A DNA stretch of 64,000 nucleotides, taken from NCBI RefSeq assembly GCF_900169785.1, contig NZ_FWER01000019.1:223-64222 (forward strand), written 5' to 3'. Within the stretch, counting starts at the first letter, position 1. Each line of letters begins with the position of its first letter. Below the pieces are notes generated by a model. That model saw only the letters and a program-made list of their open reading frames with translations, made no database searches and was not told where the DNA came from. The position numbers and the translations under genes were made by a program. This document shows positions 1 to 64,000 of the stretch, one piece after another. The DNA is from Rhizobium sullae (GTDB lineage Bacteria; Pseudomonadota; Alphaproteobacteria; Rhizobiales; Rhizobiaceae).

Positions 1-1
1 G

Positions 2-427
2 GCTGCCGGCAATCATGCCGGCGGCCACGCTGAAAAAATGGCCATCGGCGAACCTGGCGATAAAGCCAAGGCCACGCAGACGATCCGCGTCACGATGAAG
101 GAAACCGACGACGGCAAGATGCTATTCACCCCCGCCGTCTTCAACGTCCGCAAGGGGCAGACGGTCAAGATCGCGATCAAGAATGCCGGGACGGTCGACC
201 ACGAGTTCGTGCTCGATCAGGAAGACAAGATCCTTGAGCACAAGGCGGTCATGGAGAAGTTCCCGGAGATGGAACACGACGATCCGAATTCGATCCGACT
301 TCCGGCCGGCCAATCCGGCGAGATCGTCTGGAAGTTCACCACCGACGGGCAGTTCAAGTTCGCCTGCCTGATCCCCGGCCACTACGAGGCTGGCATGCAT
401 GGCGACGTCACCGTCGCCGGGAAATAA
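2..427 (+). CDS. Cupredoxin-domain copper protein (5' end outside window)
   Basis: The frame is open to the left edge of the window, so the start and any signal peptide are missing; an ATG at 38 is internal. The visible part is a small beta-rich domain ending with a type 1 copper site: His in VDHEF, then Cys, His and Met in the spacing C-x4-H-x4-M (FACLIPGHYEAGM). These are the ligands of plastocyanin/azurin-like proteins. The two downstream genes, a CusF-like protein and a DUF411 protein, are also periplasmic copper/metal proteins, so a role in copper handling or detoxification is a reasonable inference. The Met axial ligand and the GHYEAGMHG loop are intact, so it should bind copper. Confidence 0.85.
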   Translation, partial: AAGNHAGGHAEKMAIGEPGDKAKATQTIRVTMKETDDGKMLFTPAVFNVRKGQTVKIAIKNAGTVDHEFVLDQEDKILEHKAVMEKFPEMEHDDPNSIRLPAGQSGEIVWKFTTDGQFKFACLIPGHYEAGMHGDVTVAGK

Positions 428-449
428 TCGAAACCAAGGAGACACAAGC

Positions 450-734
450 ATGAAAACCGCAATGAAACTCGGCCTCGCCGCCCTGCTTTCGGCCAGCGCA
501 GCCTTCGGTGCGTTCGCCCAGGAATTCACCAAGGGCGTCGTCAACAAGGTCGACACCAAGGCCAACAAGGTCACCATCAAGCATGAGGACCTGAAGAGCC
601 TCGACATGCCTGCGATGACGATGGTCTTCCGCGTCGAAGACCCGGCTCTGCTCGAAAGGCTCAAGGAAGGTTCGAACATCGAGTTCGTTGCCGAACGCGT
701 GAATGGCAAGCTGACCGTCACCGAGGTAAAGTAA
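450..734 (+). CDS. CusF-like periplasmic copper-binding protein
   Basis: 94 residues with a clean signal peptide (MKTAMKLGLAALLSASAAFG, cleavage near AFA-QE) followed by a single small OB-fold-type domain. The segment TIKHEDLKSLDMPAMTMVFRV carries the His and two Met typical of CusF and of the copper-binding PF11604 family (H-x...-M-x-A-M-T-M). The ATG at 450 follows AAGGAGA with good spacing; an in-frame upstream ATG at 399 would put 17 non-signal residues in front and is less likely. It sits 22 bp after the cupredoxin gene and is probably co-transcribed. Role inferred: periplasmic Cu(I)/Ag(I) binding or chaperoning. Confidence 0.88.
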   Translation: MKTAMKLGLAALLSASAAFGAFAQEFTKGVVNKVDTKANKVTIKHEDLKSLDMPAMTMVFRVEDPALLERLKEGSNIEFVAERVNGKLTVTEVK

Positions 735-791
735 ACCAGCCTCCCGCCGCCCGGAGGCATCCGGGCGGCGGGACATCGAGGAGTGGAGACG

Positions 792-1253
792 ATGCACAGG
801 AGAAGCTTCATCGCGATGGCGGCATCCGCCCTAGTGTTCCTTGGGGGAAGGGCCCAGGCCACTGTCCCGGCCGAGATGACCGTCTATAAGGATCCGAACT
901 GCGGCTGCTGCCATGAATGGTCGAAGGCGATGGCGGCGGCAGGATTTTCCGTCGACGCCCGCGACACCGGCGACCTTGCCGCTGTCAAGGCGCGACTGCA
1001 CGTGCCCGCCGAATTGGAGGGATGCCACACCGCCGTCATCGAGGAATACTACCTTGAGGGACACGTGCCGCTCGAGGCCGTCCAGCGCCTGTTGCGGGAG
1101 CGGCCACCCGTTCGAGGACTGGCCGTGCCGGGCATGCCGTCTGGCTCGTTGGGAATGGGCGACGACCCGGAGGCATCCTATGACGTTTATGCGATCCCGT
1201 CGGAGACCGGCGCACCATACGTGTTCATGGAGATCCGTCCCCGCAAGGGCTGA
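792..1253 (+). CDS. DUF411 family metal-binding protein, Tat-type signal
   Basis: 153 residues. The N-terminus HRRSFIAMAASALVFLGG resembles a twin-arginine signal. The mature part starts MTVYKDPNCGCCHEW, the CGCC cysteine motif of DUF411 proteins, and continues with GCHTAVIEEYYLEGHVP and a Met/Gly segment GMPSGSLGMG, all family hallmarks. DUF411 genes are commonly found next to copper or silver resistance genes, which fits the two genes upstream. The ATG at 792 is chosen because GGAG lies just before it; a GTG at 783 in the same frame is possible. Exact biochemical function of the family is not established. Confidence 0.88.
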   Translation: MHRRSFIAMAASALVFLGGRAQATVPAEMTVYKDPNCGCCHEWSKAMAAAGFSVDARDTGDLAAVKARLHVPAELEGCHTAVIEEYYLEGHVPLEAVQRLLRERPPVRGLAVPGMPSGSLGMGDDPEASYDVYAIPSETGAPYVFMEIRPRKG

Positions 1254-1756
1254 CGCCGCGATCGATCAAGCCGTGCAGTACTGCCGCTCAGGAAACTGGC
1301 GCGGTGCAGAGCGCTGCCCAAAGATCGTGCTTCCAGTCGGCTCCCGGCTGCGCCGAAACGTCGACTGCATAGTCGGCGGAATTGATCCGCACCATGGCGG
1401 GCGAAACGCAGCGCACCTCGCCTCGTGTCTTCCTCCGTCCCGATAGAGCACTGTAAGGCAGTCCCCTTTTCGCAAGCTATCAATCTTGCCTATGATCGCA
1501 CTCTTTGCCCTCTACCTGCCTAGAACCTCAGATAATCAAACCAGCCCCACCGCGAGCTCCCTCCCGCGAAGCGGGTTCGTGCATGGGCCTGAAAGGCGAC
1601 CTCGGCGGCGGACAAGTCTCGGGCTATTGCAAAGCTCGTACTGATCGCCGCCCTGCAATTCTTCTGTCATGGGCAAAGATGATCCGAGACATCGCCCTCA
1701 GATTTCACAGAACTGGCATCTGGTGGCAGTTGCTGCATAATTGCGTTTAACTGCAG
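1254..1756. other. Gap with no intact gene
   Basis: About 500 bp between the copper cluster and the cyclase. The only coding-like signal is on the minus strand at 1288-1475 (see separate entry). The rest, about 1490-1756, shows no coding, repeat or RNA signal that I can support. Confidence 0.5.
1288..1475 (-). pseudogene. Possible small frameshifted gene
   Basis: Minus-strand reading gives LRKGDCLTVLYRDGGRHE in one frame and, after a shift near 1395, GEVRCVSPAMVRINSADYAV continuing to DLWAALCTAPVS and a TGA at 1288. Joined, the two halves read like one short protein of about 60 residues; separately neither is convincing. No good ribosome-binding site is seen, and the best start is a TTG at 1475. 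It could be a decayed gene, a sequencing frameshift, or chance. No function can be assigned. Confidence 0.25.
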
Positions 1757-3550
1757 TCAATGTTCGGGCAGTCCTGCCTTCCGCAAGCCCTCGGCCATTT
1801 GATCGGCCCATTTCGGTACGGCTCGAAACACGGGCCGAGTCAGATAGCGCTGGATCGTAAAGTCCGGTTCGGCTGCCAACAGTTTCTTCGCGGCCCATCG
1901 AGCGGTGTCCTGGTCGCCTGCCATTGACGACCACGCAGTCATCATCCGATAAGGCCAGGTGACCTCTGGATGTTTGTTGACTACCTCCCGGGCGATGGAG
2001 ACTGCCTCTGAAAGGGAGCCTGCCAGAGCTAATGCGAGAGCGAAGCCCATTCTCATGTTGAAGGCAAGCGGGTCCGCCGGACTGAGCGTCATCGCCCGCT
2101 CGAACCGCTCCTTAGCGCGATCAGGCTCGCCCTTGTAGCTTGCAACCCATCCAAACCTCGCCCATGCCCAGGCATTGTTCGGATCGAGCGCCAGCGCTCT
2201 TTCAAGGTAAGCCGAAGCACGCTCCTGATCGCCGCAGTGGCTCAACGCTCCACCTACGGCTGTCAGGGCAGCCGGATCATCGTCGATGGAGCGCGCCGCA
2301 GCCTCGGTGGCCCTAAGGGCGCGTTCCAAGTCCCGCTCCGGCTCTTCGGTCCAGATATAGCCGAGGTTCTGCGCATGGCACCATGCGAGAAATGCATGGG
2401 CTCGGCCGTAAGCAGAGTCGATCGCGATGGCATCCTCAAGTAGCGGTATCGCCCGCCTGACAGCATCTTTGTTGTGACCCCAGAGGTGTGGGTAGGCACG
2501 CATGACGAGGTCATAGGCGCGCAGACTGCTAGGCGGCTTACGCTTCGACAGCTCGATTTCCGCGCTGCGGATGGCTGGATGGATTGCGCCCGCGACCTGC
2601 GCCGCGATCCTGTCCTGAAACTCAAAGATGTCGTGGGTCGCGCCCTCATAACGCTCGGACCAAAGCTGGGTCCGCATCTCGGCGTCGACCAGTTGTACAG
2701 AGATGCGCAGCCGATCCCCTCCCCGGCGAACGGTCCCTTCGACCACGTAAGTGACTCCAAGTTCCCTGCCAACGTCACGCACGTCGACGAAACGTCCCTT
2801 GTACGTGAACGCGGACTGGCGGGCGATCACAAAGAAATCGCGAACACGGGAGACGGCGGCGGTGATTTCCTCCACGACGCCGTCCACAAAGTACCCATCG
2901 CTCTGACCGCTGAGGTTGTCGAAGGGCATGATCACGATCGACGGCTGGTCCCTGCCAAAGCGGGTCGCAAGCGATGGCCCTGACCCCGCGTCACGGCCCT
3001 CGGGCGTCTCTTGCCGCCAGTCGACCCGAAAGGCAGAAATTGGCCTGGGGATGTTCTTCAAGGCCCGATCGCCAAGGCTGGTCAGCGTGAACGGCACCTT
3101 GCCGTCGAGATGTTCGCGTACCGACCCGGATATGCAGATGCCTGATGGGGCCGCCATCTCCTGCAAGCGCGCCGCGATGTTGACGCCATCGCCTAGCAGA
3201 TCGTCACCTGACACAACCACGTCACCCAGATTGACGCCGATGCGAAATTCCAAACGGCGATCCAGTGGGAGGTCTTCCGTGAGGCTGAGAACGCGACGCT
3301 GGATTTCAACCGCGCACCGGACCGCCTGAACTGCACTTGGGAACTCCGCGACAAGGCCGTCGCCTGCGCTGCCGAAGATACGACCGCCATGCTCGCGCAC
3401 TAACTCGGCGATCCGACCATGGCACAAGTTAAGTGCACGAACCGTGCTCTCCTCGTCAATCGCCGTGAGGCGGCTGAAGCCGGCCACATCGGTGGAAAGG
3501 ATGGCTGCAAGCTTTCGATCCACAGCGGTGACCGCTCCTGCGGCGTACAA
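1757..3550 (-). CDS. Class III adenylate cyclase with TolB-like and TPR regions
   Basis: 597 residues. Residues about 10-185 form a class III nucleotidyl cyclase catalytic domain: the metal-binding segment STDVAGFSRL, then GRIFGSAGDGLVAEF, and LLGDGVNIAARLQEMA. Residues about 200-340 match the TolB N-terminal-like region often found in rhizobial cyclases (IVIMPFDNLSG, FFVIARQSAFTYKGR, VTYVVEGTVRR). The rest, about 345-590, consists of tetratricopeptide helices (for example AYLERALALDPNNAWAWARFGWVA). This architecture is widespread in Rhizobiales, which carry many paralogous cyclases. No membrane segment is evident, so a cytoplasmic cAMP-producing enzyme controlled by its C-terminal protein-interaction region is likely. 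The exact start is uncertain: residues 1-9 may not be translated. Confidence 0.9.
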   Translation of the reverse strand: MYAAGAVTAVDRKLAAILSTDVAGFSRLTAIDEESTVRALNLCHGRIAELVREHGGRIFGSAGDGLVAEFPSAVQAVRCAVEIQRRVLSLTEDLPLDRRLEFRIGVNLGDVVVSGDDLLGDGVNIAARLQEMAAPSGICISGSVREHLDGKVPFTLTSLGDRALKNIPRPISAFRVDWRQETPEGRDAGSGPSLATRFGRDQPSIVIMPFDNLSGQSDGYFVDGVVEEITAAVSRVRDFFVIARQSAFTYKGRFVDVRDVGRELGVTYVVEGTVRRGGDRLRISVQLVDAEMRTQLWSERYEGATHDIFEFQDRIAAQVAGAIHPAIRSAEIELSKRKPPSSLRAYDLVMRAYPHLWGHNKDAVRRAIPLLEDAIAIDSAYGRAHAFLAWCHAQNLGYIWTEEPERDLERALRATEAAARSIDDDPAALTAVGGALSHCGDQERASAYLERALALDPNNAWAWARFGWVASYKGEPDRAKERFERAMTLSPADPLAFNMRMGFALALALAGSLSEAVSIAREVVNKHPEVTWPYRMMTAWSSMAGDQDTARWAAKKLLAAEPDFTIQRYLTRPVFRAVPKWADQMAEGLRKAGLPEH

Positions 3551-3670
3551 TATCGTTGGGTGGATGTGCGCGCATTCAATTGCGCGACTTTACATCTGAC
3601 CAACGTCAAAATCCACAGGCCGTCCTTCCTGTTTGAGTAGTTCAAGAACTTCGAATCTTTGCGTCAGGAT

Positions 3671-4269
3671 TGCTGATTCCGATGAAGCCGCCCCTCTGTT
3701 CCGAGATGATTGCGCCCCCGGATTCCGGGATGATCTCGTCCCCTTGAGGCTGCGGTTCTGCTGGCATTAATTGTTGTCAGTTCATTCGCGTCACGAGGCT
3801 TTCTCGGTCGCGTCGGAAGAACAGCGCTCCCGTAGTGAGCCGCCATCCCGGCATAGCTGCGATTGACCTGCAGATCAAAGAGGCAAGCCTTGATCACGGC
3901 GACCTTGGCATTGTCAGGCACAAGCAATGCTGCAGCCCCGCGAAAGCCCGGCAATCTCCGCACGGCGCAGCGTCTCACGCACCGTCGACGGCGCCGCACC
4001 AACGCGCACCGCAATCGACTTGTGGCCAAGACAGTCCTTAAATCGGTATCTTAAAATCTCGCGGACACGCCGCATCTTGAGTCTCTCCGCTGGCATCGCG
4101 TTCTTTCCTCTCAGCGCAATCGAAAGGACGAACGTCTCGCCAGCAGAACACCCCGACAAACAGCCCAATCAGGGGCGGAATGATTTCGGAACAAGGGCGC
4201 GGTTAATTCTCGGAATTGGGGGGGCGGCATCATTTCGGAATGCGAGGGCGGATTGCCTCGGAATCTGCA
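3671..4269. mobile_element. Internally deleted IS21-family element with intact ends
   Basis: A 599-bp element. Its ends are inverted repeats: TGCTGATTCCGATG at 3671 and, on the other strand from 4269, TGCAGATTCCGAGG; both begin 5'-TG as in IS21-family elements. Next to each end are extra copies of a motif of the type TTCCGnnATGATnnCGCCC (left about 3699-3750, right about 4170-4245), the multiple terminal repeats typical of IS21. The 8 bases GTCAGGAT flank both sides (3663-3670 and 4270-4277), a perfect target-site duplication. Inside is only a fragment of istA; istB is absent. It cannot move by itself but could be moved by a related IS21 transposase. Confidence 0.8.
3787..4096 (-). pseudogene. 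istA: IstA transposase remnant (IS21 family)
   Basis: Two pieces of IstA joined with a large internal deletion and a frame change near 3935-3960. The first, from the ATG at 4096, reads MPAERLKMRRVREILRYRF and continues through a helix-turn-helix (IAVRVGAAPSTVRETLRRAEIAGL). The second, in another frame, reads VPDNAKVAVIKACLFDLQ, SYAGMAAHYGSAVLPTRPRKPRD, matching the IstA catalytic-core region (PDNLK...ACRYEP...YAELAAHYGTAV.PARPRKPRD). IstA is normally about 500 residues; roughly 120 remain. Clearly non-functional. Confidence 0.75.
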
Positions 4270-4277
4270 GTCAGGAT

Positions 4278-4617
4278 TTTTCATGTTAGCCAACGATCTG
4301 TTCGTCGTATTCTCAAACTAGGCCTTGCGGTAGCCCTGACCCGACGCGGAACTTGGACGGTTGTTTTATTGTGGCCTGCCCAAAAGAACCGACTCACCTG
4401 CGTCAATATTTCACTGGGTTGCATCAGTATCGTTTGGCCTCTGCGTCACGTTTTTCAGTCTGCGACAAGTGGTTCATCACTGCCGAAGCGACATGCTGAC
4501 CGTACTAAAGACGTTCAATAAATCTGATCGTATCCATAAAATCTATTCGTTTGTTTGATGAATGACCGAGGAGCATATTAAGCACCAAGCGCAAACCGCG
4601 TGAGAAAGGAAACGGCG
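4278..4617. other. Gap with no recognisable gene
   Basis: About 340 bp between the IS21 relic and the next small gene. Lower GC than its surroundings. No reading frame with recognisable protein character on either strand and no RNA gene seen. It presumably contains the promoter of the gene at 4618. Confidence 0.5.
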
Positions 4618-4815
4618 ATGACTACGATCGGTTACCGGGATGGCAAGAGTTCATCCTCCGACGCACATTTTGATGTAGCAAGCCTTGCCCGCAGGCTCGT
4701 ACATTCCTGGCACCAGTGGCAGAACGCGCGGGAAATCGAATCCATGCCTTTCGACATCCGCAAAGATATTGGCTGGCCGTCTGCAGACGACGCGGATGAA
4801 CGCAAGGTAATGTAA
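4618..4815 (+). CDS. Small rhizobial protein with DIRKDIGWP motif
   Basis: 65 residues: MTTIGYRDGKSSSSDAHFDV at the start, then a charged helix (LARRLVHSWHQWQNAREIES) and the end MPFDIRKDIGWPSADDADE. The motif fxDIRKDIGWP occurs in small DUF1127-like proteins of Rhizobiaceae, whose role is unknown. The ATG at 4618 follows GAAAGGA; a GTG at 4600 in frame is an alternative. A rho-independent terminator follows directly (4840-4875). Likely a free-standing, separately transcribed gene. Confidence 0.65.
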   Translation: MTTIGYRDGKSSSSDAHFDVASLARRLVHSWHQWQNAREIESMPFDIRKDIGWPSADDADERKVM

Positions 4816-4839
4816 TGAATGCGACATACCTCCCCGCTT

Positions 4840-4882
4840 GAAGGCGGCGCCCAGCCCACCGGCAGCGCCGCCTTCATCGTTT
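4840..4882 (+). terminator. Terminator hairpin after the small gene
   Basis: Perfect 11-bp inverted repeat GAAGGCGGCGC (4840-4850) and GCGCCGCCTTC (4865-4875) with a 14-base loop, followed by a short T-containing stretch (ATCGTTTC). It starts 25 bp after the stop codon at 4815. Confidence 0.65.
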
Positions 4883-5110
4883 CAGCCTACAAAAATTAAA
4901 TCTTGAATTTCAGACGCATATATTTCGCAAGTAAGCCGTTGGCGCAACTTTTGCAGGCTGGCTTCGTCATTTGACAATGGTCTAATTCGTCAATGTCGCA
5001 AAATAGCTCTTCACGGCCGCATTTTTCCATGCGAATGTCGCTTTTGAGACATCGGAACGGCGCATTCCACGCAACGAATAGGCAATCGCCCTCGAGCATG
5101 GATTTTTCTC

Positions 5111-6130
5111 ATGAACAAGATGCTGACCAAGAAGCGTTCTCTCGTGTTCTTCATGGTTCCCCAGTTCACCATGCTGCCCTTTTCGGCGGCGATCGACACG
5201 CTGCGCATCGCCAACCGCATGCTCGGCTACCAGGCTTACACCTGGCGGCTGACCTCGGTCGACGGCAACAAAGTTTATTCCTCCTGCGGCATCGGCGTCG
5301 AGGCGAATTCCTCCCTCGCTGAAGAGCGCCGGCATCTCAGCGGCGAGAACCGGCCAAGCATGGTGCTCGTCTGTTCGGGCATTGATGTCGAGGATTTCAA
5401 CAACAAGTCCGTCAATGCCTGGCTTCGCGAATCCTACAACCGCGGCGTTGCCGTCGGAAGCCTCTGTACGGGCGCGCATGTGCTTGCTCAGGCAGGGCTC
5501 CTGAACGGCAAGCGCTGCGCGATCCACTGGGAAAACCTGCCGGGCTTTTCCGAAGCCTTCCCGCAGGCGGAGGTCTATGCCGACCTCTACGAAGTGGACA
5601 GCAATCTCTACACCTGCGCCGGCGGCACCGCTTCGCTCGACATGATGCTGAACCTGATCGGACAGGATTTCGGCGAGGCGCTCGTCAACCGGGTTTGCGA
5701 GCAGCACCTGACAGATCGCGTCCGCAGCCCGCACGACCGTCAGCGCCTGCCGCTGCGCGCCCGCCTCGGCGTCCAGAACGCCAAGGTCCTGTCGATCATC
5801 GAACTGATGGAAGGCAATCTCGCCGAACCTCTGTCGCTGCTTGAGATCGCCGACGGCGCCGGCCTGTCCCGCCGCCAGATCGAGCGGCTTTTTCGTCAGG
5901 AAATGGGCCGGTCCCCTGCCCGCTACTATCTGGAGATCAGGCTTGACCGCGCCCGCCACCTGCTGGTGCAGTCTTCGATGCCGGTCGTCGAAGTCGCGGT
6001 CGCTTGCGGCTTCGTCTCCGCGTCGCATTTCTCGAAGTGTTATCGCGAACTCTACAACCGTTCGCCGCAGCAGGAGCGCGCAGAGCGCAAGCTGACCATT
6101 GCAACGGCCCGCCAGGCGATCGCAGCGTAA
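5111..6130 (+). CDS. GlxA-type AraC family regulator (DJ-1/PfpI plus HTH)
   Basis: 339 residues. Residues about 10-185 form the DJ-1/PfpI-like sensor domain (SLVFFMVPQFTMLPFSAAID, GVAVGSLCTGAHVLAQAGLLNG, CAGGTASLDMMLNLI). Residues about 225-325 form an AraC DNA-binding domain with two helix-turn-helix motifs (LSLLEIADGAGLSRRQIERLF and MPVVEVAVACGFVSASHFSKCYR). This is the GlxA/GbdR/CdhR layout; characterised members often sense glycine betaine, carnitine or arginine-like ligands and activate catabolic genes. No target operon is adjacent, so the ligand is unknown. A second ATG lies 9 bp downstream of the chosen one. Downstream, the convergent GGDEF gene ends only 16 bp away. Confidence 0.92.
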   Translation: MNKMLTKKRSLVFFMVPQFTMLPFSAAIDTLRIANRMLGYQAYTWRLTSVDGNKVYSSCGIGVEANSSLAEERRHLSGENRPSMVLVCSGIDVEDFNNKSVNAWLRESYNRGVAVGSLCTGAHVLAQAGLLNGKRCAIHWENLPGFSEAFPQAEVYADLYEVDSNLYTCAGGTASLDMMLNLIGQDFGEALVNRVCEQHLTDRVRSPHDRQRLPLRARLGVQNAKVLSIIELMEGNLAEPLSLLEIADGAGLSRRQIERLFRQEMGRSPARYYLEIRLDRARHLLVQSSMPVVEVAVACGFVSASHFSKCYRELYNRSPQQERAERKLTIATARQAIAA

Positions 6131-6146
6131 CGAAGATGGCGGCGTT

Positions 6147-7478
6147 TTACTGCGCCGCTTCTTCCGTCATCTTGGCGTCGGAATAGACCTGATTGCGGCC
6201 CTTGTGCTTGGCCATATAGAGAAACTGGTCTGCGGCGTTGAGATAATTTTCGAAGGTCTCGTATCCCGAGATTTCAGCAACGCCGATCGAGATGGTGACC
6301 GACAGTTCCTCATCGTCGGCAGCCACCTTCAGCCGTGAAATATCCGAGCGGACTTCGTCGCAGAGCTTCGTTGCCGCAGCGGAATCCATCATCGGGAAAA
6401 GGATGGCGAACTCCTCGCCACCGAGGCGTGAGAGCAGGTTGTCGCTGCCCTCGAAGATGACGGCAAGCCGATTGGCAACCGCCTTCAGCACCTCGTCGCC
6501 GATCTCGTGGCCATAGGTGTCGTTTAGCCGCTTGAAATGATCGATATCGAGGATGGCGACCGAACTCAGCGATTTCTGCCTCAGGCACTCGTTCACGACC
6601 TTAGGCCCGTAATCGTAGAAATAGCGGCGGTTGTGGAGACCCGTCAGGTAGTCGCACGCCGCTGCCGCCCGCAGCTGCTTCATCTGCGTCAGCGTCTCGA
6701 CATTGTTGGCAATGCGGCACTGAAGCTCCTCGGCCACGAACGGCCTGTAGACGAAATCGCTGGCCCCGGCCTTCAGGAAGCTCGCAGACAGCAAACGGTC
6801 ATTGGAAGACGAGATGCCGATGACCCGCATCCGGTCGGAACCGAAGCGATGGCGGATGCGGCGCGTTAACTCATAGCCGGTCATATCCGGCATATGGTGG
6901 TCCGTCACCACGAGCTCGATATCGCCGTAGGCCTCAAGCGCAGCAAGCGCCTCCAGCCCCGACGTCGCCTCGACGACCATATATTGCTGCGCCTTCAGCA
7001 GATCGACGAGCACCTGGCGCGCGGACGGAACGTCATCGGCGACGAGGACGCGCATCTTGCGATTCAGTATCGCCCGCCGAACGGTCGCGACCAGATTGTC
7101 GAGCGCGAATTCATTGTCCTTCAGGACATAATCGATGACGTTGCGCTCCAATATCCGGTTGCGCGTCGCGATATCGAAGGTCGCGGTGAAGACGATCGCG
7201 GGGATGTTGTGCTCGATCGTGCAGTCGAGCGCCTCGCCATAGGGCGAATCCGGCAAATTCAGGTCGACGACCGCCATGGTGTAGCCCTGACCATCTTGCG
7301 CCAGCGCGTCCTGCAGTGCCTTCAGCGAAGAACATGATTTGACGTTGAGACCGAGTTCGGTCTGGAACCGGTGGCAGAGCACTGCGGAAAACATCCGCGA
7401 ATCTTCAATCAGAAGTATTTTCTGGCCGCCGAAGCGCGGACCTGAGCCATCCCGATTGAAATCCGCCTGAAACGCCAT
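6147..7478 (-). CDS. PleD-like diguanylate cyclase, two receivers plus GGDEF
   Basis: 443 residues: receiver 1 (about 19-135; LLIEDSRMF, phosphoacceptor Asp in VVDLNLP), receiver 2 (about 142-260; VLVADDVPSARQ, VTDHHMPDMTGYEL) and a GGDEF domain (about 285-435) with the active-site variant GGEEF. It should make cyclic di-GMP from two GTP. The canonical inhibitory I-site RxxD, expected a few residues before GGEEF, reads EGSD here, so product inhibition through that site is probably lost. The neighbour at 7685-8515 has the same two-receiver arrangement with closely matching sequence, so the two genes look like products of duplication followed by loss or gain of the output domain. Confidence 0.92.
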   Translation of the reverse strand: MAFQADFNRDGSGPRFGGQKILLIEDSRMFSAVLCHRFQTELGLNVKSCSSLKALQDALAQDGQGYTMAVVDLNLPDSPYGEALDCTIEHNIPAIVFTATFDIATRNRILERNVIDYVLKDNEFALDNLVATVRRAILNRKMRVLVADDVPSARQVLVDLLKAQQYMVVEATSGLEALAALEAYGDIELVVTDHHMPDMTGYELTRRIRHRFGSDRMRVIGISSSNDRLLSASFLKAGASDFVYRPFVAEELQCRIANNVETLTQMKQLRAAAACDYLTGLHNRRYFYDYGPKVVNECLRQKSLSSVAILDIDHFKRLNDTYGHEIGDEVLKAVANRLAVIFEGSDNLLSRLGGEEFAILFPMMDSAAATKLCDEVRSDISRLKVAADDEELSVTISIGVAEISGYETFENYLNAADQFLYMAKHKGRNQVYSDAKMTEEAAQ

Positions 7479-7684
7479 GCAGCCGCCTACCCTCCCCAGT
7501 GCACGGATGACCCGAATCGGCCTTCCTTGCAGCGGTGCCGACGATAGTCGAGAGTCCGTGAAGGTTGAAGGTGCAGCACGGTCGCGCAGTAACCTGCAAT
7601 TGTAAAAATTCGAAATGTCGTAACAACTGCCAAGGCGCCCTGGATCATCCGGGAGCCCTCCTTTCGCCGTGTTCGACCTCCGAA

Positions 7685-8515
7685 TCAGGCAACGGCCCGC
7701 TCCCTCTTCATCGTCTGGATCTGGAGAAGCGTGTCGAGGTTCTGGTTGACGCGGCAGTAGAACTCCTCGTCTATGAACGGACGCAGCATGAAATCGTTGC
7801 CGCCCGCCTTGAGGAAGCGCGCCGAAAGCAGCCGATTGGACGAGGACGAAACGCCGATGATGCGCAGCTGATGCGAGCCGATATTGGCGCGGATGCGCCG
7901 CGTCAGCTCGAAGCCGTCGATATCGGGCATATTGTAATCGGTGACCATCAGGCCGATGTCGCGATTGGCCCTCAGGATCTCGAGCGCCTTGGCGCCGCTC
8001 TCGGCAACGCTGACGCGGAAGTTATAGCGCTTCAGGCGGCTGGAGAGCAGAGCGCGCGCCGTGGCGCTGTCGTCGACGATCAGCACGTGATGGCGCTTAT
8101 TGGTGAGGAAGCGGCAGATCGCTTCCGCGAGCAGATCGACTGCGAAGATGTTATCCTTGAGGATGTAGTCGACGATATCCTTCGACATCAGTTCGTCGCG
8201 CAGGCCCTCATGGAAGGTGCCGGTGAAGACGATGGTCGGAATGCTGAGATCGACCAGATATTCCAGCGCCTCGCCCTTTTCGGCGCCGGGCAGATTGATG
8301 TTCGATATCGCCAGCATGATCGGCTCGGAAGACTTGTCGTAGGCGAGCTGCAGGTCATCGAAATTGCGGCAGATCTCGACGTCGATATCGAAAAGCTCTT
8401 TTAACCGCTTGCTGATCATCGACGTAAAGACATTGGAATCTTCCGCGAGAATAATACGCGCACGAGCAAACATCTCTCCGGAATACTGCATTCCCGAAAT
8501 GCCTAAAAATGACAT
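7685..8515 (-). CDS. Double-receiver response regulator without output domain
   Basis: 276 residues from the ATG at 8515, which follows AAAAGG; a longer start at 8593 would add an unlikely 26 residues. Receiver 1 (about 18-130) starts ARIILAEDSNVF, but at the phosphoacceptor position it reads LAISNINLPG, with Asn in place of Asp, so it probably cannot be phosphorylated. Receiver 2 (about 140-255) is normal: HHVLIVDDSATARALL, VTDYNMPDIDGFEL, KAGGNDFMLRPF. There is no DNA-binding or enzymatic output domain. It strongly resembles the receivers of the downstream GGDEF protein (KDIVDYILKDN versus RNVIDYVLKDN; ISSSNDRLLSASFLKAG versus VSSSSNRLLSARFLKAG). Role inferred: phosphate sink, adaptor or partner of that cyclase. 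Confidence 0.9.
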   Translation of the reverse strand: MSFLGISGMQYSGEMFARARIILAEDSNVFTSMISKRLKELFDIDVEICRNFDDLQLAYDKSSEPIMLAISNINLPGAEKGEALEYLVDLSIPTIVFTGTFHEGLRDELMSKDIVDYILKDNIFAVDLLAEAICRFLTNKRHHVLIVDDSATARALLSSRLKRYNFRVSVAESGAKALEILRANRDIGLMVTDYNMPDIDGFELTRRIRANIGSHQLRIIGVSSSSNRLLSARFLKAGGNDFMLRPFIDEEFYCRVNQNLDTLLQIQTMKRERAVA

Positions 8516-8682
8516 AGCAAACCTTTTAGTGGAAAATTCTGTCCCCGGTCGAAACCGATACATGAATTGATTTGAGTAAGTATTAATCGACATAGCGTGA
8601 AACCAAGTCAGTCCGCGAGGCGGGCTGCGATTCGTCGATTTATGCTTAAGAGACTATGCGCGAAGTGCTGTGCGGCGTGTGC

Positions 8683-8946
8683 CTACTTGAAGACCGCCGA
8701 GCCTTTGACGATCTCGATGGTCTCGCCGCCGCCAAGGCCGATGCGGTCGCCGTCCGGCGTCGTCATGAAGCAGCCTGTGGCGCAAAGCGTCTCCGACACA
8801 CCAGCATCGACGACGACCTCGACGCGTTTGCCGCCTTCGGTGACGATAACGATGACTGGTGCGGGATCGGTGTTGGTGATTGTCGCCGCATATGCGCCCC
8901 CGGCGGCGAAAAGCGAAAGAAACAGAACCGTGGCAAATCTTGCCAT
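8683..8946 (-). CDS. Small secreted protein, function unknown
   Basis: 87 residues with a signal peptide (MARFATVLFLSLFAAGGAYA) and a short beta-rich mature part with two cysteines in ETLCATGCFMTTPDGD and a glycine-rich turn RIGLGGGETIEIVKG. Reading quality and length fit a conserved periplasmic protein of Rhizobiaceae, but I do not recognise a named family. It is a stand-alone gene between the receiver protein and the mechanosensitive channel, on the same strand as both. Confidence 0.7.
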   Translation of the reverse strand: MARFATVLFLSLFAAGGAYAATITNTDPAPVIVIVTEGGKRVEVVVDAGVSETLCATGCFMTTPDGDRIGLGGGETIEIVKGSAVFK

Positions 8947-9068
8947 TCAGTGCGGCGCAGCGATGCGCCCTCCCCTGGAGCGTCTCGGCGCTGCTGCCCC
9001 CAGCAGCGAAATCCCGATTGCCCAGGCGTTATAAGCGAAAGCCTCTGAACGATCCCTGAATAAAATCC

Positions 9069-11594
9069 TTAGAGTTTGCGATTGCCATCGGCCGTCTTGC
9101 CGCGCAAATGGCGCACCGCTCCGTCGTCGGTATCGTCATCAGGCTGTTCGTCTACTGTTATCGCGGAAGGTTCTGGCGCCGGAGCAACGACGTCGTCGCG
9201 GTGAAAAATGACATCGCTCTGCGGCAATGGGATTTCGATTCCTTCCTCCTTGAAGCGCTTGAGGATGGCGACACGCAGGTTGTTACGCACCTTCATGCCC
9301 TCGCCCATGTCCGCCAGCATGAAGCGCAGTTCGAAATCCAGCGAATAGACGCCGAAACGCAGGAACTCGACATGCGGCTCCGGATTGCGCAGCACGAACG
9401 GCGCCTCGTTGACCAGTTCCAGCAGGATATCCATGACCTTCTGCGGATCGGCGTCGTAGCTGACGGAAACCGGGATCTCCGAACGGCCGACCTTGTTGCG
9501 ATGCGTCCAGTTGCCAACGGCAGCATTGATGAGTTCGGAGTTCGGCACGATGATCGACTGCTTGCGGAAAGTCTCTATCTCCGTCGCACGCACAGAGATA
9601 CGTGTCACGATGCCTTCAGCCGTTCCCGATACCACGTGGTCGCCGACCTTGAAGGGCCGTTCCACGAGCAGGATCAGACCCGACACGAAGTTCGAGACGA
9701 TGTTCTGCAGGCCAAAACCGATACCGACCGAAAGCGCCGAAGCGACAAGCGCAAGGTTCGAAAGATCGATGCCTGCCGCCGAGACGCCGAAGATCGCTGC
9801 GACGGCAACACCCAGATAGCCGATGCCGGTCTTCACGGAATTGCGCACGCCCAGGTCGACATGGCTTCGCGCCATGACGTTGGTGTCGAGCCAACGCTGA
9901 ACCCAGCGGGTCAGGAAATAGCCGCCAGCGAAAAGCAGGATACCGGTAAAGATGCCGAGCAGCGAAATGTTGATGCCGCCGAGGCGGACCTCCGTAAAAA
10001 GACGGTAGGCGATCAGCTGAAGATCCTGGATATGGAAGCCCCAGAGCAGCAGGATCAGCGGAATGCCGGTCAAGAGCGCGACGGCATAGATCGCAAGGCC
10101 TACTGCGAGACCGACCTGGTCGATCGCCACCGGCCCCATGTCGAAGCGGTTCCTTAGGAAGCGACCGATGAAGGTGTCGCCGAAACTCTCCTGCTTGGAA
10201 ATCGCCTTGCCCGAGAGCAGTCCGATATAGGTCGTCACGACGATCGCGCCGGTGATGATGAGCTGCGTGGCGACGAAGCGTGCAAGACCGACATAGCCGG
10301 TCAGTGCCGTGACGATGAGGCCGATGCCGAGAAGGCGCAGGACGATGGCCATGCCGCGCGGCCAGTGGCGGCCCGGTGCATCGGGATCGCCGTCGCGTGC
10401 CAGCATTGGACGACCAAAGGAGGCCGCAATCAGGATGAGGCCGATGATCAGCGCCGCAATAAAGCTTCTGACGACAGTCAGAACCAGTGGCGAGCCCATC
10501 GCTTCGCTGATGCTGCCGAACAGATAGTCGAGCGCATTGACGATCGCCATCGCCAGCAGGCATGCGCCAATCGATTGCGCGCCGCGGTTCGAAAGACGTA
10601 CGAGGCGCCATTGCGGCTCGCCCGGAGCAAAGACCGCATTGCTGAAGCGCCCGACGAAATAGATAAGTCCGATTGCCGCGAAAAGCGCGCCGATGACCGG
10701 CGCGATGTCCGGCCTCAGCACATTGAAACTGTTGAGGAAAATATATGAGGTCACCAGCACTGCGGCAAGCGCAAAGGTGCGGATCAGCGTCGACCAGAAG
10801 GCAATCGAGAGCCGGCTGATATAGGAGGGATTCTCGATGCCATCGTCCCGCGTCAGGTAGCGGCCGAACATCCGGTAGCCACCTGAAAGCATGACCAGGC
10901 CTGTCGCGAGCGACATGAAGATCGCGGCGAACATCGGGAAACGCTTGAACTTCCATACGAAGCTCAGCCAGCTCGACAGCGCCTCCCGGAACTCGCCAAC
11001 CTCCGCGACAAAGGCGTTGGCCGCATCGTCGAACACGGATATCGAAACCTCGGTGCGCCTCAGCAAAGTTTCAGCAAAAAGCCGCCGGCGGGTCTCGGCA
11101 ACTTCGTTCATCAGCTGGTTGACGGCCACCGAGAGGTTTTCCGCATCGCCGGTGACGGCATTGATCTGCGCACGTTCGGCCGTCAGCGCGTTTCGCTCGT
11201 CGGTGACGATCTGCGCTTCCGGCGGCTGCCCTTCCTTCGGCGGGTCGCCGAGTTCGGTGAGACGGTGCTTGATCTGGTCGAAACGGGGTCGGAGTTTGAC
11301 GGAGGTCGCGAGTATGTGGCGTCCCAGTTCATCCACCTGCGTGGACAGGCCAACCAGGGCGTCGTCGTTGTCGGCGCTCTGCTTTACGCTGTCCTGAAGC
11401 GATGTGAGCTTCGCCTTGGCCTTTTCGATATCCTTGACCGCTTGATCGAGCCCCGAATCCGCAAGGGGAGCCGGCGCCTCCGCCTGCGCCTGCGGTTGCT
11501 CCTGCGCAGCGGCAAAGCCGCCATGCAGGCTGGCAGCCGATACCGCAAGCATCAGGTAAAGAAACGTCCGGAGCAGAATGATTGTCAGCCGCAA
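9069..11594 (-). CDS. MscS-type mechanosensitive channel with DUF3772 domain
   Basis: 841 residues. A signal peptide (about 1-30) leads into a periplasmic coiled-coil DUF3772 region (about 40-200; AVKDIEKAKAKLTSLQDSVK, LRPRFDQIKHRLTELGDPP). About ten membrane segments follow, then the MscS core: the pore helix GIGFGLQNIVSNFVSGLILL, the beta domain ERPFKVGDHVVSGTAEGIV and PNSELINAAVGNWTH. The C-terminal tail carries cytoplasmic MscS features (PQKVMDILLELVNEAPFV). This is the large MscK-like class, in the inner membrane, releasing solutes on hypo-osmotic shock. The last about 45 residues are acidic and low complexity. Confidence 0.93.
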   Translation of the reverse strand: MRLTIILLRTFLYLMLAVSAASLHGGFAAAQEQPQAQAEAPAPLADSGLDQAVKDIEKAKAKLTSLQDSVKQSADNDDALVGLSTQVDELGRHILATSVKLRPRFDQIKHRLTELGDPPKEGQPPEAQIVTDERNALTAERAQINAVTGDAENLSVAVNQLMNEVAETRRRLFAETLLRRTEVSISVFDDAANAFVAEVGEFREALSSWLSFVWKFKRFPMFAAIFMSLATGLVMLSGGYRMFGRYLTRDDGIENPSYISRLSIAFWSTLIRTFALAAVLVTSYIFLNSFNVLRPDIAPVIGALFAAIGLIYFVGRFSNAVFAPGEPQWRLVRLSNRGAQSIGACLLAMAIVNALDYLFGSISEAMGSPLVLTVVRSFIAALIIGLILIAASFGRPMLARDGDPDAPGRHWPRGMAIVLRLLGIGLIVTALTGYVGLARFVATQLIITGAIVVTTYIGLLSGKAISKQESFGDTFIGRFLRNRFDMGPVAIDQVGLAVGLAIYAVALLTGIPLILLLWGFHIQDLQLIAYRLFTEVRLGGINISLLGIFTGILLFAGGYFLTRWVQRWLDTNVMARSHVDLGVRNSVKTGIGYLGVAVAAIFGVSAAGIDLSNLALVASALSVGIGFGLQNIVSNFVSGLILLVERPFKVGDHVVSGTAEGIVTRISVRATEIETFRKQSIIVPNSELINAAVGNWTHRNKVGRSEIPVSVSYDADPQKVMDILLELVNEAPFVLRNPEPHVEFLRFGVYSLDFELRFMLADMGEGMKVRNNLRVAILKRFKEEGIEIPLPQSDVIFHRDDVVAPAPEPSAITVDEQPDDDTDDGAVRHLRGKTADGNRKL

Positions 11595-11682
11595 AATGTC
11601 CCCGCAAGGATTCGCTTCATCAATGAGGCCTGCTTCTTATCGCAAAGAAAGGCGACAGAAAGGCGGAAGTTGCTTTCGCCGC

Positions 11683-12234
11683 TCAGAAACCGGCGTCGGG
11701 CCGGGCGAGATATTCCAGTTCATCGACGGTCGAGTCTCTTCCGATGATGGCGTTGCGGTGCGGAAACCGGCCGTAGGCAGCGATCACGTCCCGATGGCGG
11801 ATGGCATAATCGAGATACTCGGCATCGCCGAGCGCCTGAAATAGCATCACCGACCGCTCCTGCTCCGCCATATCCTCAGCATGCTCGAAAGGCAGGTAGA
11901 AGAACGTCCGGCATTCCTCGCCAACGAGCCGGTCGGCACCGGCATCGATCGCCAATTTCGCCTCGCGAAGCGCCAATCCGTCCGTCGCAAACGCAAGCGG
12001 CGTATTCCGGTAGATATTCCGCGGAAACTGATCGAGCACAACGACCGCGGCGAGCCGGTTCTCAGGGCTTGCATGCCAGGCGCCGATCACGCCGCCCGCC
12101 AGCGCCAGGTGCGTATCCCGGAAACGGTCCCGAATTTCCTCATCGAGTGACAGCGACGTCTCGAACCACTGCTCACGGCTGCATTCCTCAAACCAGAAGG
12201 AATAAACCTCCTCCGGCGTGCATATCTTGGCCAC
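11683..12234 (-). CDS. DUF924 family protein
   Basis: 183 residues matching the DUF924 family along its length: the start EEVYSFWFEE, the central LAAVVVLDQFPRNIYRNTPLAFATD, and FFYLPFEHAEDMAEQERSV. The family is all-helical and TPR-like; no enzymatic function is established. The conserved FPRN and LPFEHSE-type motifs are intact. It lies between the channel gene and the histidine kinase gene on the same strand, with about 20 bp to the latter, so it may be transcribed with it. Confidence 0.9.
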   Translation of the reverse strand: MAKICTPEEVYSFWFEECSREQWFETSLSLDEEIRDRFRDTHLALAGGVIGAWHASPENRLAAVVVLDQFPRNIYRNTPLAFATDGLALREAKLAIDAGADRLVGEECRTFFYLPFEHAEDMAEQERSVMLFQALGDAEYLDYAIRHRDVIAAYGRFPHRNAIIGRDSTVDELEYLARPDAGF

Positions 12235-12254
12235 CGCTTCCTCCCCTGCGCCGA

Positions 12255-13310
12255 TCAGTCGACGGAAAAGACCAGTATGGCCCGCGTGCCGTGATGCGCC
12301 GGGTCATAGGTCAGCTCCGCTTTGAGGCTTGCCGCCATCGCGGTCAATATCTTCGTGCCGAGGCCGGTCCCCTTCGCGGGGCCGGAATGGTCGAAGCCGG
12401 CACCGTCGTCCTCCACGGCGAGACGCAACTGCTCGCCCACCTGTTCAACGATGACCCTGACCTCGCCCTGCACGCCTTCGCTATAGGCGTATTTGAAGGC
12501 GTTGGTGACAAGTTCGCTGACGACAAGGCCGAGCGTGACCACCTTATCCGTCGGCAGATTGACGGGCTGTGCGGCCAGCACGACGCGGTGCGGCCGCTTG
12601 TCGTCGCGGATGGAAGCCTCGAGCTCGTTCAGAAGGTTCTCGAGATATTCGTCGACTTGAACCGTGCCGATCTGGCGGTTGGTGTAAAGGCGCCGGTGAA
12701 CGCTCGCTATGGCATTGATGCGCATCTGCGTTTCATGCAGCGCGTCGATCGCCACCCGGTCCGTTGTCATCGACGACTGCATGCGGATCAGCGCACCGAC
12801 AAGGCCGAGACTGTTCGCGATACGATGATTGACCTCGGCGAGCAACATCTCGGCGCGGTCCCGTTGCTGGCGGATCACCTCCTGCGCATCAGCCGTCTCG
12901 CGCCGGAAGCGCGCGCGCTCCAGCGCTTGCTCCAGCGTCGCCGCCAGCAGATCGAAATAGTCGGGGGAGTTGCTCTTGAGAACATGGCCGCCGGCGCCGG
13001 CCTTCAACGCAGCCACGGCAATGCCGTTATCGCCGGAAACGGTCGCATAGATCACCGGGGGGTGATCCGGCAAGGCGATCAATTGCGGCAGGATATCGAG
13101 TCCGCTTCCCGCTCTCAGGACATGGTCTAGCACGACCGCATCGATATCGCCTTCAGCGATACGCCTCAACGCAGTGGCACCGTCTCGCGCCCATTCCACC
13201 TCGAAACCATGGCGGGCAAGATTCTCTTGCATCCGCATTGCAAACGTCTCGTCATTATCGATGGCGAGGATGCGGATTTCGGGCTCCGCACTGTTAGCAT
13301 GTTCACGCAT
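12255..13310 (-). CDS. Receiver-HisKA_2 sensor kinase
   Basis: 351 residues from the ATG at 13310, which follows CGGAGGCC; an upstream in-frame start at 13394 has no ribosome-binding site. N-terminal receiver (about 14-130; ILAIDNDETF, AVVLDHVLRAGSGLDI), then a HisKA_2 dimerisation domain with phosphorylated His in LLAEVNHRIANSLGLVGAL (about 180), then a Bergerat ATPase domain (N box LVVSELVTNAFKYAYSEG, G boxes DDGAGFD and GTGLGTKIL). The receiver-first order means the kinase is probably controlled by phosphorylation from another kinase. HisKA_2/HWE kinases are common in Rhizobiales, some feeding the general stress response. No partner regulator is adjacent. Confidence 0.9.
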   Translation of the reverse strand: MREHANSAEPEIRILAIDNDETFAMRMQENLARHGFEVEWARDGATALRRIAEGDIDAVVLDHVLRAGSGLDILPQLIALPDHPPVIYATVSGDNGIAVAALKAGAGGHVLKSNSPDYFDLLAATLEQALERARFRRETADAQEVIRQQRDRAEMLLAEVNHRIANSLGLVGALIRMQSSMTTDRVAIDALHETQMRINAIASVHRRLYTNRQIGTVQVDEYLENLLNELEASIRDDKRPHRVVLAAQPVNLPTDKVVTLGLVVSELVTNAFKYAYSEGVQGEVRVIVEQVGEQLRLAVEDDGAGFDHSGPAKGTGLGTKILTAMAASLKAELTYDPAHHGTRAILVFSVD

Positions 13311-13583
13311 TTGGCCTCCGGACTCGGCCAAGTTGCCACGCAACTGTCCGGCGGCCGGATCGTCTGCATTCGAATGTCGTAGTGCATCGGCCATTGCGCG
13401 TAAACGGCGGCAAAGCCTCCGTCCCCCTGCAAGCCTTCAATCGAAGGAAGTTCGTATCTGAAATCATGCCGGCAATATGACCCTGCCCGCTGAAGACATT
13501 GCGGGACGAAAATACGCTACGAACGCTGAAAGATGCGCAAACCCGAAACTCAACGCAGCCGGATCGAAATGGTTCCATCGCCT

Positions 13584-15047
13584 TCACTTTTTTTGGAAGC
13601 GCTTGTGCTTGGAGACTTCCGCGCCGGCATCTGCAGGCAGACTGAAAAAGCGCAAGGACGATATGATGCCCATAAGGCCGACCGCCAGAAAGGCCCAGCG
13701 GAAATCGACAAGCGCAGGCTCCGGCGCTGAACGAAGCGCGGTTGAGACATTGAGCAGCGCCGCCGCAACAGCAACGCCGAGCAGCATGGCGGCCTGCTGG
13801 AGCATGCTGGACAATGTCGAGGCGGAGCTGCGCTGCGCCGGGCTGATATCGGCGAAGGCAAGCGTGTTCAGGGCGGTGAATTCCATCGAGCGCGAAAGAC
13901 CGGCCGCAAGCAGGATCGCGTAGATTACCGCCAGCGGCGTAACCGGCGTGAAAAAGCCGCACGCCATGATGCACAAAGCCGCGATCAGCCCGTTCACGCA
14001 AAGAACATTGCGGAATCCGAACCGGGCAAGCAGCGGCGTCGTCACCGCTTTCATGCCGAGGTTACCGAGAAAATAGACGAGCAGATATGTGCCGGCGGCA
14101 ATCGAGCTCAAGCCGAAACCTAGCTGGAACAGCAGCGGCAGCAAAAAAGGCGTGGCGTTGATCGCGACCCGGCAGGCCGTGCCCGCCGAGAGCGTCGACA
14201 TCGCAAAGGTCTGGACTTTGAAGGCCGAGAGATCGAGTAGCGGATTTTCCACCTTCAGGAAATGCCGGGCGGCCATGACGGAAAGCACGATGCCTGCGGC
14301 AAGCATTGCAAAGACGGGAAGCAGGCTGCCCTCCCACTTCACGGAGAGTTCGAGCGCGGCAAGCACGAATGTCATGCCGGCGCCGCTTAGAATAAAGCCC
14401 AGCATGTCGAGACGACCCAGGTTCTCCTCGCGCTGCTCCGGTACGAAGCGCAGCACGAGCGCCATGCCGAGAAGGCCGATCGGAATATTGATCAAGAAAT
14501 TCCAGTGCCAGCTTGCATAGGTCGTGATGAAGCCGCCGAGCACCGGCCCGATAACCGGTGCCGTCAGCGCCGGCCAGGTGATAAGCGCGATCGCATTCAC
14601 CAGCTCGGATTTCGGCGCGCTCTTCAGGACGATGATGCGTCCGACCGGCGTCATCAGCGCGCTTCCCGCACCCTGGATCGCACGCGCGGCGATGAATTCC
14701 GCAAGGCTGCCGGAAAGTCCGCAGAAAAGCGAAGCGCCGGTAAAGACCCCAATCGACGCCAGAAACACCCGCCGTGCGCCAAAACGGTCGCCGAGCCAGC
14801 CGGAAAGCGGGATGAAAGCCGACATCGTCAGCATGTAGACGGTGATGCCGATGCTCATCGAGACCGGCTGCACGCCAAAGCTCGCCGCCATCTGCGGCAG
14901 CGATGTCGCGACGATCGTGCCGTCGAGAATCTGCATGAAGAACGATACGGCAACGACCAGCGCCACGATCTTCGCCTGGCCTCCGCTTGGCGCTTCGCCC
15001 GCTTTTTCACTCGTCTGTACTGTCGTCATCGATATGCCGTTGCGCAT
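13584..15047 (-). CDS. DHA2 (EmrB/QacA) family MFS multidrug efflux transporter
   Basis: 487 residues with 14 predicted membrane segments. Family motifs: VSFFMQILDGTIVATSLPQMA (motif D1), LSGWLGDRFGARRVFLASI (motif A) and LAEFIAARAIQGAGSALMTPVGRIIVL (motifs B and C). Drug:proton antiport is the family role; substrates cannot be predicted. An EmrA-like partner is not adjacent. The frame is open far upstream to 15443, but hydrophobicity and family alignment place the start near the ATG codons at 15047 or 15029; neither has a strong ribosome-binding site. No regulator is beside it. Confidence 0.88.
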   Translation of the reverse strand: MRNGISMTTVQTSEKAGEAPSGGQAKIVALVVAVSFFMQILDGTIVATSLPQMAASFGVQPVSMSIGITVYMLTMSAFIPLSGWLGDRFGARRVFLASIGVFTGASLFCGLSGSLAEFIAARAIQGAGSALMTPVGRIIVLKSAPKSELVNAIALITWPALTAPVIGPVLGGFITTYASWHWNFLINIPIGLLGMALVLRFVPEQREENLGRLDMLGFILSGAGMTFVLAALELSVKWEGSLLPVFAMLAAGIVLSVMAARHFLKVENPLLDLSAFKVQTFAMSTLSAGTACRVAINATPFLLPLLFQLGFGLSSIAAGTYLLVYFLGNLGMKAVTTPLLARFGFRNVLCVNGLIAALCIMACGFFTPVTPLAVIYAILLAAGLSRSMEFTALNTLAFADISPAQRSSASTLSSMLQQAAMLLGVAVAAALLNVSTALRSAPEPALVDFRWAFLAVGLMGIISSLRFFSLPADAGAEVSKHKRFQKK

Positions 15048-15270
15048 TGCAGGAGGAGATTCATATCGCCGCTGGGAACCGGGCAGGCAGGAGTCGGTAC
15101 CCTGAATACGCCCCTTGCGCCGCCGGGAAAAGTTAAAAGGTCCAAGCCGCTTGCAATTTCCGGTTTCCCGCGCGATCCGGTGCGCATCAACGGCACAAAT
15201 TGGCTTCACAAGCGTTTTACGATGATCGGCGGCAGTTTTCGCCACCGGAATTTCGATCGAGGGCATTTCG

Positions 15271-15531
15271 ATGACGCCGGAAGACCGACGCGCTGTTTTC
15301 AGCCACCGCAGGATTGCAGCCATAGTCAAGGGAATAACGCGGGAAGACGGAACCGACATACCAATCACCGGCAAGTCGCTTGGCGAGGCAATTCTCTTCG
15401 TCTCCGAGGAGGCGGCAACCGATGCGTCGAACGTGCATATCATCTACGGTGAGCACGGTTCGCTAAGCTACACGGATTGCCTCAGCATCTACCGTGAATA
15501 TGGCGCAGAGCTTCGTAGCGAACGGATGTAG
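15271..15531 (+). CDS. Small hypothetical protein
   Basis: 86 residues, MTPEDRRAVFSHRRIAAIVK at the start, VHIIYGEHGSLSYTDCLSIY in the second half. GAGGG lies 8 bases before the ATG. The reading has normal codon use for this genome and no low-complexity runs, so it is probably a real cytoplasmic protein, but I recognise no family. It overlaps the long upstream extension of the DHA2 frame on the other strand, which supports the shorter start chosen for that gene. Confidence 0.5.
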   Translation: MTPEDRRAVFSHRRIAAIVKGITREDGTDIPITGKSLGEAILFVSEEAATDASNVHIIYGEHGSLSYTDCLSIYREYGAELRSERM

Positions 15532-15640
15532 ACAGCCCGATGGGTTGCCCATTCGCATGGCAGCTATTCGCAACCGCATCTGCTCTCCGTAGGGATTTTT
15601 TCGTATTCGGGGATAACCTCCTCAAGTTCGATTCGAGAAC

Positions 15641-16615
15641 ATGTCCCCCATTCATTCGCCGGTCCGCGGTGTCCTCCTCGCATTCGCGGCCTACGCCGTC
15701 TTCGCTTTCAGCGATGCCTCCATCAAGATCCTTCACGGCGCGATCCCTGCCTATCAGGTTGGCTTCATCGGCGCCGTCTTCGGGCTGGTTGTCCTGCCGG
15801 TCGTCAAAGCGCGGGACGATTCCTGGCTCGATGTTGCCAGGACGTCGAACCGCACCCTTTGGGCGCTTCGCTTCGTCTGTGGAGCGATCGGCGCGATCGC
15901 CTCGATCATCACCTTCACGAAGCTGCCGATGGCGGAGGCTTTCTGTCTCCTCTTCCTGCTGCCCTCCTTCGTGACGATCCTCTCGGTCATCTTCCTCAAG
16001 GAGGATGTACGCTGGCAGCGCTGGACGGCCGTAATCGTCGGCTTCATCGGCGTGCTGATCGTGTTGAGGCCGGGCTTTCGCGAATTGTCTATTGGCCATC
16101 TAGCCGCCGCCATCGGCGGCTTGAGCGCGGCCATCTCCATCGTCATCCTGCGGGCGATGGGACCGGCCGAAAAGCGTATTTCGCTTTATGGCGCCGGGCT
16201 CATCGGAACACTGACCGTCGCCGGCCTGCTGATGCTTTCCGACATTGCTACTCCCACGCCGCGCGAGTGGCTCTTCATGGCGAGCTATGGCATTCTCGGG
16301 GCGATCGGCAATGTGCTTCTCATGACGGCGGCCCGATTCGCGCCCGCAAACCTTGTCGCACCGCCACAGTACAGCCAGATGATCTGGGCAATCGCCTTCG
16401 GCTATCTCATCTTCGATGACACGATCGATCTCCCGATGGCCGCCGGCATCGTGCTGATCATCTGCTCGGGCCTGCTGACCCTTGCCCGCGAGCGCAAGCG
16501 CGGCACGCCGCTTCCGGCCGCTGTCGTCTCGGTGGACAATCAGGCTCCCGTTTCTGCAACGGCAGAGCTTGCGGAAGCCGGCTTCGAGGGCGTGGAACGT
16601 CGAATTGCGGAATAG
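15641..16615 (+). CDS. EamA/DMT family inner-membrane transporter
   Basis: 324 residues with ten membrane segments in two EamA repeats (about 8-140 and 155-285): RGVLLAFAAYAVFAFSDASIK at the start of the first, LSIGHLAAAIGGLSAAISIVI at the start of the second, and APANLVAPPQYSQMIWAIAF near the end. EamA proteins export small metabolites such as amino acids or their analogues; the substrate here is unknown. The C-terminal 30 residues are a hydrophilic tail. Single gene, no regulator adjacent. Confidence 0.9.
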   Translation: MSPIHSPVRGVLLAFAAYAVFAFSDASIKILHGAIPAYQVGFIGAVFGLVVLPVVKARDDSWLDVARTSNRTLWALRFVCGAIGAIASIITFTKLPMAEAFCLLFLLPSFVTILSVIFLKEDVRWQRWTAVIVGFIGVLIVLRPGFRELSIGHLAAAIGGLSAAISIVILRAMGPAEKRISLYGAGLIGTLTVAGLLMLSDIATPTPREWLFMASYGILGAIGNVLLMTAARFAPANLVAPPQYSQMIWAIAFGYLIFDDTIDLPMAAGIVLIICSGLLTLARERKRGTPLPAAVVSVDNQAPVSATAELAEAGFEGVERRIAE

Positions 16616-16737
16616 GCCCGCGATCGTCATAGTCCGGCCCTCGCTCGCTGCTATTCGAAAGCCGGAACAGTTTTTTCGCTCCGTCGGCACGGGAACAATC
16701 CGGAGAGGCGCTTGTTCCTGACAAAAGAGGGAGTTTC

Positions 16738-16971
16738 ATGATTGATAAAAACAACGGCCGTGGCGAGCCGTCCACCCCGCTATCACCTTTGGAAGAAGAA
16801 AAGCGCCTGCTGGCAGAGGAGCGCCGGAGCTGGCTGATCTGGACCTTCGGGATTGCCGGAGCGATCGCCGTTGTCATCGTCATCGGCAGCATAGCCATTT
16901 CACCCGGCCCTGATCAGGCTACGACCGGATCTACCAAACCCCCGCCGCAGGTCGAAGCGCCGGCACCCTGA
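16738..16971 (+). CDS. Small single-pass membrane protein
   Basis: 77 residues. A charged cytoplasmic stretch (EEEKRLLAEERRSWL) is followed by one membrane helix (about 33-53; IWTFGIAGAIAVVIVIGSIA) and a Pro/Thr-rich periplasmic tail. AGGGAGTTTC precedes the ATG. No family recognised. It could anchor a partner or be a small stress protein; that is a guess. Confidence 0.65.
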   Translation: MIDKNNGRGEPSTPLSPLEEEKRLLAEERRSWLIWTFGIAGAIAVVIVIGSIAISPGPDQATTGSTKPPPQVEAPAP

Positions 16972-17054
16972 TGGAGTGAATGCCGGTCGACAGCATTCCG
17001 ACTTTCATGCGCGGTCTTTCGGCTGTATGACGCGACGACAACGAAAGGAAGCCG

Positions 17055-17291
17055 ATGGCCGCGCGAGACCGTTTTTCGAAGAAGCTGACCTGCCCCCAAT
17101 GCGGCAATACCGGTTTTGCCGAGGCCTCGGAGGACGACCACCATTCGCGCAAGCATCCCGCATTTCGTGTCGATCAGCTGCCAAAAGGCTTCTTCGAGCA
17201 AAAAAGCTCGAACTTTCAGGAAACCTATATCATTCGCTGCGAATGCAGCCGCAAGTTTCCGTTCCGCGCACTGACAGAGAAGACCGCCTGA
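17055..17291 (+). CDS. Small zinc-ribbon protein
   Basis: 78 residues with two cysteine pairs, LTCPQCGNTG near the start and IIRCECSRKF near the end, forming a zinc ribbon. The segment between contains two His (DDHHSRKHPAF). GAAAGGAAGCCG precedes the ATG. The family is common in alpha-proteobacteria and unnamed; nucleic acid or protein binding is possible. The next gene converges from the other strand 6 bp after the stop. Confidence 0.7.
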   Translation: MAARDRFSKKLTCPQCGNTGFAEASEDDHHSRKHPAFRVDQLPKGFFEQKSSNFQETYIIRCECSRKFPFRALTEKTA

Positions 17292-17297
17292 AACGGC

Positions 17298-17486
17298 TCA
17301 GGCGAGACCCAGCGGAACTTCTGCGACCTTGCGGCCCGGACCATAATCGCGCTCGTGCGAGGAACGATCGCGCTCAATACGGCGGGCGCTGAAATCGATG
17401 CGGTTCGATTCGAAAATGCCGTCGGGATAGGTTCCGGTGTCATCGGTTTCGACTTCGGATTTGGCGGTAACGATTTTAAAGATCAT
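17298..17486 (-). CDS. Small hypothetical protein
   Basis: 62 residues, MIFKIVTAKSEVETDDTGTY at the start and charged Arg/Glu-rich in the second half (ARRIERDRSSHERDYGPGRK). A strong ribosome-binding site, GGAGGAGCCC, sits directly before the ATG, which is the best evidence that it is translated. No family recognised. Confidence 0.6.
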   Translation of the reverse strand: MIFKIVTAKSEVETDDTGTYPDGIFESNRIDFSARRIERDRSSHERDYGPGRKVAEVPLGLA

Positions 17487-17745
17487 GGGCTCCTCCAGTT
17501 CGCCGCCTTAACGGCTGACGGCGCGCTTCCGTTCCTTCATACGCGCGAGATAGTTAAAAATTAACCATACTCGACAGGCGGAAGATTGAATCTGCGGACG
17601 CCCGGTAACCCGACGCAGAGCACGGCACCGCAAGAATCGATCGAAGTCATTTCTTGCGATTGCAACAGAGTTACTTTCGTTTCCGGCATTCTCGTCATTG
17701 CAAAGAAGTGGTATCCTCGCTTTGGCAAAAAATAGGGGGAATCTC

Positions 17746-18150
17746 ATGCCACGCTTAGCAGAACTCTACTTCAAGACCGCAGTCGTCTTCTTCATTGTCG
17801 GGATAGCCATCGGTTTGAACATGGCCATTTCCCATGATCATTCTGTTATCGGCGCCCACGCCCACTGTAATCTCTTGGGCTGGGTCAGCATGGCGATCTT
17901 TGGAGGGTATCACGCGCTGAACCCGAAAAAGGCCGAACGCCGTATCGCGCTGATCCAGTATTACATCTACACGGCGGGCCTGACGGTGTTGGTCCCTGCG
18001 CTCTACCTGATGCTGCGGGGGAACGCGGCCATGGAGCCGGTCGTGGCCGTTTCGTCGCTGATCATCTTCGCCGGCGCGTTGCTTTTCGCCTTCATTATCT
18101 TCTCACCCAAGGAACCGGCAATCACGCCTTCAGCCGCGCCGCTTCGGTAA
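17746..18150 (+). CDS. Small four-helix membrane protein, haem-copper-oxidase-like
   Basis: 134 residues with four hydrophobic helices. The segment AISHDHSVIGAHAHCNLLGWVSMAIFG has the clustered His of the haem-binding helices in cytochrome oxidase subunit I/NorB-like small proteins, and GGYHALNP follows. GGGGGA precedes the ATG at 17746; the frame extends upstream to 17698 but without a ribosome-binding site. Possibly a haem-binding or orphan oxidase-like membrane protein; it is far too short for a catalytic oxidase subunit. Confidence 0.7.
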   Translation: MPRLAELYFKTAVVFFIVGIAIGLNMAISHDHSVIGAHAHCNLLGWVSMAIFGGYHALNPKKAERRIALIQYYIYTAGLTVLVPALYLMLRGNAAMEPVVAVSSLIIFAGALLFAFIIFSPKEPAITPSAAPLR

Positions 18151-18200
18151 GATCAATGCCGATAGGCAAGCGAGGGACGGCCACCGCCCCTCGCCCAGGC

Positions 18201-18359
18201 CTATCTCTTTTTCGAGCCAGCAGACAGCACGCGATGCGACGCGTCGTCCATCGCGCGGCTCGCTTCCTGGCCGTCACGCTTCAGGCCCCAGGCCGTATTT
18301 CCGCAAGACGAAAGCAGCAGCGCCGAGAGGCAGGCAAAAACGAACGCGGATTTCGGCAT
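18201..18359 (-). CDS. Entericidin-like short lipoprotein
   Basis: 52 residues, shorter than usual gene-calling limits. MPKSAFVFACLSALLLSSCG is a lipoprotein signal ending in the lipobox LLSSC; the mature peptide begins CGNTAWGLKRDGQEASRAMD, the CGNTxxGxxxDxxxxG pattern of the entericidin family (EcnA/EcnB). GGGGGAAA precedes the ATG at 18359. In enterobacteria entericidins are small outer-membrane-associated lipoproteins linked to stationary-phase lysis and its antidote; in Rhizobiales their role is unproven. The remaining mature peptide is amphipathic and charged. Confidence 0.75.
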   Translation of the reverse strand: MPKSAFVFACLSALLLSSCGNTAWGLKRDGQEASRAMDDASHRVLSAGSKKR

Positions 18360-18697
18360 CGATTTCCCCCAATAGGAATTGACAACGTCCTGAACATGTT
18401 ACGCCGCGCAATAAAATCAATACCGTACTGGAAGCGCGTGACGGCTTCTGCCGGCTGCGCGGTCTCTGCCTTGGTCAATTACGAGCGTGAGAAGATCCGT
18501 ATGACAAGTGGATGCCTGAAAAACGGGTCGCCGTAAAACTCTGGCGTGCGCGCCCGGGGTCTGTCATCGCTGACGAGAACGGCGTGATTGCCTTAAGGGG
18601 CGGCTAAGCGTACTGTTGTTTATCGGCCCGATAATTCAACCGGGTGCCCGGGCCGATTGAGAGACGATCTGCTCTTGCCTGAAACAGGAGAGCTGTC
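18360..18697. other. Gap with a regulatory-type inverted repeat
   Basis: About 340 bp without a gene. At 18622-18630 and 18649-18657 lies a perfect 9-bp inverted repeat (ATCGGCCCG and CGGGCCGAT) with an 18-base loop, about 40 bp before the gene at 18698. It could be an operator or leader hairpin. Nothing else supportable. Confidence 0.4.
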
Positions 18698-18940
18698 ATG
18701 TCTCGTTTCGAATTGTGTTCCTTTACCGATGATGACATCGAACTCGTAACGTCTGCAGTCGGGCGTTGGTCAGACAGGAATCATGTCGATGTCAAAAGCG
18801 AACACGGCCAGGCCGCGCTAACGCAGGCCATCGCCCTCGTCAGCTCCGGCATAAGGTTGCCGGAGGACATTGTGGCGCGGCTCGATGAGGTTTGCGCGCC
18901 GCCCGCCCCCGAGTACCCCAAGTCTCTTTTCGGCGAGTAG
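18698..18940 (+). CDS. Small hypothetical protein
   Basis: 80 residues, acidic: MSRFELCSFTDDDIELVTSA, then GQAALTQAIALVSSGIRLPED and a Pro-rich end. ACAGGAGAGC precedes the ATG with good spacing. Probably a genuine rhizobial orphan; its layout (short helix, then ALVSSG-type helix) is typical of small cytoplasmic proteins of unknown function. No family recognised. Confidence 0.6.
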   Translation: MSRFELCSFTDDDIELVTSAVGRWSDRNHVDVKSEHGQAALTQAIALVSSGIRLPEDIVARLDEVCAPPAPEYPKSLFGE

Positions 18941-18978
18941 ACGCTAGTGGCGACGAGGTAGCCCTTCGTTGTATGGCG

Positions 18979-19197
18979 CTAGCGTCCTAGAATGATTGCT
19001 TCAATCCGCCGAAGCGCATCGGCAAGGCTTACGCCCATCGCCATATCGCCGTTTCCGATGACGGCAAGCGCTCCAATCCCCATCAGCTTCCAACGCTGAA
19101 CATCATCGGTGACCTTTCGCATTTCCGGAAGATCCTCCTGAATGGCCGTGACGCTGCCTAAAATAGCGGACCACTTCGGCGCAATCGATAATTCCAA
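18979..19197 (-). CDS. Small hypothetical protein
   Basis: 72 residues, MELSIAPKWSAILGSVTAIQ at the start, a moderately hydrophobic middle (LMGIGALAVIGNGDMAMGVS), and a helical end LADALRRIEAIILGR. Composition is protein-like but no motif is recognised. It lies between two plus-strand genes and has its own divergent promoter region toward the cytochrome gene. Confidence 0.45.
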   Translation of the reverse strand: MELSIAPKWSAILGSVTAIQEDLPEMRKVTDDVQRWKLMGIGALAVIGNGDMAMGVSLADALRRIEAIILGR

Positions 19198-19272
19198 ATG
19201 GCTAATATATAGAGCAGGTTCGCCGTGATATTCACTTCGTTTCCAGTTGTGAATTAAGTCACGGAGGGGAAG

Positions 19273-19803
19273 ATGTTTCGATGGAGCTCCCGGTTCGCAT
19301 TTTTAGCCGTCTCTGCATTGGGTCTGCAGCCGTCCATGGCACCGGCTGCCGACGATACGAAGATTGCGCGCGGCGAATATCTCGTCACGATCGGCGGCTG
19401 CAACGACTGCCACACACCGGGATATTTCTTCGGAAAACCGGACAGCTCGCGATTTCTGGGCGGCTCGGATGTCGGTTTTGAAATCCCGGGGAAAGGCGTT
19501 TTCGTTGGCAGCAACATAACGCCTGATAAGGAGACCGGCATCGGCAGCTGGACCATGGAGCAGATCGTGACTGCGATTCAGACCGGGCAACGGCCCGACG
19601 GTCGCGCCCTGGCGCCAATCATGCCGTGGCATGCATTCGCGCGGCTCACCGAAGACGACGTGACATCGATTGCAGCATTCCTTCAAAACCTGAAACCGGT
19701 TAGCCACCAGGTACCTGGTCCTTTCAAGCCAGGGGAGAAGGTTTCAACCTTTATGTTCCGGATCTTGCCGCCGGGTGAAACCGCAGCCGCCGCGCCAAAC
19801 TAG
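19273..19803 (+). CDS. Secreted monohaem cytochrome c
   Basis: 176 residues. Signal peptide about 1-26 (cleavage near APA-AD), then ARGEYLVTIGGCNDCHTPGYF with the haem c motif CNDCH, and a likely axial Met in LAPIMPWHAFARLTEDDV. Beginning, middle and end all match the class I cytochrome c of periplasmic dehydrogenase complexes (gluconate or aldehyde type), but no dehydrogenase gene is adjacent, so its electron donor is unknown. CGGAGGGGAAG before the ATG is a strong ribosome-binding site. Confidence 0.88.
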   Translation: MFRWSSRFAFLAVSALGLQPSMAPAADDTKIARGEYLVTIGGCNDCHTPGYFFGKPDSSRFLGGSDVGFEIPGKGVFVGSNITPDKETGIGSWTMEQIVTAIQTGQRPDGRALAPIMPWHAFARLTEDDVTSIAAFLQNLKPVSHQVPGPFKPGEKVSTFMFRILPPGETAAAAPN

Positions 19804-19857
19804 GAGGTAACGGATGCCGCGCGAAGGTGACGGTGGCGTTCCCAAGCCTTGAGTGCA

Positions 19858-20013
19858 TTGGCGGAAGATAGACCGATTCAGACAGCCGCGCCGTACGTGC
19901 GCTACTGCTGCGTCGAAGGTTGCAACGAATGGGGTGGTCATGGCTTCTCGGCGTCACCAGGCGTGGAAACGCGGTGGTGGCCGCGGTGGGAGATATACTA
20001 TTGCAGGGACTAA
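19858..20013 (+). CDS. Cys/Trp-rich mini-protein candidate
   Basis: A 51-residue frame from a TTG at 19858 to TAA at 20011. It reads LAEDRPIQTAAPYVRYCCVE, then GCNEWGGHGF, then ETRWWPRWEIYYC. Four Cys, one His and many Trp suggest a zinc-binding mini-domain like the small RxCxxxGCxxWG...G proteins seen near alpha-proteobacterial phage and accessory regions. No good ribosome-binding site and no ATG, so it may be a fragment. The signal is composition and pattern only. Confidence 0.35.
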   Translation: MAEDRPIQTAAPYVRYCCVEGCNEWGGHGFSASPGVETRWWPRWEIYYCRD

Positions 20014-20076
20014 ATCGATGCCTCCAGAACTGCCCCACACCACCGGTCACCACAAGAATTTCAACAAGTGCTTAGG

Positions 20077-20253
20077 TCACTGTTTTATAAAAAAGGGCCT
20101 GATGAGAAAGTCCCACACTAAAAATGAGATAATTGGAGAGAGAAAAGCGAAATAAATGAACTGATCGCCGATCGCCTGTAGCCCGAAAGGAAATAAAAAA
20201 ATCAACAGAGGGTTTATGATGGCGAGCGGTATGAGGATGTCGGAATATTTCAA
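20077..20253 (-). CDS. Small AT-rich two-helix membrane protein
   Basis: 58 residues from a TTG at 20253, shorter than usual gene-calling limits. LKYSDILIPLAIINPLLIFL is the first membrane helix; the second is about residues 31-49 (QFIYFAFLSPIISFLVW). GAGGGAGAGGG precedes the TTG. Codons such as ATA and TTA are used freely, unlike the GC-rich neighbours, suggesting a foreign origin. A short frame upstream (see 20250-20345) ends on a TGA overlapping this start, as in translationally coupled genes. Function unknown; small-toxin, immunity or transporter-accessory roles are all possible. Confidence 0.5.
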   Translation of the reverse strand: MKYSDILIPLAIINPLLIFLFPFGLQAIGDQFIYFAFLSPIISFLVWDFLIRPFFIKQ

Positions 20254-20345
20254 TTGCCCTCTCCCTCATCAATCGAACATAGACTCCGGCTGACGTCGAA
20301 ATCTATGTTCATTACCATACGCCCCTTCGAGCTATCTGTGGCTTC
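20250..20345 (-). CDS. Possible 31-residue ORF coupled to the small membrane protein
   Basis: From a GTG at 20345: MEATDSSKGRMVMNIDFDVS and on to a TGA at 20250-20252, which overlaps the TTG start of the next frame. GGAGGGGG occurs about 12 bases before the GTG. The evidence is only the ribosome-binding site and the overlap, so this may be chance. Confidence 0.25.
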   Translation of the reverse strand, partial: EATDSSKGRMVMNIDFDVSRSLCSIDEGEGN

Positions 20346-20619
20346 CACCGCTACTAATCCCCCTCCACTATCGGAAGAGGGAGCGCCGCCATAGTCACCT
20401 CAGTTCCCCGACCCCGGGACGATCCGCCTCTTCGTGGCCGCCCTCGCCGTCTCCGCGATCCACATCAGCCAGCGCTGCCACTCGATCCGATGCCTGATCG
20501 CATTGAGCGGACGGCAAGGCTGAGGCAGGCATGTCACACGAAACCTTTTGGTTCCGTGGGCACGGGATCGAGGGCTTTACCCATGTGGAAGAGAACCATG
20601 ATCCGTGTCAACATTACGG
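20346..20619. other. Non-coding or decayed stretch
   Basis: No recognisable gene on either strand and no RNA gene seen. Base composition changes sharply from AT-rich at 20100-20350 to GC-rich at 20400-20530, which suggests a junction of unrelated DNA. Confidence 0.4.
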
Positions 20620-20820
20620 TCAATCTAGCCCTTGTCTTTTCGGCATTGCGGCGATTTTGAAGGTGTTGCTCTGACGCAGGGCGTCGGCCTTACGGTCGGC
20701 GCCTTTCATATTCCGCCAAATCCCACGCTGAACCGTATAGAAGGCAAAGAGCCGGCTTGCCCACTTCTCACCCTCGAATGAAGGCTGCTCCGAACGGGCG
20801 AGCGCAATCTTATTCCCCAT
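20620..20820 (-). CDS. Small hypothetical protein
   Basis: 66 residues, MGNKIALARSEQPSFEGEKW at the start, then SRLFAFYTVQRGIWRNMKGA and a basic end. The composition is plausible for a real basic protein, but no family or clear ribosome-binding site is seen. It lies inside the accessory patch. Confidence 0.3.
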   Translation of the reverse strand: MGNKIALARSEQPSFEGEKWASRLFAFYTVQRGIWRNMKGADRKADALRQSNTFKIAAMPKRQGLD

Positions 20821-20966
20821 CTATTTTAGATCAAACCGCCCCACAGCTTGTGGAGAAGTCGAATAACCGGGGCGACAATGTGCAAAGCCGATCCTGTTGT
20901 TGAACTGCACTTGCGACTCATGGGCGTTCATTATCAATTGCTCATGCAACCAGCAAAGGAACGGCT

Positions 20967-21278
20967 ATGGCACGCTACATTGCAGTTTACGATATCGCCG
21001 ACACCTATCGAGATCCGCACGCCGCGTTTATCGCTCAAGCGGAGAAACTTGGATGGTCGACTTGGGTATGGGCGCTTACCGCAAAGAAATGGTATAAGCT
21101 ACCCAACACCACCCTGATCGGCGACTTCCAAGATCGCGACGCGGCACAAGCAGCATTCAACGCCGCAGCAAAGGCCGCCAGAGCTGAGAAGGGTGAGCTT
21201 ACGGTTGAGAAGTATTTTATCGCCGACTGGGACTCAGCCACATTTGACTCTGACGTCAAAGCCGACCCCGCGAAATGA
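20967..21278 (+). CDS. Small orphan protein with Cas2/VapD-like start
   Basis: 103 residues with AAAGGAACGGCT before the ATG. It starts MARYIAVYDIADTYRDPHAA, a beta strand ending in YDI followed by a helix. A second strand STWVWALTAKKWYKL, a third TTLIGDFQD, a helix rich in Ala and a last strand EKYFIADWD complete a beta-alpha-beta-beta-alpha-beta order, as in ferredoxin-like Cas2 and VapD nucleases. No CRISPR repeats or other cas genes are present, so a VapD-type or unrelated protein is more likely than Cas2. The fold assignment is my inference from the pattern. Confidence 0.6.
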   Translation: MARYIAVYDIADTYRDPHAAFIAQAEKLGWSTWVWALTAKKWYKLPNTTLIGDFQDRDAAQAAFNAAAKAARAEKGELTVEKYFIADWDSATFDSDVKADPAK

Positions 21279-21363
21279 TCGCTCGTTCGGTGCGCTTAGA
21301 CATAGGTGACTTTTGTCATCACCCCGGAAGCCGTGTGTTGTAAGGCCCCCGAGGTGGTTTCCT

Positions 21364-21624
21364 TCACCGTTCGTCACCGGCCTTTTCAAAGGTAAGGCGA
21401 TAGACGCCGCCCATCTCGAACTGCTCAATGGCAGCCGGATTCGTGGCGGTCATGGAAAGCTCGCCCTGCGGCGTATACTTCGACCAGTCGCCATTGCCTT
21501 CCGGCAGGCCCTGCAGATAGCCGGCGAAGGCAGCAGCAAGCTTGATCTCGACGTTAACCTGGTCTGCCTGGCTGGTGGCGCGGTGATTGATTTCCTTCAC
21601 GTAGAACATTGCCTGTACGCTCAT
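21364..21624 (-). CDS. Small phage-type hypothetical protein
   Basis: 86 residues from the ATG at 21624, which follows AAGGAGAA; the frame stays open to 21762 but the upstream part is not protein-like. It reads MSVQAMFYVKEINHRATSQA, then DWSKYTPQGELSMTATNPAA and EQFEMGGVYRLTFEKAG. This pattern (MSVQAMFYVKEI...W-KYTP-GE-M---NP-A-EQF--G--Y-LTF) occurs in small proteins encoded by tailed phages and prophages. It suggests phage-derived DNA here. Confidence 0.65.
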   Translation of the reverse strand: MSVQAMFYVKEINHRATSQADQVNVEIKLAAAFAGYLQGLPEGNGDWSKYTPQGELSMTATNPAAIEQFEMGGVYRLTFEKAGDER

Positions 21625-21804
21625 GCGTCTTCTCCTTATTTGCCGGAACCCGCCAGCGCGGATGGATGTTGATTTTTCCGCCCTCGAATGAGGAAGCAAA
21701 AATGAACATCGGGAGCTGCGGAGCCTGAACAAATGGGCCTGCTTCGCGTTTAACCGTGACACTGTTGCGTAAGGGCGCCATACCGTTGCCTGAGGCAGGA
21801 CATC

Positions 21805-22092
21805 ATGTCTTCCGACATCTACACCCCATACGACCGCCGAGCAGAACTCGACGGCACTTGGACGGTTTTCGATGTCGTCACCGGCTACCCCGCAATGATC
21901 GGATGCAAGCAGCTCACCGAGCTGGCTGAGAAGAACGCGGCAGAACTAACAGACATGCTCAACCGGATCCCGGTGCGCGATAGATGGCGGCTCCCCAGAC
22001 AGGCCACTCAGGGACTACCACCACGTACACAGGGCGTTGATCTCGGTCCGAATAGCCCAGGGTCGGCTCCACAGCCGAAGCCAGGGCTGTAA
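21805..22092 (+). CDS. Small hypothetical protein, C-terminus doubtful
   Basis: 95 residues. The first 55, SSDIYTPYDRRAELDGTWTV, FDVVTGYPAMIG and LTELAEKNAAELTDMLNRI, read as a real compact domain: this W-x-V-x-D-x-x-TG-x-P layout occurs in small rhizobial proteins. The last 40 are Pro/Gln/Gly-rich and look like read-through into a different frame, so the gene may be frameshifted near 21970. Confidence 0.5.
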   Translation: MSSDIYTPYDRRAELDGTWTVFDVVTGYPAMIGCKQLTELAEKNAAELTDMLNRIPVRDRWRLPRQATQGLPPRTQGVDLGPNSPGSAPQPKPGL

Positions 22093-22242
22093 TGTGTCAG
22101 GAAGTTCACCCGGGCAGAGCCTCAAACCTTCATCCCGCACCTGGGTTGGTTCACTCCGCTTGAACTTTAGCAAATCTCTTGCGTTTTACAGCGAACGCAG
22201 CGCCCGGATTTCCCGGTGGTTGATATTTTGTTTGACTCCCAA

Positions 22243-22380
22243 TCACTTGCCGAAAGGATCATCTTCGATCTCGTGCATCATTCCTCGAGCGTGGCTTTGC
22301 GCGGCCGCACGGCGTCGATAGACCGGCACCAACTTGATGCCGAGACCGTCGAGCAGTGCGTCGAGCTTCCCTTTGCTCAT
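22243..22380 (-). CDS. 45-residue basic protein coupled to DUF1643 gene
   Basis: Shorter than usual gene-calling limits. MSKGKLDALLDGLGIKLVPV, then YRRRAAAQSHARGMMHEI and the end EDDPFGK. Its ATG at 22378-22380 overlaps the TGA of the DUF1643 gene (ATGA), so translation is probably coupled. It reads as a small basic cytoplasmic protein; function unknown. The overlap is the main evidence. Confidence 0.5.
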   Translation of the reverse strand: MSKGKLDALLDGLGIKLVPVYRRRAAAQSHARGMMHEIEDDPFGK

Positions 22381-22937
22381 ATGCCGGCTGCCCTCCACAT
22401 GATTGCTTTCTGATCTGCCGGGATACGATGCTTCCCCCGCGCCATCGGATGCTTAGGAGCTCCGCTCGACGTCACGCCCCAGCACCACAAGTCAGGATAC
22501 GGCCCTTCCCCGGACTGGATTTCATCGGCAACATGATCCGCAAAGTCTATGTCCCAGGCTATCGCGCCCCAGCAGACAAACACTTTGGCTGCGGCTTTGG
22601 CCTTGGCAACGACATGAGGGAGATTGACGAAATAGAGATCGTCTCTGACGTCACATGCGCCATGCTCGATGGTTGCGACGATACGGCGGCACTCCGAAGG
22701 GTCTGAGGTGGAGAATGGATAGAGGTTGACGGCGTCATATCCGCCGAATCCGAACTCGCGGAACCATCTATTCCACCAGAGAGAGGTGTTGTCCTCTACG
22801 AGCTTTCCTGCCCTCGACGGATTGTGGCCGATGACACAAGCCTGCGGGCCTTCTCCCCATCGCCTGGTCAGCGTCAGCCGGTTCGGGCCGTAGAACTCGG
22901 CATCGCGATGCATCGCGAAGCCGAAGAGGTCAGTCAT
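22377..22937 (-). CDS. DUF1643 family protein
   Basis: 186 residues that match DUF1643 throughout: YGPNRLTLTRRWGEGPQACV, IGHNPSRAGKLVEDNTS, NLYPFSTSDPSECRR, KVFVCWGAIAWDIDF and CWGVTSSGAPKHPMARG. DUF1643 proteins occur in phages, plasmids and genomic islands; function unknown, with a nuclease-like or nucleotide-related fold sometimes suggested. All the conserved blocks are present, so it is probably intact. Followed by a coupled small gene. Confidence 0.85.
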   Translation of the reverse strand: MTDLFGFAMHRDAEFYGPNRLTLTRRWGEGPQACVIGHNPSRAGKLVEDNTSLWWNRWFREFGFGGYDAVNLYPFSTSDPSECRRIVATIEHGACDVRDDLYFVNLPHVVAKAKAAAKVFVCWGAIAWDIDFADHVADEIQSGEGPYPDLWCWGVTSSGAPKHPMARGKHRIPADQKAIMWRAAGI

Positions 22938-23202
22938 TCGCTCTCCTTCGGCCGGTAGGCACGCTTCAAGTGATGCCAGCAGTAATTATCGTCGCCGGTG
23001 GCCTGAGCACAAAAGATGAAGGGACGGCCTTGGTTACGGGAGGGAGGTCACACTGCGCAGTCTGGCGCGTGATGCGATGAAGCTCATGGAGAGCCGCTGG
23101 AGCGAGATTGAACCCCGGAACAGGAACGGAACGTGAATTGGAAACCAGTAGTTCGTATTTTCCGGAGTACCTCAAGATTTCCCAATGATTTCAAGAGGTT
23201 TT

Positions 23203-23278
<76 letters not shown>

Positions 23279-23404
23279 GTTCGCGCTTGGCTGCGCGGTG
23301 TGACGGGGCGTATAAACAGGATCGCTGGTCTTGTCCAGCGCCCTGCCGAAAATTCTTTGATTTAATTTCGAAGAATTTTTCGCACGGCTGAAATGGGAAT
23401 GAAA

Positions 23405-24319
23405 TCAAAGGTCGAGCGTACCCGTGGCGATGCGCACCGCCTGCCCGCCGATCCGGGCATTGGAGATGGTCCCGGCTTCGACATCGACATGCAGGTGAAC
23501 GAAGGACGGCCGGCCCATCTCCACGCCCTGTTCGACCGTGATCGGATGATGGCCGTCCGGCAGCCGGTCGAAATGATGGATCGCGCCTGAAAGAGCTGCG
23601 ACAGCCGCGCCGGTCGCCGGATCTTCGGTTATTCCCATGTCGCTTGCAAACATACGCGCGTGGAACTGCGCCGAATGGTTCATGCCGGCGCGGCAATAGA
23701 CATAGGCCGAGGCCAGCGAACCGTCGACGAATGGCACGGTCTTCTCCCATAGCTGCGGATCGAACTCGAGCCGCGTTGCAGCCCCAACATCGTGGACCGG
23801 CACCAGCAGGAAAGGAACGCCGGCGCTCCAGATCGAGGGCACGTGATTTTCAAAACCGATCTCCGTCACCTTAAGCGACAGCGCATTGGCGATGCCCAGC
23901 TTATCCAGCGGCATGCTGATCTGCTGCGATTTCTTCGGTAGATCGAATTCGGCAAAACTCGCCTCGCCCCGCCGCAGCCGAACCGCGCAGCGCACCGGCC
24001 CGACATTTTCCTCCAGCACCGAGACGAGATCGAGCGTCATGTCTCGGCCATGCGCGTCTTCGGCAAGCGCAATCGCCGCGCCGACGGTCGGGTGGCCGGC
24101 GAAGGGCAGTTCGCGGCCCGGCGTGAAAATCCTGAGCTTGGCTGTGTAAGCCGGATTTGCGGAGGGACGTACGAAGACGGTCTCCGAGAGGTTCATCTCT
24201 CGGGCGATCGCCTGCATCGCATCGTCGCTCAGATCGTCGCCGTCGAAGATGATGGCCAACGGATTTCCGGCGAGTTTGCGGTCGGTGAACACGTCATAGA
24301 CGCTGTAGCTACGCGCCAC
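23405..24319 (-). CDS. PhzF family isomerase/epimerase
   Basis: 304 residues. N-terminal half SVYDVFTDRKLAGNPLAIIF and AREMNLSETVFVRP with the catalytic Glu, FTPGRELPFAGHPTVGAA; C-terminal half MFASDMGITEDPATGAAVAALSGAI. These are the two duplicated diaminopimelate-epimerase-like domains of PhzF. Family members isomerise small metabolites; outside phenazine clusters, as here, the substrate is unknown. No phenazine genes are nearby. Confidence 0.92.
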   Translation of the reverse strand: MARSYSVYDVFTDRKLAGNPLAIIFDGDDLSDDAMQAIAREMNLSETVFVRPSANPAYTAKLRIFTPGRELPFAGHPTVGAAIALAEDAHGRDMTLDLVSVLEENVGPVRCAVRLRRGEASFAEFDLPKKSQQISMPLDKLGIANALSLKVTEIGFENHVPSIWSAGVPFLLVPVHDVGAATRLEFDPQLWEKTVPFVDGSLASAYVYCRAGMNHSAQFHARMFASDMGITEDPATGAAVAALSGAIHHFDRLPDGHHPITVEQGVEMGRPSFVHLHVDVEAGTISNARIGGQAVRIATGTLDL

Positions 24320-24383
24320 GTCGGTCTCCTTAATCGGTCATCGAACCTGCAACCTGCCCGACCGGCGAAACGAGCGCAAGATA

Positions 24384-25130
24384 TTAGCCGTCGTTTATAT
24401 TGGCGAAATACCAATCGATGATCGGAAGCATGGCGACATTGTAAGGATAGGCCGAATGATCGGCTGAACGGATCGCGACCGCGCCGGCAATTTCCTTATC
24501 CTCGGCAACGAGCATATGGGCCGCGATCCGCTCGATCATTTCGTCCGCAGTTAGGTCGAACCGGAACAGCCGGAACACGGTCACCGTGCGGCGGAAGTGG
24601 CTGGCATAATAGGTGGCATCCGGCGTCGCGTCGCGAAGATCGAGACCCGTTTCCTCAATCACCTCGCGCCGCATATTGCCCTCGACGTCACAACAGCCGC
24701 CCGCGATATCGTCGAGGTCCAGCGAACCGGCGGCACAATAAACCTGGCCGGCATTCGCCGTGTGCGCACCCATGCGCACGGCGATGATCGCGCCATCCGA
24801 CGACACCATGATGCCGAATGCGAAAAGATGGATGCCGCCTCGGCGCTCGGCCTGCTTGCGCCACCACATGAAGGTCGAGAAAGGAATGATATGGCCCGCG
24901 CCCGCTATACCGCCGTCGTTCAGGGCAAGCTCATGCTGAAACACCATTCGACCGTCGAAGAGCTCCGGTTTGTCCGATATCTCGCGCTTCCAGTTCTCGC
25001 CCGCAAGCGCTGCATTCTGCAGATGAAAAGGATGCTCGCCCGGCAGCACGCGAAGGTCGATCGAGGCGACAGGAAAAACAGTCCTCTCCGGTGGCCACCC
25101 GGCAAAATCATCTGAAAATTCAAGACTCAT
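24384..25130 (-). CDS. Nudix hydrolase
   Basis: 248 residues from the ATG at 25130; the longer frame to 25334 overlaps the upstream gene and is not expected. The Nudix core REVIEETGLDL is present, although the preceding Glu and Gly spacing of the consensus is slightly irregular (GGCCDVEGNM). The flanking sequence (GGIHLFAFGIMVSSDGAIIAV, CAAGSLDLDD) fits the Nudix fold of the NUDIX-type proteins with long N-terminal extension. Its ATG overlaps the stop of the EEP phosphatase gene (ATGA), so the two are an operon. Confidence 0.85.
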   Translation of the reverse strand: MSLEFSDDFAGWPPERTVFPVASIDLRVLPGEHPFHLQNAALAGENWKREISDKPELFDGRMVFQHELALNDGGIAGAGHIIPFSTFMWWRKQAERRGGIHLFAFGIMVSSDGAIIAVRMGAHTANAGQVYCAAGSLDLDDIAGGCCDVEGNMRREVIEETGLDLRDATPDATYYASHFRRTVTVFRLFRFDLTADEMIERIAAHMLVAEDKEIAGAVAIRSADHSAYPYNVAMLPIIDWYFANINDG

Positions 25131-26239
25131 ACTAAATCCAGTGTCATGACGACGGGGCAATGGTCGGAGGCTTTCGGTCGGTCCCAACCGGTGCGCGGAT
25201 AGCGCTCGACTTCCTGGCCTGGCGGAAAGATCGTGCGGAAAGGCTGGCCGTTCCGAATGATCTCCGCCGCCCGGCCAACGTTCGCTTTCGCAAGCGCCGG
25301 TGAGAGCCAGAGATAATCGAGCTGGCAAAGCCACTGCTCTTCCGGTCCCCGCGCGTGATAGAGCGTCCAGCGGTCGAGCGGATCGCGGCGGCGAACGGCG
25401 TTCTCGGCAAAGTCGTCATGGCTGAACACGTCGAGCGCGCTTTCGGCCTCGTCGTTGTGTTCGAACCGGTACCCGCTCCGGCGCACGCCGATGACGTTCA
25501 CCCGCTCCTGATAGTCGTTCATGTCGCCGCAGATCACGAAATTCTTGTTGGCTGTATGTCCGGCGCCGAACCTATCCTCGATGATCCGGCGCACGGCCAG
25601 CGCCTCGGCCCGGCGGACGGGCATCGTCGCCTGCCTGCTGCTGACGCCGTTGGTGCGTGGCCCATCCATCGACTTGAAATGCACGACATAAAGCGACAGC
25701 GGCACGCCGCCGATCACGAGGTCGAGTTCCAGGCAGTCGCGCTTGAAGATCTTGTCGTCAATACGGTTCGTGAGCGCCAATTGATCGTTGAACAAATCGA
25801 GATCGCGATAGGTGAGCATCGCGTGGCTCTTGATCTCCTTCAGTTCGATCTTCTGACCGTCATGCGTTTCCTCACGCATGAGGACCGCGACATCGATACC
25901 GCGGCTGTCATTGCCCTTGACGAGATATTTCTGCCGGTAACCGGTTCCCACCATCCGGAAAAGATAGCCGTACTCGAAGGCCTGCAGCGCCTCAATATTG
26001 TCGATTTCCTGGAGGCAGAGAATGTCAGCAGCGGCATCGGCGATCGCAAGCGCCGTCATCTGTCGCGTATCGTCAGTCGAGGCGATGACCCGCGCCTGTT
26101 CGAGCTGCTGATAGACGCCTTCGCTCTGCACCTCGAAAAGCTTGATCACACGGTCCTGGCGCAACTGATTGCGAAAGCCGGTGAAATCGAAACGCGTCAT
26201 CAGGTTTTCGACGTTGAATGTGGCAAGGCGAAGCGACAT
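25127..26239 (-). CDS. Endonuclease/exonuclease/phosphatase family protein
   Basis: 370 residues with the EEP active-site blocks in order: LRLATFNVENLMTRFDF at the start, ADILCLQEIDNIEALQ with catalytic Glu, NFVICGDMNDYQERV, and KASDHCPVVMTLDL with the Asp-His pair at the end. This Mg-dependent fold includes DNases, phosphatases and nucleases; the specific substrate is unknown. No signal peptide seen. Overlaps the Nudix gene by 4 bp at its 3' end. Confidence 0.9.
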   Translation of the reverse strand: MSLRLATFNVENLMTRFDFTGFRNQLRQDRVIKLFEVQSEGVYQQLEQARVIASTDDTRQMTALAIADAAADILCLQEIDNIEALQAFEYGYLFRMVGTGYRQKYLVKGNDSRGIDVAVLMREETHDGQKIELKEIKSHAMLTYRDLDLFNDQLALTNRIDDKIFKRDCLELDLVIGGVPLSLYVVHFKSMDGPRTNGVSSRQATMPVRRAEALAVRRIIEDRFGAGHTANKNFVICGDMNDYQERVNVIGVRRSGYRFEHNDEAESALDVFSHDDFAENAVRRRDPLDRWTLYHARGPEEQWLCQLDYLWLSPALAKANVGRAAEIIRNGQPFRTIFPPGQEVERYPRTGWDRPKASDHCPVVMTLDLV

Positions 26240-26311
26240 CGAACATTTCCGGTTGGCGTTACGTCATTTGTAGAGACGAAAGAGGCATTCGGGAAGGCTG
26301 CTTGGACGAAA

Positions 26312-27340
26312 TCAGAGTCGCCATGCGGCACGGATCGCGACCTTCAACACGTCGCCCGCCTGCACTGCCGTACGGCTGAAAGCGCGCAGCATCTGGCCAT
26401 CCTCCAGGGCGAGTTTCAGCGCGTAACGCTCGCCTTCATAGAGAACCGATTCCACCGTGGCCGGAATGCCCTCGCCGCCGAGCAGGACGTCTTCGGGACG
26501 CACGAGCATATCGATCTTCGGTCCCTCGCCTGGCTTGCCGGCAATAACAGCCTGGAGCACTTTCCAGTCGAGGTCGCGCCTGTCACCGACCGGATACCGC
26601 GCGGTCAGGATCGCCCCTCGCCCTATCAACCCACCGACCATCCGCCCTTCGGGGCGCGCGTAAATTTCGGCCGGTGGGGCGACTTGCAACAGGCGCCCTT
26701 CGGACATCACCGCAACGTCCGTGGCCAGCGCCATCGCCTCGCTCTGGTCGTGCGTCACATAGATCATCGTGGCGCCGGAACGCTGGTGAAACTCGCGAAA
26801 GGTCTCCTCCATCTCCTGCTTCAGATGCCGATCGAGATTGGCGAGCGGCTCGTCGAGCAGCACCACATCCGGCGATGTCACCAGGCAGCGTGCCAGCGCC
26901 ACGCGCTGGCGCTGCCCGCCCGAGAGGTCGGCTGGACGCCGCTCGGCGTAGTCCGCAAGCCGCACCGTCGAAAGCGCATCCCGCACCTTCCGGTGATAGG
27001 TTTCGCCTGCAACGCCGCGCACCTTCAGCGGGTAGCCGACATTGCCGGCGACGTTCATATGCGGCCAGAGCGCATAGGACTGGAAGACCATTGCCATGTT
27101 GCGCCGTTCGGGCGGCAGAGATTGCGAAGCATCGGCAAGCAGCCGCTCGCCGAGATGGATCGAACCGTCGCTCGGTGTCTCGAAGCCTGCGATCATTCTG
27201 AGCACCGTCGTCTTGCCGCAGCCTGAAGGGCCGAGCAGCGCCAGGAACCCTCCCTCGCGCACGTCGAGTGAAAGCGCGGTCACTGCCGGTTTTCCGGTGC
27301 CGAAATCCTTGGCTACATGATTGAGGATCAGCTTCGCCAC
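26312..27340 (-). CDS. ABC importer ATPase (Fe3+/2-aminoethylphosphonate class)
   Basis: 342 residues. Walker A GPSGCGKTTVLRMIAGF, signature LSGGQRQRVALARCLV, Walker B VVLLDEPLANLDR and the switch His in MIYVTHDQSEAM. A C-terminal TOBE-type region follows (about 235-340; VRPEDVLLGGEGIPATVESV). The sequence resembles FbpC/FutC-type and PhnT-type ATPases. It overlaps the permease gene by 13 bp, and the binding-protein gene is directly upstream, making a complete importer operon SBP-permease-ATPase on the minus strand. Confidence 0.92.
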   Translation of the reverse strand: MAKLILNHVAKDFGTGKPAVTALSLDVREGGFLALLGPSGCGKTTVLRMIAGFETPSDGSIHLGERLLADASQSLPPERRNMAMVFQSYALWPHMNVAGNVGYPLKVRGVAGETYHRKVRDALSTVRLADYAERRPADLSGGQRQRVALARCLVTSPDVVLLDEPLANLDRHLKQEMEETFREFHQRSGATMIYVTHDQSEAMALATDVAVMSEGRLLQVAPPAEIYARPEGRMVGGLIGRGAILTARYPVGDRRDLDWKVLQAVIAGKPGEGPKIDMLVRPEDVLLGGEGIPATVESVLYEGERYALKLALEDGQMLRAFSRTAVQAGDVLKVAIRAAWRL

Positions 27341-29022
27341 GGCACCACTCCCTTGGGAAGCCGCTTTGCCAGCAATTCCAGAAGCAGCATCGTGACGACG
27401 ACCATGACGACGACAAGCACGGAAAGCGCAGACGCCAGATCCGAGCTGCCGCTGTCATCGAGATTGTAGATTGCCACGCCGAGCGTCTGCGTACCCGCTG
27501 ACCAGAGCAGCGCTGAAATCGTCAGCTCGTTACAGGCGATCAGGAAGACGAGAATGACGGAAGCACCGGCTGCTGGGGCAATCAGCGGCACGATGACGTC
27601 CCTCAGCCGCCGGAAGAAGCCTGCGCCGGAAAGCCGTGCTGCCTCTTCCAGCGCTGGATCGAGCTGGTGGAACGCGCTGACGACCGGCTTCAGGCTGACG
27701 GCAAAGAAGCTCGAGAGATAGGCGATCAGGATGATCCAGATGGTGCCGTAAAGCGTGACGTTGAGAACAGGCACCGGTGCGGCAAAGACGAGGATGAAGC
27801 ACACCGCAATGACGATGCCCGGCAGCGAATAGGGTATCTCGATCAGACTTGAGACGATACGCGCAATCGCGTCCTTGCGCCGCGTCAGGGCATAGGCCGC
27901 CAGAAAAGTCACCAGCAGGAGACACACCGCCGTTCCGGCCGCAAGCGAGAGCGAATTGATAAAGGCCGTCCGCGTCACCGCCTGGCGGAAGAGAATTTCA
28001 TGAAAGGCGCTGAGGGACATGGTTTTGAAGGTCAGCGGCACGCCATAGGCCGGCACCAATGCTCCGGCAAGCAGCGCGAAGAACGGGGCTGCCAGCATGA
28101 AGAACAAGATGATCCAAAGCAGCGGCACGAACAGATACTTCCAGCTGCCGAGACCGAAGGCCGCTGTCGCGCCCGAAAGGCCAAGCACACGATAGTCCCG
28201 GCCGCGCAAGGCCCGATCCTGGATCGCAAGCCCTGCCACCGAAATGATCGCGATGATTGCCGACAGCAGCGCCACATCACCGAACGTACGGCTGGTGAAG
28301 GCCGAGAATTTCGAGAAGATCAGCGTCGGCAAGGTATATATCGAGGCGGGAATGCCGAGGATCGCCGGAATGCCGAAATTGCCGGTGCAGGAGACGAATG
28401 AGATCGCCGCACCCGCGATGACACCGGGCAGCGACAGCGGCAGGATAATATCGCGAAAGACACGAAAGCTGGATGCGCCCGAAAGCCGTGCAGCCTCCAC
28501 GCCGTCGCGCGGCAACGCCATCAGCCCGGCCCTCAAAGCCAGATAGACGAGCGGCGCATGCTGCACGCCGTAGAGCAGCGCAATACCGCCGACCGAATAA
28601 AGCGGCTGCGGGGAGCCTAGCGGTGGCGCGATGTGCAATGCTTTGAGAAGCGGGCTCGACGGGCCGGACATCTGCACCCAGGCCAGCGCCGTCACCTGCG
28701 GCGGGATCATCATCGGCAGCACGAAGAGGAAGCTCAAAAGCCCCTTGCCGCGAATATCCGTCAGCGTCAGCAGGAAGGCGAAGGCGCAGCCGATGACGAG
28801 CGAAAGCGCCGTGCCGAGAACGGCGGTGACGATCGTGTAATAAGTGGCCGACCAGAGGGCCGGATCGGCAAGTACGGCAGCCACGCCACCATTCGCCAAC
28901 GCGGCAATGCCTGCAACGGCGAGCCGCGCCAGCGGCAGCACGCTGAGAACCACAACCATAAGAATGACAAAGGGAAACAGCCAGGCCGGCTGGCTGCTTC
29001 CCGCACGAACATATCCCTGCAT
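27328..29022 (-). CDS. ABC importer fused double permease
   Basis: 564 residues with about twelve membrane helices in two homologous halves, each with an EAA-type loop (RDGVEAARLSGASSFRVFRDI in the first, PALEEAARLSGAGFFRRLRDVI in the second). This fused layout is characteristic of FbpB/SfuB-type iron(III) and related 2-aminoethylphosphonate permeases. Inner membrane. Sits between the binding protein (18 bp upstream) and the ATPase (13-bp overlap). Confidence 0.93.
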   Translation of the reverse strand: MQGYVRAGSSQPAWLFPFVILMVVVLSVLPLARLAVAGIAALANGGVAAVLADPALWSATYYTIVTAVLGTALSLVIGCAFAFLLTLTDIRGKGLLSFLFVLPMMIPPQVTALAWVQMSGPSSPLLKALHIAPPLGSPQPLYSVGGIALLYGVQHAPLVYLALRAGLMALPRDGVEAARLSGASSFRVFRDIILPLSLPGVIAGAAISFVSCTGNFGIPAILGIPASIYTLPTLIFSKFSAFTSRTFGDVALLSAIIAIISVAGLAIQDRALRGRDYRVLGLSGATAAFGLGSWKYLFVPLLWIILFFMLAAPFFALLAGALVPAYGVPLTFKTMSLSAFHEILFRQAVTRTAFINSLSLAAGTAVCLLLVTFLAAYALTRRKDAIARIVSSLIEIPYSLPGIVIAVCFILVFAAPVPVLNVTLYGTIWIILIAYLSSFFAVSLKPVVSAFHQLDPALEEAARLSGAGFFRRLRDVIVPLIAPAAGASVILVFLIACNELTISALLWSAGTQTLGVAIYNLDDSGSSDLASALSVLVVVMVVVTMLLLELLAKRLPKGVVPWRS

Positions 29023-29039
29023 CGGCTATCCGGTTGTGA

Positions 29040-30017
29040 TCAGTTCGATCCGTAGATGCCCGAGAAGGTCTTCAGATCCTGATCGGTATTCTTCAGCGCT
29101 TCGCCAGCCTTGATCGGTAGCACCTTGATGCTGTCGCGTGCCGGAAAACCTTCCGGCAGCTTCATGCCGTTACGGGCCGGAATATAGCCGAGCTTCACGA
29201 AGGCTTCCTGGCCCTTTTCAGACAGCACGTAGTCGACGAATTTCTTCGCCGCGTCGGCGTTCTTGGTACTCGCCAGAATGCCGACGGGCTCGGTCACGGC
29301 CGAAACGCCCTCTTGTGGGAAGACGAACTCGACCGGTGCGCCCTTTGCCTTCTCGCGGATCGGCATATAATCGACGACCATGCCGTAAGCCTTCTCGCCG
29401 GAAGCGACCGATTTCAGGACCGCGCCGTTGCCGCCGGCAGCTATGGCGCCGTTTGCGGCAAGGGCCTCGTAGTAGTCCCAACCGAGGCCATCGACTGCAG
29501 CCAGCGTCTGGGCGTGGATGAGAGCCGCACCCGAGGTCAGCGGGCTCGCCATAGCAACGAGGCCCTTGGCGTCCGGCTTCGTCAGATCCTTCCAGCTCGC
29601 CGGCTTCATTGGAGCCGAGGTATTATACATGATGCCGGTAGTGATCAGCTTGGTGGAATAATAGTAGCCCTCGGCATCGTAGAGCGCGGCGTCGTAGTTT
29701 GCCGCTTCCGGCGACTTGTAGGCGAGCAGCTTACCGGCTTCCTTGAGGCGCTCCAGCGTCACCGTGTCGGCAATCAAGAGCACGTCGGCAACCGGATTGC
29801 CGGCTTCGATCTCGGCCTGGAGCTTCGCCATGATCTTCGGCGTGCCGTCGCGCACCCAATCGACCTTGACGTCCGGATTGGCGGCCATGAAGCCATCGAC
29901 CGTCGCCTGCGCGTCTTCGTTCGGCTGGCTGGTGTAGAGCACGAGATCGGCGGCCTCGGCCGAAACGGAAATGAAACCGGCAGCCAGCAGTGCGGTAAAG
30001 ATGGAGAGCTTCTTCAT
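29040..30017 (-). CDS. ABC importer periplasmic binding protein (Fe3+/AEP class)
   Basis: 325 residues from the ATG at 30017, which follows GAGGGAA; a longer frame to 30119 is not needed. Signal peptide MKKLSIFTALLAAGFISVSA. The mature start DLVLYTSQPNEDAQATVDGF is typical of FbpA-like and FutA-like proteins of substrate-binding family 1. No obvious paired Tyr iron ligands could be confirmed by eye, so the substrate may be iron(III), an aminoethylphosphonate-type compound or another small anion. With the permease and ATPase it forms a complete importer. Confidence 0.9.
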   Translation of the reverse strand: MKKLSIFTALLAAGFISVSAEAADLVLYTSQPNEDAQATVDGFMAANPDVKVDWVRDGTPKIMAKLQAEIEAGNPVADVLLIADTVTLERLKEAGKLLAYKSPEAANYDAALYDAEGYYYSTKLITTGIMYNTSAPMKPASWKDLTKPDAKGLVAMASPLTSGAALIHAQTLAAVDGLGWDYYEALAANGAIAAGGNGAVLKSVASGEKAYGMVVDYMPIREKAKGAPVEFVFPQEGVSAVTEPVGILASTKNADAAKKFVDYVLSEKGQEAFVKLGYIPARNGMKLPEGFPARDSIKVLPIKAGEALKNTDQDLKTFSGIYGSN

Positions 30018-30192
30018 GGCAATTCCCTCATGATGAACATGAGCGTTCCATAGAGAGGCCGAATAACATGATTGTGACAGTCGGCTAAAGATCGCCGCGA
30101 ATACCGGCGCGAGCCGCACTTGACCGTAACGGTACTCCGCTATCTTCTAACCCGCGTTTCGATTTTTGATTTTTGAAGTTGGGAGATGAGCA

Positions 30193-31251
30193 ATGGAATA
30201 TCGTCTGCTTGGCCGCTCGGGCCTCAAGATTTCGACCGTGACGATGGGCACGATGACTTTCGGCGGCAAGGGCTGGGCGAAGATGGTGGGCGATCTCGGC
30301 GTTGCCGAGGCCCGCCGCCTCGTCGACATATGCCTCGATGCAGGCGTCAATCTGATCGATACCGCGGATGTCTATTCGGCCGGTATTTCGGAGGAAATTC
30401 TTGGCGACGTCCTTGGCGGCAAGCGCAAGAACGGCGTGCTGATCGCCACGAAGGCGCGCTTCCCGATGGGCGACGGCCCGAACGACGCCGGCTCGTCGCG
30501 CCAGCACTTGATCGCAGCCTGCGAGGCAAGCCTCAGGCGCATGAAGACCGATGTCATCGATCTTTACCAGCTCCATGAATGGGACGGCCAGACGCCGCTC
30601 GAAGAAACGATGGAGGCCCTCGATACGCTCGTGCGCCAGGGCAAGGTCCGTTATGTTGGCTGCTCGAACTTTTCCGGCTGGCACGTCATGAAAGCACTCG
30701 GCGTCAGCGAAAGGGAAAGGCGCCAACGCTTCGTCAGCCAGCAGATCCACTATACGCTCGAAGCCCGCGACGCCGAATACGAGCTGCTGCCGATCAGCGT
30801 CGATCAAGGTCTCGGGGTTCTCGTCTGGAGCCCGCTTGCGGGCGGCCTCCTCTCCGGCAAACATCGCCGGAACCAGCAAACGCCGGAGGGCACGCGCCAG
30901 TTCGCCGGATGGGACGAGCCGCCGATCCGCGACGAAAACCGTCTCTGGAATATCGTCGAAACGCTTGTCTCGATCGCCGAAAGCCGCGGTGTATCGGCCG
31001 CACAGGTGGCGCTTGCCTGGCTGATCGGCCACAGGGCCGTGACCTCCGTCATCATTGGCGGGCGCACCGATGCGCAGTTCAAGGATAACCTCGCGGCCGC
31101 CGAACTGAAGCTAACGGAGGAGGAGCGCAAACGCCTCGACGACGTCAGCCTGCCGCCGCTGATCTATCCTTACTGGCACCAGCTCAATACGGCGAGCGAT
31201 CGCCTCAGCGAGGCGGACATGGAACTGTTCGCCCCGCACCGCCAGAAATAG
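30193..31251 (+). CDS. Aldo/keto reductase
   Basis: 352 residues, a TIM barrel with the AKR catalytic residues: Asp/Tyr in LIDTADVYSAG, Lys in VLIATKARFP and His in LYQLHEWDGQTP. NADPH-binding loop segment VTSVIIGGRTDAQFKDNL is near the end. The sequence is closest in style to the YajO/potassium-channel beta-like AKR group; substrate unknown. GGAGATGAGC precedes the ATG. Converges with the aminotransferase over a shared terminator. Confidence 0.92.
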   Translation: MEYRLLGRSGLKISTVTMGTMTFGGKGWAKMVGDLGVAEARRLVDICLDAGVNLIDTADVYSAGISEEILGDVLGGKRKNGVLIATKARFPMGDGPNDAGSSRQHLIAACEASLRRMKTDVIDLYQLHEWDGQTPLEETMEALDTLVRQGKVRYVGCSNFSGWHVMKALGVSERERRQRFVSQQIHYTLEARDAEYELLPISVDQGLGVLVWSPLAGGLLSGKHRRNQQTPEGTRQFAGWDEPPIRDENRLWNIVETLVSIAESRGVSAAQVALAWLIGHRAVTSVIIGGRTDAQFKDNLAAAELKLTEEERKRLDDVSLPPLIYPYWHQLNTASDRLSEADMELFAPHRQK

Positions 31252-31262
31252 GCTTCAAAGGG

Positions 31263-31291
31263 ATCGGCGGCGTTCAGCCGCCGATTTCCTT
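31263..31291. terminator. Bidirectional terminator between convergent genes
   Basis: Perfect 9-bp inverted repeat ATCGGCGGC (31263-31271) and GCCGCCGAT (31277-31285), 5-base loop, followed by TTCCTT. The right arm overlaps the stop codon region of the aminotransferase on the other strand. Confidence 0.5.
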
Positions 31292-32494
31292 GGCGATCAG
31301 CTTGCCGAGACGACCGATGCCTTCCTCGATCATGACGTCGTTGGCGCAAGAGAAGCTGAGGCGGATCGTGTTCTCGCCCGAGCCGTCGGCAAAGAAGGCC
31401 CTGCCGGGAACGAAGGCGACCTTGGCGGTCTCGATCGATTTCGCAAGCAACGCCGCGCCATCCATGCCTTTCGGGAGCGTAATCCAGATGAACATGCCGC
31501 CTTCCGGTTTCGTCCAGGTGATACCGGCCGTCATATGCTTGGCAAGCGCTGCCAGCATCGCGTCGCGGCGATGGCTATAGGCGGCCTTGATCTTTGCAAC
31601 CTGCGCATCGAAACCGCGCTCGGCGACCTGGGTAATCGCCATCTGGTTGATCGTCGAGGAATGCAGGTCGGCCGCCTGCTTCATCAGCACGAGCTTACGG
31701 ATGACCGGCGCGTTGGCGACGACGAAGCCAACGCGAAGACCGGGCGCCAGCGTCTTCGAGAAGCTGCCGCAATAGATCGTGCGGGTGTTGTCGATATGCC
31801 CCTTCTTGGCGATCTCCAGCGCCAGGATCGGTGGGACCGGCTCGCCGTCATAACGCAGCGATTGGTAGGCGGCATCTTCGATAACCGCGATATCGAGTTC
31901 TTCCGCAAGTTCGAGTACCTTTTCACGGCCCACGCGATCGACGGTCTCGCCGGTGGGGTTCGAAAAGTCGGCGGAGAGATAGGCGAACTTCACCTTGCCG
32001 CCATTCCGGGCAGCCGCCGCGCGGTAAGAATCCGGCGTGCGGTTTCCATTGGGCGTCAGCTGGTCGTAGGACGGCTCGTACGCATTGAAGGCCTGCAGCG
32101 CGCCGAGATAGGTAGGCCAGGTAACGAGCGCCGTATCCATCGGCGAGAGGAAAAGCTTGCCGAGATAATCGAGTCCCTGCTGCGAGCCAGAGACGATGAA
32201 GACGTTGTCGAGCTCGCAGGGGATATCGAGCGCCGCCATCTGCTTCACCAGCCATTCGCGCAGAGGCTTGTAACCTTCGCTCACCGAATACTGCAACGCC
32301 GAGTCGACAGCCACGCCATTGAAAATATCGGCATAAGCCGCCTGGAATTCCTTGCCGGGAAACAGCGCCGGATCCGGAATGCCGCCGGCAAACGAAATGA
32401 TGTCCGGCTGGTCAAGAAGCTTCAGAAGCTCGCGGATTTCCGATGCACGCATGCGCGACGAACGCGTGGCAAACATATTCTCCCAATTCAACAT
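31274..32494 (-). CDS. PLP-dependent aminotransferase (class I/II, 2-aminoadipate-like)
   Basis: 406 residues. Fold type I aminotransferase: FAGGIPDPALFPGKEF at the N-terminus, substrate and PLP contacts SGSQQGLDYLGKLFLSP and PTYLGALQAF, PLP-binding Lys in IYCGSFSKTLAPGLRVGFVV, phosphate-binding Arg in the same segment. The style is that of the LysN/2-aminoadipate or aromatic aminotransferase group (GGIPDP start); the amino donor and acceptor are unknown. No MocR-type DNA-binding extension is present. Confidence 0.9.
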   Translation of the reverse strand: MLNWENMFATRSSRMRASEIRELLKLLDQPDIISFAGGIPDPALFPGKEFQAAYADIFNGVAVDSALQYSVSEGYKPLREWLVKQMAALDIPCELDNVFIVSGSQQGLDYLGKLFLSPMDTALVTWPTYLGALQAFNAYEPSYDQLTPNGNRTPDSYRAAAARNGGKVKFAYLSADFSNPTGETVDRVGREKVLELAEELDIAVIEDAAYQSLRYDGEPVPPILALEIAKKGHIDNTRTIYCGSFSKTLAPGLRVGFVVANAPVIRKLVLMKQAADLHSSTINQMAITQVAERGFDAQVAKIKAAYSHRRDAMLAALAKHMTAGITWTKPEGGMFIWITLPKGMDGAALLAKSIETAKVAFVPGRAFFADGSGENTIRLSFSCANDVMIEEGIGRLGKLIAKEIGG

Positions 32495-32708
32495 GGGCGT
32501 TTCCTCATATTTTCTATAGCCGCCACCAGACCACGCAGCCGGATTTATGTCAACAATACTGACCTATTTTCTTGTCATGGTGACAAGTTTCAGGTCTTGT
32601 ATTCGAAAGCGGCAGGGACAGGAATAGCGGGCCGATGGAAATCGAATGGCTCTTGACCGATCCGCGCAGTATTCTTACCTTGTTGAGATCGATACCAAAG
32701 AGGTAAGA

Positions 32709-32918
32709 ATGGCCACTGCAACGTTGTCCACGAAATTTCAGATTTCCATTCCCAAGGAAGTGCGCGACCAGCAGCACTGGACGGCGGGCCAGGAGTTCGT
32801 CTTTATCCCGAAAGGTAAAGGCGTATTGCTGATGCCCGTCCCGGGATTGAACGATCTGCGCGGGCTTGCAGAAGGCGCAAACGCCGAGAATTATCGCGAC
32901 AGGAACGACCGCTTTTGA
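32709..32918 (+). CDS. vapB: AbrB/SpoVT-type antitoxin (VapB)
   Basis: 69 residues from the ATG at 32709; the frame extends upstream to 32646 but without a site. MATATLSTKFQISIPKEVRD is the swapped-hairpin AbrB/MazE DNA-binding strand (ST/K-x-Q-I-S-I-P-K-x-R). The C-terminal acidic, charged tail would bind the toxin. Its TGA overlaps the ATG of the PIN toxin gene (TGATG), the usual VapBC arrangement. Confidence 0.88.
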   Translation: MATATLSTKFQISIPKEVRDQQHWTAGQEFVFIPKGKGVLLMPVPGLNDLRGLAEGANAENYRDRNDRF

Positions 32919-33295
32919 TGCGGGTCGTCGATAGCTCCGCGTGGATCGAATGGCTGGTTCAGGGTCAGGCCGCCGATCGCATTCAAGGCGAAATACCCGA
33001 GCGAACTCAATGCATCGTTCCCACCATCGTACAGCTCGAGCTTGCAAAATGGCTGGAGCGGGAACGTGGCGAAGAGGCCGTCGACAGTTTCTTCGCTTAC
33101 ACGGCCACATGCGTCATCGTACCGCTCGACACGGTACTTGCCCGCAGGGCGGCAGAGATTTCGGCTGTTCACAAGCTGGCTATGGCCGACGCGATCATCT
33201 ATGCGACTGCGGAAGAGCATGATGCCGATATTTTAACGCTGGACGCTCACTTCAAAGATTTGGATCGCACCCTTTATTTCGAGAAGAACGGATGA
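32918..33295 (+). CDS. vapC: PIN-domain toxin (VapC)
   Basis: 125 residues. PIN catalytic acids: MRVVDSSAWIEWL (first Asp), PTIVQLELAKW (Glu), KLAMADAIIYATAEEHDADI (Asp), and LTLDAHFKDLD (last Asp). VapC toxins are ribonucleases, often cutting tRNA. Start ATG at 32918 overlaps the antitoxin stop. The stop codon TGA overlaps the ATG of the methyltransferase downstream (ATGA), so three proteins are translationally linked. Confidence 0.9.
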   Translation: MRVVDSSAWIEWLVQGQAADRIQGEIPERTQCIVPTIVQLELAKWLERERGEEAVDSFFAYTATCVIVPLDTVLARRAAEISAVHKLAMADAIIYATAEEHDADILTLDAHFKDLDRTLYFEKNG

Positions 33296-33867
33296 CCTCT
33301 TCATTCTACGACGAAAATGCCGAGATCTACGCCTCGCGAAACCGCAAGCTGCCGACGGCGCGGCTCGATGTGTTTCTCTCCGCCCTACCCTCCGGAGCTG
33401 CAATCCTCGAACTCGGTTGCGGCGGCGGACAGGACAGCGCCTACATGCTTTCGAAAGGCTTCGACGTGACGCCGACGGATGGCTCGGCTGAACTGGCCAA
33501 GCAAGCTGAAAACCTGATTGGCAGGCCCGTGCAGGTGATGCGTTTCGAAGAATTGCAGTCCGAGAACGAATTCGATGGCATCTGGGCCGAAGCCAGCCTG
33601 CTGCATGTGCCGCGCGCGGACTTGCCCGGCGTGCTCGCGTGTATCCGCCGGGCGCTGAAGGATGGCGGCGCACTCCACGCGAGCTTCAAGGCGGGAACGG
33701 CAGAGGGCCACGACGGCTTCGGCCGGTATTACAACTACCTTTCCGCGGCCTGGCTTTCGGAATTGCTGACGGCCGGCGGCTGGCGGCACATCACCATCGG
33801 TGAAACAGATGGTAGCGGCTACGACAACAAGCCAACGCGCTGGCTTCACCTCCAAGCACAAAAATGA
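33292..33867 (+). CDS. Class I SAM-dependent methyltransferase
   Basis: 191 residues. Motif I AAILELGCGGGQDSAYMLSK binds S-adenosylmethionine; the acidic end of beta-2 is VTPTDGSAELAKQAENLIG; motif II FDGIWAEASLLHVPRADLPG follows. This is the Methyltransf_11/25-like group, small-molecule type; substrate unknown. It starts on ATGA with the VapC stop. Such an overlap with a toxin-antitoxin pair is unusual but could be simple operon neighbouring. Confidence 0.88.
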   Translation: MTSSFYDENAEIYASRNRKLPTARLDVFLSALPSGAAILELGCGGGQDSAYMLSKGFDVTPTDGSAELAKQAENLIGRPVQVMRFEELQSENEFDGIWAEASLLHVPRADLPGVLACIRRALKDGGALHASFKAGTAEGHDGFGRYYNYLSAAWLSELLTAGGWRHITIGETDGSGYDNKPTRWLHLQAQK

Positions 33868-33992
33868 AAAGGCTGGAGCGTTCGCCCCGTCCTTGGCCCG
33901 TGATTGACGCCGCTTGATTGGCTGCCTTTCGTCGGGCGTGATCCCGTCCGCCTCACCGGCGTAGCCCCGCGGGACGGCAGATCTGCCGACGC

Positions 33993-34304
33993 TCAGGCCG
34001 GCGTGACGGAGCGCACCGTGCCGTTATTGTCGACCACGCATGTAAATTTCCGGCCGCTTGCGTCGAGGTCGACGCCATAGGTCGCCGCATCGATCTGACG
34101 CGAACCCGTCGGCAGGATCTTTGTACTCTCTGTGCCGGCGCTCTTCGCCGCCGCGTTGGCGCAAATCAGTTGCAGATCGGCCGGCGCCGTCTGCAGGCTG
34201 GTTCGCGACATCTCGGTCGGTGGCGGCGCCGACGATTGGCAGGCGCCAAGAAGTGCGGCCGCAACCGAAATGAATGCCATCGTCCAGTTCAAACGCCCGT
34301 TCAT
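33993..34304 (-). CDS. Small secreted lipoprotein
   Basis: 103 residues from the ATG at 34304 (MNGRLNWTMAFISV); an alternative start is the ATG at 34280. The signal sequence ends in the lipobox AALLGAC followed by QSSAPPPTEMSRTSL, so it is probably a lipoprotein. The mature part has a Cys pair LQLICANAAAKS and GRKFTCVVDNNGTVRSV, which looks like a small periplasmic domain with a disulphide. No family name recognised. Confidence 0.65.
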   Translation of the reverse strand: MNGRLNWTMAFISVAAALLGACQSSAPPPTEMSRTSLQTAPADLQLICANAAAKSAGTESTKILPTGSRQIDAATYGVDLDASGRKFTCVVDNNGTVRSVTPA

Positions 34305-34393
34305 AGGTATTCCCGACACGTCCGCCTCCGTTCCTTTTGTTGCCAGCGCACTCCCGAAGACAGCGCTCTCACCGGCCTTGCCCCCGCAGTCCT

Positions 34394-35089
34394 TCAGATG
34401 CCCTTGTAAAGCGCCGCTCCTTGCATCAAGACGATGACCTTCGCACCAACTGAGACCCGGGAGTAAAGGTCGACAACGTCGTCGTTGTTCAGCCGGATGC
34501 AGCCGGACGAAACGTCGAGCCCGATCGTCCACGGTTCAACAGTTCCGTGAATGCGGTAGATCGTGTCGCTGTCGCCTTCGTAGAGATACATCGCTCGCGG
34601 GCCGAGCGGGTTGTCCGGGCGCCCTCCCGGCATTCCGGCGGCCCATTTTGCCGCGTTAGGGTCGCGCGCCACCATCTCCGGCGGCGGCGTCCACGTGGGG
34701 TTTTCTGCCATCCGTCCAACGCGGACCATACCGGCCCAACCGAACCCCTCGCGCCCGACGCCGATGCCGTAGCGGATTGCCTGGCCTCCGGGCTGCACGA
34801 GATAGAGAAAATGCTGGTTTCCGTCGATGATGATCGTGCCCGGCTCCTCGGCCGTGCGGAACGTTACAAGCTGCCTGCGGAACGCCTCCGGAGGCTGCTT
34901 GTTGCGCGCATAGTATTGCCGCGCCTTCTTCTTATCGAAGTCGACCCATTTGTGCGTCTTCGAATCATAGATCTGCGTCTGTGCGAGAACAACGAGCGGT
35001 CCCAGGCACACGGCGGCAGCAAGAACGAATGCGCCGATTCTGCGAGGCCGCGCGACGACGGTTTGGCGGCGATCGAAGCCCTTCGTCAT
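34394..35089 (-). CDS. L,D-transpeptidase (YkuD), exported
   Basis: 231 residues. N-terminal membrane/signal segment IGAFVLAAAVCLGPLVVLAQ, then a YkuD catalytic domain (about 75-230): AEEPGTIIIDGNQHFLYLVQ, the conserved IYRIHGTVEPW and the catalytic cysteine motif VSSGCIRLNNDDVVDLY. It should form 3-3 cross-links in peptidoglycan or attach proteins to it. Its ATG (35087-35089) overlaps the TGA of the binding-protein gene upstream (ATGA), which is an odd partnership. Confidence 0.9.
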   Translation of the reverse strand: MTKGFDRRQTVVARPRRIGAFVLAAAVCLGPLVVLAQTQIYDSKTHKWVDFDKKKARQYYARNKQPPEAFRRQLVTFRTAEEPGTIIIDGNQHFLYLVQPGGQAIRYGIGVGREGFGWAGMVRVGRMAENPTWTPPPEMVARDPNAAKWAAGMPGGRPDNPLGPRAMYLYEGDSDTIYRIHGTVEPWTIGLDVSSGCIRLNNDDVVDLYSRVSVGAKVIVLMQGAALYKGI

Positions 35090-36036
35090 TGCTTAGCCCA
35101 CCCGTCGATTCGTGTTGCATTGGCTTCGACCCATCTGGTCGCGTAGTCGATCGGCAACTGGCGCTCCACCTCGAGCGCGTAGCTCATCTTCGTCACCTCT
35201 TCCTGCGAGAAATCCACGTGATCGAGAAACCTGGCGATATCGGGGTGTTTCTTGCCGAAGGCGGTGGCGTAGGCGATCCGGAACTCGGTGGCGTCCCAGG
35301 CCGTGGTCGCGCTCGACTTGCTGATCCACAATGGATCGCGGGCCGGCACGATCTTCCACTTGGCATCGTCGTGCGGCGGCTCCTCGAGACGGACGAGTTT
35401 GTGGAGTTCGAATACGTGGTGCGGCGCATAGCAGTAAAATACCATCGGCCGACCTGTCGCCACTGCCGCATCCACCGCGGCCATGGCCACGTCCTCCTCC
35501 ACTTCGACCAGCGTCAGGTTCGCCCCATAGCCATAGCTGTTGGCCCGCACGCGCTCGATGCCGGTCGACAGCCAGGTGGGCGCGCCGATCCACATCTCGC
35601 CAAGCCCATCGTCATCCGTATCGAGGATCTTCGTCTTGGCCGCATCGGCCAAGTCGCTGACCGACTTTATGGTCTTTGCCGCCTCGGGCGTCGCACAGAG
35701 GCCTTGCCATGCAGCCACGCCGCGCGGCGACAGGGTCACGGTGCTCTTTTCCGTCACGTATTTCTTGATGAGCTCGTCGAAATTCGGGCGCCACACCTCG
35801 GGCTGAATATCGACCTTGCCGCCATCGAGCCCGACGAAAGCATTGAGCGTGCCGAGCGGCTGAATTTCTGCTTCGAGACCGAACTTCTTGGCGATCCCGA
35901 CCTTCAGGATATTGGCGGCCGCCTGCCCCGACGGCCAGTTCGGCATGGCGATCACCAGATCTGTCGCGCCGGCTGGCAGGACCGCCGCGAGCGCGAATAC
36001 GAGCGCCATGGAGCAAATGCGCAGTTTTGTCTTCAC
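35086..36036 (-). CDS. Orphan glycine betaine/choline-type ABC binding protein
   Basis: 316 residues. A GTG start at 36036 is chosen because GGAGGGG lies 5 bases before it; the frame is open to 36078. Signal peptide about 1-24 (ALVFALAAVLPAGA). The mature protein is an OpuAC/ProX/ChoX-type solute-binding protein (DLVIAMPNWPSGQAAANILK, QPEVWRPNFDELI, VLATGRPMVFYCYAPHHVFE-type block with aromatic residues). No ABC permease or ATPase is adjacent, so it must borrow one or act as a sensor. Its stop overlaps the L,D-transpeptidase start by ATGA. Confidence 0.85.
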   Translation of the reverse strand: MKTKLRICSMALVFALAAVLPAGATDLVIAMPNWPSGQAAANILKVGIAKKFGLEAEIQPLGTLNAFVGLDGGKVDIQPEVWRPNFDELIKKYVTEKSTVTLSPRGVAAWQGLCATPEAAKTIKSVSDLADAAKTKILDTDDDGLGEMWIGAPTWLSTGIERVRANSYGYGANLTLVEVEEDVAMAAVDAAVATGRPMVFYCYAPHHVFELHKLVRLEEPPHDDAKWKIVPARDPLWISKSSATTAWDATEFRIAYATAFGKKHPDIARFLDHVDFSQEEVTKMSYALEVERQLPIDYATRWVEANATRIDGWAKQ

Positions 36037-36320
36037 AGTCCCCTCCGAGCAGATTGACCTGACCGATCCGAATGACATGCGAATGCGAGATGCCTGCGAG
36101 TGGATGGCCGAAAGCCGGCACCACCAACCAATTGCGACGCGATATCAAGACCGCGTCTCAGCATTTTTCAATTGCTTCTGTTCTTTAAGCCCAATTCAGC
36201 GCGCTGTGCCCGCTCAGTTTCCACCAGCGAGAGCAAGATGCCCAGCTTCTTGGCCCTCGTCAACTTGCCGTTGACGGTTTTTTATCTTGGGATGCCGGAG
36301 ATTGCCGGCACCTTGCTCCA

Positions 36321-36356
36321 AAATAAAGGGCCGGAGCGTTGCGCCCGGCCCCTTCT
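36321..36356 (-). terminator. Terminator of ilvC
   Basis: On the minus strand, after the ilvC stop: stem GGGGCCGG-GC...GC-TCCGGCCC (arms about 36328-36334 and 36345-36351), followed by TTTATTTT (36320-36327). Typical rho-independent terminator. Confidence 0.7.
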
Positions 36357-36376
36357 AATCAGCAGTCAAGACGCGC

Positions 36377-38096
<1,720 letters not shown>

Positions 38097-38114
38097 GATA
38101 TGCGCTCCCAAATA

Positions 38115-38130
38115 CGTACCGTACGGTACG
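38115..38130. promoter_or_regulatory. Candidate TetR operator palindrome
   Basis: CGTACCGTACGGTACG, a perfect 16-bp palindrome, 18 bases upstream of the TetR start codon. Length and position are typical for a TetR operator overlapping its own promoter. Assignment is inference. Confidence 0.65.
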
Positions 38131-38216
38131 GTTCGTGGGTGCTTATCGCGCAGACGCCATCCCCCGTCAAGAGGGGTCACGACAGGCGAAGCACAAATTT
38201 TCTGCAGCCGGCCGCT

Positions 38217-39125
38217 TTATTCGGCAGCGGTCGCCAAGAGTTCTGCATCGACGTCGCGCGCAGGCGAGATCCCGTAAAGACGGCTGTATTCCCGGCTGAA
38301 TTGCGACGGGCTCTGATATCCGACGCGATGCCCGGCCATTCCGGCATCCAGCCGCTCGACCATCATCAGGCGACGCGCCTCGTGCAGGCGGAGCTGTTTT
38401 TGGAACTGCACCGGCGTCAGTGCTGTGACGGATTTGAAATGATGATGGAACGAAGAGACACTCATGCCGACATGATCGGCGAGCGTTTCGATCCTCAGGG
38501 GTCGCGCATAGTTTTCCCTGAGCCACGCAACCGCGCGGGCAATCCTGTTGCTCTGGCTTTCTGATAGCACAATGCTCAGGAGGCGCGGGCCGTCCGGCCC
38601 CGTCAGAACGCGATAGAGAATCTCCTGCTCGATCAGGGGCGCCATGGCGGCGATATCGTTTGGACGGTCAAGCAGGCGCACCAGCCGCACGGCGGCATCC
38701 AGCAATTCCGGCGGCGCAGCGTTGACGACCATGCCGCGCAGCCCGCCGGTATTCGCCTCCGGGCGCGGGATGTCGACACGGTGCAGAAGCGCAGCAACCC
38801 GCTCGGCATCGATCGCCATTGCAAAGCATAGATGGGGCGCCTCCGGGTGTGCTTCCGTCACACGCCACGACACCGGAAGGTCAAGTGACGTCAGGAGGTA
38901 GTCACCGGTGCCGTAGTTCAGCGTTTCCGTCCCAAGCCTGACGCTCTTTGCGCCCTGCAGCACCATAGCGACGCAGGGGCGGTAGGCCGAGTGGAAAGGT
39001 CCCGCGGGCTGGGAACGGCGGCTCAGGAACAGGTTGCCGATTGCCGTCGTGAACTCGCCCTCCCCGGACGTATGGCGCGCCGCGATGGAAGCGATTTCCT
39101 GATAAGGGTGGAAGGGCAGTGTCAT
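38217..39125 (-). CDS. AraC family regulator with AraC_N domain
   Basis: 302 residues from the ATG at 39125 (MTLPFHPYQEIAS); a GTG at 39149 adds 8 residues and is possible. N-terminal AraC_N domain (PF06719-like; CVAMVLQGAKSVRLGTETLNY, DYLLTSLDLPVSWRVTEAHP). C-terminal AraC HTH (about 195-295): LRIETLADHVGMSVSSFHHHF and MAGHRVGYQSPSQFSREYSR. This class regulates aldehyde/alcohol-related genes in many proteobacteria, and the zinc alcohol dehydrogenase at 39860 is a plausible target. Confidence 0.88.
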   Translation of the reverse strand: MTLPFHPYQEIASIAARHTSGEGEFTTAIGNLFLSRRSQPAGPFHSAYRPCVAMVLQGAKSVRLGTETLNYGTGDYLLTSLDLPVSWRVTEAHPEAPHLCFAMAIDAERVAALLHRVDIPRPEANTGGLRGMVVNAAPPELLDAAVRLVRLLDRPNDIAAMAPLIEQEILYRVLTGPDGPRLLSIVLSESQSNRIARAVAWLRENYARPLRIETLADHVGMSVSSFHHHFKSVTALTPVQFQKQLRLHEARRLMMVERLDAGMAGHRVGYQSPSQFSREYSRLYGISPARDVDAELLATAAE

Positions 39126-39236
39126 TGAGTAACTCGTTCTGAGAGGCACAGTTCATTTTATCTAAGCTTCATGGCAGCATCCCACAAACCCGAAGTCGCA
39201 TTATGCGGTCTCAGGAAGCAAAAGGAGTAGAAAACG

Positions 39237-39608
39237 ATGCGTTTCATCAATCCTATTCCTTTCGTTCGCGACATAAATCGCTCGAAGGAATTCTACAACA
39301 AGCTGCTCGGTCTAAAAATTATAGAGGACGCCGGGAATTTTGTCCTTTTCGAGTCCGGCTTTGCGATCCATGAGGGACGATCGCTTGAACAAACGGTCTG
39401 GCGCCAAACGCGTGACGCCGCCGAATCTTATGGGCGAAGAAACTGGATTTTGTATTTCGAACACGGCGATGTTGATGCCGCCTTTGAAAAGATCGCGCCG
39501 CATGTGGAACTGATCCACCCCGTAGAAAAACAAGCGTGGGGCCAGCGGGTCTTCCGTTTTTACGATCCGGATGGGCACGCAATAGAAATTGGCGAACCAC
39601 AGAGCTGA
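39237..39608 (+). CDS. Glyoxalase/VOC superfamily protein
   Basis: 123 residues, one VOC domain. INPIPFVRDINRSKEFYNKL is the first strand-helix, FVLFESGFAIHEG a metal-site strand, and RVFRFYDPDGHAIEIGEPQS the last strand with the catalytic-type Glu/His. AAAAGGAGTAG precedes the ATG. Activity unknown: the family includes glyoxalase I, dioxygenases and fosfomycin-type resistance proteins. Confidence 0.88.
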   Translation: MRFINPIPFVRDINRSKEFYNKLLGLKIIEDAGNFVLFESGFAIHEGRSLEQTVWRQTRDAAESYGRRNWILYFEHGDVDAAFEKIAPHVELIHPVEKQAWGQRVFRFYDPDGHAIEIGEPQS

Positions 39609-39859
39609 AGGTCGACATTTGACCGACAGTCTGCGTGGGAACGTTTTTCACGCGTGGATGTTCACAAATCATCACCCTGGAGCATGGCGCAGCACACCTG
39701 AACGACAGTGTGCGGCCTGCAACTGCCGCCAATAGCCTTGCTACCAGACAGCGCGGATTTGCAGGATCGTGCAAAAAGCTCGCAGGATCTTTCTAGCACT
39801 TCTTTGCAGTTTCGATGCATAGTTCGGCCGTCCAATTCTCACATCAAAGGAAGTTTCAG

Positions 39860-40906
39860 ATGGCTATTGCAAAAGGCTATGCCGCGACCGATGCGTCGAA
39901 ACCGCTGACGCCCCTCACCTTCGAGCGCCGCGAGCCGAATGACGACGATGTCGTTATCTCGGTTCAGTATTGCGGCGTCTGCCATTCGGATATCCACCAA
40001 GCCCGCAACGAATGGGGAAATTCGCGTTACCCGATGGTCCCGGGCCATGAAGTTGCCGGCGTGGTGTCCGCTGTCGGCTCAAAGGTCACGAAGTTCAAGG
40101 TCGGCGATCGCGTCGGCGTTGGCTGCTTCGTCAATTCCTGCATCGGCTGCGCTACACGCGACCTCGACTACGAACATTTCCTGCCAGGTCTCACCCAGAC
40201 CTACAACGACGTTGAAGCAGACGGCGAAACGCCAACCTATGGCGGTTATTCCGACTCGATCGTCGTCAAGGAAGGCTATGTCCTCTCCTTCCCGGACAAC
40301 ATCCCGCTCGACTCGGGCGCGCCGCTGCTTTGCGCCGGCATCACGCTCTATTCGCCGCTGCGTCACTGGAAGGCCGGTCCCGGCAAGAAGGTCGCAATCG
40401 TCGGCATGGGTGGGCTCGGCCACATGGGCGTCAAGCTCGGCGCCGCCATGGGTGCCGATATCACCGTGCTCAGCCAGACGTTGTCAAAGAAGGAAGACGG
40501 CCTGCGGCTCGGCGCCAAGGAATATTACGCCACGAGCGATGCCGAGACCTTCACCAAGCTCGCCGGCACCTTCGACCTGATCATCAACACGGTCGGCACG
40601 GCGATTGACTGGAACGCCTACCTCAACCTTCTGAAGTTCGATGGCTCCATGGTGCTTGTCGGCGTTCCGGAACATGCCGTTCCTGTCCATGCCTTCTCCG
40701 TCATCGCCGGCCGCAAGAGCCTTTCCGGCTCGATGATCGGCTCGATCAAGGAAACGCAGGAAATGCTCGACTTCTGCGGTGAGCACAACATCGTCTCCGA
40801 AATCGAGAAGATCGCGATCCAGGACATCAACGAAGCTTACGAACGTGTCATCAAAAGCGATGTGCGCTATCGCTTCGTCATCGACATCGCCTCGCTGGCG
40901 GCCTGA
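39860..40906 (+). CDS. Zinc alcohol dehydrogenase (CAD/YahK-like)
   Basis: 348 residues from the ATG at 39860, which follows AAAGGAAG. Catalytic zinc ligands Cys in [16 protein letters not shown] and His-Glu in [16 protein letters not shown]-binding Rossmann motif [21 protein letters not shown]. The CAD/YahK subfamily reduces aldehydes with NADPH. In place of the four-Cys structural zinc site seen in many relatives, the segment after [23 protein letters not shown] has at least three Cys, so that lobe is partly retained. Likely an aldehyde reductase; an AraC regulator lies just upstream on the other strand. Confidence 0.92.
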
Positions 40907-40910
40907 CAAC

Positions 40911-40945
40911 AGGCAGGCGGCTCACCGAGCCGCCTGCCTATTTCT
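40911..40945. terminator. Bidirectional terminator between ADH and NDH-2
   Basis: Perfect 13-bp inverted repeat AGGCAGGCGGCTC (40911-40923) and GAGCCGCCTGCCT (40927-40939), 3-base loop, then ATTTCTCTT. It overlaps the stop codon of the NDH-2 gene on the minus strand. Confidence 0.7.
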
Positions 40946-42203
40946 CTTCCCGCATGGTTTCCCTCTGAGTGATCAGCCGCGCGCTGTGCTGGCCGCTGAG
41001 ATAGATCCAGAGCCAGCTCCAGGCGACGGCAAAGCGCGAGCGCGTGCCGATCAGGAAGTAGATGTGGGCGATGCCCCATATCCACCAAGCGATCCACCCT
41101 TTGAGCTTGATCCTGCCGAAATCGATAATCGCGGCACTTTGGCCGATCGTGGCAAGGCTACCCTGATGCCAGTAGCGAAAAGGCCCCGGCGCAGGCTTGT
41201 TCTGCAGCCGCGCGCGGATGACCTTCGCAACGTAAGCGCCCTGCTGCTTGGCGGCGGGCGCGATCCCGGGCACCGGCTTGCCGTTTTCCCGAACGACGGA
41301 CGCCGTATCGCCGATGACGAAGACATCCGGCAATCCCGGCGCGCTCAGGTTCTTTTCGACGATAGCCCGGCCTGCCCGGTCGGCTGGTATATCCAGCCAT
41401 TTCGCCGCCGGCGACGCCTCCACGCCCGCCGCCCAAACAATCGTCCGGCTCGGGATGAATTTCTCGCCGACCTTTACGCCCTCTGCGGTGCAGTCCGTCA
41501 CGAATTCGCCGAGATGAACCTCGACGCCGAGTTTTTCGAGCGCCTGCTGTGCATAGGCCGAAAGCTCCTCGGCGAAGCTCGCAAGCACCCGCGGCCCCGC
41601 TTCGATCAGCACGATTTTCGCATTGCGCGTATCGATGTTGCGAAATTCCCGCGGCAGAGTCTTGCGCGCCAGCTCGGCGATGATGCCTGCAAGCTCGACG
41701 CCGGTCGGTCCCGCTCCGACGATCGCGAACGTCAGAAGCGCATCGCGCGCGACCGGGTCGGTTTCGGTCTCCGCGCGCTCGAAGGCCAGCAGCACGCGTC
41801 GGCGGATCGTCGTCGCGTCTTCCAATGTCTTCAGACCAGGAGCAACGGGCGCCCAGTCGTCGCGCCCGAAATAGGCATGCGTTGCGCCGGTGGCCAGAAC
41901 GAGCGTGTCATAACCTAACGTCATTCCGCTGCGTAATGCCACTTGCTTTGTCGAGGTGTCGACGCCGGTGACTTCACCGAGCAGCGTCGTGACGTCGGGC
42001 CGATCGCTGTAGAGATGGCGGATAGGCCACGCAATCTCCGAGGTGGACAGGATCGTCGTCGCGACCTGATAGAGCAGCGGCTGGAAGAGATGGTGGTTGC
42101 GGCGATCGACCAGTGTGATCTTCGCCCCCGCGCCCTTGAGCCCGTTGACGAACTGCAGCCCGCCAAAACCGCCGCCGACAACGACGACACGATGATCGCT
42201 CAT
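40938..42203 (-). CDS. Type II NADH dehydrogenase-like FAD oxidoreductase
   Basis: 421 residues from the ATG at 42203, which follows AGAGGG. FAD-binding RVVVVGGGFGGLQFVNGLKG at the start, second nucleotide-binding segment FAIVGAGPTGVELAGIIAEL, and DVFVIGDTASV near the end: the standard NDH-2/Ndh layout. A C-terminal amphipathic stretch (WWIWGIAHIYFLIGTRSRFA) would anchor it to the inner membrane, where it passes electrons from NADH to quinone without pumping. The length, FAD motifs and membrane tail make the assignment solid. Confidence 0.92.
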   Translation of the reverse strand: MSDHRVVVVGGGFGGLQFVNGLKGAGAKITLVDRRNHHLFQPLLYQVATTILSTSEIAWPIRHLYSDRPDVTTLLGEVTGVDTSTKQVALRSGMTLGYDTLVLATGATHAYFGRDDWAPVAPGLKTLEDATTIRRRVLLAFERAETETDPVARDALLTFAIVGAGPTGVELAGIIAELARKTLPREFRNIDTRNAKIVLIEAGPRVLASFAEELSAYAQQALEKLGVEVHLGEFVTDCTAEGVKVGEKFIPSRTIVWAAGVEASPAAKWLDIPADRAGRAIVEKNLSAPGLPDVFVIGDTASVVRENGKPVPGIAPAAKQQGAYVAKVIRARLQNKPAPGPFRYWHQGSLATIGQSAAIIDFGRIKLKGWIAWWIWGIAHIYFLIGTRSRFAVAWSWLWIYLSGQHSARLITQRETMREEK

Positions 42204-42293
42204 GACATAGCCCTCTTCGCCATTTCGCTGTCGCAAATGTCACGCTTTACGGGCAGGTTTCAACTGCTGGTTCGGCATGGCTGCCCTGCAGTC

Positions 42294-42758
42294 TCAGTCG
42301 GCATAGCTGACCGGGATCGCTGTGCCGCCTTTGAGCAGTTCCATGGAGATCGACGCCGCGACCTCGAACAGCTCGACCTTGCGGACGATCTGCTTGTAGA
42401 TGACGTCGTAATGCTCGACGCGTGGCAGCACGATCTTCAGGATGTAATCCTGATTGCCCGTCAGCCGATGGGCTTCGACGATTTCCGGAATGCCGCTGAT
42501 AGCCTTGCGGAACGTCTCGATCCATTCATCGGAATGATGCGCCGTCTTAATCAGCGCAAAGACCGTGGTCGGCACGCCCATCTTTTCGCGGTCGAGCACG
42601 ACGACGCGCCGGGCGATGTGGCCGCTTTCCTCGAGGCGCTGGATACGACGCGAACAGGCCGATACCGAAAGCGCGACACGCTCGGCGAGATCGCTGACGG
42701 AAATGCCGGCCTCCGCCTGGAGAAGGTCGAGAATCTTTTTGTCACGATCATCAAGCAT
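42294..42758 (-). CDS. Lrp/AsnC family regulator
   Basis: 154 residues. N-terminal HTH DDRDKKILDLLQAEAGISVS, DLAERVALSVSACSRRIQRL; C-terminal RAM ligand domain (about 65-145; VFALIKTAHHSDEWIETFRK, DYILKIVLPRVEHYD). Lrp/AsnC proteins respond to amino acids. The neighbour divergent gene at 42918 is an aspartate/glutamate racemase, 160 bp away, a plausible target. The spacing is enough for a shared promoter region. Confidence 0.9.
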   Translation of the reverse strand: MLDDRDKKILDLLQAEAGISVSDLAERVALSVSACSRRIQRLEESGHIARRVVVLDREKMGVPTTVFALIKTAHHSDEWIETFRKAISGIPEIVEAHRLTGNQDYILKIVLPRVEHYDVIYKQIVRKVELFEVAASISMELLKGGTAIPVSYAD

Positions 42759-42917
42759 TGCCGTCTTTCATATTGGCGCCGCTTTTTTGCACGATACAGA
42801 GAAAATGCGCAAATTTCTAGATCGAGGCTGCAAAGTCGGTCAAAGAATGCAAAGATTCGGCGCGAAGACTGATGCATGCTTTGCGCAGATAGAAATCTGA
42901 ACAGCAGGAGCGCGAAA

Positions 42918-43637
42918 ATGCAAACAATCGGCTTAATCGGCGGCATGAGCTTTGAAAGCTCTGTGGTCTATTATCGTCTGGCGAACGAGATGGTGCGCGA
43001 ACGCCTGGGCGGCCTCGCATCGGCCGAACTCGTCATGCACTCCGTCAATTTCGAAGAGATCGTCGCCATGCAGAAGGCGGGCGACTGGAACGCCGCTGCC
43101 GCGCGCCTCGGCGATGTCGCGCTTCGCCTGCAGGCCGCCGGTGCCAGTTGCATCCTGATCTGCACCAACACCATGCACCTGATCGCCGATCAGGTCGCAT
43201 CCCGGCTCTCTGTTCCGCTGATCCATATCATCGACGAGACGGCGAAGTCGCTGAAGGCTGCCGGGCGCAAACGTCCGCTGCTGCTCGCAACGCGCTACAC
43301 GATGGAGCATGGCTTTTACGCGGATCGCATGAAAAGCCTGGGCGTCGACGTGAGGGTTCCGGATGCAGACGACCGCACCATTATTCATGACATTATCTTC
43401 AACGAGCTTTGCGCCGGAAAAGTGCTCGACAGTTCTCAGACAAAGCTGATGGAGATCATCGAACGCGAACGCGCAAATGGCGCAGACAGCATCATCCTCG
43501 GCTGCACCGAGATCTGCCTCATCCTCGATCCAAACAGGCTGCCCCTGCCTGGCTTCGACACCACGGCGATCCACGCAAAGGCCGCTGTCGACTTTTCAAT
43601 AGGTGAAGTGCCGAGCGAGAAAACAGAAGCTGCGTAA
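42918..43637 (+). CDS. Aspartate/glutamate racemase family protein
   Basis: 239 residues from the ATG at 42918, which follows CAGGAGCG. Both catalytic Cys are present: ASCILICTNTMHLIADQVA and DSIILGCTEICLILDPN, as in PLP-independent aspartate/glutamate racemases. Nucleotide- or substrate-loop IGLIGGMSFESSVVYYRLAN at the start. It inter-converts an acidic amino acid or related acid. Divergent from an Lrp/AsnC regulator, which probably controls it. Confidence 0.92.
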   Translation: MQTIGLIGGMSFESSVVYYRLANEMVRERLGGLASAELVMHSVNFEEIVAMQKAGDWNAAAARLGDVALRLQAAGASCILICTNTMHLIADQVASRLSVPLIHIIDETAKSLKAAGRKRPLLLATRYTMEHGFYADRMKSLGVDVRVPDADDRTIIHDIIFNELCAGKVLDSSQTKLMEIIERERANGADSIILGCTEICLILDPNRLPLPGFDTTAIHAKAAVDFSIGEVPSEKTEAA

Positions 43638-43649
43638 CGTGCAGTTTAC

Positions 43650-43662
43650 TTGACTCAGTCAA
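43650..43662. promoter_or_regulatory. Candidate MarR operator
   Basis: TTGACTCAGTCAA, a perfect 6-bp inverted repeat around a single C, about 40 bases upstream of the MarR-GNAT start codon and partly in the expected promoter. The half-site TTGAC is typical of MarR-family operators. Inference. Confidence 0.55.
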
Positions 43663-43671
43663 CTAAATACA

Positions 43672-43702
43672 GGACAAAATCTCCTAATAGGAGGTTTTGT
43701 CC
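43672..43702 (+). promoter_or_regulatory. 14-bp hairpin enclosing the ribosome-binding site of the MarR-GNAT gene
   Basis: GGACAAAATCTCCT (43672-43685), loop AAT, and AGGAGGTTTTGTCC (43689-43702) pair over 14 base pairs, with one G-U at position 9 (T43680 opposite G43694). The ribosome-binding site AGGAGG is inside the right arm, and the ATG begins at 43703, immediately after the stem. In RNA this would hide the ribosome-binding site. As DNA it is an almost perfect palindrome and could also be a second operator for the same MarR-type protein; the two readings are not exclusive. Confidence 0.75.
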
Positions 43703-44620
43703 ATGTATGATTCTGCTCTCATCGACGCTGCCCGCGACTTCAACCGCTTCTACACCAACTTCCTCGGCGTGCTGAACAAGGCCTACCTCGACACGCCCTT
43801 CACGCTGACGGATGCACGGGTGCTTTTCGAGATCGGCTCGCATGACGGCATCAGCGCCGTCACGCTGGTGCGCGATCTGCATCTGGACCCCGCTTACCTC
43901 AGCCGCATTCTGAAGCGCTTCCGCAGCGAAGGGCTGATCGAGACGAAGGCCGATCCTGCCGACCTGCGCAGCCAGACCATCAGTGTCACCGGCAAGGGAT
44001 ACGAGCAGTTCCGGGAACTCGGCCACCGCGCGAATGCGCAGATTGCCGAGCGTTTCGAGGCGCTTGCCCTTGGCGAGCGGCAAAGCGTCGTCAGCGCCAT
44101 GCAGACTATCCGCTCGCTGCTCGACCCAAACATAAAGCCGAACCCACCGATCATCCGCGCACACCGGCCCGGCGACATCGGCTGGATCGTCCAGAGCCAG
44201 GGCAAGGCCTATGCCGAGGAATATGGCTGGGACATGCGCTTCGAGGGCCTCGTCGCCGAGGTCGCCGGCAAGTTTCTGGCGGACTTCGACCCGGCGATGG
44301 AATATTGCTGGATCGCCGAGCGCAATGGAATCAACGTCGGCTCGATCCTCGTCACGAACGGTGGCGACGGCATTGCCAAGCTCCGCCTCCTCTATGTCGA
44401 CAAAGCCGCACGCGGCTCGGGGCTTGGCAGGATGCTGGTCGACGAGTGCATCCGCTTTGCAAAGGCAAAAGGTTACCGGCAGATATCGCTCTGGACGAAC
44501 GACGTCCTGCACGCCGCACGCGGCATCTACGTGAAGGCCGGATTCCGACTTGTCTCCGAGGAGAGACACCGGATGTTTGGCCCGGAGGAAACCGGCCAGA
44601 CCTGGGTTCTCGATCTCTGA
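43703..44620 (+). CDS. MarR-GNAT fusion regulator/acetyltransferase
   Basis: 305 residues from the ATG at 43703. Residues about 1-145: MarR DNA-binding domain (FTLTDARVLFEIGSHDGISA, LHLDPAYLSRILKRFRSEGLI, winged part ADPADLRSQTISVTGKGYEQ). Residues about 155-305: GNAT acetyltransferase (YVDKAARGSGLGRMLVDECI, the acetyl-CoA loop RGSGLG, ARGIYVKAGFRLV). Such fusions are found in several bacteria as bifunctional regulators. Its own expression is probably controlled by the palindromes at 43650 and 43672. Confidence 0.92.
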   Translation: MYDSALIDAARDFNRFYTNFLGVLNKAYLDTPFTLTDARVLFEIGSHDGISAVTLVRDLHLDPAYLSRILKRFRSEGLIETKADPADLRSQTISVTGKGYEQFRELGHRANAQIAERFEALALGERQSVVSAMQTIRSLLDPNIKPNPPIIRAHRPGDIGWIVQSQGKAYAEEYGWDMRFEGLVAEVAGKFLADFDPAMEYCWIAERNGINVGSILVTNGGDGIAKLRLLYVDKAARGSGLGRMLVDECIRFAKAKGYRQISLWTNDVLHAARGIYVKAGFRLVSEERHRMFGPEETGQTWVLDL

Positions 44621-44652
44621 TTTCGCCGCTTCGCAAAAGTTTCGCTTGATTT

Positions 44653-44668
44653 GGAAACGATCATTTCC
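44653..44668. promoter_or_regulatory. Candidate TetR operator
   Basis: GGAAACGATCATTTCC, a near-perfect palindrome (one mismatch), 14 bases upstream of the TetR start at 44683. The spacing is typical of autoregulation. Inference. Confidence 0.45.
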
Positions 44669-44682
44669 TAATTAGGTGAGCC

Positions 44683-45300
44683 ATGACGACCGCGATCCTC
44701 GACGACAAAAGCCGACACCGCGGCAGGCCGCGTGAATTCGACATGGATGCAGCACTCGACGAGGCGCTCTGCGTCTTTTCCGAACGCGGCTATCATGCAG
44801 CTTCCATCAGCGAATTGACCGACGCGATGGAGTTGACCTCCGGCAGCGTCTACAAGGCCTTCAAGGACAAGCGCGGCATCTTTCTGGCTGCCTTTAACCG
44901 GTACCGCGCCGTGCGCCGCAGCTTGCTTGATGAGCGCCTGGACAAGGCGGAGAGCGGGCGCGACAAGATTTACGAGCTCCTGCGCTTTTACGCCGCGTCA
45001 TCGCACGGTGACATCGGCCGCCGCGGCTGCCTCGTCGTCTGCAGCGCCAACGAGCTTGCGATCTTCGACGGGGAAGCGGCAGAGCGCGTCGCCGGTGCCT
45101 TCGCGGCCAACGAAGCGTTGCTGCTGGACCTCATCCGTCTCGGCCAGTCCGACGGCTCTATCCCGGAAACGCTCGATGCGGCGACAACGGCCCGCGCCCT
45201 GCTCTGCCTCACGCAAGGCATGCGTGTCGCCGGCAAGACCGGCCGCCGCGAGGAAGACATGACAGCCGTCGCGGACGCCGCGATGAAACTTCTCGCCTGA
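44683..45300 (+). CDS. TetR family regulator
   Basis: 205 residues. HTH in the N-terminus (FDMDAALDEALCVFSERGYH, AASISELTDAMELTSGSVYKAF), helical ligand-binding C-terminus (RRGCLVVCSANELAIFDGEA). Resembles regulators of drug-efflux pumps. It is followed on the same strand by an MFS efflux gene (45381), the probable target. Confidence 0.9.
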   Translation: MTTAILDDKSRHRGRPREFDMDAALDEALCVFSERGYHAASISELTDAMELTSGSVYKAFKDKRGIFLAAFNRYRAVRRSLLDERLDKAESGRDKIYELLRFYAASSHGDIGRRGCLVVCSANELAIFDGEAAERVAGAFAANEALLLDLIRLGQSDGSIPETLDAATTARALLCLTQGMRVAGKTGRREEDMTAVADAAMKLLA

Positions 45301-45380
45301 AACGCTTCGCCCGCAAGAAGCGGGTGGCGTAGAACGACTTCACGACCGATCCTCCCCAATTCCGCATACCGGAGTTTTTC

Positions 45381-46589
45381 ATGAGCATTTCAACTGCAAC
45401 GAATGAGACCGCCGTGCCCCGGACGATCTCACCTTTGATGACGTTTCTTTTTGCGGCCGCCTGCGGCCTTGTTGCCGCCAATCTCTATTATGGGCAGCCG
45501 CTGGCCGGTCCGATCAGCGCCGATCTCGGTTTTACGCCGGCGGCCACCGGCCTGATCGTCACGCTGACGCAGATCGGCTACGGCATCGGCCTGCTTCTCA
45601 TCGTGCCGCTCGGCGATCTGCTCGAAAACCGCCGCCTCGCGCTGATGCTGATCCTGGTATCTGCCGCCGCACTCATCGGTGCAGCACTTTCCTCAACGCC
45701 CGCCCTGTTCCTGCTGGCCTCGCTCTCCATCGGCCTCTCCTCGGTCGCGGTGCAAGTTCTGGTGCCTTTCGCCGCCCATATGGCGCCGGATGCGATGCGC
45801 GGTCGCGTCGTCGGCAACGTCATGAGCGGTCTTCTCTGCGGCATCATGCTGGCTCGCCCCTTTGCGAGCTTCGTCGCCGAAGCCTCGTCGTGGCACATGG
45901 TCTATTACATCACGGCCGCCGTCATGGTCGGGTTGGTCCTCATCCTGCGCGCAAATCTGCCAGTTCGCGTCCCGCATACGAAGCTCGGCTACGGCGCCCT
46001 GCTCGCCTCGATGCTCCACCTTGCAGTGACGTCGCGCATCCTGCAGCGCCGCGCGCTCTATCAGGCAGGCATGTTCGGTGCCTTCAGCCTGTTCTGGACG
46101 ACGACTCCGCTGCTGCTTGCAAGCCCGGCTTTCGGCCTCTCCCAGAACGGCATCGCGCTCTTTGCGCTTGCCGGAGCTTCCGGCGCCATCGCCTCGCCGA
46201 TTGCTGGACGCCTCGCCGACCGTGGCCTGACGCAGGTTGCCTCGGCCTTTGCCATGCTGATCGGCATGGGGGCCTTCGTCATCAGCCACTTCGCGGGCGA
46301 CGGTTCGCTGACCGCGCTCGTCCTGCTGACGGCGGCGGCGATCCTTCTGGATTTCGGCGTGACGACCAATATGGTCTGCGGCCAGCGCTCGATCTACGCG
46401 ATCAGTGCTGACCATCGCAGCCGCTTGAACGGTCTCTATATGGCGACCTTCTTTGCCGGCGGCGCTCTCGGCTCGGCGCTCGGCGGCTGGGCCTATGCGG
46501 CCGGGGGATGGACGATGACAGCCTGGATCGGCTTCTGCTTTCCGGCTTTCGCCTTCCTGCTCTTCCTTACCGAGGGGCGCGGCAAGTAA
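45381..46589 (+). CDS. MFS transporter (DHA1, YnfM/CmlA-like)
   Basis: 402 residues, twelve membrane helices. N-terminal half motif A VPLGDLLENRRLALMLILVS; GLIVTLTQIGYGIGLLLIVP; C-terminal ALGGWAYAAGGWTMTAWIGF. Drug or metabolite efflux is the family role. GGAG precedes the ATG. The TetR gene 81 bp upstream on the same strand is the likely repressor. Confidence 0.9.
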   Translation: MSISTATNETAVPRTISPLMTFLFAAACGLVAANLYYGQPLAGPISADLGFTPAATGLIVTLTQIGYGIGLLLIVPLGDLLENRRLALMLILVSAAALIGAALSSTPALFLLASLSIGLSSVAVQVLVPFAAHMAPDAMRGRVVGNVMSGLLCGIMLARPFASFVAEASSWHMVYYITAAVMVGLVLILRANLPVRVPHTKLGYGALLASMLHLAVTSRILQRRALYQAGMFGAFSLFWTTTPLLLASPAFGLSQNGIALFALAGASGAIASPIAGRLADRGLTQVASAFAMLIGMGAFVISHFAGDGSLTALVLLTAAAILLDFGVTTNMVCGQRSIYAISADHRSRLNGLYMATFFAGGALGSALGGWAYAAGGWTMTAWIGFCFPAFAFLLFLTEGRGK

Positions 46590-46597
46590 GCCGCATC

Positions 46598-47014
46598 TCA
46601 GCCTCCGGCGGCATCGAAGCGGGCGCGGGCGCCGCGAACGGCATCATGGTTCGCTTCCGCCCAGTTCAAAAGCAGCGCCAGCGTGGCGTAAAGCGAGCGC
46701 CCGAGTTCGGTGACCCGGTATTCGACGCTCGGCGGCTTCGTCGGAAATACCTCCCGCTCGATATAGCCCTCGCGCTGCAGGTCACGCAGCGTCTGCGTCA
46801 GCATCCTCTGCGAGATATCCGGTATCTTCCGCCGCAGCTCGCCGAAGCGGTAGGGCCGCGCGGCAAGCGCCTCCAAAAGCAGCGTCGACCACTTGCCGCC
46901 GATCTGCTGCATCATGTCCCTGACCGGGCAATTGTTAAAATCGAGACTGCCGAGATCGATCTCCCGGCGGATACCGGGGGCCGGCTTGCTCTTCAGATTG
47001 ACGACAGCGCTCAT
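46598..47014 (-). CDS. HxlR family regulator
   Basis: 138 residues, winged helix. FNNCPVRDMMQQIGGKWSTL contains the conserved Cys-Pro-Val start, PYRFGELRRKIPDISQRMLTQ and LRDLQREGYIEREVF complete the HxlR pattern. The conserved Cys suggests a redox or electrophile sensor such as YodB/QorR. It is divergent from the NmrA-type gene at 47130, a known pairing (YtfH-YtfG/QorR-QorB), so it probably represses that gene and itself. Confidence 0.92.
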   Translation of the reverse strand: MSAVVNLKSKPAPGIRREIDLGSLDFNNCPVRDMMQQIGGKWSTLLLEALAARPYRFGELRRKIPDISQRMLTQTLRDLQREGYIEREVFPTKPPSVEYRVTELGRSLYATLALLLNWAEANHDAVRGARARFDAAGG

Positions 47015-47129
47015 AATGGGCTGGTTCCCTTTTGGTAACGTAGAGCGGAAAAACTGCCTTCTTTACAGCACGAAGTCAATTCCTATTTTAGAGCTGCTCT
47101 CTTTTTGAGACCACCATAGAGGAAGACCT

Positions 47130-48017
47130 ATGAGCGAAACGATTCTCGTCACCGGCGCCGCCGGCCAACTTGGCCAGCGCGTCATTCATCACCTGCTCGA
47201 AACGTACAAGGTTCCGGCCGGAAGCATCGTCGCCGCCACCCGCGATCCGGCGAAACTTGCTGCGCTCGCCTCAAGGGGCGTCGCCACCCGCAAGGCCGAC
47301 TTCGACGATGCGGCAAGCCTCGAAGCCGCCTTCAAGGGCGTCGATCGGCTGCTCATCATCAGCACCGACGCGCTCGCCGTTCCCGGCCAGCGCCTGACGC
47401 AGCACAAGGCCGCCGTGGAGGCTGCCGCCAAGGCCGGCGTGAAGCACATCGCCTACACCTCGATGCCCTCGCCCGACAAGTCGGTCGTCACTTTCGCACC
47501 GGATCACCTCGGCACCGAAAACGCCATCAAGGCAGCCGGCATTCCCTACACGATCATCCGCAACGCCTGGTATTTCGACAATTATCTACACGGCATGCCG
47601 CATAACCTGCAGTCCGGCAGCTGGTACACGGCAAGCGGCGACGGCAAGATTTCCAACATCTCCCGCGAAGACTGCGCATTGGCGATCGCCGCCGCCCTCG
47701 CCTCCGGCACGAGCGAAAGCGCGACCTACACGCTAACGGGCAGCGAATCGCTGACGGCCGACGAGGTCGCCACCGGCATCGCTGCTGCTGTCGGAAAGCC
47801 CTTACAGGCCGTCAAAGTCAGCGACGAGCAGCTCGGCCAGGGTATGCGGAGCGCGGGCCTTCCCGATTTCGTCGCCGACATGCTGGTCTCCGCAGATGCC
47901 AACATCCGCGCCGGCAACTTCGATCTCGTCACGGACGACTTCAAGACGCTGACCGGCAAGCAGACGCAGAAGCTCAAGGACTTCTTCGTTGCAAACAAGG
48001 CGGCGCTGCTGGCGTAG
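47130..48017 (+). CDS. NmrA-like quinone oxidoreductase (QorB/YtfG type)
   Basis: 295 residues, Rossmann fold. MSETILVTGAAGQLGQRVIH is the NAD(P)-binding glycine loop, then HIAYTSMPSPDK, YTIIRNAWYFDNYLHGM. The closest characterised group is QorB (YtfG), NADPH quinone reductase, which pairs with an HxlR regulator as here. GAGGAAGACC precedes the ATG. Expected to reduce quinones and protect against quinone or electrophile stress. Confidence 0.9.
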   Translation: MSETILVTGAAGQLGQRVIHHLLETYKVPAGSIVAATRDPAKLAALASRGVATRKADFDDAASLEAAFKGVDRLLIISTDALAVPGQRLTQHKAAVEAAAKAGVKHIAYTSMPSPDKSVVTFAPDHLGTENAIKAAGIPYTIIRNAWYFDNYLHGMPHNLQSGSWYTASGDGKISNISREDCALAIAAALASGTSESATYTLTGSESLTADEVATGIAAAVGKPLQAVKVSDEQLGQGMRSAGLPDFVADMLVSADANIRAGNFDLVTDDFKTLTGKQTQKLKDFFVANKAALLA

Positions 48018-48096
48018 GCCGCTTGCGCTCAGGAGGCCGGCGCACCGGGACAAAGAGCACGTCGCCGCCTCTTGAGCCGCTGCGCCTCCAAACACT

Positions 48097-48182
48097 CCGT
48101 CATGCTTGGGCTTGACCCGAGCATCCACTCCTCGATCGGCGAGTAGCGGCTTGGATCCTCGGCTCATGGCCGAGGATTCCGG
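48097..48182. repeat. Palindromic intergenic repeat of Rhizobiales type
   Basis: Contains GTCATGCTTGGGCTTGACCC, the CTyGGG-CTTGA-CCCGAG core repeated in many Rhizobiales intergenic regions, followed by the hairpin GGATCCTCGGC (48153-48163), TCATG loop, GCCGAGGATTCC (48169-48180). The two halves form one composite palindromic repeat unit in the gap between qorB-like and pdxJ. Confidence 0.5.
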
Positions 48183-48262
48183 CAGAGGGTTTAGGGACGG
48201 AAGAACTGGCCCTGCGGTGGCGCGTTTATCGCCGATCGGCATCTACCGGAAATCCGATAACC

Positions 48263-49015
48263 TTAAACCTTCTGCCCGCAGGCCCGGCAGAACCGCCGCA
48301 CCGTTTCCGCCATGCCGTATTCCAGCGCATCGGCCGTCAGGCCGTGGCCGATCGAAACTTCTGCAAGCTTCGGGATGCGCGCCACGAGCGGCGGCAGATT
48401 GGCGACAGTCAGGTCATGGCCGGCATTGACACCCAGTCCGATCGCAAGGGCTGCGTCCGCCGTCTTGCCGAGCGCTTCGAGAATGGGGCCTGCCCGCTCC
48501 GGCGCGTCGTAACAGCCGCCATAGGGGCCAGTGTAAAGCTCGATCCGGTCCGCCCCCACCGCCTTGGCGATCTTAACCGCCTCGGCATCGCTGTCGCCAT
48601 CGGCAAACAGCGAAATGCGGGCTCCCATCTTCTTCAGCCGTGCGACGACGTCCGTGAGGAAGGCCCGGTGTTTACGGAAATCCCAGCCGTGGTCGGATGT
48701 CGCCTGCGACGGATCATCGGGCACGAGGGTCACCTGCTCTGGTGCGGCATCCTTGCAGAGCTCGAGGAATTCCTCCGTCGGATAGCCCTCGATATTGAAC
48801 TCTGCTTCCGGAAACTCGTCGTCGATCAGGTTGCGGATCACCGGCAGGTCAGAGAACCGGATATGCCGCTGGTCCGGCCGCGGATGGACGGTCAGCCCGC
48901 TGGCACCTGACTGCAAGGCGATGCGCCCCAGCCCTTCTACGCTCGGCCAAGGCAGATCGCGCCTGTTGCGCAGCATGGCGATGGCGTTGAGGTTCACGGA
49001 AAGCGTCGTCGGCAT
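48263..49015 (-). CDS. pdxJ: Pyridoxine 5'-phosphate synthase
   Basis: 250 residues from the ATG at 49015; the frame is open to 49108 but the upstream part is not typical. [20 protein letters not shown] is the conserved N-terminus with NLNxxAxLRN; [20 protein letters not shown] and [20 protein letters not shown] form the phosphate-binding ends of the barrel. It condenses 1-deoxy-D-xylulose-5-phosphate with 3-amino-2-oxopropyl phosphate in DXP-dependent vitamin B6 synthesis. Transcribed alone here. Confidence 0.95.
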
Positions 49016-49402
49016 GTCGATGATCCATTCGATATGGGTAAAGCGTGAGCTGCTTTTATGCCAACGAACCGGCCGAGGCCAACGAGATTCGCATATGGCT
49101 GCATGCAAATCTGTGATGGACGCCTCACCAGCGATTCAGTGACGCCCGCTGCCAATCCGGCTAACGTCACGCCGGATATCAAGTTTTCGAATGCTGCGCG
49201 ATGCTATCCTATTTAAGAACGATTATTTTTAGCACTTACAAAAATGCCCATTCACGCATAACGTGAGAATAAGTATCGAGTAAGTACGCCGCGTACTGCT
49301 TCTTCCCGACGACAAGAACGCCTCGAGGAAACACCACTCCGCAGCGCCTTCGAAGCAACTGGCAAACCGCATGAGGTGCAACTATTTGCTCCAGGAGGGT
49401 TC
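49016..49402. other. Divergent promoter region with a short inverted repeat
   Basis: About 390 bp without a gene, between pdxJ (minus) and the MerR-LuxR gene (plus). An imperfect repeat TCACG-CATAA-CGTGA lies at 49252-49266, the spacing and symmetry of a possible MerR-type operator. The left 200 bp show nothing identifiable. Confidence 0.4.
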
Positions 49403-50092
49403 ATGCCAGACGGTGCCAAACGTGCCGCCGGTAAAGCTTCGGAAAGCCGGTCCAGGTCCAGATACCGGTTCCTGCCATCTGCAGCACTACCGCCGGATTT
49501 GCCTGAGGGACCGGTGCCAATCGCCGAAATGGCGAACGCATTCGGGGTCACGCACAGGACACTACATTTCTACGAAGAGAAAGGACTGCTCTCGGCAAAC
49601 CGCATCGGCCTGATGCGCGTTTACGGCGAAGACGATGTGATGCGCATGGCCGTCATCAACATCTGCCGCGAGGCAGGGATGCCGATCGCCGTCATTCAGG
49701 AACTGATGGGCGATTTGGGCCGCGCTGCCTCACAGGAGGAAGCCGAGGCAATATTCCAGGAGGCGCTCGCCGTCCGCAAGCGCGAGCTAACGGCGGAAAT
49801 GTCGACACTGCATCGTCAGCTACAGCAGGTCAGCGACCTGCTCGACCCCGACGCCAGCAGCGAGATACCGTTGCTGAACGACAACGAGGATCAATCCACT
49901 CTTTCGGATAAGGAATTGCGCTGCCTCTCTTTGATGGCCGAGGGCTTCTCGACGCAGCGCATCGCCCGGTCGCTTGACCTGAAGCATGACGAAGCACAGG
50001 CGCTTGAAGCCGACATCATCTTGAAGTTCCGCGCAAACAACCGCTTCCAGGCGATCGCCAAGGCGGTGCTTCTCGGCATCGTCAAGATTTGA
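49403..50092 (+). CDS. MerR-LuxR hybrid regulator
   Basis: 229 residues from the ATG at 49403, which follows CAGGAGGG. Residues about 40-110: MerR HTH (PIAEMANAFGVTHRTLHFYE and EEKGLLSANRIGLMRVYGED), followed by a coiled dimerisation helix (about 110-160). Residues about 170-229: LuxR/GerE-type HTH (LSDKELRCLSLMAEGFSTQR, IARSLDLKHDEAQALEADII). The recognition segment EAQALEADI lacks the usual T-V-K of LuxR helices, so DNA binding by that second domain is uncertain. Two DNA-binding-like domains in one protein is unusual. No target genes recognised. Confidence 0.85.
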   Translation: MPDGAKRAAGKASESRSRSRYRFLPSAALPPDLPEGPVPIAEMANAFGVTHRTLHFYEEKGLLSANRIGLMRVYGEDDVMRMAVINICREAGMPIAVIQELMGDLGRAASQEEAEAIFQEALAVRKRELTAEMSTLHRQLQQVSDLLDPDASSEIPLLNDNEDQSTLSDKELRCLSLMAEGFSTQRIARSLDLKHDEAQALEADIILKFRANNRFQAIAKAVLLGIVKI

Positions 50093-50126
50093 CGCTCCGG
50101 CAACGGCCGCCACCGTTTCCGCAGCG

Positions 50127-51254
50127 TCACCGCACGATTGTCAGCGTTTCCGCCGCGCGGGTGATCGCCGTGTAAAGCCACCGTTCGCGGGTATCGCGAA
50201 AGGCCCAGCTTTCATCGAAGAGCACAACATTATTCCACTGCGAGCCCTGCGCCTTGTGCACGGTCAGAGCATAGCCGTAATCGAATTCGTCGTAGCGCTT
50301 GCGCGTGTTCCACGGGATTTCGCCTTCGACATCCTCGAAAGCCTGCTTCAGCAGCTTGATCTTGGCCGCGCCGCGATCCATGTCGTCGTCTTCCGGCCGC
50401 ACGAGCAGGTTGATACCCGGCTTCGTCGTCTCCTTCGACGACGTCATCACCTGCCAGAGCGAGCCGTTGAGCAGCCCCTTGGCGGGGTCGTTGCGCAGGC
50501 AGACGAGCTTGTCGCCTGTCTGTGGATAATCGGCCGTGAAGCCCTTCAACTCGCGCAGCCGCTGGTTATAGCGCCGCCGCGTGCGGTTGGTGCCGACGAG
50601 CACCTGGTCGGCGTCGAGCACCAGCGCCTGGTTGACCTCGTTCTTCGAGATCACCTGGGCGGTGCCGTAGTCGCCATGCATGATTTCGTTGCCTTCGCGC
50701 ACCTGCATTGCAAGCTTAATGATTGGATTGTCACGCGCCTGCCGGTGGATGTCCGTCAGCAGGTAATCCGGCTCCTGATTGGTGAAGAAGCCGCCGCCCG
50801 AAACGGGCGGCAGCTGGCCGGGGTCGCCGAGCACCAGGATCGGCGTGCCGAAACTCATGAGATCCTTGCCGAGCGCCTCGTCCACCATAGAGCATTCGTC
50901 GACGATGATCAGCGCAGCCTTGGCGACCGGGCTCTGCCGGTTGATGGAAAACATCGGCGCGATCGAGGTCTTGCCGGTCTGCTCGTCCTCGACCGCCTCT
51001 TCGCCGCGCGGACGGTAGATCAGCGAATGGATCGTCTTGGCGTTGCTCGCCCCGCGCGAACGCAACACCTGCGCTGCCTTGCCGGTGAAGGCGGCAAACA
51101 GCACGTCGCCGTCGACATTCTCCGCAAAATGCTTGGCGAGCGTCGTCTTGCCCGTTCCGGCATAGCCGAACAGACGGAAGAGCGGCGACCGGCCCTCCTT
51201 CAGCCATTTCGAAACGGCCTTCAGGGCTTCGTCCTGTTGCGGAGCAAATTGCAT
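50127..51254 (-). CDS. RecD/Dda-type DNA helicase (SF1)
   Basis: 375 residues from the ATG at 51254. Walker A LFRLFGYAGTGKTTLAKHFA, motif II ALIIVDECSMVDEALG, motif III TPILVLGDPGQLPPVSGGGF, motif V/VI YGYALTVHKAQGSQWNNVVL and LYTAITRAAETL. This short SF1B layout resembles phage T4 Dda and RecD2-core proteins. No nuclease domain is present, and its partner in rhizobia is unknown. Confidence 0.9.
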   Translation of the reverse strand: MQFAPQQDEALKAVSKWLKEGRSPLFRLFGYAGTGKTTLAKHFAENVDGDVLFAAFTGKAAQVLRSRGASNAKTIHSLIYRPRGEEAVEDEQTGKTSIAPMFSINRQSPVAKAALIIVDECSMVDEALGKDLMSFGTPILVLGDPGQLPPVSGGGFFTNQEPDYLLTDIHRQARDNPIIKLAMQVREGNEIMHGDYGTAQVISKNEVNQALVLDADQVLVGTNRTRRRYNQRLRELKGFTADYPQTGDKLVCLRNDPAKGLLNGSLWQVMTSSKETTKPGINLLVRPEDDDMDRGAAKIKLLKQAFEDVEGEIPWNTRKRYDEFDYGYALTVHKAQGSQWNNVVLFDESWAFRDTRERWLYTAITRAAETLTIVR

Positions 51255-51397
51255 GCGAGCGACTTGGCAGGATTCGCGGCCGCGAAGCAAGGCGGAAAAG
51301 TGCGCCAGCAGGTAGCTGCCGCGCGATTGCCTGCTCTCAGCCGCTTGAACGCAGGTTTTGCGCCCTTTAGTGTCGCCGCGTTGCCTGAGGGATTCGC

Positions 51398-51994
51398 GTG
51401 AGAAGAAGCATTCAACTCTGCCTGATGATGGTGGCTGTGCCGATGCCTGCTGCCGCCCAAGCGGAATGGCTGGCCGTCGAACAGGTCAAGCCCTACGCCA
51501 TCACCGGCAAATCGGGCGCCGAGCTCTACGCATCGATCGGCGAACATGGCCCGAAGGCCGGCATCGGACGCGTGATCGCGCATACGACCTTCAAGCTCAC
51601 CTGGACCAGGAAGTACGAGCCGCAGCCGGACAAATCCTGCAATCTGACTGTGGCGCGGCCGAAACTGATCATCACGTACACGCTGCCGAAGCCTTCGACG
51701 CAGCTACCGTCTGCGACCAAGGTGAGTTGGGAGAGCTTCATTACAGGCGTCGAGACCCACGAGCGCTGGCACGGCGAAACCATCAAGCATATGGTCAAGG
51801 CGATCGAGGCCTACAGCCTTGGCCTCACCGCCGCCGACGATCCGGACTGCAGCAAGATCCGCGTCGTGCTGACGAAACGCCTCGGCGAACTCTCCGGCTA
51901 CCAGCGCCAGCAGGGCCGCGATTTCGACAAGGTCGAGATGGGCCAAGGCGGCAATATCCAGCAGCTCATCCTCAAGCTGGTGAATGGCCCGTAG
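51398..51994 (+). CDS. DUF922 secreted protein with HExxH motif
   Basis: 198 residues. Signal peptide about 1-22 (LCLMMVAVPMPAAAQAEW). The mature protein has YAITGKSGAELYASIGEHGP and the zinc-protease-type motif in GVETHERWHGETIKH (HERWH). DUF922 is an uncharacterised family of periplasmic or outer-surface proteins; the HExxH suggests a metallopeptidase. The C-terminus overlaps the convergent ABC-F gene by 23 bp. Confidence 0.8.
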   Translation: MRRSIQLCLMMVAVPMPAAAQAEWLAVEQVKPYAITGKSGAELYASIGEHGPKAGIGRVIAHTTFKLTWTRKYEPQPDKSCNLTVARPKLIITYTLPKPSTQLPSATKVSWESFITGVETHERWHGETIKHMVKAIEAYSLGLTAADDPDCSKIRVVLTKRLGELSGYQRQQGRDFDKVEMGQGGNIQQLILKLVNGP

Positions 51995-53570
51995 GCAATT
52001 CCAGTCTGCGCGTAATCCCAATGCCGTCCAGAAAGACGTCATCGTGACTGACGACCAGTAGCGCGCCGTCATAGGCACGCAATCCGCTTTCGACCGCAGC
52101 GATCGAATCGATGTCGAGATGATTGGTCGGTTCGTCGAGGATAAGGAGCGAGGGTGGTTTCGGTCCGCCCAGAACGCACGCCAAGCCGGCCCGCAGCAGC
52201 TGGCCGCCGCTGAGCGTCGATACGATCTGGAGCGCCGCATCGGCCCTGAACATGAACCGGGCGAGCGCCGACCGGCAGGCATTTTCGGCCGCGCGCGGAT
52301 TTATCCGCAGAAAATTGTCGCGAATCGAGATCGACGGATCGAGCAGGCTCACCTGCTGGTCGAGCATTGCGAACTTGGTCATGACTGAAACCGTCCCGGT
52401 CCATGGCTTCAACTCCCCAGTGACAAGCGCCAGCAATGTCGTCTTGCCCGAACCGTTCGGGCCGGTAACGGCGATGCGCTCCGGTCCAACGATCTCAAAG
52501 GACAGATCGCTAAGGACCGCATCGGCAGGCCGATAGCCTGCCGTCGCAGAGTCCATTTTCAGCACAACCTTGTTGGCAGGCAGTCCAGCCGGCGGCAGCG
52601 TCACCGAAAATGGCTGTAGGATTTCGATCTTGTCGTGCGCGGCGGCGGCGTCTTCAAGCGCCTGGGTACGCCTGCGTTCGGCAAGCCGGGCGTTGTCGCC
52701 GCGTGTTGCTTCGCTACGCCGTTTCAATGCGCCGGCGACGATGCGCGGCAAGTCGCCCTTGGCGGCCTTCTTCCGGCCGGCGCGATCCCTGCGCGCTTGC
52801 CGTTCGGCTGTCAGTTGCGCGCTTCGCTCAACCTCGGCCACGCGCTTCTCTGCGTCGGCGAGGTCAAGCTGCGCTGCAGCCAGCTCGACAGCCTTGCGCT
52901 CCCGGTACTGGCTCCAGTTGCCGCCGTAACGGGTCGCGCCGAGCGACGTCAGCTCGACGATCGCGTCCATGGTTTCGAGCAGTTCCCGGTCATGGCTGAC
53001 GGCGATGGCTCCCGCCCGCCAGTTTGCGAGCAGGTCGATGACGGCTCGGCGTCCATCGCGGTCGAGATTGTTGGTCGGCTCGTCGAGGATGAGAAAATCG
53101 GGCTCGACGAAGATCAGTGCGGCAAGTCCCGCCCGCGTGCGCTGTCCGCCCGACAGCGCGGCAAGACGTGTCCCGGGCTCAGCATCGATCCCGGTGCGAT
53201 CGAGAGCGGAGGCCATGCGTGCTTCCAGCGTCCAGTTGGCAGACGCAAGCTCTTCGGCCGTCGCTTCGCCCGCCTCGGCCCGCCGAAGGACGGCGAGCGC
53301 CTCGGTCACGCCGAAGAGATCGCCAACCGTTTCGTCGGCTTCCACCTGGACGCTTTGGCGCAGCACGCCCAGGCTACCGCCCAAAGCTATCGTCCCGGAC
53401 TGAGGCTGGAGTTGGCCGGAGATCAACTTGAGAAGCGTCGTCTTGCCAACGCCGTTGCGGCCGACAAGACCTGCGCGGTCCGTGCCGAAGTTCAGATCGA
53501 GATTTGAGAAAAGCGGCCGGCCGTCAGGCGTGGACCACGACAGATTGGAGAGAGTGATGGATGCAGGCAT
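51972..53570 (-). CDS. ABC-F ATPase
   Basis: 532 residues from the ATG at 53570. Two ABC domains: first Walker A GLVGRNGVGKTTLLKLISG and signature LSGGQRTRAGLAALIFVEPD; second Walker A VTGPNGSGKTTLLALVTGE and signature LSGGQLLRAGLACVLGGPKPP. No membrane segments: an ABC-F protein acting on ribosomes. The linker (about 240-320) is rich in Lys/Arg/Glu (AERQARRDRAGRKKAAKGDLP). Members include EttA-like translation factors and antibiotic-resistance ribosome-protection proteins; which one this is cannot be decided here. Confidence 0.9.
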   Translation of the reverse strand: MPASITLSNLSWSTPDGRPLFSNLDLNFGTDRAGLVGRNGVGKTTLLKLISGQLQPQSGTIALGGSLGVLRQSVQVEADETVGDLFGVTEALAVLRRAEAGEATAEELASANWTLEARMASALDRTGIDAEPGTRLAALSGGQRTRAGLAALIFVEPDFLILDEPTNNLDRDGRRAVIDLLANWRAGAIAVSHDRELLETMDAIVELTSLGATRYGGNWSQYRERKAVELAAAQLDLADAEKRVAEVERSAQLTAERQARRDRAGRKKAAKGDLPRIVAGALKRRSEATRGDNARLAERRRTQALEDAAAAHDKIEILQPFSVTLPPAGLPANKVVLKMDSATAGYRPADAVLSDLSFEIVGPERIAVTGPNGSGKTTLLALVTGELKPWTGTVSVMTKFAMLDQQVSLLDPSISIRDNFLRINPRAAENACRSALARFMFRADAALQIVSTLSGGQLLRAGLACVLGGPKPPSLLILDEPTNHLDIDSIAAVESGLRAYDGALLVVSHDDVFLDGIGITRRLELPTGHSPA

Positions 53571-53828
53571 GGATATGACGTTCCCCGGTGGCAAGGCGAA
53601 TTGGCGTTGCGATCGGGTTGAAATCCATTGCTGCACACATCCAGTTGAAATGATCGATTGCCGGCAATTTAAGCGACGAATGTTTCTGGTTCAAGGCGGG
53701 CAAGTCGCCATCGGGCGCAAACGAGGCATTCATTTCAAAAATCTCACCCTCCACATGGAATAAAATCACCGCTCCCCGTGTCTCATCTCCGGCAGCGAAA
53801 AGCCTGCCGAACGTGAGGAGAGACCCGC

Positions 53829-54209
53829 ATGAAATCCGCAAAATTCTTGATCGCTTTCGCCGTCGCATCCGCTGCGGCAACGGCTGCATTCGCGGCAGAG
53901 CCGGTGATGACCGTCGAGACCGCCAAGGGCAAAGTGCTTGCCGGCGAAAACGGCATGACGCTCTACACCTTCAAGAAGGATACGAAGGGCGTTTCCAATT
54001 GCTACGACCAATGCGCCAAGAACTGGCCGCCGCTGAAGGCCGCTAGCGATGCGAAGGCCGATGGGGCATATTCGATCATCGATCGCAAGGATGGCACGAA
54101 GCAATGGGCCAAGGACGGCATGCCGCTCTATTTCTGGGTGAAGGATACCAAGAAGGGCGATATCACCGGCGATGGCGTGGGCGGCAATTGGGAGCTTGCC
54201 AAGCCCTGA
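53829..54209 (+). CDS. Secreted COG4315 repeat protein
   Basis: 126 residues. Signal peptide about 1-23 (FLIAFAVASAAATAAFAA). Two COG4315/PF03640-type repeats: GKVLAGENGMTLYTFKKDTKG with CYDQCAKNWPPLKA, and KQWAKDGMPLYFWVKDTKKG. The family is periplasmic or surface and of unknown function, often near ECF sigma or cytochrome genes, as here. It is 10 bp from the sigma gene and probably co-transcribed with it. Confidence 0.88.
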   Translation: MKSAKFLIAFAVASAAATAAFAAEPVMTVETAKGKVLAGENGMTLYTFKKDTKGVSNCYDQCAKNWPPLKAASDAKADGAYSIIDRKDGTKQWAKDGMPLYFWVKDTKKGDITGDGVGGNWELAKP

Positions 54210-54219
54210 GTGAACCGGC

Positions 54220-54735
54220 GTGAAGACACCCGCACCTGAAACGTTCGAGGGCCAGATCCTGGCCCTCCTTCCCTCGCTCCGGCGCTATTCGCGAAGCCTC
54301 ACCCGCTCCGACGCCGATGGCGAGGATCTGCTGCAGGACTGTGTCGAGAAAGTGCTTGCCCGCCGTTCGCAGTGGCGCGGCCTGAACCTGCGCGGCTGGG
54401 CACTGACCATCATGACCAATCTCTACCGCAACACGCGCCGCCAGACCCCGCCCGGCATGATGGTCGAGCTTGACAGTGCCGAGGTCGTGCCCTCGCCTGA
54501 GACGCCCGCCGACCCGCTGGAGCGCTTGCGACTGGAAGATGCGCTGAACAGCCTTTCGGCGGAGAGCCGTGCCGTGCTGATGCTGGTGGTCATCGAAGGC
54601 TATACCTACAGCGAGGTGGCCGCCGCGCTCGACATACCCGTCGGCACCGTCATGTCACGCCTGTCGCGCGCCCGCCAGAGGCTTGGGGACCGAATGAAGG
54701 CTGACAATGTGATTACGCTTCGGAGACCGAAATGA
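54220..54735 (+). CDS. ECF RNA polymerase sigma factor
   Basis: 171 residues starting at a GTG. Sigma region 2 (LALLPSLRRYSRSLTRSDAD, GEDLLQDCVEKVLARRSQWR, GWALTIMTNLYRNTRR) and region 4 (LNSLSAESRAVLMLVVIEGY, SEVAAALDIPVGTVMSRLSRARQRL). Its stop overlaps the ATG of the anti-sigma gene (54732-54735), the usual sigma/anti-sigma arrangement. It would direct polymerase to a small regulon, probably including this operon. Confidence 0.92.
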   Translation: MKTPAPETFEGQILALLPSLRRYSRSLTRSDADGEDLLQDCVEKVLARRSQWRGLNLRGWALTIMTNLYRNTRRQTPPGMMVELDSAEVVPSPETPADPLERLRLEDALNSLSAESRAVLMLVVIEGYTYSEVAAALDIPVGTVMSRLSRARQRLGDRMKADNVITLRRPK

Positions 54736-55514
54736 ACGAAACCAACCCGACCGTGCCCGAAGCGGACCTCCACGCCTATGCTGACGGGCAGTTGCCCGAA
54801 AGCGCCCGCGCCCGTGTCGAGACATGGCTGCAGGACAATCCCGAGGACGCCGCCAAGGTGACGGCATGGCAGGCACAGAATGCCGCGATCCGCGCGATGT
54901 TCGCGCCTTACGAAAAATCCAAGGAAAGCGACATCCTGCTGGTCACGCCGGAGAATGGCACTTCCATTTGGGCAAGACGCTCGGCCATCGCCGCAGCCGC
55001 CGTTTTCATCTTCGCGCTTGGCGCCCTTGCCGGTCATTACGGCCCTCCGCTCGTCCAGCAACCCGAGCTGAAGCTTGCCGCTTCCGAGACGCTGCCGGCA
55101 GAGGCACAGAACGCATTCCTGGTCTATGCAAGCGAGGTTCGCCACCCGGTCGAGGTCTTCGCCAACGAGGAGGCGCATCTGGCGACCTGGCTCGGCAAAC
55201 GGCTGTCGATCCCGAACCTGAAGGTGCCGGACCTGCAGTCCCTCGGCTTCCGGCTCGTCGGCGGACGGCTGCTACCGGTGGATGGAAAGCCGGGCGCGAT
55301 GTTCATGTACGAAAACCAGGCGGGCGAACGCCTGACCGCGCTGGTCGGCCGCAACAAGGCGAACCGGACGACGAGCTTCCGCTTCGCCTCCGCCGGCGGT
55401 GTCGAGACGTTCTACTGGATCGACGGCGAACTCGGTTATGCTGTCACCGGCGAGATTTCGCGCGACATGCTGCGGCAGGTGGCCGAGGAGTGCTACAAGC
55501 AGTTTCCGTCGTGA
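54732..55514 (+). CDS. Anti-sigma factor, single membrane helix
   Basis: 260 residues. N-terminal cytoplasmic anti-sigma domain (ADLHAYADGQLPESARARVE, AWQAQNAAIRAMF), one membrane helix about residues 80-100 (SAIAAAAVFIFALGALAG), and a periplasmic domain (about 105-260; LVGGRLLPVDGKPGAMFMYE, GGVETFYWIDGELGYAVTGE). No CxxxC zinc motif, so probably a non-zinc anti-sigma. It likely holds the sigma factor at the membrane until a periplasmic signal releases it. Confidence 0.88.
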   Translation: MNETNPTVPEADLHAYADGQLPESARARVETWLQDNPEDAAKVTAWQAQNAAIRAMFAPYEKSKESDILLVTPENGTSIWARRSAIAAAAVFIFALGALAGHYGPPLVQQPELKLAASETLPAEAQNAFLVYASEVRHPVEVFANEEAHLATWLGKRLSIPNLKVPDLQSLGFRLVGGRLLPVDGKPGAMFMYENQAGERLTALVGRNKANRTTSFRFASAGGVETFYWIDGELGYAVTGEISRDMLRQVAEECYKQFPS

Positions 55515-55517
55515 CGA

Positions 55518-55907
55518 TCAGCGCAGCGGATCGTTGGAAAGCTCGATCGGCTTTCCATGCGGTGTCGCTTCCGCGGCACGCTGCCAGCTCTCCTGCAGCA
55601 AACGGACGGTACCAGCATCGGCGATGCCCTTGCTGACAAGGAGCGAGGAAAGCGCTGCAACCCAGCAGTCGAAATAATCGCTGCCGTCGATTGCCCGGCC
55701 AGGCGTGTGCAGTTCGACCGAAAGCGTCTCCGCCCATTCGCTCCATGTGAAGAGACTGCGTTCGTGGAGGTGTACCGTCATTGCAAAAGCTGCAGCCGCC
55801 CAGGGCTCGGGAAAGACGGGCTCGCCATCGGCGGATTTCGGCAGTTCGGGCAATCGCGCCAGCGGCGAAGCCGTTTCACACAGGCTCAAGATAGCTCTCC
55901 CAGGCAT
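55518..55907 (-). CDS. Nitrile hydratase accessory protein
   Basis: 129 residues. TASPLARLPELPKSADGEPVF, FPEPWAAAAFAMTVHLHERS and ESWQRAAEATPHGKPIELSN are the conserved blocks of the nitrile hydratase activator family. The ATG at 55907 gives a 32-bp overlap with the beta gene; a TTG at 55889, preceded by GGGAGA, gives the common family start and may be the real one. Its product probably helps insert cobalt or assemble the enzyme. Confidence 0.85.
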   Translation of the reverse strand: MPGRAILSLCETASPLARLPELPKSADGEPVFPEPWAAAAFAMTVHLHERSLFTWSEWAETLSVELHTPGRAIDGSDYFDCWVAALSSLLVSKGIADAGTVRLLQESWQRAAEATPHGKPIELSNDPLR

Positions 55908-56535
55908 CGATCGACACCGTCAGCGAGGAATCGGCGCCCTCGCCCCAGATTTCCTTCCCGTCGAACGCGACGGTATAGACCCATTGCGGATTCTCGCCCT
56001 TGCCATGCGCATTGTCGTCCGGGAACACAAAGGAGCCCTGCACCGCCTCGATCACGCCGCTCCTGGCACGCGCATAGCGCGGCAACCGGGTATGCGTTTC
56101 CGGATTGAAATTCTTCGTCCGGACCTTGTCGCCGACGGCAAAGCGCGCAGCCGTTTCCACCGGACGGTCGCAAGCGCCTCCGCGCGCCAGAACGCTTGCA
56201 ACCATATCCGCCTTCAGAACCCGTTTCGGCACCGCTCCGGCCGTCTGCTTGTGCCCGGCGTCGATCTCCGCAGCCGTTGCGAACCCGTGCCGCTCGAGCA
56301 GCACTTCCAGCGCCCGCATCCATATTTCATAATAGCTTGCAGAAAGATAATCAGCCGGCGGAATGTTCTCGCGCGCGTGCCGGCTCTCGTCGATCGTCCA
56401 GGCGCCGAAGGCACCGCAGGATAGCGTCAGGCCAAGCGCTCGTTTCTCCCATTCGGCATGGAAATACGGCTCGTCCTTTTCAGGCGCGACCGGCCCGAAC
56501 CCCATCTGTCCGCCAAGATCGTGCGGCCCATTCAT
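55876..56535 (-). CDS. nthB: Nitrile hydratase beta subunit
   Basis: 219 residues. [20 protein letters not shown] is the canonical start, then [20 protein letters not shown]; the C-terminal SH3-like domain [25 protein letters not shown] and [12 protein letters not shown] is complete. It pairs with the alpha subunit to hydrate nitriles to amides. Its ATG overlaps the alpha stop (ATGA). Confidence 0.95.
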
Positions 56536-57164
56536 GCGGCAACTCCCGGCGCTGAGGCAATTGCTGTTCCGATCATCGCATCGCGGCTGACGAGACCGGC
56601 GAGTTGCTGCTCGCTCAGACCTTCCGTTCCCTCGGGACGCTCGGGAATGACGAGATAGCGCAGCTCGGCCGTCGAATCCCAGACGCGGATTTTCTTCTCC
56701 GCCGGGAGCGTCAGGCCGAATTCGGCAAGCACGCCGCGCGGATCGATCACGACCCGCGCGCGATAGGCCGGCGCCTTGTACCAGACCGGCGGCAGGCCGA
56801 GCACCGACCATGGATAACAGGAGCAAAGCGTGCAGACGACGAGGTTGTGGGTCTCCGGCGTATTGAAGACCGCGCGCATATGTTCGCCTTGCCGTCCGGT
56901 ATAACCGAGGCTCGCGATCGCCGCCGTAGCATCGGTCTTCAGCCATTCGGCAAACGCGGCATCGCTCCAGGCCTTAGCAACGACATGGGCGCCGTTGCGC
57001 GGGCCGATCTTCGTCTCATAGGTCTCGACGATCGCATCGATCGCCGCCGGATCGATCAACCCCTTCTCCGTCAGCACCGTCTCCAGTGCTTTCACACGCG
57101 CCTGCATGTCGGAATAGCGGTTGTCGTGATGATGGTCGTGGTCGTGATCAGGATGATCGTGCAA
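56532..57164 (-). CDS. nthA: Nitrile hydratase alpha subunit (cobalt type), His-rich N-terminus
   Basis: 210 residues. The metal claw [20 protein letters not shown] has CTLCSC, the Thr variant of cobalt enzymes (iron enzymes have CSLCSC). Catalytic start is a TTG at 57164, supported by GGAGGG eight bases before it; the next in-frame ATG is at 57107. The TTG start gives an unusual N-terminal tail [20 protein letters not shown] with eight His, absent from typical alpha subunits. It hydrates nitriles with the beta subunit; two subunits and an accessory protein form one operon. The His-rich tail could store or sense metal. Confidence 0.93.
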
Positions 57165-57262
57165 GACGAGGCCCTCCGCGCATGAAACCTTATCTTAAGG
57201 CGCTTGGAGGCAACCCGCCAAGCCAATCTATGCGCCTTGCGGTTTTTCGATAATCTCGGCAC

Positions 57263-58542
57263 ATGAACATTCTGATTCTCGGCGCAACTGGTTTCATCGG
57301 CTCCGCCGTCGCCGCCCGTCTGGCGGCAGATGGCCATGTCGTAAGCGGCCTTGCCCGCACTTCCGTCCAGGCCCGGATCAAATGGCCCGATGTCCGCTGG
57401 CTGCGCGCCGATCTCGCGCACATGACCACAGCTGCCGATTGGCAGGAGACACTGAAAGACCAGCATGTGGTCGTCAACTGCGCAGGCGCCCTGCAGGACG
57501 GCCTCTCTGACGATCTTGCCGCATCACAGGCAGATGCGATGCTGGCGCTCTATGCTGCGGCCAAGATATCGAACATCCGCCTCATCATCCAGATCTCAGC
57601 AAACACGAGTGGTCCAGTTGCCGATCTGCCGTTCCTCGCCACAAAACGCCGCGCCGATAATGCCCTTGCGTCAAGTGGTTTATCTTACGTCATTCTACGC
57701 CCGGCGCTCGTTCTCGGCCGCAATTCGCACGGCGGTTCAGCACTCTTACGAGCACTCGCGTCTCTGCCATTTGGGTTGCCGCTTATCCATTCCCAAAGCC
57801 CGGTCGAGACGATCGACATCAAGGATGTCGCTGCCGCCGTCAACGCAGCGGTCTCCGGCGAAATTGCCAGTGGAAGCGACGTCGCGCTCGCATCCGGAGA
57901 GACGTTAACGCTCTCCGACCTCGTGAAACTGCATCGGACGTGGCTGGGCCTTCCGCCCGCGCCCGTCATCCCCATCCCAACAGCGTTGGCAAAGCCCTTA
58001 ACTTGGCTTGCCGATATCGCCGGACGCCTCGGCTGGCGCTCACCCTTGCGTTCGACCGCCATGGCCGTCATGTCCAAGGGCGTCACAAGCAGCGGAACGA
58101 TTCCGACCATCCCCAGCGGCTCGGCCGCGGCTACACTGGCAGCCAACCCGTCGGGCATTCAAGATCTGTGGTTCGCGCGCCTCTATCTGCTGAAGCCGCT
58201 GATGGTCGTATGCCTCGCACTGTTTTGGTTGCTATCCGGCATTATTCCGCTTCTGTCGCCAAAAGCGGCAAGTCAGCCTCTTCTACCCTTCATGCCGACC
58301 GCCGCGGCGATGGCACTCACCCTTTCACCTGCGCCGTCGACATCGCGCTCGGTGCAGCACTCCTTTTCCGGCCCATCGCCCGCAAAGCCCTCCTTGGCAT
58401 GCTCGCCGTTGCTGTCGCCTATCTGGCCGGAGGTTCACTTCTGGAGCCCGAACTTTGGCTCGATCCGCTGGGACCGCTCGTCAAAGTCCTGCCGTCGTTG
58501 CTGCTGACGCTCGTCACCCTCGCCGTCCTGGATGAACGCTAA
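57263..58542 (+). pseudogene. Frameshifted NDUFA9-like epimerase with C-terminal DoxX-like region
   Basis: Starts normally, MNILILGATGFIGSAVAARL, with the Rossmann glycine loop, and stays in frame to about 58320. From there the matching C-terminus (GAALLFRPIARKALLGMLAV, EPELWLDPLGPLVKVLPSLL) is in another frame, ending at TAA 58540-58542. One missing base near 58320-58335 would restore a protein of about 425 residues: an NAD-dependent epimerase/dehydratase fused to four DoxX-like membrane helices. Either a recent pseudogene or a sequence error. Confidence 0.75.
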
Positions 58543-59019
58543 TGCTTGCGCAATGTCTCCTGCACGCCCACGTGATCGGCGCAACGGTCCTCTTCGGAAC
58601 AGGTGCGGGCATCGCCTTCTTCATGGTCGCGGCGCACCGGACACGCGATCCAAAACTGATTGCGCATGTCGCGGGGACAGTAGTGGTTGCCGATACGCTC
58701 TTCACGGCCACGGCCGTCATTCTCCAGCCGGTGACAGGGGTATCTGCTTGCCCGCATCGTCGGCTGGGATTTCAGTGAAGGCTGGATCGCGCTTTCCCTC
58801 CTGCTCTATGTCGTCACCGGCCTCTTCTGGCTGCCGGTCGTTTGGATACAGATCAGGCTTCGCGACCTGGCGCGGTGGGCAAGCACCAGCGGCGTTCCGC
58901 TTCCGGACGAATATTTCCGCCTCTAGCGGATATGGTTCGCGTGCGGTTTCCCCGCATTCTTCGCCGTCGCCGGCATTCTCTGGCTGATGCTCAACAAGCC
59001 CTCGCTCGCATTAATTTAG
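58542..59019 (+). pseudogene. Decayed DUF2269 membrane protein
   Basis: Begins on TAATG with the gene upstream: MLAQCLLHAHVIGATVLFGT and TVVVADTLFTATAVILQPVTG are typical DUF2269. After the run of four G near 58735 the reading frame is lost; one extra G there restores YLLARIVGWDFSEGWIALS and LLYVVTGLFWLPVVWIQIRL. A second defect, an in-frame TAG at about 58924 (RL-stop-RIWFA), lies further on. The original end is at 59017-59019. Two independent lesions argue for real decay rather than a single sequencing error. Confidence 0.7.
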
Positions 59020-59187
59020 CTGCCGCAGCGTTAGCTAAATTGCCGTACGTCATGTGGGATGCGATCAAGGTCAACCCTGCGATGGCGTAAACACCTGAAA
59101 CAAAAGAGCTAATCCCAATGATCCCGAGGCCAAATCCGGTTTGCGTGATATCCTTCGCCGGCTTGCAAGCAGGGGAAAGGCATTGCG

Positions 59188-59430
59188 ATGAACAGGATCA
59201 TTCTTCCCGCATTCGCTGTCGCTACTGTTTTTGCTTCTTGGGCGACCGCCGGCGATTACCACAATCTAAAAGAGGGCGAGTACCAAATTCCCGGACATCC
59301 CTATAAGTCCGCGGAGAACTGTCCGCGCATCGCACCGGTCGGCGAGTTCGACCGCCGCTGCGACATCCCGCTCTTGGGCTACCGCAACTTTACCGACCCG
59401 ACGATCATAGTGCAGTCTGGCGGGTTATGA
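59188..59430 (+). CDS. Small secreted protein with two Cys
   Basis: 80 residues. Signal peptide about 1-22 (IILPAFAVATVFASWATAG). Mature part DYHNLKEGEYQIPGHPYKSA, then ENCPRIAPVGEFDRRCDIPL with two Cys that could form a disulphide. AGGGGAAAGGC precedes the ATG. Not recognised. Confidence 0.6.
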   Translation: MNRIILPAFAVATVFASWATAGDYHNLKEGEYQIPGHPYKSAENCPRIAPVGEFDRRCDIPLLGYRNFTDPTIIVQSGGL

Positions 59431-59488
59431 TCGAATCGGCGGACGACTGCTTTGGATCGTCCGCCTTCTCCGTCGAAGGATCTTCCCA

Positions 59489-60082
59489 TTATTTCAACAT
59501 CGGCCAGAGGCTAACCACCAAGAGCGCCGCCATGGTGACGTTGAACCATTTGAGCCGTACCGGGTCGGATAGCCATTCGCGCAATGCGGAGCCGAAACCG
59601 GCCCAAGTCGAAACACTCGGAACGTTGACCGCCGCAAAGGCCAGGCCGACGATCAGCACGCTTGCGACGTAAAGTTCTGGATTGGTGTAAGTCGCCATCG
59701 CCGTCACTGCCATAACCCAGGCCTTGGGATTGACCCATTGGAAGGCGGCTGCCGCAACGAATGACATCGGCTTGACGCTTTCCATGCCCTCGCTCAGCGA
59801 CCGTGACGTCGCGATCTTCCAGGCGATCCGGACAAGATAGATGCCGCCCCCGAATTTCAGCGCTGTATAAAGCGCAGGCACCGTATGCAGCAACGCGCCG
59901 AGCCCGAGGCCGACGCCGAGAAGCAGCGAGAAAAACCCAGCGCCAATGCCGAACATATGCGGGATCGTCCGGCGAAAGCCAAAATTCGCGCCCGATGCAA
60001 AAAGCATCATGTTGTTCGGCCCCGGCGTGATCGAGGTCGTGAAGGCAAAAAGAACGAGTGCCAGAAACGTATCCAGCGGCAT
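59489..60082 (-). CDS. LysE family exporter
   Basis: 197 residues, six membrane helices. FALVLFAFTTSITPGPNNMM-type start (TPGPNNMM), RTIPHMFGIGAGFFSLLLGV, and AAAFQWVNPKAWVMAVTAMA in the middle. LysE/RhtB exporters remove amino acids. Substrate unknown; no regulator is adjacent. Confidence 0.92.
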   Translation of the reverse strand: MPLDTFLALVLFAFTTSITPGPNNMMLFASGANFGFRRTIPHMFGIGAGFFSLLLGVGLGLGALLHTVPALYTALKFGGGIYLVRIAWKIATSRSLSEGMESVKPMSFVAAAAFQWVNPKAWVMAVTAMATYTNPELYVASVLIVGLAFAAVNVPSVSTWAGFGSALREWLSDPVRLKWFNVTMAALLVVSLWPMLK

Positions 60083-60242
60083 GGAACCTCCCGCGGATCG
60101 TCATCAACCACGTCGATCCCTGTCAATCAGGCAGCTAACCGACCATTATTCCTTAAGCCAGATAATCATTGTCACAGTGACAGGATTGCTTGAAAGATGA
60201 CGCGGCTGCGCAATCTTTGGAAGAAAAACGGAAGATTCGGCC

Positions 60243-61091
60243 ATGCAAGACGACCCCATTCCCAAGATCACCTTTCCGAACGGCATCGAAGTCCCGGCCC
60301 TCGGCCAGGGCACCTGGAACATGGGAGAGCGGGCGTCGGAAGCCGAGCGCGAAATCTCGAGCCTCAAGGCCGGCATCGAGCTCGGCATGACACTGATCGA
60401 CACGGCCGAAATGTACGGCGAGGGCGACTCCGAACGCATCGTTGGCCGCGCCATCAAGGGCCGGCGCGACGGGCTGTTCATCGTGACCAAGGTCTATCCG
60501 TGGAATGCCAGCCGCAGGGGGACGATCGAGGCCTGCGAGAGAAGCCTCTCCCGTCTTGGTGTCGACCAGATCGATCTCTACTTGCTGCATTGGCGTGGTG
60601 AACATCCGCTTGCCGACACGGTCGAGGCCTTCGAGGACCTGAAGGACGCCGGAAAGATCGGCACCTGGGGTGTTTCGAATTTCGATATCGGCGACATGGA
60701 GGAACTGCTTACCGTCCCAGGCGGCAGGCTTGTCGCCACCAACCAGGTTCTCTACAATCTCGCGCGGCGCGGCATCGAGTACGATCTACTGCCTTGGTGC
60801 CAGAAGCACGATATCCCGGTCATGGCTTATTCGCCGATCGAGCAGGGCCGCATCCTGCACAATCCCGAGCTCATCCGCATCGCCAAGGCCAATCAGGCGA
60901 CACCGGCGCAGGTTGCCCTCGCCTTTCTTCTCGAACGCGACGGCGTAATCGCCATCCCGAAGACGTCGAATGCCGAACGCGCCGCCGAAAACCGCGATTG
61001 CGTATCGCTCGATATCAGCGACGAGGATTGGGCAGCCCTCGACGCCGCCTTCCCGCCGCCGACTCGCAAATCGGCGCTCGAAATGCTCTGA
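60243..61091 (+). CDS. Aldo/keto reductase
   Basis: 282 residues. Catalytic Asp/Tyr in [20 protein letters not shown], Lys in [15 protein letters not shown], His in [25 protein letters not shown]-loop [23 protein letters not shown] of the 2,5-diketo-D-gluconate-reductase style. Substrate unknown. Confidence 0.92.
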
Positions 61092-61118
61092 AAAGGCGGC
61101 GGCGAGCCAGACGCCGGT

Positions 61119-61691
61119 TCACATTCCCTGCGGGCCGCGGTTCATGGCCGCGATGCCTGTGCGGCAGACTTCGATCAGGCCGAGCGGCTTCATGATCGCC
61201 ACGAACTGATCGATGTTCGAGGACTTGCCTGTGATTTCCAGAATGAAATGCTCGACGGTCGCATCGACTACTTTGGCATGGAAGGCATCGGCAAGACGCA
61301 ACGTCTCGGCGCGCGTTTCGCCGGTCCCGACCACCTTGACGAGCGCCACTTCCCGTTCGATCGGCCGCTCCTGCCCGAGTTCGCGGGCGCGCACCGTCAG
61401 ATCCACGACGCGATGCACCGGCACGATGCGCTCGAGCTGCGCCTTGATCTGCTCCAGCACATGCGGCGTACCGCGCGTCACGATGGTGATGCGCGACAGA
61501 TGCGCCTGATGCTCAGTTTCGGAGACCGTCAGACTTTCGATGTTGTAGCCCCGGCCGGAGAAGAGGCCGATGACGCGGGCAAGGACGCCTGGCTCGTTAT
61601 CGACGAGGATCGAAAGGGTATGGTTCTCGGCGGCTGCGGTTTCCGGCGAGATGAAGTAGGCGGAGCCTGTCGGCTGTAGATGTGCGTTCAT
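61119..61691 (-). CDS. ilvN: Acetolactate synthase regulatory subunit
   Basis: 190 residues from the ATG at 61691 (MNAHLQPTGSAYF). ACT domain about residues 25-100: HTLSILVDNEPGVLARVIGLF, SGRGYNIESLTVSETEHQAH; the C-terminal domain (EREVALVKVVGTGETRAETL) follows. It confers feedback inhibition by valine. It is 25 bp downstream of the large-subunit gene and shares its leader. Called ilvH in some rhizobial genomes. Confidence 0.95.
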   Translation of the reverse strand: MNAHLQPTGSAYFISPETAAAENHTLSILVDNEPGVLARVIGLFSGRGYNIESLTVSETEHQAHLSRITIVTRGTPHVLEQIKAQLERIVPVHRVVDLTVRARELGQERPIEREVALVKVVGTGETRAETLRLADAFHAKVVDATVEHFILEITGKSSNIDQFVAIMKPLGLIEVCRTGIAAMNRGPQGM

Positions 61692-61716
61692 TGTCTTGGC
61701 TTCCTCACCTTCGATA

Positions 61717-63510
61717 TCAAACGAGCTGACGGCCCTTGGCGTCGATCGCATTGGCGACCGCTTCGTCCGTGGCTTCGTCCGGCAGCAGCATCTCGTTATG
61801 CGCCTTGCCCGACGGGATCATCGGGAAGCAGTTGGCGAGATTGGCGACGCGGCAATCCAAGATGACCGGCTTTTTCACGTCGATCATCTCCTGGATCGTA
61901 CCGTCGAGGTCATCCGGCTTTTCGCAGCGCAGGCCGACGGCGCCATAGGCCTCCGCCAGCTTCACGAAGTCCGGCATCGCCTCCGTATAGGAGTTGGACA
62001 GCCGGTTGCCGTGCAGCAGCTGCTGCCACTGGCGGACCATGCCCATGTATTGGTTGTTCATGATGAAGATCTTGATCGGCGCATTGTGCTGGATCGCCGC
62101 CGACATTTCCTGGATGCACATCTGGATCGAGGCATCGCCGGCAATATCGATGACGAGGCTTTCGGGATGGGCGATCTGCACGCCGAGCGCTGCGGGCAGG
62201 CCGTAACCCATCGTGCCGAGGCCGCCCGAGGTCATCCAGCGGTTCGGCTGTTCGAAGCCGAAGAACTGCGCTGCCCACATCTGATGCTGGCCAACTTCGG
62301 TGGTGATGTAGGTGTCGCGGTCCTTTGTCAGTTCATAAAGACGCTCGAGCGCGTATTGCGGCATGATGACGTCGTTACTCTTCGTGTAGGCGAAGGAATT
62401 GCGCGCGCGCCAGCGTGCGATGCTCGTCCACCAGTCGGAAAGTTGGCCCTTCTCCGGCCTCTTCGGCAGGGCACGCCACAGGCGGACCATGTCTTCCAGC
62501 ACGTACGCGACGTCGCCGCGGATGGGGATGTCGACGCGAACGTTCTTGTTGATCGAGGACGGGTCGATGTCGATGTGGATCTTCTTGGAATTCGGTGAGA
62601 AGGCATTGATGCGGCCGGTAATGCGGTCGTCGAAGCGGGCGCCGATGCAGACCATGACGTCGCAATCGTGCATCGCCATGTTGGCCTCGTAGGAACCATG
62701 CATGCCGAGCATCTTCAGCCAGTTTTTGCCGGAGGCCGGATAGGCGCCAAGGCCCATCAGCGTCGAAGTGATCGGGAAGTCGGTGAGTTCCACCAGCTCG
62801 CGCAGTAGCCTGCAGGCTTCCGGACCGGAATTGATGACGCCGCCGCCGGAATAGATGACAGGACGGCGCGCATTGGCCATCAGCTCGATTGCCGCATGAA
62901 TCTGGTTGAGATCGCCCTGGAGTTTCGGCTGATAGCTTCTCTGAATCGTATGATCGGACGGCGGCGTATAGGTGCCTGTCGCGAACTGGACGTCCTTCGG
63001 AATATCGACGACGACCGGGCCGGGCCGGCCGGACTGGGCGATGCGGAAGGCTTCATGGATAACGGCAGCGAGCTCGTTGACATCCTTGACCAGCCAGTTG
63101 TGCTTGGTGCAAGGCCGCGTGATCCCGACGGTATCGCATTCCTGGAAGGCGTCTGAACCGATGAGCGAGGTCGGCACCTGGCCGGTGAGGCAGACGAGCG
63201 GGATCGAATCCATCAGAGCGTCCTGCAGCGGCGTGACGGCATTGGTTGCACCCGGACCGGAGGTGACCAGCATGACGCCGACCTTGCCGGTCGAGCGGGC
63301 ATAGCCTTCGGCGGCATGGCCGGCGCCCTGCTCATGGCGGACGAGGATATGCTTGATCTCGTCCTGCTGGAAGATCTCGTCATAGATCGGCAGCACGGCG
63401 CCGCCCGGATAGCCGAAGAGATGCTCGACACCGTTGTCCTTCAGCGCCCGCAGAACGATTTCCGCTCCTGTCATCCGATTGTCTGCCGTCTGCTTGTCCG
63501 TGCCCGTCAT
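61717..63510 (-). CDS. ilvB: Acetolactate synthase catalytic subunit
   Basis: 597 residues. Thiamine diphosphate enzyme: catalytic Glu region FGYPGGAVLPIYDEIFQQDE, domain contacts TSGPGATNAVTPLQDALMDS, ThDP-Mg motif IDIAGDASIQMCIQEMSAAI followed by MNNQYMGM. It makes acetolactate and acetohydroxybutyrate, the first common step of branched-chain amino acid synthesis; ilvC at 36.4-37.4 kb carries out the next. Upstream lies an attenuator with a leader peptide. Called ilvI in some rhizobial genomes. Confidence 0.97.
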   Translation of the reverse strand: MTGTDKQTADNRMTGAEIVLRALKDNGVEHLFGYPGGAVLPIYDEIFQQDEIKHILVRHEQGAGHAAEGYARSTGKVGVMLVTSGPGATNAVTPLQDALMDSIPLVCLTGQVPTSLIGSDAFQECDTVGITRPCTKHNWLVKDVNELAAVIHEAFRIAQSGRPGPVVVDIPKDVQFATGTYTPPSDHTIQRSYQPKLQGDLNQIHAAIELMANARRPVIYSGGGVINSGPEACRLLRELVELTDFPITSTLMGLGAYPASGKNWLKMLGMHGSYEANMAMHDCDVMVCIGARFDDRITGRINAFSPNSKKIHIDIDPSSINKNVRVDIPIRGDVAYVLEDMVRLWRALPKRPEKGQLSDWWTSIARWRARNSFAYTKSNDVIMPQYALERLYELTKDRDTYITTEVGQHQMWAAQFFGFEQPNRWMTSGGLGTMGYGLPAALGVQIAHPESLVIDIAGDASIQMCIQEMSAAIQHNAPIKIFIMNNQYMGMVRQWQQLLHGNRLSNSYTEAMPDFVKLAEAYGAVGLRCEKPDDLDGTIQEMIDVKKPVILDCRVANLANCFPMIPSGKAHNEMLLPDEATDEAVANAIDAKGRQLV

Positions 63511-63575
63511 GTTTTCTGTTCCATTTTGACTGCTGGGATTGAGGTCTTTGGTGCGGATGCCTGGATTTCAGGCAT

Positions 63576-63599
63576 AAAAAAAGGCCCCAGAGGGAGCCT
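63576..63599 (-). terminator. ilv leader terminator hairpin
   Basis: Minus strand: AGGCTCC, loop CTCT, GGGGCCT (arms 63593-63599 and 63582-63588, one G-U pair), then seven T (63576-63582). It is the terminator stem of the ilvB-ilvN attenuator, about 70 bases before the ilvB start. Confidence 0.85.
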
Positions 63600-63606
63600 G
63601 TCATCT

Positions 63607-63656
63607 AGCGCATGGGTGGCTGTCGCCGGATGGTTACACCATCCTGCCCATGCGCT
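63607..63656 (-). promoter_or_regulatory. ilv attenuator long hairpin
   Basis: Outer arms AGCGCATGGG and CCCATGCGCT (63607-63616 and 63647-63656), 10 bp, perfect; inner arms GGATGG and CCATCC (63628-63633 and 63639-63644), 6 bp, perfect. The leader peptide codons from about 63634 to 63660 lie inside it, so a ribosome moving through or stalling on the upstream Val-Leu-Ile-Val-Val codons decides whether it forms, as in classic attenuators. Confidence 0.8.
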
Positions 63657-63690
63657 TTCCCACCACAATAAGAACCGCTGCGATTTTCAT
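63634..63690 (-). CDS. ilvB leader peptide
   Basis: 18 residues, MKIAAVLIVVGKRMGRMV, from ATG 63690 to TAA 63634. Residues 6-10 are Val-Leu-Ile-Val-Val, the control codons of branched-chain attenuation. No ribosome-binding site precedes the ATG. A promoter TTGACG-17-TATCAA (63727-63699) places transcription start at about 63690-63692, essentially on the ATG, so the leader mRNA is probably leaderless, as known for the trp leader of Sinorhizobium. Confidence 0.85.
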   Translation of the reverse strand: MKIAAVLIVVGKRMGRMV

Positions 63691-63698
63691 GGGCGCAA

Positions 63699-63727
63699 TT
63701 GATAGACAGAAAATTTCACAGCGTCAA
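63699..63727 (-). promoter_or_regulatory. ilvB promoter
   Basis: Minus strand -35 TTGACG (63727-63722), 17-base spacer, -10 TATCAA (63704-63699). The start of transcription 6-9 bases downstream falls on the leader ATG at 63690. Prediction from sequence only. Confidence 0.6.
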
Positions 63728-63859
63728 CGCTTGCCGAAATAAAAAATCGGCGCCCGGCGCACCATGCCGCGTCGGCTATCCCATTAAGAAACAAGGTCCC
63801 GGAAGGATTTTGTTAAAGGATAAATCATAGGATTGCTGGCTAACGTAGGGAGTGGGCCG

Positions 63860-64000
63860 TTGCTCAACAACGACTTGCAAACGTCAGGCACAGCCAGCGA
63901 GCAGGACCGCCGCGACAATCTAACCCCCGGGAATCGCTTCCTTGGCCGTGTCGTCGCGTGCAGCGGTTCCCGCGCGACCATCGCCGCCATCGCGGAGGCC
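63860..64000 (+). CDS. Start of a gene continuing beyond the window, HerA/DUF87-like
   Basis: An open plus-strand frame from a TTG at 63860 with AGGGAG 6-9 bases before it: LLNNDLQTSGTASEQDRRDN, then TPGNRFLGRVVACSGSRATI. The segment GRVVACSGSRATIAA is similar to the N-terminal domain of HerA/DUF87 ATPases (G-x-V-x-x-x-x-G-S-x-x-x). Only about 47 residues are visible, and the start codon is uncertain; a minus-strand frame at 63784-63990 is less convincing. Confidence 0.45.
   Translation, partial: MLNNDLQTSGTASEQDRRDNLTPGNRFLGRVVACSGSRATIAAIAEA

Follow-up and report, generated by a model that had tools for sequence, protein, structure and literature searches.

The control region of ilvBN in the window (the whole stretch of 64,000 nucleotides that was analysed) is very probably a ribosome-mediated transcription attenuator with a leaderless leader mRNA, and most genomes of the genus carry a paralogue of it. 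Read along the minus strand from 63727 to 63576, a promoter is followed by an 18-codon leader, nested hairpins and a terminator with a T-run, and then by ilvBN (Table 1). The leader begins with an ATG at 63690-63688, the end of its stop codon is at 63634, and V-L-I-V-V are its codons 6-10. Two marks of an ilvBN attenuator are present: a run of Val, Leu and Ile codons in the leader and an intrinsic terminator between the leader and the gene, with 65 bases separating the end of the T-run from the ilvB ATG (63510). Folding of the element gave a z of -3.3, and 1 of 200 shuffled sequences was equally stable. A scan for consensus promoters between 63000 and 64000 listed none; TATCAA was missed because the scan rule requires T at the last -10 position. 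The true start of ilvN may be an internal Met. Two other features lie close by, a terminator-like hairpin with a T-rich tail (63748-63764, minus strand) just upstream of the leader promoter and a plus-strand open reading frame (63316-63702) that overlaps the attenuator element.

Table 1. Features of the ilvBN control region and the genes behind it (window coordinates).
Feature	Position	Strand	Basis or remark
-35-like box TTGACG	63722-63727	-	Read from sequence
-10-like box TATCAA	63699-63704	-	Spaced 17 bases from the -35 box and 8 bases from the leader ATG
Leader open reading frame, 18 codons and stop, MKIAAVLIVVGKRMGRMV	63634-63690	-	Read from sequence
Outer stem A, 9 pairs, GCGCATGGG (63655-63647) with CCCATGCGC (63616-63608)	63608-63655	-	Folding and covariation
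Inner hairpin within the outer stem	63628-63644	-	Contains the leader stop codon
Intrinsic terminator and T-run	63576-63599	-	Terminator 63599-63582, T's to 63576
Small hairpin ATGCCTG-AAATC-CAGGCAT	63557-63575	-	Immediately 3′ of the T-run; by eye
Match to Rfam RF02502 Atu_C8 (Rhizobiales sRNA)	63567-63688	-	123.2 bits, E 4.8e-28, model positions 1-122 of 122
ilvB, acetolactate synthase large subunit	61717-63510	-	NCBIfam PRK09107, 1229.7 bits
ilvN, acetolactate synthase small subunit, behind ilvB	61119-61751	-	PRK11895, 221.4 bits, from residue 42

The element matches RF02502 over the whole model and well passes its gathering threshold of 50 bits. The model starts at the third base of the leader ATG and ends just past the T-run; the sole other Rfam match at gathering score in the whole window is a tRNA (23206-23278). 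The anatomy put forward in the original prediction, an 18-residue frame with V-L-I-V-V, nested hairpins and a terminator, was thus confirmed by the sequence, by folding and by the family match, although its description as a complete attenuator was too strong, a convincing antiterminator not having been found. Under search filters strict enough to lose weak matches, every one of the 148 genus genomes has an RF02502 match (two or more copies in 118, one in 30), and so do 161 of the 297 genomes sampled from the order, 49 of which exceed the gathering score. An ilvB-like reading frame lies 3′ of the attenuator in all 42 further order-wide matches that were fetched (L168 included). In L166 and L181, about 2.7 kb separate a pair of ilvB-like genes, each of which has an attenuator match of its own. 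When 48 sequences selected from the fetched loci were aligned, 95.4% of the outer-stem cells proved to be paired, and 8 of the 10 pairs of this stem vary on both sides. Taken together, the outer stem and the terminator are 94.4% paired, compared with 83.3% in shuffles, and have 90 double-change cells, compared with 26.4 in shuffles. All 25 distinct 18-codon ilv leaders of the genus have L-I-V-V at codons 7-10. Leader codons, outer stem and terminator are conserved in relatives, and compensatory changes accompany the pairing.

The promoter spacing would place the transcription start on the leader ATG, as in the leaderless rnTrpL of Sinorhizobium, and no purine-rich ribosome-binding site was seen between the -10 box and the ATG. 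This spacing is kept in relatives: of 50 distinct ilv-type upstream regions, 42 have TTGAC starting 35-38 nt ahead of the start codon, 6 have it 54-60 nt upstream, and 2 lack it in the 60 bases examined, the rows being high-scoring matches plus genus loci, exclusive of the 42 order-wide loci, and not an order-wide fraction. The corresponding distance is 35-37 nt in all 52 distinct transporter-type regions, which belong to the second copies described below. When a fair -10 box was also required, the leaderless distance was found in 40 of 50 ilv-type and 10 of 52 transporter-type regions (shuffled controls, 112/8000 and 58/8000); few of the latter pass because most carry TAGCT at the -10 place. 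Shine-Dalgarno-like four-mers precede the start in 7 of 50 ilv-type regions and in none of the 52 transporter-type ones. Six ilv-type regions have their -10 box 25-30 nt from the start, and all six have such a four-mer, so leaderless initiation is not essential for the attenuator class. The ilvB leaders of family f6 (L069, L071, L076-L080) mostly have GTG starts and a Shine-Dalgarno-like site, with a longer untranslated region in the six in which a -10 box was recognised. An upstream start that gives the window leader a short untranslated region and conventional translation would resemble these f6 leaders, with their four-mer and a start codon 25-30 nt after the -10 box, and would agree with a window -10 box that is poor and was missed by the scan; given the spacing kept in 42 of 50 regions and the stretch between that box and the ATG, where no ribosome-binding site was seen, we consider it very improbable. 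Two other leaders of the same genome have a similar arrangement by eye: a -10-like box lies 8 nt before the ATG of the trp leader upstream of trpE (MKRSLNIAVWWWAR, L146), the same distance as in the ilv leader, and 7 nt before the ATG of a leuA leader with LLLL (L148). Leaderless leaders may therefore be general in this genome. In the portions of the reports that were available, the Sinorhizobium trp leader RNA starts on its own ATG (PMC7298713, PMC10117765), and 171 leaderless starts were mapped in Sinorhizobium, with 'ilv' absent from the main text (PMC3616915). A leaderless ilv leader mRNA, as originally predicted, is well supported at the level of sequence. As a novelty it is a plausible addition to a known kind of attenuator, and one that is less new than had been supposed, a Corynebacterium precedent existing in the available part of one report (PMC11857589).

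RNA polymerase would most likely initiate at the leader ATG or no more than 2 nt away, and ribosomes would load at the 5′-end of the RNA without a ribosome-binding site. With plentiful charged Val, Leu and Ile tRNAs, the ribosome would reach the stop codon inside the nested hairpin and block the outer stem, so that the terminator folds and an RNA of about 115 nt, of the Atu_C8 family, is released. When these charged tRNAs are scarce, the ribosome would stall at the V-L-I-V-V codons, immediately before the outer stem, which would then form and hinder the terminator, and more transcripts would read through into ilvBN. The edge of a ribosome stalled at codons 6-10 would fall at the beginning of the outer stem or slightly short of it, and a ribosome at the stop codon would cover the 5′ side of that stem. 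From this geometry the outer stem should mark the stalled state. An antiterminator detectable by equilibrium folding was rejected for the window sequence, in which the terminator won from every successive ribosome edge with a probability of 0.99-1.0; the same folding of the second copy in this genome lowered that probability to 0.81 at two edges. Folding without the 3′ arm of the terminator lengthened the outer stem weakly, by pairing through the Gly codon. The corresponding candidate antiterminator, Gly codon GGA with terminator UCC, was 61.7% paired in the 48 sequences, compared with 59.4% after shuffling (32/500 shuffles equal), and its covariation score was reached by 62/500 shuffles; the Gly-codon extension as antiterminator is a weak idea. 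Attenuation of ilvBN, in itself not new, is supported by the anatomy and the conservation, and our confidence in it comes from the conserved codons and the known systems, not from an antiterminator that was found.

The original prediction also proposed that a short RNA is released, perhaps one with activity in trans. Release gained indirect support, through the match to an Rfam family that is typed as sRNA and whose model covers the expected product. A stronger version would make the RNA mainly a trans-acting sRNA that also attenuates ilvBN. RF02502 is filed in Rfam as an sRNA gene, and trpDC is a trans target of the Sinorhizobium trp attenuator RNA according to the available portions of the reports (PMC7143759, PMC7298713). 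The sequence 3′ of the stop codon is also highly conserved in transporter-type leaders: in 42 distinct leaders of equal length, this part is 98% conserved per site, compared with 67% in the promoter spacer, and the unpaired linker that it includes is 88-100% conserved. Conservation nevertheless also tracks the branched-chain amino acid codons, the pairing and the terminator, and in the loci read the element always precedes acetolactate synthase or a transporter gene. Conservation and gene context are weak evidence either way on this question, and a mainly trans-acting function appears improbable.

The second RF02502 match in this genome (C123:39271-39391, L002:1499-1611; 112.9 bits; leader MNITMVLVVVMERMGRMV) does not precede an amino acid biosynthesis gene but a gene for a 414-residue, Bcr/CflA-like MFS transporter. 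Among 20 genus loci that were fetched, this MFS gene was 3′ of the attenuator in 12 (one cut by the contig end) and ilvB in 8. Scanning named genomes by transporter alignment gave 64 loci, 50 of which have an attenuator within 500 nt upstream. Going by the titles of their records, 53 of these loci are from Rhizobiales. The attenuator is present in 50 of the 53; the exceptions are L126, which has no upstream sequence, L135, and L145, whose transporter match is partial (33%). An Rfam search found no RF02502 in the 11 transporter loci outside Rhizobiales, nor in L135 and L145. The named carriers of the attenuator-transporter pair are Rhizobium, Mesorhizobium, Phyllobacterium and one record called Martelella, and two RF02502 matches in f6, another family of the order (L064, L065), also stand before an MFS gene, whose product is 49% identical to that of this genome. 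Across the genus, 79 of 148 genomes have the transporter at E <= 1e-120, with more than 500 bits in 75. All 75 have at least two attenuators, and the 30 one-copy genomes contribute none of the 75 (Fisher p 1.4e-11, kinship ignored; adjacency was read directly in the fetched loci only). Three of the four genomes with a weaker transporter match (405-470 bits) have one copy of the attenuator. Transporter matches with one internal stop codon (G141:C15, G044:C5, G078:C9, G056:C5 and G104:C793) may represent decayed genes or errors of assembly.

The idea that all second copies stand before such a transporter was rejected. Two-copy genomes lacking a strong transporter match number 43, and in all 25 that were checked an ilvB paralogue (ilvB2) lies behind the second copy. 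One such paralogue scores 638 bits with TIGR00118, above the cut-off, and no ilvN was noticed among the listed open reading frames of five ilvB2 loci, as for a lone ilvB paralogue. Two genomes have three copies; the additional copy lies before another MFS gene in L194 and before an ilvB paralogue in L193. The MFS gene behind the third copy in G051 (L194:1501-1619) is a different one, with 70.8 bits to TIGR00900, below the cut-off.

A tree of 65 leaders places the 17 leaders of the window type (ilvB1) on one side of a branch (99/96, with the bootstrap not settled); transporter and ilvB2 leaders lie together, poorly resolved, on the other side, and L194 stands weakly beside ilvB1. In a subset, the alignment of transporter and ilvB2 loci extends through the untranslated region and about 16 codons, which suggests that the control region of an acetolactate synthase gene was captured. 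With codon shuffles as the control, resemblance to the ilvB2 start reaches p <= 0.05 in 15 of 44 distinct transporter starts (11 at p < 0.02; best z 9.5) and the other 29 have p > 0.05, the own copy L002 included (p 0.44), these 44 rows being related and not independent. Several of the matching starts retain a Q/R-M-T-G-like string, the start of the conserved part in ilvB, and the direction suggested by these sequences is therefore from ilvB to the transporter. The transporter probably took the promoter, the attenuator, the untranslated region and the first codons of an ilvB paralogue. A homologue on a Rhizobium etli plasmid (49% identical over 73% of the query) has an RF02502 match that resembles, by eye, the other ilvB2 subtype, which suggests a second capture. 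As an origin of the fusion, a deletion between neighbouring ilvB2 and transporter genes was considered and rejected; such adjacency was not seen in the five ilvB2 loci (L245-L249) whose sequence was followed farther downstream.

The attenuators of this second type share a further feature. Their terminator loop and 3′ arm (CUGACGGGGC) are complementary to a conserved segment downstream of the terminator (GCCUCGUCAG); in L002 the partners are 1594-1603 and 1632-1641. The ilvB1 copy in the window does not have this segment. Duplexes of -15 kcal/mol or lower were predicted for 51 of 52 transporter and 26 of 26 ilvB2 loci, and at most 5 of 100 shuffles were as good in 46 of 52 and 24 of 26, respectively. 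The same two counts are 1/47 and 0/47 for ilvB1 of the genus and family, and 17/61 and 3/61 for ilvB across the order. L125 and L131 appear to change both partners of the duplex, the segment is absent in L092, and the third-copy locus L194 does not have a strong duplex. Since the segment is transcribed only past the terminator, it should not stop termination. Its pairing with the terminator could act on the read-through mRNA, relaying the state of the attenuator to translation; alternatively, the released short RNA could bind the read-through mRNA in trans through the segment. Sequestration of the ribosome-binding region by the segment had a median z of -1.3 in transporters (7 of 46 at the 5% level) and of -2.5 in ilvB2 (10 of 14), and a predicted link between the two regions is only suggestive. 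The combined proposal, in which an attenuator duplicated together with an ilvB paralogue was captured at least twice by transporter genes, once in the main Bcr/CflA-like clade and once by the Rhizobium etli plasmid homologue, and the pairing of terminator and segment relays to translation or acts in trans, strikes us as rather unlikely as a whole.

What the captured element would control depends on the function of the transporter. The protein of this genome scores 171.7 bits with TIGR00710 (Bcr/CflA efflux), below the curated cut-off of 200.9, and 136.6 bits with Pfam MFS_1 (PF07690), which it matches; it is therefore called Bcr/CflA-like only. Its best solved relative is EmrD. It could import a branched-chain amino acid, a keto acid or a related nutrient, in which case induction during branched-chain amino acid shortage would follow a logic of supply. 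All 45 distinct transporter leaders retain Val at codons 9 and 10 although the third bases change synonymously, and a homologue on an Agrobacterium plasmid (47% identical over 73% of the query) has a TPP riboswitch (L254:1261-1377), another control of the starvation type, directly upstream and no attenuator match. The weaker NCBIfam matches, all below cut-off, include a nucleoside transporter and a rhizoferrin importer. Uptake is quite possible on these grounds, but its chance is kept just short of even by best models that describe drug efflux and by the solved relative. The transporter could instead expel inhibitors of branched-chain amino acid synthesis or of Val or Leu tRNA charging, the attenuator then serving as a sensor of inhibition. 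Bcr/CflA pumps are the closest family models, a Pseudomonas plasmid homologue with no RF02502 match has genes for MATE efflux and for an aminoglycoside phosphotransferase in its vicinity, and Bacillus bmrCD, as described in the available part of the report, is a drug pump under ribosome-mediated attenuation (PMC4191407). The homologue behind the TPP riboswitch points instead to nutrition, and we regard efflux as a tentative possibility. In L135, a TPP riboswitch (734-836) lies about 1.1 kb upstream of the transporter homologue.

The element in the window belongs to a known kind of attenuator, to which it adds a likely leaderless start; the more novel part is the second copies outside the window. 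These suggest that an amino acid attenuator left biosynthesis and took over transporters, carrying the start codon region along. Both the transporter substrate and the possibility that a single RNA hairpin governs termination and translation are thereby made testable. Among the papers listed by a literature search, with subscription papers mostly outside its coverage, no report of a branched-chain amino acid attenuator before a rhizobial MFS gene was noticed. The ilvB leader peptide and the branched-chain amino acid attenuators of alphaproteobacteria were reportedly treated by Vitreschak et al. 2004. In the accessible portion of Corbino et al. 2005, the alphaproteobacterial ilvB leader peptide is called 'previously described', with a citation of Vitreschak et al. 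2004; the gene and the leader peptide are those found here, and neither the leaderless geometry nor second copies are mentioned in that portion (PMC1273637). RF02502 is like the window element in sequence, structure and extent, but it is typed as sRNA and its table holds no link to ilvB. The available parts of the reports on Sinorhizobium rnTrpL/peTrpL describe a similar leaderless leader reading frame within an attenuator RNA, with the differences that the codons are those of Trp and that trans action is reported there, whereas the ilv element is known here from its sequence (PMC7298713, PMC10117765, PMC7143759). The ilvBNC operon of Corynebacterium glutamicum has, in the portion of the report that could be consulted, a branched-chain amino acid leader, transcription that begins one nucleotide from the leader start codon, and a short ilvL transcript; a trinucleotide exchange between terminator and antiterminator is supported by mutations there, whereas the analogous pairing is unsupported here (PMC11857589). 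The Bacillus subtilis bmrB-bmrCD system, again from the available part of its description, is alike in placing ribosome-mediated transcription attenuation before a transporter, but it senses antibiotics through a 53-residue leader, whereas the branched-chain amino acid leader found here was probably borrowed from an acetolactate synthase gene (PMC4191407).
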